Assembly: GCA_010015675.1 (NCBI GenBank)
Contig: ML977009.1
Coordinates: 503,408-515,199, forward strand
Source: Byssothecium circinans
Lineage: Eukaryota; Ascomycota; Dothideomycetes; Pleosporales; Massarinaceae
Length of the DNA stretch: 11,792 bases
Direction: 5' to 3'
The position numbers and the translations under genes were made by a program. This document shows, piece after piece, positions 1 to 11,792 of the stretch (positions are counted from its first letter, which is position 1; each line of letters starts with the position of its first letter). The notes under the pieces were generated by a model. That model made no database searches. It worked only from the letters and a program-made list of their open reading frames with translations, and had not been told where the DNA came from.

Positions 1-52
1 GAATATCCCATACCGTGAGCCGAATTGGAGTTGTGTGAGCTACGCTGGCTCA
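1..52 (+). repeat. 3' end of the 5' LTR
   Basis: This stretch matches 11694-11745 except at one base: G at 27 against A at 11720, a TG-to-TA difference. The match stops right after GGCTCA at 52, giving the usual CA end of an LTR. The following bases differ (TTTGG here, ATTTC at the 3' copy), which fixes the boundary. Only the U5 end is in the window, so neither the LTR start nor the upstream target-site duplication can be seen. Confidence 0.93.
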
Positions 53-54
53 TT

Positions 55-74
55 TGGAGGTCGTGCCCGGGCTC
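55..74 (+). promoter_or_regulatory. Primer-binding site (tRNA 3' end complement, possibly tRNA-Cys)
   Basis: Two bases after the LTR end the sequence begins TGG, complement of a tRNA CCA end. The next bases complement an acceptor strand CACGACC with discriminator U, then a T-stem CCGGG and the GAGC end of a T-loop, so about 20 bases fit a tRNA 3' end. A U at the discriminator position is characteristic of tRNA-Cys, and yeast tRNA-Cys has a similar end, so Cys is my best guess. Minus-strand DNA synthesis would start here. The tRNA identity is inferred, the position is firm. Confidence 0.8.
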
Positions 75-463
75 ATATCTGCGATACAATCGTAGAGATG
101 GCAACGCATGTTTGGAACATGATAGTAGCTACTAGCTATGGCTGAAAGGAATTCAGCAGGTGGCAGTCACCTATAAGCAAGAGATATATGATATTGGTAG
201 TGTCTACATGAGGCATCGCATCAAAGCTAGAGAGCAAGAGTATCGCGATCCGTTCAGCATCAACAACCAGAGAGGATGCTCGCGCCCGGCCTGATTTTCA
301 CATGGGAAACTAGCAACTATCACTAGAGAGTAACTACTGAAACTAGCAAGTTTATTGCTTCCGGCGCTGAGGGTTCCCCTTAGTAAATAAGAATTTGGAA
401 TCTAATGCCAAGCCACATAGGAGACCTATAATTGCGCTGAAAGCTAGAAAGCAACCAGCCCGT
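75..463 (+). other. Untranslated leader, first part
   Basis: No open frame of interest is seen. It contains decayed forms of the hairpin loop found downstream: AAAGCTAGAGAGCA at 223-236 and AAAGCTAGAAAGCA at 440-453, neither with clearly pairing flanks, and a shorter relative CACTAGAGAGTAACTA at 321-336. A 12-base palindrome TAGTAGCTACTA lies at 123-134, and GAAACTAGCAA occurs twice (306-316 and 339-349). The frequent CTAG is consistent with CCAG or CTGG mutated by CpA-to-TpA change. Confidence 0.6.
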
Positions 464-817
464 TTTGCGCAAAGCTAGGGAGCAGCGCAAAGACCATGGC
501 AAAGCCAGGGAGCAGCTATGGGAGAGCGGCTGATAGGTTTTGGTAACCTTCAGCCAATCTCACAACCTTATAGTGCAAAGCCAGGGAGCAGCACTGCCAG
601 AGAGCAACTAATACGCAAAGCCAGGGAGCAGCGTACGTGTGCAAAGCCAGGGAGCAGCACATAACCATAGCACGGCCAGGGAGCAGCTATGGGAGAGCGG
701 CTGATGGTCTTAGTGACCTTTGGCTAATCTTAAAACCATGCCAGGGAGCAACTAACCTATTTTGTGCAAGGCTAGGGAGCAGCATAAAACCACGGCACGG
801 CCAGGGAGCAGCTGTGG
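464..817 (+). repeat. Array of eight RNA hairpins with a conserved 14-nt loop
   Basis: Eight units share a loop of the form AAAGCCAGGGAGCA (variants AAAGCTAGGGAGCA, AAGGCTAGGGAGCA, ACGGCCAGGGAGCA) closed by an invariant GC/GC pair of base pairs and then by stems that differ between copies yet pair. Loops are at 471-484, 501-514, 577-590, 617-630, 643-656, 672-685, 768-781 and 797-810. Examples of arms: TTTGCGC with GCGCAAA, CCATAGC with GCTATGG, TACGC with GCGTA, TGTGC with GCACA, CCACGGC with GCTGTGG. The third pair from the loop is C-G, G-U, U-A, C-G, U-A, A-U, U-A and G-U in order. Such compensatory variation means the folded form was selected. Role unknown: packaging signal, Gag or other protein binding, or translation control are the plausible options. 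A further decayed copy is at 889-902. Confidence 0.85.
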
Positions 818-862
818 AAGGTGGCTGATCGTTTTGGTAACTTTCAACTACCTGAAAAACCA
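494..862 (+). repeat. Three copies of a composite two-hairpin unit of about 75 bases
   Basis: Units start near 494, 665 and 790. Each has one of the conserved-loop hairpins (CCATGGC, CCATAGC or CCACGGC stem), a short purine linker (GGAGAGC-like), then a second hairpin starting GGCTGAT. In copy one GGCTGA (528-533) pairs with TCAGCC (550-555) and AGGTT (535-539) with AACCT (545-549). In copy two GGTC (706-709) pairs with GACC (715-718), a compensated change, and the outer stem is kept mainly by G-U pairs. In copy three the pairing survives with two mismatches. Each unit ends in an AAACCAT- or CAACCTTA-like stretch. The first and second units are separated by three extra single hairpins, so the array grew by unequal duplication. 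Confidence 0.7.
595..754 (+). repeat. Short-form loop motif (two copies)
   Basis: TGCCAGAGAGCAACTA at 595-610 and TGCCAGGGAGCAACTA at 739-754 resemble the conserved hairpin loop but lack its GCAAA start and the pairing flanks. A more mutated relative lies at 321-336. They may be a second motif class rather than decayed hairpins, because the ACTA tail is shared by all three. Confidence 0.5.
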
Positions 863-917
863 TTCAAGAACTACATGAACTAGCACTCACGGCTAGGGAG
901 CATCAAGCGTGACGTTT

Positions 918-2100
918 ATGTTAGATCAAGAATCAGACAACGAATCAATAGGATATATACTGCGAACTAGAAGGATGTCAGAGGCACGCCCCCATCTAGC
1001 ACTCATTAAGCCGAAGCCCCCACGGAGCTATCTCGATATCTTTGAGGGGAACAATGTGTCAGAATGGCTAGAGGCGTACAACCGTATAGCTCAGAACGCA
1101 GCGTGGACGGATGGGGATAGGCTGCAGATATTACTAGATTAGTGTTTGACGAAGATTAGGAAGATAATAATGCGGTTTCCCTAATTTATAAAGAATGACT
1201 AGGAAGGTGTCCAGAGCAAAATGAAGGACAACTAGGAAGACATGGATATGGGGCGACGCCATGGTACTCGCGCGTACCTTAAGACCTACGTTAATGAATG
1301 CGCAAAATACCCACCGCCTATTACGGAGTACTACACTAACATGTCCGTCTACCTCGCTGATTGCATTGCTGCTGGCCAGGTTATAGAATAGGAGAAAGGG
1401 TAGTATTACTTTCAAGGCCTTAGCTAGCAGGATAAGGAAATGGTGATGTTCTACATGCTAGAATCTAGCCAGCCAAAAGGAGAGACCATCAACACCTACG
1501 ACATGGATAAAATTCACAAATATGTGAAAAGCATAGCAAAGCAGCGTGTTGGCTTCCATAAGCACTAAGAAAAGGAGAGTATTATTGAAGCACAGTAGCT
1601 TAAGAACATGGTCAAGGAGGAGATGGCCTACCAGCCTCTCACGCACTAAGAGCTAACACGCCGTGACGAGCCATCTTCGTCAAAGCTAGAAAAGCCACAA
1701 TCCTCAGAGGTTAACCTGGACTTAGAACATTTAGTCGACTAATTCAAGGGCCTAAATCTAGACGCCGCCTCAGTCTTCCAGCTTGCTGACTAAAGCCACG
1801 TTAAGCCATATCTTCAGGATCCTAAGAACTACGCCTACTTCCTAACTTATCTCATTGGTCCTCGTCGTTAGCAAGAAAGGTTGAGCTAGCAAAATCGCCC
1901 GCCATAGACAAATCAGAGGAACGACGGGTCGTGGTCTGCACAGAAGCAGGGCGACGATCAGCCCCAGCAAGCTTTGCAGTATTTTAGCTGTGGGAGCACC
2001 AATCACGCTGTTAAGGATTGTATAGACCTGCTGGATATTCGCATGCATGGCTAGGCTCACGAAGTAGTTAAAGATAACAACTGATACTGGTACTATGGCC
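918..2100 (+). other. Gag region with CCHC zinc knuckle (first Cys lost)
   Basis: This is the capsid/nucleocapsid part of the polyprotein. Residues 1-60 read MLDQESDNES and onward to the F-E-G-N-N-V-S-E-W-L-E-A-Y segment typical of the start of fungal Gypsy capsid domains. A helical, charged stretch follows (D-W-E-like positions now stops, then K-Y-V-K-S-I-A-K-Q-R). The nucleocapsid zinc knuckle lies at residues 355-368 (1980-2021) and reads Y-F-S-C-G-S-T-N-H-A-V-K-D-C, spacing CX2CX4HX4C exactly, but the first Cys is Tyr. TGT to TAT is a TG-to-TA change, so the loss fits the mutation process. The end of Gag is approximate. It would package RNA, perhaps through the leader hairpins, which is inference only. 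Confidence 0.8.
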
Positions 2101-3221
2101 CACGCGATTCAGGATTTGGTCAGGTTGAAGGGGGACCTGCAAGGCATGGTATCGCACAGTAGCTAAAGAATGCTATTTCTATTAAGTTCAGAGTCCTGAC
2201 AGATGCTATCAAGCAATCCTTCCGCGAGGTATGTAAAGACTGGGCTGCGCGGCTACCCAAGAAGAGCAACTTCGTCGAAGTCGCAAACGTGGATGCTGGC
2301 TGGACGCAGGACGACGCGATAATGCTGATGACTAACTAGGATAAGCAATTCTTCCACCTAGTTAAGGAAGTCTTTAACCTTAATCTAGTGGATAGAAACC
2401 ACATCATTCTCTAACCATGATACGAGGCGTCGCCCGCCCAGCGGCCAGCACCTAGAAATGAAGCCAGGCAGGCTCCTCTAGGCTCTGCCCCGCAAACTTA
2501 AGTTGAAAGATATGAGTAATGAGAGCAGCGTCAGCGCGCTGAGCGAGAAAGAGACCCATTGATTAACTGAATCTAGCGTAGAATCGACTCTAACTCACCA
2601 GAAACCATCCAGCTATTCAAGGACGAAAGCTAATGGAATTCTCCCTTCAACCATACGAACCCACCTCGCATTACTAAAAGAGGAGTGCGGTTTGCGGCAA
2701 CTAATAAGGAATCTATTAAGAACGCTGTTAACATAACTACCAACCAGACCCTCATTGCCGCGCTGACCTAAGAAGTTAAGGGCCTCACTATTAGAAACCT
2801 TCTTACTTACCCCACTTTCAAAAAGCCTCTTTAGGAGCTACTGTAGAAAAGAGCTTCCGAAGATGCCGCTGAACCACACACACAGGCTGGAGTCGCTAAA
2901 ATGAACATGGTTGAAACTTTCTTAAACACGACCGTATACGATGGTCGCCACGGCAATAACTCTAGATTTCTTCTCTAATCAGACGCCGCTAGGTGCACCC
3001 AGCAGCCTCTCATTAGACGAGATGTGACTGATATTACCCTAGTGACTACCGCTAAGCCCACCGCAGGATGTAACGTGATCACGTACTATAGCTTGAATTC
3101 ATCAAGGGCTACCTAAATCAATGGGACTAGTGACCCGTATAATGAAAACTAGGACTAACTGACTAAGGATGACCGCTGCCGGCGCGACAAAGATAGCGGT
3201 TACGTCGTCACGTCAAATAAG

Positions 3222-3530
3222 CTACCACAGGTGTGGGCCGCTATTAACGGTGATTAAGTTAGGTGTCTCATTGACACTAGGTCAATGATTAACCTGATAA
3301 GAGAATTAGCTGCAAATGCCCTGCAACTCCCGTATGAGGTTGGAGATGGGTCTGATGGTCTAATTACGGCCAACGGCCAATAAACTATGTTTGCGGGTAC
3401 CGCATTTGACGTCCCTGTAACTATTGGCTCAGTAATGACGCTCACCCATTTCTGGCTTATCAAATACTTGAGCAGATCCGTCATCCTTAGGGTCCCCTAG
3501 TGTGCCTTAACCTAGATGTCCCTCTAGTTT
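3222..3530 (+). other. Retropepsin-like protease domain, active-site Gly changed to Arg
   Basis: The segment V-W-A-A-I-N-G-D ... R-C-L-I-D-T-R-S-M-I-N-L-I matches the flap and active-site start of retrotransposon aspartic proteases, where the catalytic triplet is D-T-G. Here it is D-T-R at 3273-3281 (residues 786-788). ACTGGG to ACTAGG across the codon boundary, a TG-to-TA change, explains the Gly-to-Arg change. A second hydrophobic strand with I-T-A-N-G-Q and V-P-V-T-I-G-S follows, then F-W-L-I-K-Y-L. This domain would cut Gag-Pol into mature proteins. Apart from the stops, the Arg alone should abolish activity. Confidence 0.8.
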
Positions 3531-4436
3531 AACACTATGGGAAGAATTAGCTGCTAGATTGTTTCCTTAAAAGGAGACCGTGATGTTATGTTCATGGCTA
3601 CCTAGCTAGCTGGTTTGGCTCCCTACTATCAAATGCAGCTGCCAGCCAGTACGGCAATTATTAGGCCGGTGAAAAGAGAGGACCTCGCTTCAGTGGACGA
3701 ACTTACGGAGCGAATAGGCTACCTGTCGTGCAATATAGTGCATTTGAATAAGCCTAAAATCCTAGCGCTAAATTTTCACCTAAGCCTTCCGGCCCAGCTA
3801 GACCGGAAAGACCTTGGGGAATGGGCATGGATTGCTAGCAGGACGAACGGCAGCGATCTTGAGAGCGCCGTGTCAGCCGTCACCGAATATGACGAGCTAA
3901 TGGGCAAAACAGACGCTAACAATAAGGATGAAGCCTATGAGCTTCTTGCCTCTAGCCTGCAGTGATAATTGTAGCGCGCCTCGTAGAGCATGGAATCATC
4001 AGCAATAACACTTGAATTGGCGCTATAACAAGAAAGGCACTTTAAAACGCCTCGTAATGCGCACTATTCTGAGGTGAACACCATGTACAAGCGAGTAGGG
4101 GTGAAGGTTTGGCCTGTTAATGAACTACGACCATCTCAGCCTATAGAGTTTGGGGATCCCTTTTAGAAGAAAACCGCAATCAAAGCATAGCTACTACGCG
4201 ACAGCCTTCGCGGGCTAGATATTGGGCCACACGACCATTTATTTGAAAAGTGACATTCACCTTTTCCTAGAGGAACCCGGCTTACGCTGGAACGAATTAG
4301 GACCATGAATATTAGAGAAGAACTACGGCCATTAGAAAAGGAGATGCTCCTATAAGTGCTACTAAATTGAGAATCAGCCATCATATACACTTTTCATGAA
4401 TCTGGCTGAATTCACCCATCAGTTTCACCACCGTAC

Positions 4437-5270
4437 AAAATCAAAACGAAGCCTCACCAGGCGTGGCAAGTCGGGGCATTTCGACCGCCCAAAAAGCTAG
4501 AAATGGAAGCCACCAAGATGTTCAACGAGCGGATCCAGCGAGGGACGCTGGAAATATGCGATAGCCAGTACCGAAATCCATGGTTCTTAGTCCCTAAGAA
4601 AGACAAAGGATATCAGTTAATTAACAACGCTTAGAAAATCAACTCAGTGACTATCTAGGATGCGAATCTACCACCATGTGCCGACAATTTCTCAGAGAAA
4701 TTTGCAGGGTGCAGCATACTCACTCTCATAGACTATTTCTCTAGGTATGACCAAATAGAGCTCCATGTGGATAGTAGAGATATCACGGCTTTCCATGGAC
4801 CGCGAGGCCTAGTTTGGCAATGCACCCTACCTATAGGAGTCACAAATGCACTAGCAGCGTTTCTGCGGGTAATTATGAAGATGTTGTTTGACCACATACC
4901 ACACGATTGCTTGCCTTTTATCGACGACGTGTGCATTAGAGGCCCGAAAACTGACTACTACTAACAAGAAGCGCTGCCAGGAATTTGGCAGTTTGTCCTT
5001 AAGCACCTCCAGCAAATAGACCGCATTCTCGCGGATGTTGAACGAGCCGGCTTAATAGTCTCAGGAACTAAGTGCTTCTGGGGATTCAAAAGAATTAAGG
5101 TCGTAGGGTACGAGGTTGATTCCGATGGTCGCCACCCTCAGAAAAAGAAGGTCATTAAAATCGTCAATTGGCCTAAATGCAAGAATGTCACTGAAGTCCG
5201 CATGTTCCTAGGCATTTGTGTCTATTACCGAATCTGGATTTTCTGCTTTATGATCGTAGCTAAGCCTCTC
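4437..5270 (+). other. Reverse transcriptase domain
   Basis: The block opens with W-Q-V and proceeds through E-R-I-Q-R-G-T-L-E, N-P-W-F-L-V-P-K-K-D-K-G, and V-T-I-stop-D-A-N-L-P-P. Motif A is L-I-D-Y-F-S-R-Y-D-Q, catalytic Asp at 4731 (residue 1272); the usual Gly after F-S is Arg here (4743), again TGGG to TAGG. Motif B-like L-P-I-G-V-T-N-A follows, then the catalytic F-I-D-D with Asp codons at 4923 and 4926 (residues 1336-1337), intact. Downstream come the G-I-x-F-V-L-K-H-L-Q segment, the connection G-Y-E-V-D-S-D-G-R-H-P and C-V-Y-Y-R-I-W-I, wording I associate with filamentous ascomycete Gypsy elements. It copies the element RNA into DNA. Confidence 0.92.
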
Positions 5271-5387
5271 TTCAAGCTCCTGCGACAAGAATAGGAATGG
5301 CAATAGGAAGACGCTCAGCGAACAGCTATGATCGCACTTAAGGAAGCCATCACTACGGCCCTGGCCCTGGTCAGCCTCGACTATAAA

Positions 5388-5770
5388 GGTAGGGAGGTTT
5401 ACCTTAGTATTGACGCATCAGGTAAAGGTAGTAGAGCGTTAATAGAGCAAGTGGACGCTGACAACAAGTAACACCCAATTCAATTTGAAAGCGTGCTCTA
5501 GTTGATCGATGAAGCTAAATGGGATTCTACAAAATTAGAATGCCGCGCTGTTCTCTAGGCACTAAAAAAGTTCAGAATCTGGCTCTACAGGATTCATTTC
5601 ACTATTGAAACAGATGCTAAAACGCTCATTGCCTAGCTTAACCGCGCGTCAACCGACCTTCCAGGATCTCTCATGAATCGCTGGCTAGGTGTGATTATGA
5701 TGTGGGATTTCACCATTGTATATAAGCCAGGCAAGAAGAATGTCATCCCTAATGCGCTGTCCCGATACCT
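5388..5770 (+). other. RNase H domain
   Basis: Y-L-S-I-D-A-S-G-K-G gives the first acidic residue (Asp codon 5412), K-L-E-C-R-A-V-L-stop-A-L-K-K-F the second (Glu codon 5538), and I-E-T-D-A-K-T-L-I-A the third (Asp codon 5613), the layout of Ty3/Gypsy RNase H. It ends with F-T-I-V-Y-K-P-G-K-K-N ... N-A-L-S-R, the standard tether boundary before integrase. It removes the RNA strand during reverse transcription. At least five stops (for example 5469, 5556 and 5634) interrupt it. Confidence 0.9.
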
Positions 5771-7230
5771 AAAGCCAGAGGGTTGGGAACCACCAAAGGA
5801 AACCTAGGACAATATTAAGGAATTCATCAACTGGACGCTATGTAAAATGATTAAGATAACCTAATTAGCCAGCCAAAACGCAGCCTTCCAATCAAACGCG
5901 GTCTTAACCTTTGTAGGCCTCACTAAGGTCCACACTAAGGATATTGGCCGGGTGTTGGACGACACGTACGGCGTTGAATCTGACCGTATTGCGAGGTTCC
6001 TCCTACGAGGGGAAATACCTAAGGAAGCCTCCTGGAAAGAGCTTAGAGCCTAGAAGAAACACGCCCTCACATTCTATACATCAGACGGAATCCTGTTCAA
6101 GAAGACCTTAAGAAATGTAACCCTAAAATGAGTCGTCGACAATCTAGACATCTAGGCCGCGATTATTATCGCTATCCATGAGCAGATCAGTCATAGAGGG
6201 GCGAATGGGGTTGCCTTAGTAGTGGCCTCAAGATACTAGTAGGAAGGCATTTAGGCATGCGTAATCTAGTTTATCTAGCCCTGCGACTAATGCTAGAGAA
6301 AAGCCTACTATTGGAAACGCGACGCCCTTTATTCAACATTTGCCGTCGTCCTTTAGGATTAGGTCAGCCTTGATGTGGTCTACATGCCAAATGTTAGAGG
6401 ATTTAAATACCTAGTAGTCGCAAGAGAGTAGATGACTAGGTGGCTAGAAGCGCGGGCTCTTAGAAAGAATAACGCTAAATTAGTCGCGAAGTTCATCTAC
6501 GAGGACCTTATTTGCAGGTGGTCCATGGTCAAACGCATTAATATTGATGGCGGGCTAGAAAATAAGGACGTTGTTATTACTCTTGCAAAACTCTATCGCA
6601 TTCGCAGAGTGCAGGCGTCAGGGTATAATCCTTAGGGCATGGGCTTCGTTGAAGGAGGGCACAAAGTTATCATTAACGCGCTCGCGAAACTGAAAGGCAT
6701 ATAGGTTGATAACCTTCCTACTGTCCTTCTGGTAGACCAGGTCTTAGTTCATGAATCAACAGGCTATTCCCTAATACAGCTTATCACTGGCCAGAACCTA
6801 ATCCTGCCGATTAAACTGTTATTACTAACCTAGCAAACGCTGCCCTGGAATAAGGTTCACACCCGCGATAAGCTTATAGCGCTTCGCGCCATACAGCTCG
6901 ATATCCGTGACGCTAATATGGATGAAGCAGCGGCGAAAGTTAAGCGTCTCTGCTAGCGTAAGAAAGAGTACTAGGACGAACACTAGGACATTGTCACTGG
7001 CCGTGCTGAGCGTCACTAGCTTGTTCTACTCAGGAGCATGAAGAAGGAAGTCTCGAAATCAACAGATTATAAACTAGCTGACAGATGGTACGGCCCATTC
7101 TAAGTGCGCGACATCAGCGACCAAGACTAGTACTTTCTCCAAGAACTTGATGGTACTGCCTTCTGGCACCTAGTCCCTAGCCACCGTATTCACCCCTACT
7201 ATCCCCGCACCCAAGAATATATTGAAGCAA
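5770..7230 (+). other. Integrase domain: HHCC zinc finger, DDE core, GPY/F module
   Basis: After a linker, the zinc finger has His codons at 6177 and 6192 and Cys codons at 6282 and 6291, with the usual R-Y-W-W between, both Trp now TAG. The core has Asp at 6372, Asp at 6546 (I-D-G-G-L-E-N-K) and Glu at 6651 (F-V-E), with 57 and 34 residues between them, close to the DD35E pattern. The C-terminal module reads L-A-D-R-W-Y-G-P-F at 7077-7100, then Y-F-L-Q-E-L-D-G-T and H-R-I-H-P-Y-Y-P-R, a GPY/F domain. I see no chromodomain after it. The enzyme joins element DNA to the host genome. All three catalytic acidic residues survive although stops interrupt the chain. Confidence 0.9.
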
Positions 7231-7415
7231 TTGATCGAGGATTTATGAGACTATGGGACGAAGACACATAGCACTTGACACACTAATGGATGGACCCGCC
7301 ACCGGTAGAGGATTTTAGCAAAGAGTTAGTTGATGAAATAGAGGATGGTGACGAAGATAATCCTAATGATCTAGACTCTAAGGAGGATGGCGCGCAACTA
7401 CGCATGGCAGAATGA
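7231..7415 (+). other. Acidic C-terminal tail of Gag-Pol
   Basis: Beyond the integrase the frame encodes about 60 residues rich in Asp and Glu (D-E-I-E-D-G-D-E-D-N-P-N-D-L) and then meets TGA at 7413. It resembles no chromodomain and I assign no function. A shift of one base near 7386 would join it to an open stretch running to 7491, so the tail may originally have been longer. Confidence 0.55.
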
Positions 7416-7491
7416 CTACGACATCTTCCTCATTGATATGTCAAAGAAGCTGACCCAAACCGCCAGTGACAGCCATCCCCCTAAGTCGTAA
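7387..7491 (+). CDS. Small open frame overlapping the Gag-Pol end; possible lost tail of Pol
   Basis: Starting at ATG 7387, 34 codons (M-A-R-N-Y-A-W-Q-N-D-Y-D-I-F...) run to TAA 7489-7491 with no mutated stop inside, in the +1 frame relative to Gag-Pol. It overlaps the Gag-Pol end by 29 bases. Either it is the true end of Pol after an indel, or a chance frame. The absence of any internal TAG or TAA in a region otherwise full of them is weak support only, because it is short. Confidence 0.25.
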   Translation: MARNYAWQNDYDIFLIDMSKKLTQTASDSHPPKS

Positions 7492-8262
7492 TCCCATCTT
7501 AACGCTGACAACAAGCTGCAGCCATAGGGCGGCTGTAGGAATAAGGCAGGGGAGGGGGAAGGCCGGTTATAGGGAAAGAAAATGAGAATGGTGTATTCAT
7601 GGGAATAAGGCATGGGAGGCGTGGGCGTTTGGGTAGGAAAATTATGATTTCCTAATTTGGACAAATTTAACGATTTTCGCTTGACGCGATACCGACAATG
7701 TCGCTGTTACGCTAGCGCCTCTGGTGGCTAATCAGACGCTACAGGGTGTACCCGGCAAACTATGATTAGATAAGGAGCAGTACTAATATTAGGTTTCAAG
7801 AATAGATGAGATGTTTTTCAACCACTATCACTGCCGCCACCACAGGGAAATATACCGTCCTTTGCGGAAATGCGGCATGTTCCCGCATATAGACGGGTGA
7901 CACGCCGCGTGTTAAACAAAAATACCCAGCGTCACCGCTGAAATGACTAGGAATGATGAGGGGATTATGGCGAATAAACGCGGGTAAAACATGTAAACAG
8001 TGAATGGTAGAGTGGTGAGCTGACAGCAGGACGGCTTATCAAACCAAATGGTTTGACGCGCGATTGAAATGACTAGCATTGCTGAGCTATACTGGCGGTT
8101 GAATGAGGAGAGGGGCTGAAAAGACGGCAAGGACGGCGCAGGGCCGCAGAAGGGCGGGAAACCGTTAAACGGTAATAGGTACTATTTAACTAGCCCCGCT
8201 GGCCCCCTATCTTTCGTGATAACTTTCATTCATCTTTAACTATCACGAGAATCACCGTTAGC
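7492..8262 (+). other. Structured, G-rich spacer between Gag-Pol and the second frame
   Basis: No convincing gene is seen on either strand. The spacer has several inverted repeats: CTGCAGCC (7516-7523) with GGCTGTAG (7531-7538); ATGCGG (7870-7875) with CCGCAT (7883-7888); ACACG (7900-7904) with CGTGT (7908-7912); TCAAACCA (8039-8046) with TGGTTTGA (8049-8056); ACCGTT (8161-8166) with AACGGT (8168-8173); and TCGTGATA (8214-8221) with TATCACGA (8241-8248). A direct repeat GGAATAAGGCANGGGAGG occurs at 7538-7555 and 7602-7619 within purine-rich DNA. A TATTTAA at 8183-8189 is a possible but weak TATA box for the second frame. CTAG is rarer here than in the frames. Confidence 0.6.
8212..8250 (+). 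promoter_or_regulatory. Stem-loop just upstream of the second frame
   Basis: TCGTGATA at 8214-8221 pairs perfectly with TATCACGA at 8241-8248, extended by a U-G and a U-A pair, around a 19-base CU-rich loop. It ends 12 bases before ATG 8263. Position suggests an effect on translation or RNA processing of the second frame; this is inference. Confidence 0.45.
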
Positions 8263-11200
8263 ATGCCCCCGAAGATGATTCCTGGACCTGCTCAGCAGCC
8301 TCAGCAGCAGCAGATCATGGTCAATATTGGCCCTCATTTGACAACCCCCCTTCCCCATGCACGGGAACTCACCCTTGATGAAGCCCTTCAACATATCAAG
8401 GCTCAGTCAGGTAGTGAGCGCTAGGCCGCATATCGCAAGCTAATAGCGCAATGTTCTCTTCATCTAGACAAGAGCCTCAATCTATTTTAGCAGTTAGGAA
8501 AAGAGATAGAAAAGGACAGCGAAGTAATAAGAATCTAGGGCGGCTTGAATCAATTCCATGAGCACCATCCATGGCTAAGGAGCGCGTACGATTCCAGGTC
8601 GGAACGGCATACTGAGTTGGTTAGCGCGCAGAACCAAGTTTAGACCAGCTACAATACTCTAGAAATCTAGTTTCTCTCTAAAGCCCTCCTTCCCTTTAGT
8701 CCTGAAGTGTGGATGCAGCACCAGCTGATGACCCGCCTTACCTACATCGCTCGGCGGAACATGAAGATGTCTGACATCGCGCCCTTCATCAACACGAAGA
8801 TGATCCGGCGCCTTAGGGCAAAAGCTAACGTCACCGCCTAAGACTAAACCATCCACGGCTTAGATTGGGATTTCCCCTATGAGCTAGCCCATGCTCTCTA
8901 ATAGTCGTGGGATAGTAACGCTCTACTTAAAAAGTGCCCTAAGTCCATCATTAACATCTATGATCCAGCCTATGCGTATAACTAGTTTGAAGAAATGACT
9001 AGCGAAGCCACCTCTAGGATGAATAAGCAGAGGTAGCCCCGCCCTTTTATGCTACAAGAAGCCTAGGGGCTATTAGATGATCTGCGAAAGTTCTAACTCT
9101 AGATCTACAAGCGCACTAGCTTGCTCATCCCTGCAACCTATGATTTGGAACAGGAGATCACCAGGTCAGCTGTTAGTGGTGCTGGCAAAATGCTAGCGGA
9201 ATATCCCTACACTTAGGAGCACATTAACCGTGCGATTAACGTGGTTTCTCCGACATCCTCCCCTCGCCTTCAGCAAGCCCAGCTGATGCGACAGTCTCAG
9301 GATGTGCAGACACAATCCCCTGGGTCTCATAGGCGTCGCGCATCTTTAAACGTCACCATGGCAAATGCTCTTCAGGAAATGTTGAAGCCTGACCTAGTAC
9401 GTGGAGTGAGGGAGTACACGGTGAACGCTTTACTAAATGCGCCTACCTTTTACCTAATAAACCTATAAGCCCTATTGCCGCGGGTGACGCGATCTATGGC
9501 TAGGAAAAACCATAAGCATGTGCTCACCGCGGAAAGCAACGGGCTGGCTATCGCGCAGGCTTTAGAGGAAGAGGGTGATGACTTTAATTAAGAGATGGTT
9601 AACAACCTAGACATTAAGGATATTAGGGTTGTTAAGAAGGGGGCGAAGTGTGGCTGTTCCCGGCCTAATTCACTATTGAATCGGGCGCTGAAGAACGCTG
9701 GGCTACGCCGGCGGGCCATGCACAAGGATGAGCTGCACATCCTGACGCTGTACTATAATGAAATCTCTAACAGTCATAAAGTCTATTTCTAGCATGGCAA
9801 AGCCACCGCGAGCTACGTTGGCGTTGCCGTCCGCGCCTTGTCTGAAGAACGTCTGCAGCAGCTCCTCAAGTTGCTATACACGAATCATGACTGGTGGGGT
9901 GATTTCAAGAATAACCCCTAGACATACATCCTCTTCTAGCGTGGCGCCCGTGGATATCGCGACGAGGATTAGCTAAAGAGCTACCGGTTCTTTCCGGCGC
10001 AGTGAAAGTGGTACATGAATTTTGACCGCGTCATCTAGCAATTTGGCATGCAAAGGCAGGTTGCCACCTTCTACAAGACGGGCATGGTGATTATAGGCAG
10101 CATCCTTACCTAGATCTATGAAGACCTAGAGCTTAAGAAGGTGCTTAATAAATTGTATAGCATATACGACTACCACCTGCGGCGCATCTAGGGCAAATCC
10201 AACCTAGGATGGGGCTAGATTATGTACCACTCTCCTATCCAGTAGCTCATTCGTTCTGATCCAGCTTACTAGGTTTGGTATGCGGTTTTGCGAAAATAGC
10301 CCTACTTAATTTCATATCCTTACTATGCCAAATCCACCTCTCTAGGTGACAGCACTGCTTTCAAGCATGTAGATTGTAACCTGGAGGAAGTCTACTATAA
10401 TAGGCACGGCGCTAACATGATTTAAGGGAGTGTGTCCTAGGATGAAGAGGATGAGAAGAACTGCACTATCCTATTTAATAGATTTCACACCTGCCTTGAC
10501 TAGTACATGGCATAGAGGAAATCCCTTAGCTAGACCACCCATGCCTACATTGAGGGCTGGGTAGATGCGCGTGATTAGCCGCCTGAGTTGAATAATCACA
10601 TCAAGCACCTACAGTGGATACGCTACCCTTGCAAACCTAGGTGGGTTCGCATTTTGAAACCAACTATCCCTTACAGCTCAACTAGCCTAGCTACCAAACA
10701 GCGCCGCACCATGCTCCCGTGGTTTGTTCGAGTCTGCGATAACATGAAGCACATAGAGGTTCCAGAAATAGGAACCTATAACAAGATTGCTACAGCCTAC
10801 CGCAATTATACCGCGCCACCTGCTACCCCTTCAGGGCATCTAAACAAGTATGGTGGCATTGACTGGCCCTTCCCTAGTGCGGCGCCTATCTAATGGACCT
10901 TAGTGATTTCACGCGCGTTAGTTTATTAGGAGCGCTGGGATTCTCCCCAAGTCCACCATAAGCTGGCAACATATTTTAGGGATGACATGACTCGTGATAA
11001 GATAAGGGGCTAGATTAAGGAGCACCGCAAAAATGCAAAGAAGGCTGTTCTTGTTAGTTGGGAAGTGTGCAAAGAAGCTAAGTGCATTACTTATAGGCTA
11101 AATCCTGCTAAGGGTATTCCTGATTAGTCTTACTTCTTAACCTAAGGAGCTGGGCCGCCATTAGGCCAGGATGGCAACGTCGCTGACGCGAATGTTACAG

Positions 11201-11337
11201 TTGATTAGGCTGTTAACAGGTTTCTCCGCCTTTGCAGACAGGATCCATTAGAGCGCCGTTAGGCTAAGTTCCACCAGGATAGGATTCCTGATGTGCCTAA
11301 GGAGGAGAATAGCGACGATGATAGGATAGAGATGTGA
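8263..11337 (+). pseudogene. Second large frame of the element, 1024 codons, unknown function, stop-riddled
   Basis: From ATG 8263 (M-P-P-K-M-I-P-G-P) one frame runs 1024 codons to TGA 11335-11337. By hand count it has 32 TAG, 9 TAA and 1 TGA inside and no phase change, so it was an intact long protein before mutation. I recognise no domain. Visible features: a Gln-rich start (residues 8-14); a charged helical first third; H-R-R-R-A-S near residue 353; K-C-G-C-S-R-P-N near 463 and L-R-R-R-A-M-H-K-D-E near 483; a well-conserved-looking aromatic stretch of about 100 residues at 10588-10893 with P-C-K-P-R-W-V-R and L-P-W-F-V-R-V-C; and an acidic end (N-S-D-D-D). No signal peptide or convincing membrane helix is seen, so it is not an ordinary env. 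It lies between Pol and the 3' LTR on the same strand. Possible roles are a structural or nucleic-acid-binding accessory protein or captured host gene. Confidence 0.85.
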
Positions 11338-11493
11338 GACGGTTTGCCTGTAGCAGTTAGAATTTCCTTTCTCTCCTCTTTTCCTTTTGTTTTTCTCTCT
11401 CTCTCTCTCTCTCTCTTTCTTATGGAGTTGATTTTTAGTTGTTTCTTTTTAGGCTATAGCTGAGGAGAATTGGTTTGGTTTGGCTGCAGTATC
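11338..11493 (+). other. 3' untranslated part with a CT tract
   Basis: After the stop of the second frame comes a pyrimidine tract at about 11364-11420 holding an uninterrupted (CT)11 at 11395-11416. The rest (11421-11493) is unremarkable T/G-rich sequence with no frame. Confidence 0.7.
11395..11416 (+). repeat. (CT)11 microsatellite
   Basis: Eleven perfect CT units sit inside a longer pyrimidine tract between the second frame and the 3' LTR. Length is expected to vary between element copies. Confidence 0.95.
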
Positions 11494-11502
11494 AGGGGGC
11501 GA
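11494..11502 (+). promoter_or_regulatory. Polypurine tract for plus-strand priming
   Basis: AGGGGGCGA lies directly before a TG that can start the 3' LTR. A run of five G with flanking purines at this place is the usual plus-strand primer of Gypsy elements. It contains one C, which I have taken as normal for fungal elements. The alternative purine stretch GAGGAGAA at 11462-11469 is less well placed. Confidence 0.6.
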
Positions 11503-11745
11503 TGCTGTAGGCATGGGAGGTTATGTGCCGTGGCATAGAGTGACCAATAGCTCAACCTATGGTCACGGGGTCAGGTTAGTATATAGTAGCTAGTTTCAAC
11601 ACCTGCTAGGGACGACGCCATGTATACCACACTCTTTGTTTAGGACAGAAAAGAATACAATTGCTTTAGCTACCAAACACGCGTTCCCTCTACGAATATC
11701 CCATACCGTGAGCCGAATTAGAGTTGTGTGAGCTACGCTGGCTCA
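11503..11745 (+). repeat. 3' LTR, about 243 bases
   Basis: The end at 11745 (GGCTCA) is fixed by the match of 11694-11745 to 1-52. The start is inferred from the polypurine tract: TGCTGTAG at 11503, or TGTAGG at 11506. Because the 5' LTR is mostly outside the window the start cannot be confirmed by comparison. Inside lie a CCAAT box at 11544-11548 and a TATA-like GTATATAG at 11579-11586, a sensible promoter spacing, which would put U3/R near 11610. Confidence 0.75.
11544..11586 (+). promoter_or_regulatory. LTR promoter: CCAAT and TATA-like elements
   Basis: CCAAT at 11544-11548 is followed 30 bases later by GTATATAG at 11579-11586. In the 5' LTR the same elements would drive the genomic RNA. 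Start of transcription is expected about 25-35 bases after the TATA box; this is inferred from position only. Confidence 0.5.
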
Positions 11746-11792
11746 ATTTCTAATTTCTTAGTAAGCTATATTAGTATAGAATAAAGTTACTC
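11746..11792. other. AT-rich flanking DNA
   Basis: The similarity to the 5' LTR end stops at 11745. The remaining 47 bases are AT-rich with no feature. The first four or five bases (ATTTC) should be one copy of the target-site duplication, but the partner is outside the window. Confidence 0.7.

Follow-up and report, generated by a model that had tools for sequence, protein, structure and literature searches.

Eight hairpins with stems of 5–8 bp, GC/GC closing pairs and a 14-nt loop of almost constant sequence stand at positions 463–818 in the leader of a Ty3/gypsy-type LTR retrotransposon of Byssothecium circinans. The hairpins exist beyond chance, and the arms of unlike classes remain complementary despite transversion differences. 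All positions refer to the window, i.e., the whole stretch of 11,792 nucleotides that was analysed, and all features are on its plus strand.

The element and its leader hairpins

The window comprises most of the retrotransposon: the end of the 5′ LTR, a leader of approximately 900 bases, gag-pol, a second ORF, and the end of the 3′ LTR. Positions 1–55 recur at 11694–11748 with 96% identity, and the latter repeat marks the 3′ end of the 3′ LTR; the 3′ end of the 5′ LTR was placed at 1–54, and the window seems to begin inside this LTR. A candidate primer-binding site (PBS; 55–72) starts with TGG immediately after the LTR repeat. Its complement was found, with at most one mismatch, in 11 places of the genome, 10 of them no more than approximately 1.6 kb away from a leader copy; in the 201 bases surrounding the eleventh place, the single stretch examined, a tRNA gene was not found. 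The gag-pol remnant (975–7415; gag, aspartic protease, reverse transcriptase (RT), RNase H, and integrase) is interrupted by TAG, TAA, and TGA codons. Its Pfam matches PF13975, PF00078, PF17917/PF17919, and PF00665 follow the Ty3/gypsy order of protease, RT, RNase H, and integrase, with RT and RNase H scoring above the Pfam cut-offs and the protease and rve matches below them. The search for RT relatives yielded 54, only a few of which carried the name of an organism: Alternaria and Pyrenophora and, as a single weak match, a sea anemone. The CCHC zinc-knuckle pattern was present in Gag at two of the eight loci examined.

Some features of the 3′ part were recorded as side observations. The stretch that separates the second ORF from the 3′ LTR end includes a CT-rich simple repeat at approximately 11392–11418. 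A 47-base segment made up of this end and the sequence that follows it (11746–11792) has a perfect match (100%) in L096 on contig C26, and 35-base matches with 89% identity to the same region were found in L096, L081, and L084; these matches elsewhere indicate that the element has another repeat around it or next to it.

The initial annotation had claimed at least eight hairpins with a common loop and GC/GC closing pairs, and eight were located: H1 (463–492, loop 471–484), H2 (494–521, loop 501–514), H3 (571–596, loop 577–590), H4 (612–635, loop 617–630), H5 (637–662, loop 643–656), H6 (665–692, loop 672–685), H7 (760–789, loop 768–781), and H8 (790–817, loop 797–810). Their stems measure 8, 7, 6, 5, 6, 7, 8, and 7 bp, respectively, when G–U pairs are allowed, and the loop reads AAAGCCAGGGAGCA in four hairpins, ACGGCCAGGGAGCA in two, and AAAGCTAGGGAGCA and AAGGCTAGGGAGCA in one each. 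On the minus strand of the window, there was no motif match with a stem longer than 2 bp. Folded alone, six of the eight hairpins were predicted to form a stem, a 3/1 internal loop, the GC/GC step, and a 6-nt loop CAGGGA; H1 and H7, which have the CTAG variant, were predicted to form the common shape plus one extra inner pair. The predicted fold leaves only GGGA (or AGGG) unpaired, and the full GGAG is unexposed.

Interspersed among the core hairpins is a second hairpin type, absent from the initial annotation, of which there are three examples: S1 (523–563; z −4.0), S2 (694–734; z −3.4), and S3 (819–858; z −2.7). Core motifs without a stem lie at 223–236, 593–606, and 737–750, and a weak core hairpin with a 4-bp outer stem, which folds alone with a z of −2.1, lies at 436–459. 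The core motif at 889–902 was considered as a ninth hairpin and rejected, as its stem was unsupported in the window (z 0.2); the L027 counterpart was a weak match (E 0.18). When the hairpin model R1 was used for searching 23 sequence sources, five of the eight window hairpins were reported; the other three overlap reported neighbours in a 30-base frame, which is our guess as to the cause of their omission. Tandem Repeats Finder gave one short array only (596–656). Larger tandem duplications have taken place inside the array, and the eight hairpins represent five arm classes.

Several comparisons showed that the pairing exceeds what is expected by chance. The leader contains 13 core-like motifs, and in eight of them the stem reaches 5 bp or more; after shuffling of the 3′ arms, the mean number of such stems was 1.54, and eight were reached in none of 100,000 shuffles. 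Beyond the closing pairs, the pairing observed in the eight hairpins was matched by 16 of 100,000 shuffles, and by 67 of 100,000 in purine/pyrimidine code; shuffles sometimes match the observed pairing because sister hairpins have arms in common. With one hairpin taken per arm class (five hairpins), 22 positions were paired beyond the closing pairs versus a mean of 9.0, and 2 of the 120 permutations did as well as the observed arrangement; the corresponding values in purine/pyrimidine code were 25 and 12.2, and the same fraction of permutations, 2 of 120, did as well. Across the whole window, 77 of 11,732 14-nt sites are flanked by a stem of 5 bp or more. When the same 18-nt motif was examined at 102 unrelated sites in viral contigs, 9 had a 5-bp stem, compared with 8 of 8 in the window, and each of these 102 stretches contained a single match and no array.

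A covariation score was calculated from an alignment of 14 of the 162 hairpins, namely the eight of the window and six of the diverged copy L027. The score was 0.559 versus 0.135 in shuffled alignments (reached in none of 500) and at most 0.192 in slid controls; pairs in which both sides had changed at least once were no more numerous in these 14 hairpins than in shuffles (5 vs 4.5; 255 of 500). Single hairpins were moderately stable relative to shuffles (z −0.7 to −2.8), the weakest two being H3 (z −0.7 alone; 48 of 200 shuffles folded as well) and H4 (z −1.0 alone; 34 of 200). For the 481-nt region as a whole, folding gave no gain over shuffles (z −1.2; antisense −1.3).

In all 28 pairwise comparisons of the window hairpins, mean identity was 0.90 in the loops and 0.28 in the arms (pairs 3–7), and the values in purine/pyrimidine code were 0.97 and 0.52, respectively. 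The between-class identity (loops 0.90, arms 0.20; 24 pairs) refers to hairpin pairs chosen for unlike arms. The contrast between loops and arms bears out the earlier proposal that the loop is conserved together with the capacity for pairing and the stem sequence is not, and that the array is no plain minisatellite: in a minisatellite the entire unit is kept between copies, and here it is not. Duplication without selection would preserve loops and arms to the same degree.

Genome copies, RIP-like mutation, and the purine/pyrimidine test

A DNA search of the 48.4-Mb genome (109 contigs) gave 30 matching places, which were resolved into 26 loci (L009–L034), the window included. The number of hairpins per locus ranges from 1 to 15; at least five are present in 22 of 25 loci, and each of four close copies has eight. 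When the window was compared with its close copies L010, L011, L012, and L015, all of the 244 substitutions were transitions, and 190 of them were in CpA/TpG context, where CpA was counted in either sequence, the window itself being mutated. Across the 19 copies compared of 25 (L013, L023, L024, L032, L033, and L034 were left out, and BLAST pieces of less than 60 columns were dropped), 209 of 2231 differences were transversions. The composition of the window was mixed, with a TpA/ApT ratio of 1.07 and a (CpA+TpG)/(ApC+GpT) ratio of 1.21; by the thresholds that we assume for these indices, TpA/ApT alone points to RIP. The copies carry RIP-like C-to-T change, the substitutions in the close copies following the pattern described for RIP (PMC2621366).

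Among the in-frame stops in the protein matches of the element, TAG and TAA predominate and TGA is infrequent. The frames become open when TAR is translated as Gln, which does not amount to evidence for another genetic code. An alternative code with TAG and TAA as Gln was considered and RIP was preferred, the stop numbers varying widely between copies.

RIP affects how changes in the stems are to be read. When it acts on both strands, CA facing TG becomes TA facing TA, which mimics compensation; if one strand alone is hit, G–U or A–C is left and hence a false broken pair. Because RIP both makes and breaks pairs, covariation from copy to copy is no evidence and an uncompensated change is no refutation; covariation among the genome copies was therefore discarded as direct evidence. 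The initial annotation had quoted stem pairs in which both sides changed together. The pairing itself holds, with support from the purine/pyrimidine test described below, whereas the C–G versus U–A and G–U forms lose their weight, since RIP at CpA suffices to produce them. It had also named uncompensated stem changes as a refutation; such changes are present (39 A–C among 750 counted at pairs 1–5), and the rule does not apply where RIP acts.

The purine/pyrimidine code is blind to RIP, as purines remain purines under RIP. In this code, the arms were complementary at pairs 3–5 in 161 of the 162 cores with closing pairs that 25 of the 26 loci contained (L009–L034 were taken and L037 was left out), pairs 1 and 2 being fixed by the core search pattern. 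In 895,834 bases of control sequence, among them viral stretches chosen because they contain the motif, 7 of 24 were complementary. The value of 161 of 162 overstates the evidence, because the copies come from one genome and are kin, and because only three purine/pyrimidine arm types occur at pairs 3–5 of the eight window hairpins. In addition, a broken-paired recombinant unit of L013 still scored as complementary. The test still favours pairing, with few independent arm types beneath it, and the independent evidence is mainly that of the five arm classes within one array. In fungi with RIP, mutation of CpA on both strands can mimic compensation in any palindrome, so that structure tests on repeats should add the purine/pyrimidine code.

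Some loci deviate in their architecture. At L013 (C9:1143700–1145400), the array is expanded to 15 hairpins, and its unit at 952, the arms of which come from different hairpins, has only 2 bp left. L037 (C4 near 816719) is a truncated second leader of the same family, situated approximately 2.3 kb from an oppositely oriented copy; it ends in a loop-to-loop recombinant, in which the 5′ arm of one hairpin is joined to the 3′ arm of another. No comparable array was found in three more distant Ty3 relatives within this genome, represented by the fragments L095–L097, which may miss their leaders, since L095 has no similarity to the window and L096 only matches its 3′ flank. L097 contains a cluster as large as that of the window, with seven arm types, but its 8-nt loops are A+T-rich.

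Proposed function and competing explanations

Our best guess, to which we give somewhat less than an even chance, is that the leader array serves as a multivalent protein-binding RNA platform, with Gag as the binder and selection of genomic RNA as the role. Each hairpin would be recognised through its loop sequence and shape and not through its stem sequence. The sense RNA would display the purine-rich CAGGGA loop, with a short GC step and an internal loop of the AAA/A type beneath it, and many near-identical displays in one RNA could give the protein a high avidity for that RNA alone. With the element's own Gag as the likeliest partner, the array might mark the genomic RNA for particle assembly.

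Both protein binding and Gag as the binder are what we infer. Gag is the first candidate because the array lies between the candidate PBS and gag, because the CCHC pattern occurs at the two loci mentioned above, and because of the analogy with retroviral GGAG motifs. MMTV depends critically on unpaired purines of the GGAG type for packaging and for the binding of Gag, and comparable motifs are listed for HIV-1, HIV-2, and HTLV-1 (PMC8096270). The leader position in an LTR element would fit a packaging or Gag-binding signal, as had been suggested in the initial annotation; the hairpins are placed computationally between PBS and gag, in a region that as a whole is no stabler than shuffles. The predicted exposure of GGGA or AGGG in place of a full GGAG counts against the Gag reading, and so does Ty1 Gag: it has similar affinity for different RNAs, although its own Psi RNA is preferred in competition (PMC8396678). 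It is also possible, although we lean against it, that the array is a multivalent code read by Gag, in which selection acts only on the loop and on foldability, the arms drift in a compensatory manner, and the number of sites tunes packaging.

The possibility of template switching has to be weighed against the platform reading. RT or a DNA polymerase would copy one arm onto the other and duplication would spread the unit, so that pairing would be a by-product with no selected function. Template switching is reported to make perfect stems and multi-base compensatory changes (PMC8794818), and the differences in array size between loci, as well as the chimeras recombined within the loop in L037 and at 952 in L013, are in keeping with it. 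The purine/pyrimidine count weighs little against it, as that count scores the L013 chimera as complementary. On the other hand, template switching predicts nothing about the loop, whereas loops are 90% and arms 28% identical, and recombination in the loop breaks stems, as in the 2-bp unit of L013, yet all eight window hairpins are matched. We consider this explanation unlikely, but a serious one.

The leader could also control translation, its structure allowing ribosomes to enter internally or to shunt to gag. There are 16 upstream ATGs between 73 and 974, which makes simple scanning to gag look unlikely, and the presence of two kinds of local hairpin likewise suits a structured leader of this sort. 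A shunt, however, does not need a constant loop repeated eight times, and we regard translation control as quite unlikely, though still to be reckoned with.

Alternatively, the ligand of the hairpins might be a host RNA-binding protein or the protein of the second ORF, acting in export, stability, or escape from silencing. The second ORF remnant (8263–11337; 1024 codons) is conserved, as the whole protein has six homologs with 29–37% identity, and its N-terminal half is without a family assignment; no homolog was found for the N-terminal 580 residues, full-length relatives being beyond the length limit of that search. The Pfam matches of the six homologs (E ≤ 0.1) include no RNA-binding family, and weak evidence makes the C-terminal half resemble an enzyme more. 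Matches to PhyH were below the Pfam cut-off in three of the six homologs (best E 0.022), and one homolog had a match to methylphosphonate hydroxylase (E 0.099). The pattern HxD ... PHG ... T..RR is invariant in the six homologs, the window copy being without the second His; we take this pattern to fit 2-oxoglutarate/Fe(II) dioxygenases. Structural comparison with two low-confidence models (mean pLDDT 46.9 and 51.2) yielded no match that could be used. From its sequence, the second ORF may end in such a dioxygenase, mainly in the codons from 10015 on; an RNA demethylase domain has been described in orchid Ty3/gypsy elements (PMC9289625). On balance, a host or second-ORF ligand appears improbable.

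Still another explanation, which we judge very improbable, places the function in the DNA; the hairpins would then belong to a downstream enhancer, as palindromic binding sites for transcription factors or as cruciforms. The palindromic repeats of Sirevirus LTRs have been discussed as DNA cis-elements (PMC2829016), and RNA and DNA are not separated by the pairing data. In the decayed copies, 67 G–U and 39 A–C were counted at pairs 1–5 with one position left out, and this excess of G–U is uninformative because the closing C always precedes A and is hence a target of RIP. In H3, H4, and H5, family-level A–C mismatches also occupy the very ends of the stems, and the comparison of G–U with A–C was discarded as a proof of RNA on account of these mismatches and the RIP context. 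A sequence-specific dimer could not read sites in which the arms vary and the 14-nt spacer is fixed; the cruciform form of this explanation may still hold. The RNA form is likewise what we infer, from the sense leader position, the fixed spacer with free arms, and the common predicted fold.

That the hairpins are chance products of a tandem repeat and no real feature is hardly credible: the duplications that reduce them to five arm classes speak for it, and the covariation score, the arm shuffles, the purine/pyrimidine count, and the 9 of 102 viral-site stems disfavour it.

Comparison with known systems

Rfam gave no match at E ≤ 1 for positions 1–1000 of the window, and no such array was described in the titles and abstract openings of the top-ranked open-licence papers on retrotransposon leader hairpins and packaging. 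The earlier statement that no described motif is like this one agrees with both searches within these limits. We class the array as a predicted leader RNA structure of a retroelement and not as a packaging signal.

Known retroviral packaging signals consist of one or a few unlike stem-loops. The array shares with the retroviral GGAG/purine packaging signals, such as the ssPurines of MMTV (PMC8096270), the location in the 5′ leader, G-rich purines (here predicted to be unpaired) on a stem, and a CCHC pattern in Gag. It differs in having eight copies of one loop on unlike stems, and Gag binding would here be assumed by analogy. With the 5′ genomic RNA of yeast Ty3 and Ty1, it has in common a putatively functional structure near the 5′ end of an LTR retrotransposon RNA, whereas a hairpin array is not mentioned in the excerpts of PMC11381356 and PMC8396678. 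The sequences that select genomic RNA are poorly defined in fungal LTR elements; in Ty3, for example, the cis-acting packaging sequences are not precisely defined (PMC11381356). A repeated, separable hairpin would make the recognition between Gag and RNA testable with short RNAs.

Like the CsrB-type RNAs that sequester CsrA (PMC5027483), the array would use many sites in one RNA for binding many protein molecules, but those are bacterial small RNAs, and the sequence considered here is a leader without an Rfam match. Clustered palindromes in an LTR element are shared with Sirevirus, in which one conserved palindrome is repeated (PMC2829016). In the present array, no single palindromic sequence recurs in every box; the arms differ from hairpin to hairpin, with five arm classes among the eight. 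Phage coat-protein operators are hairpins that are read through loop and shape and that occur as single or dispersed sites. Although there is no relation between the two, the array would resemble these operators in being read by loop and shape, and it differs from them in being repeated.
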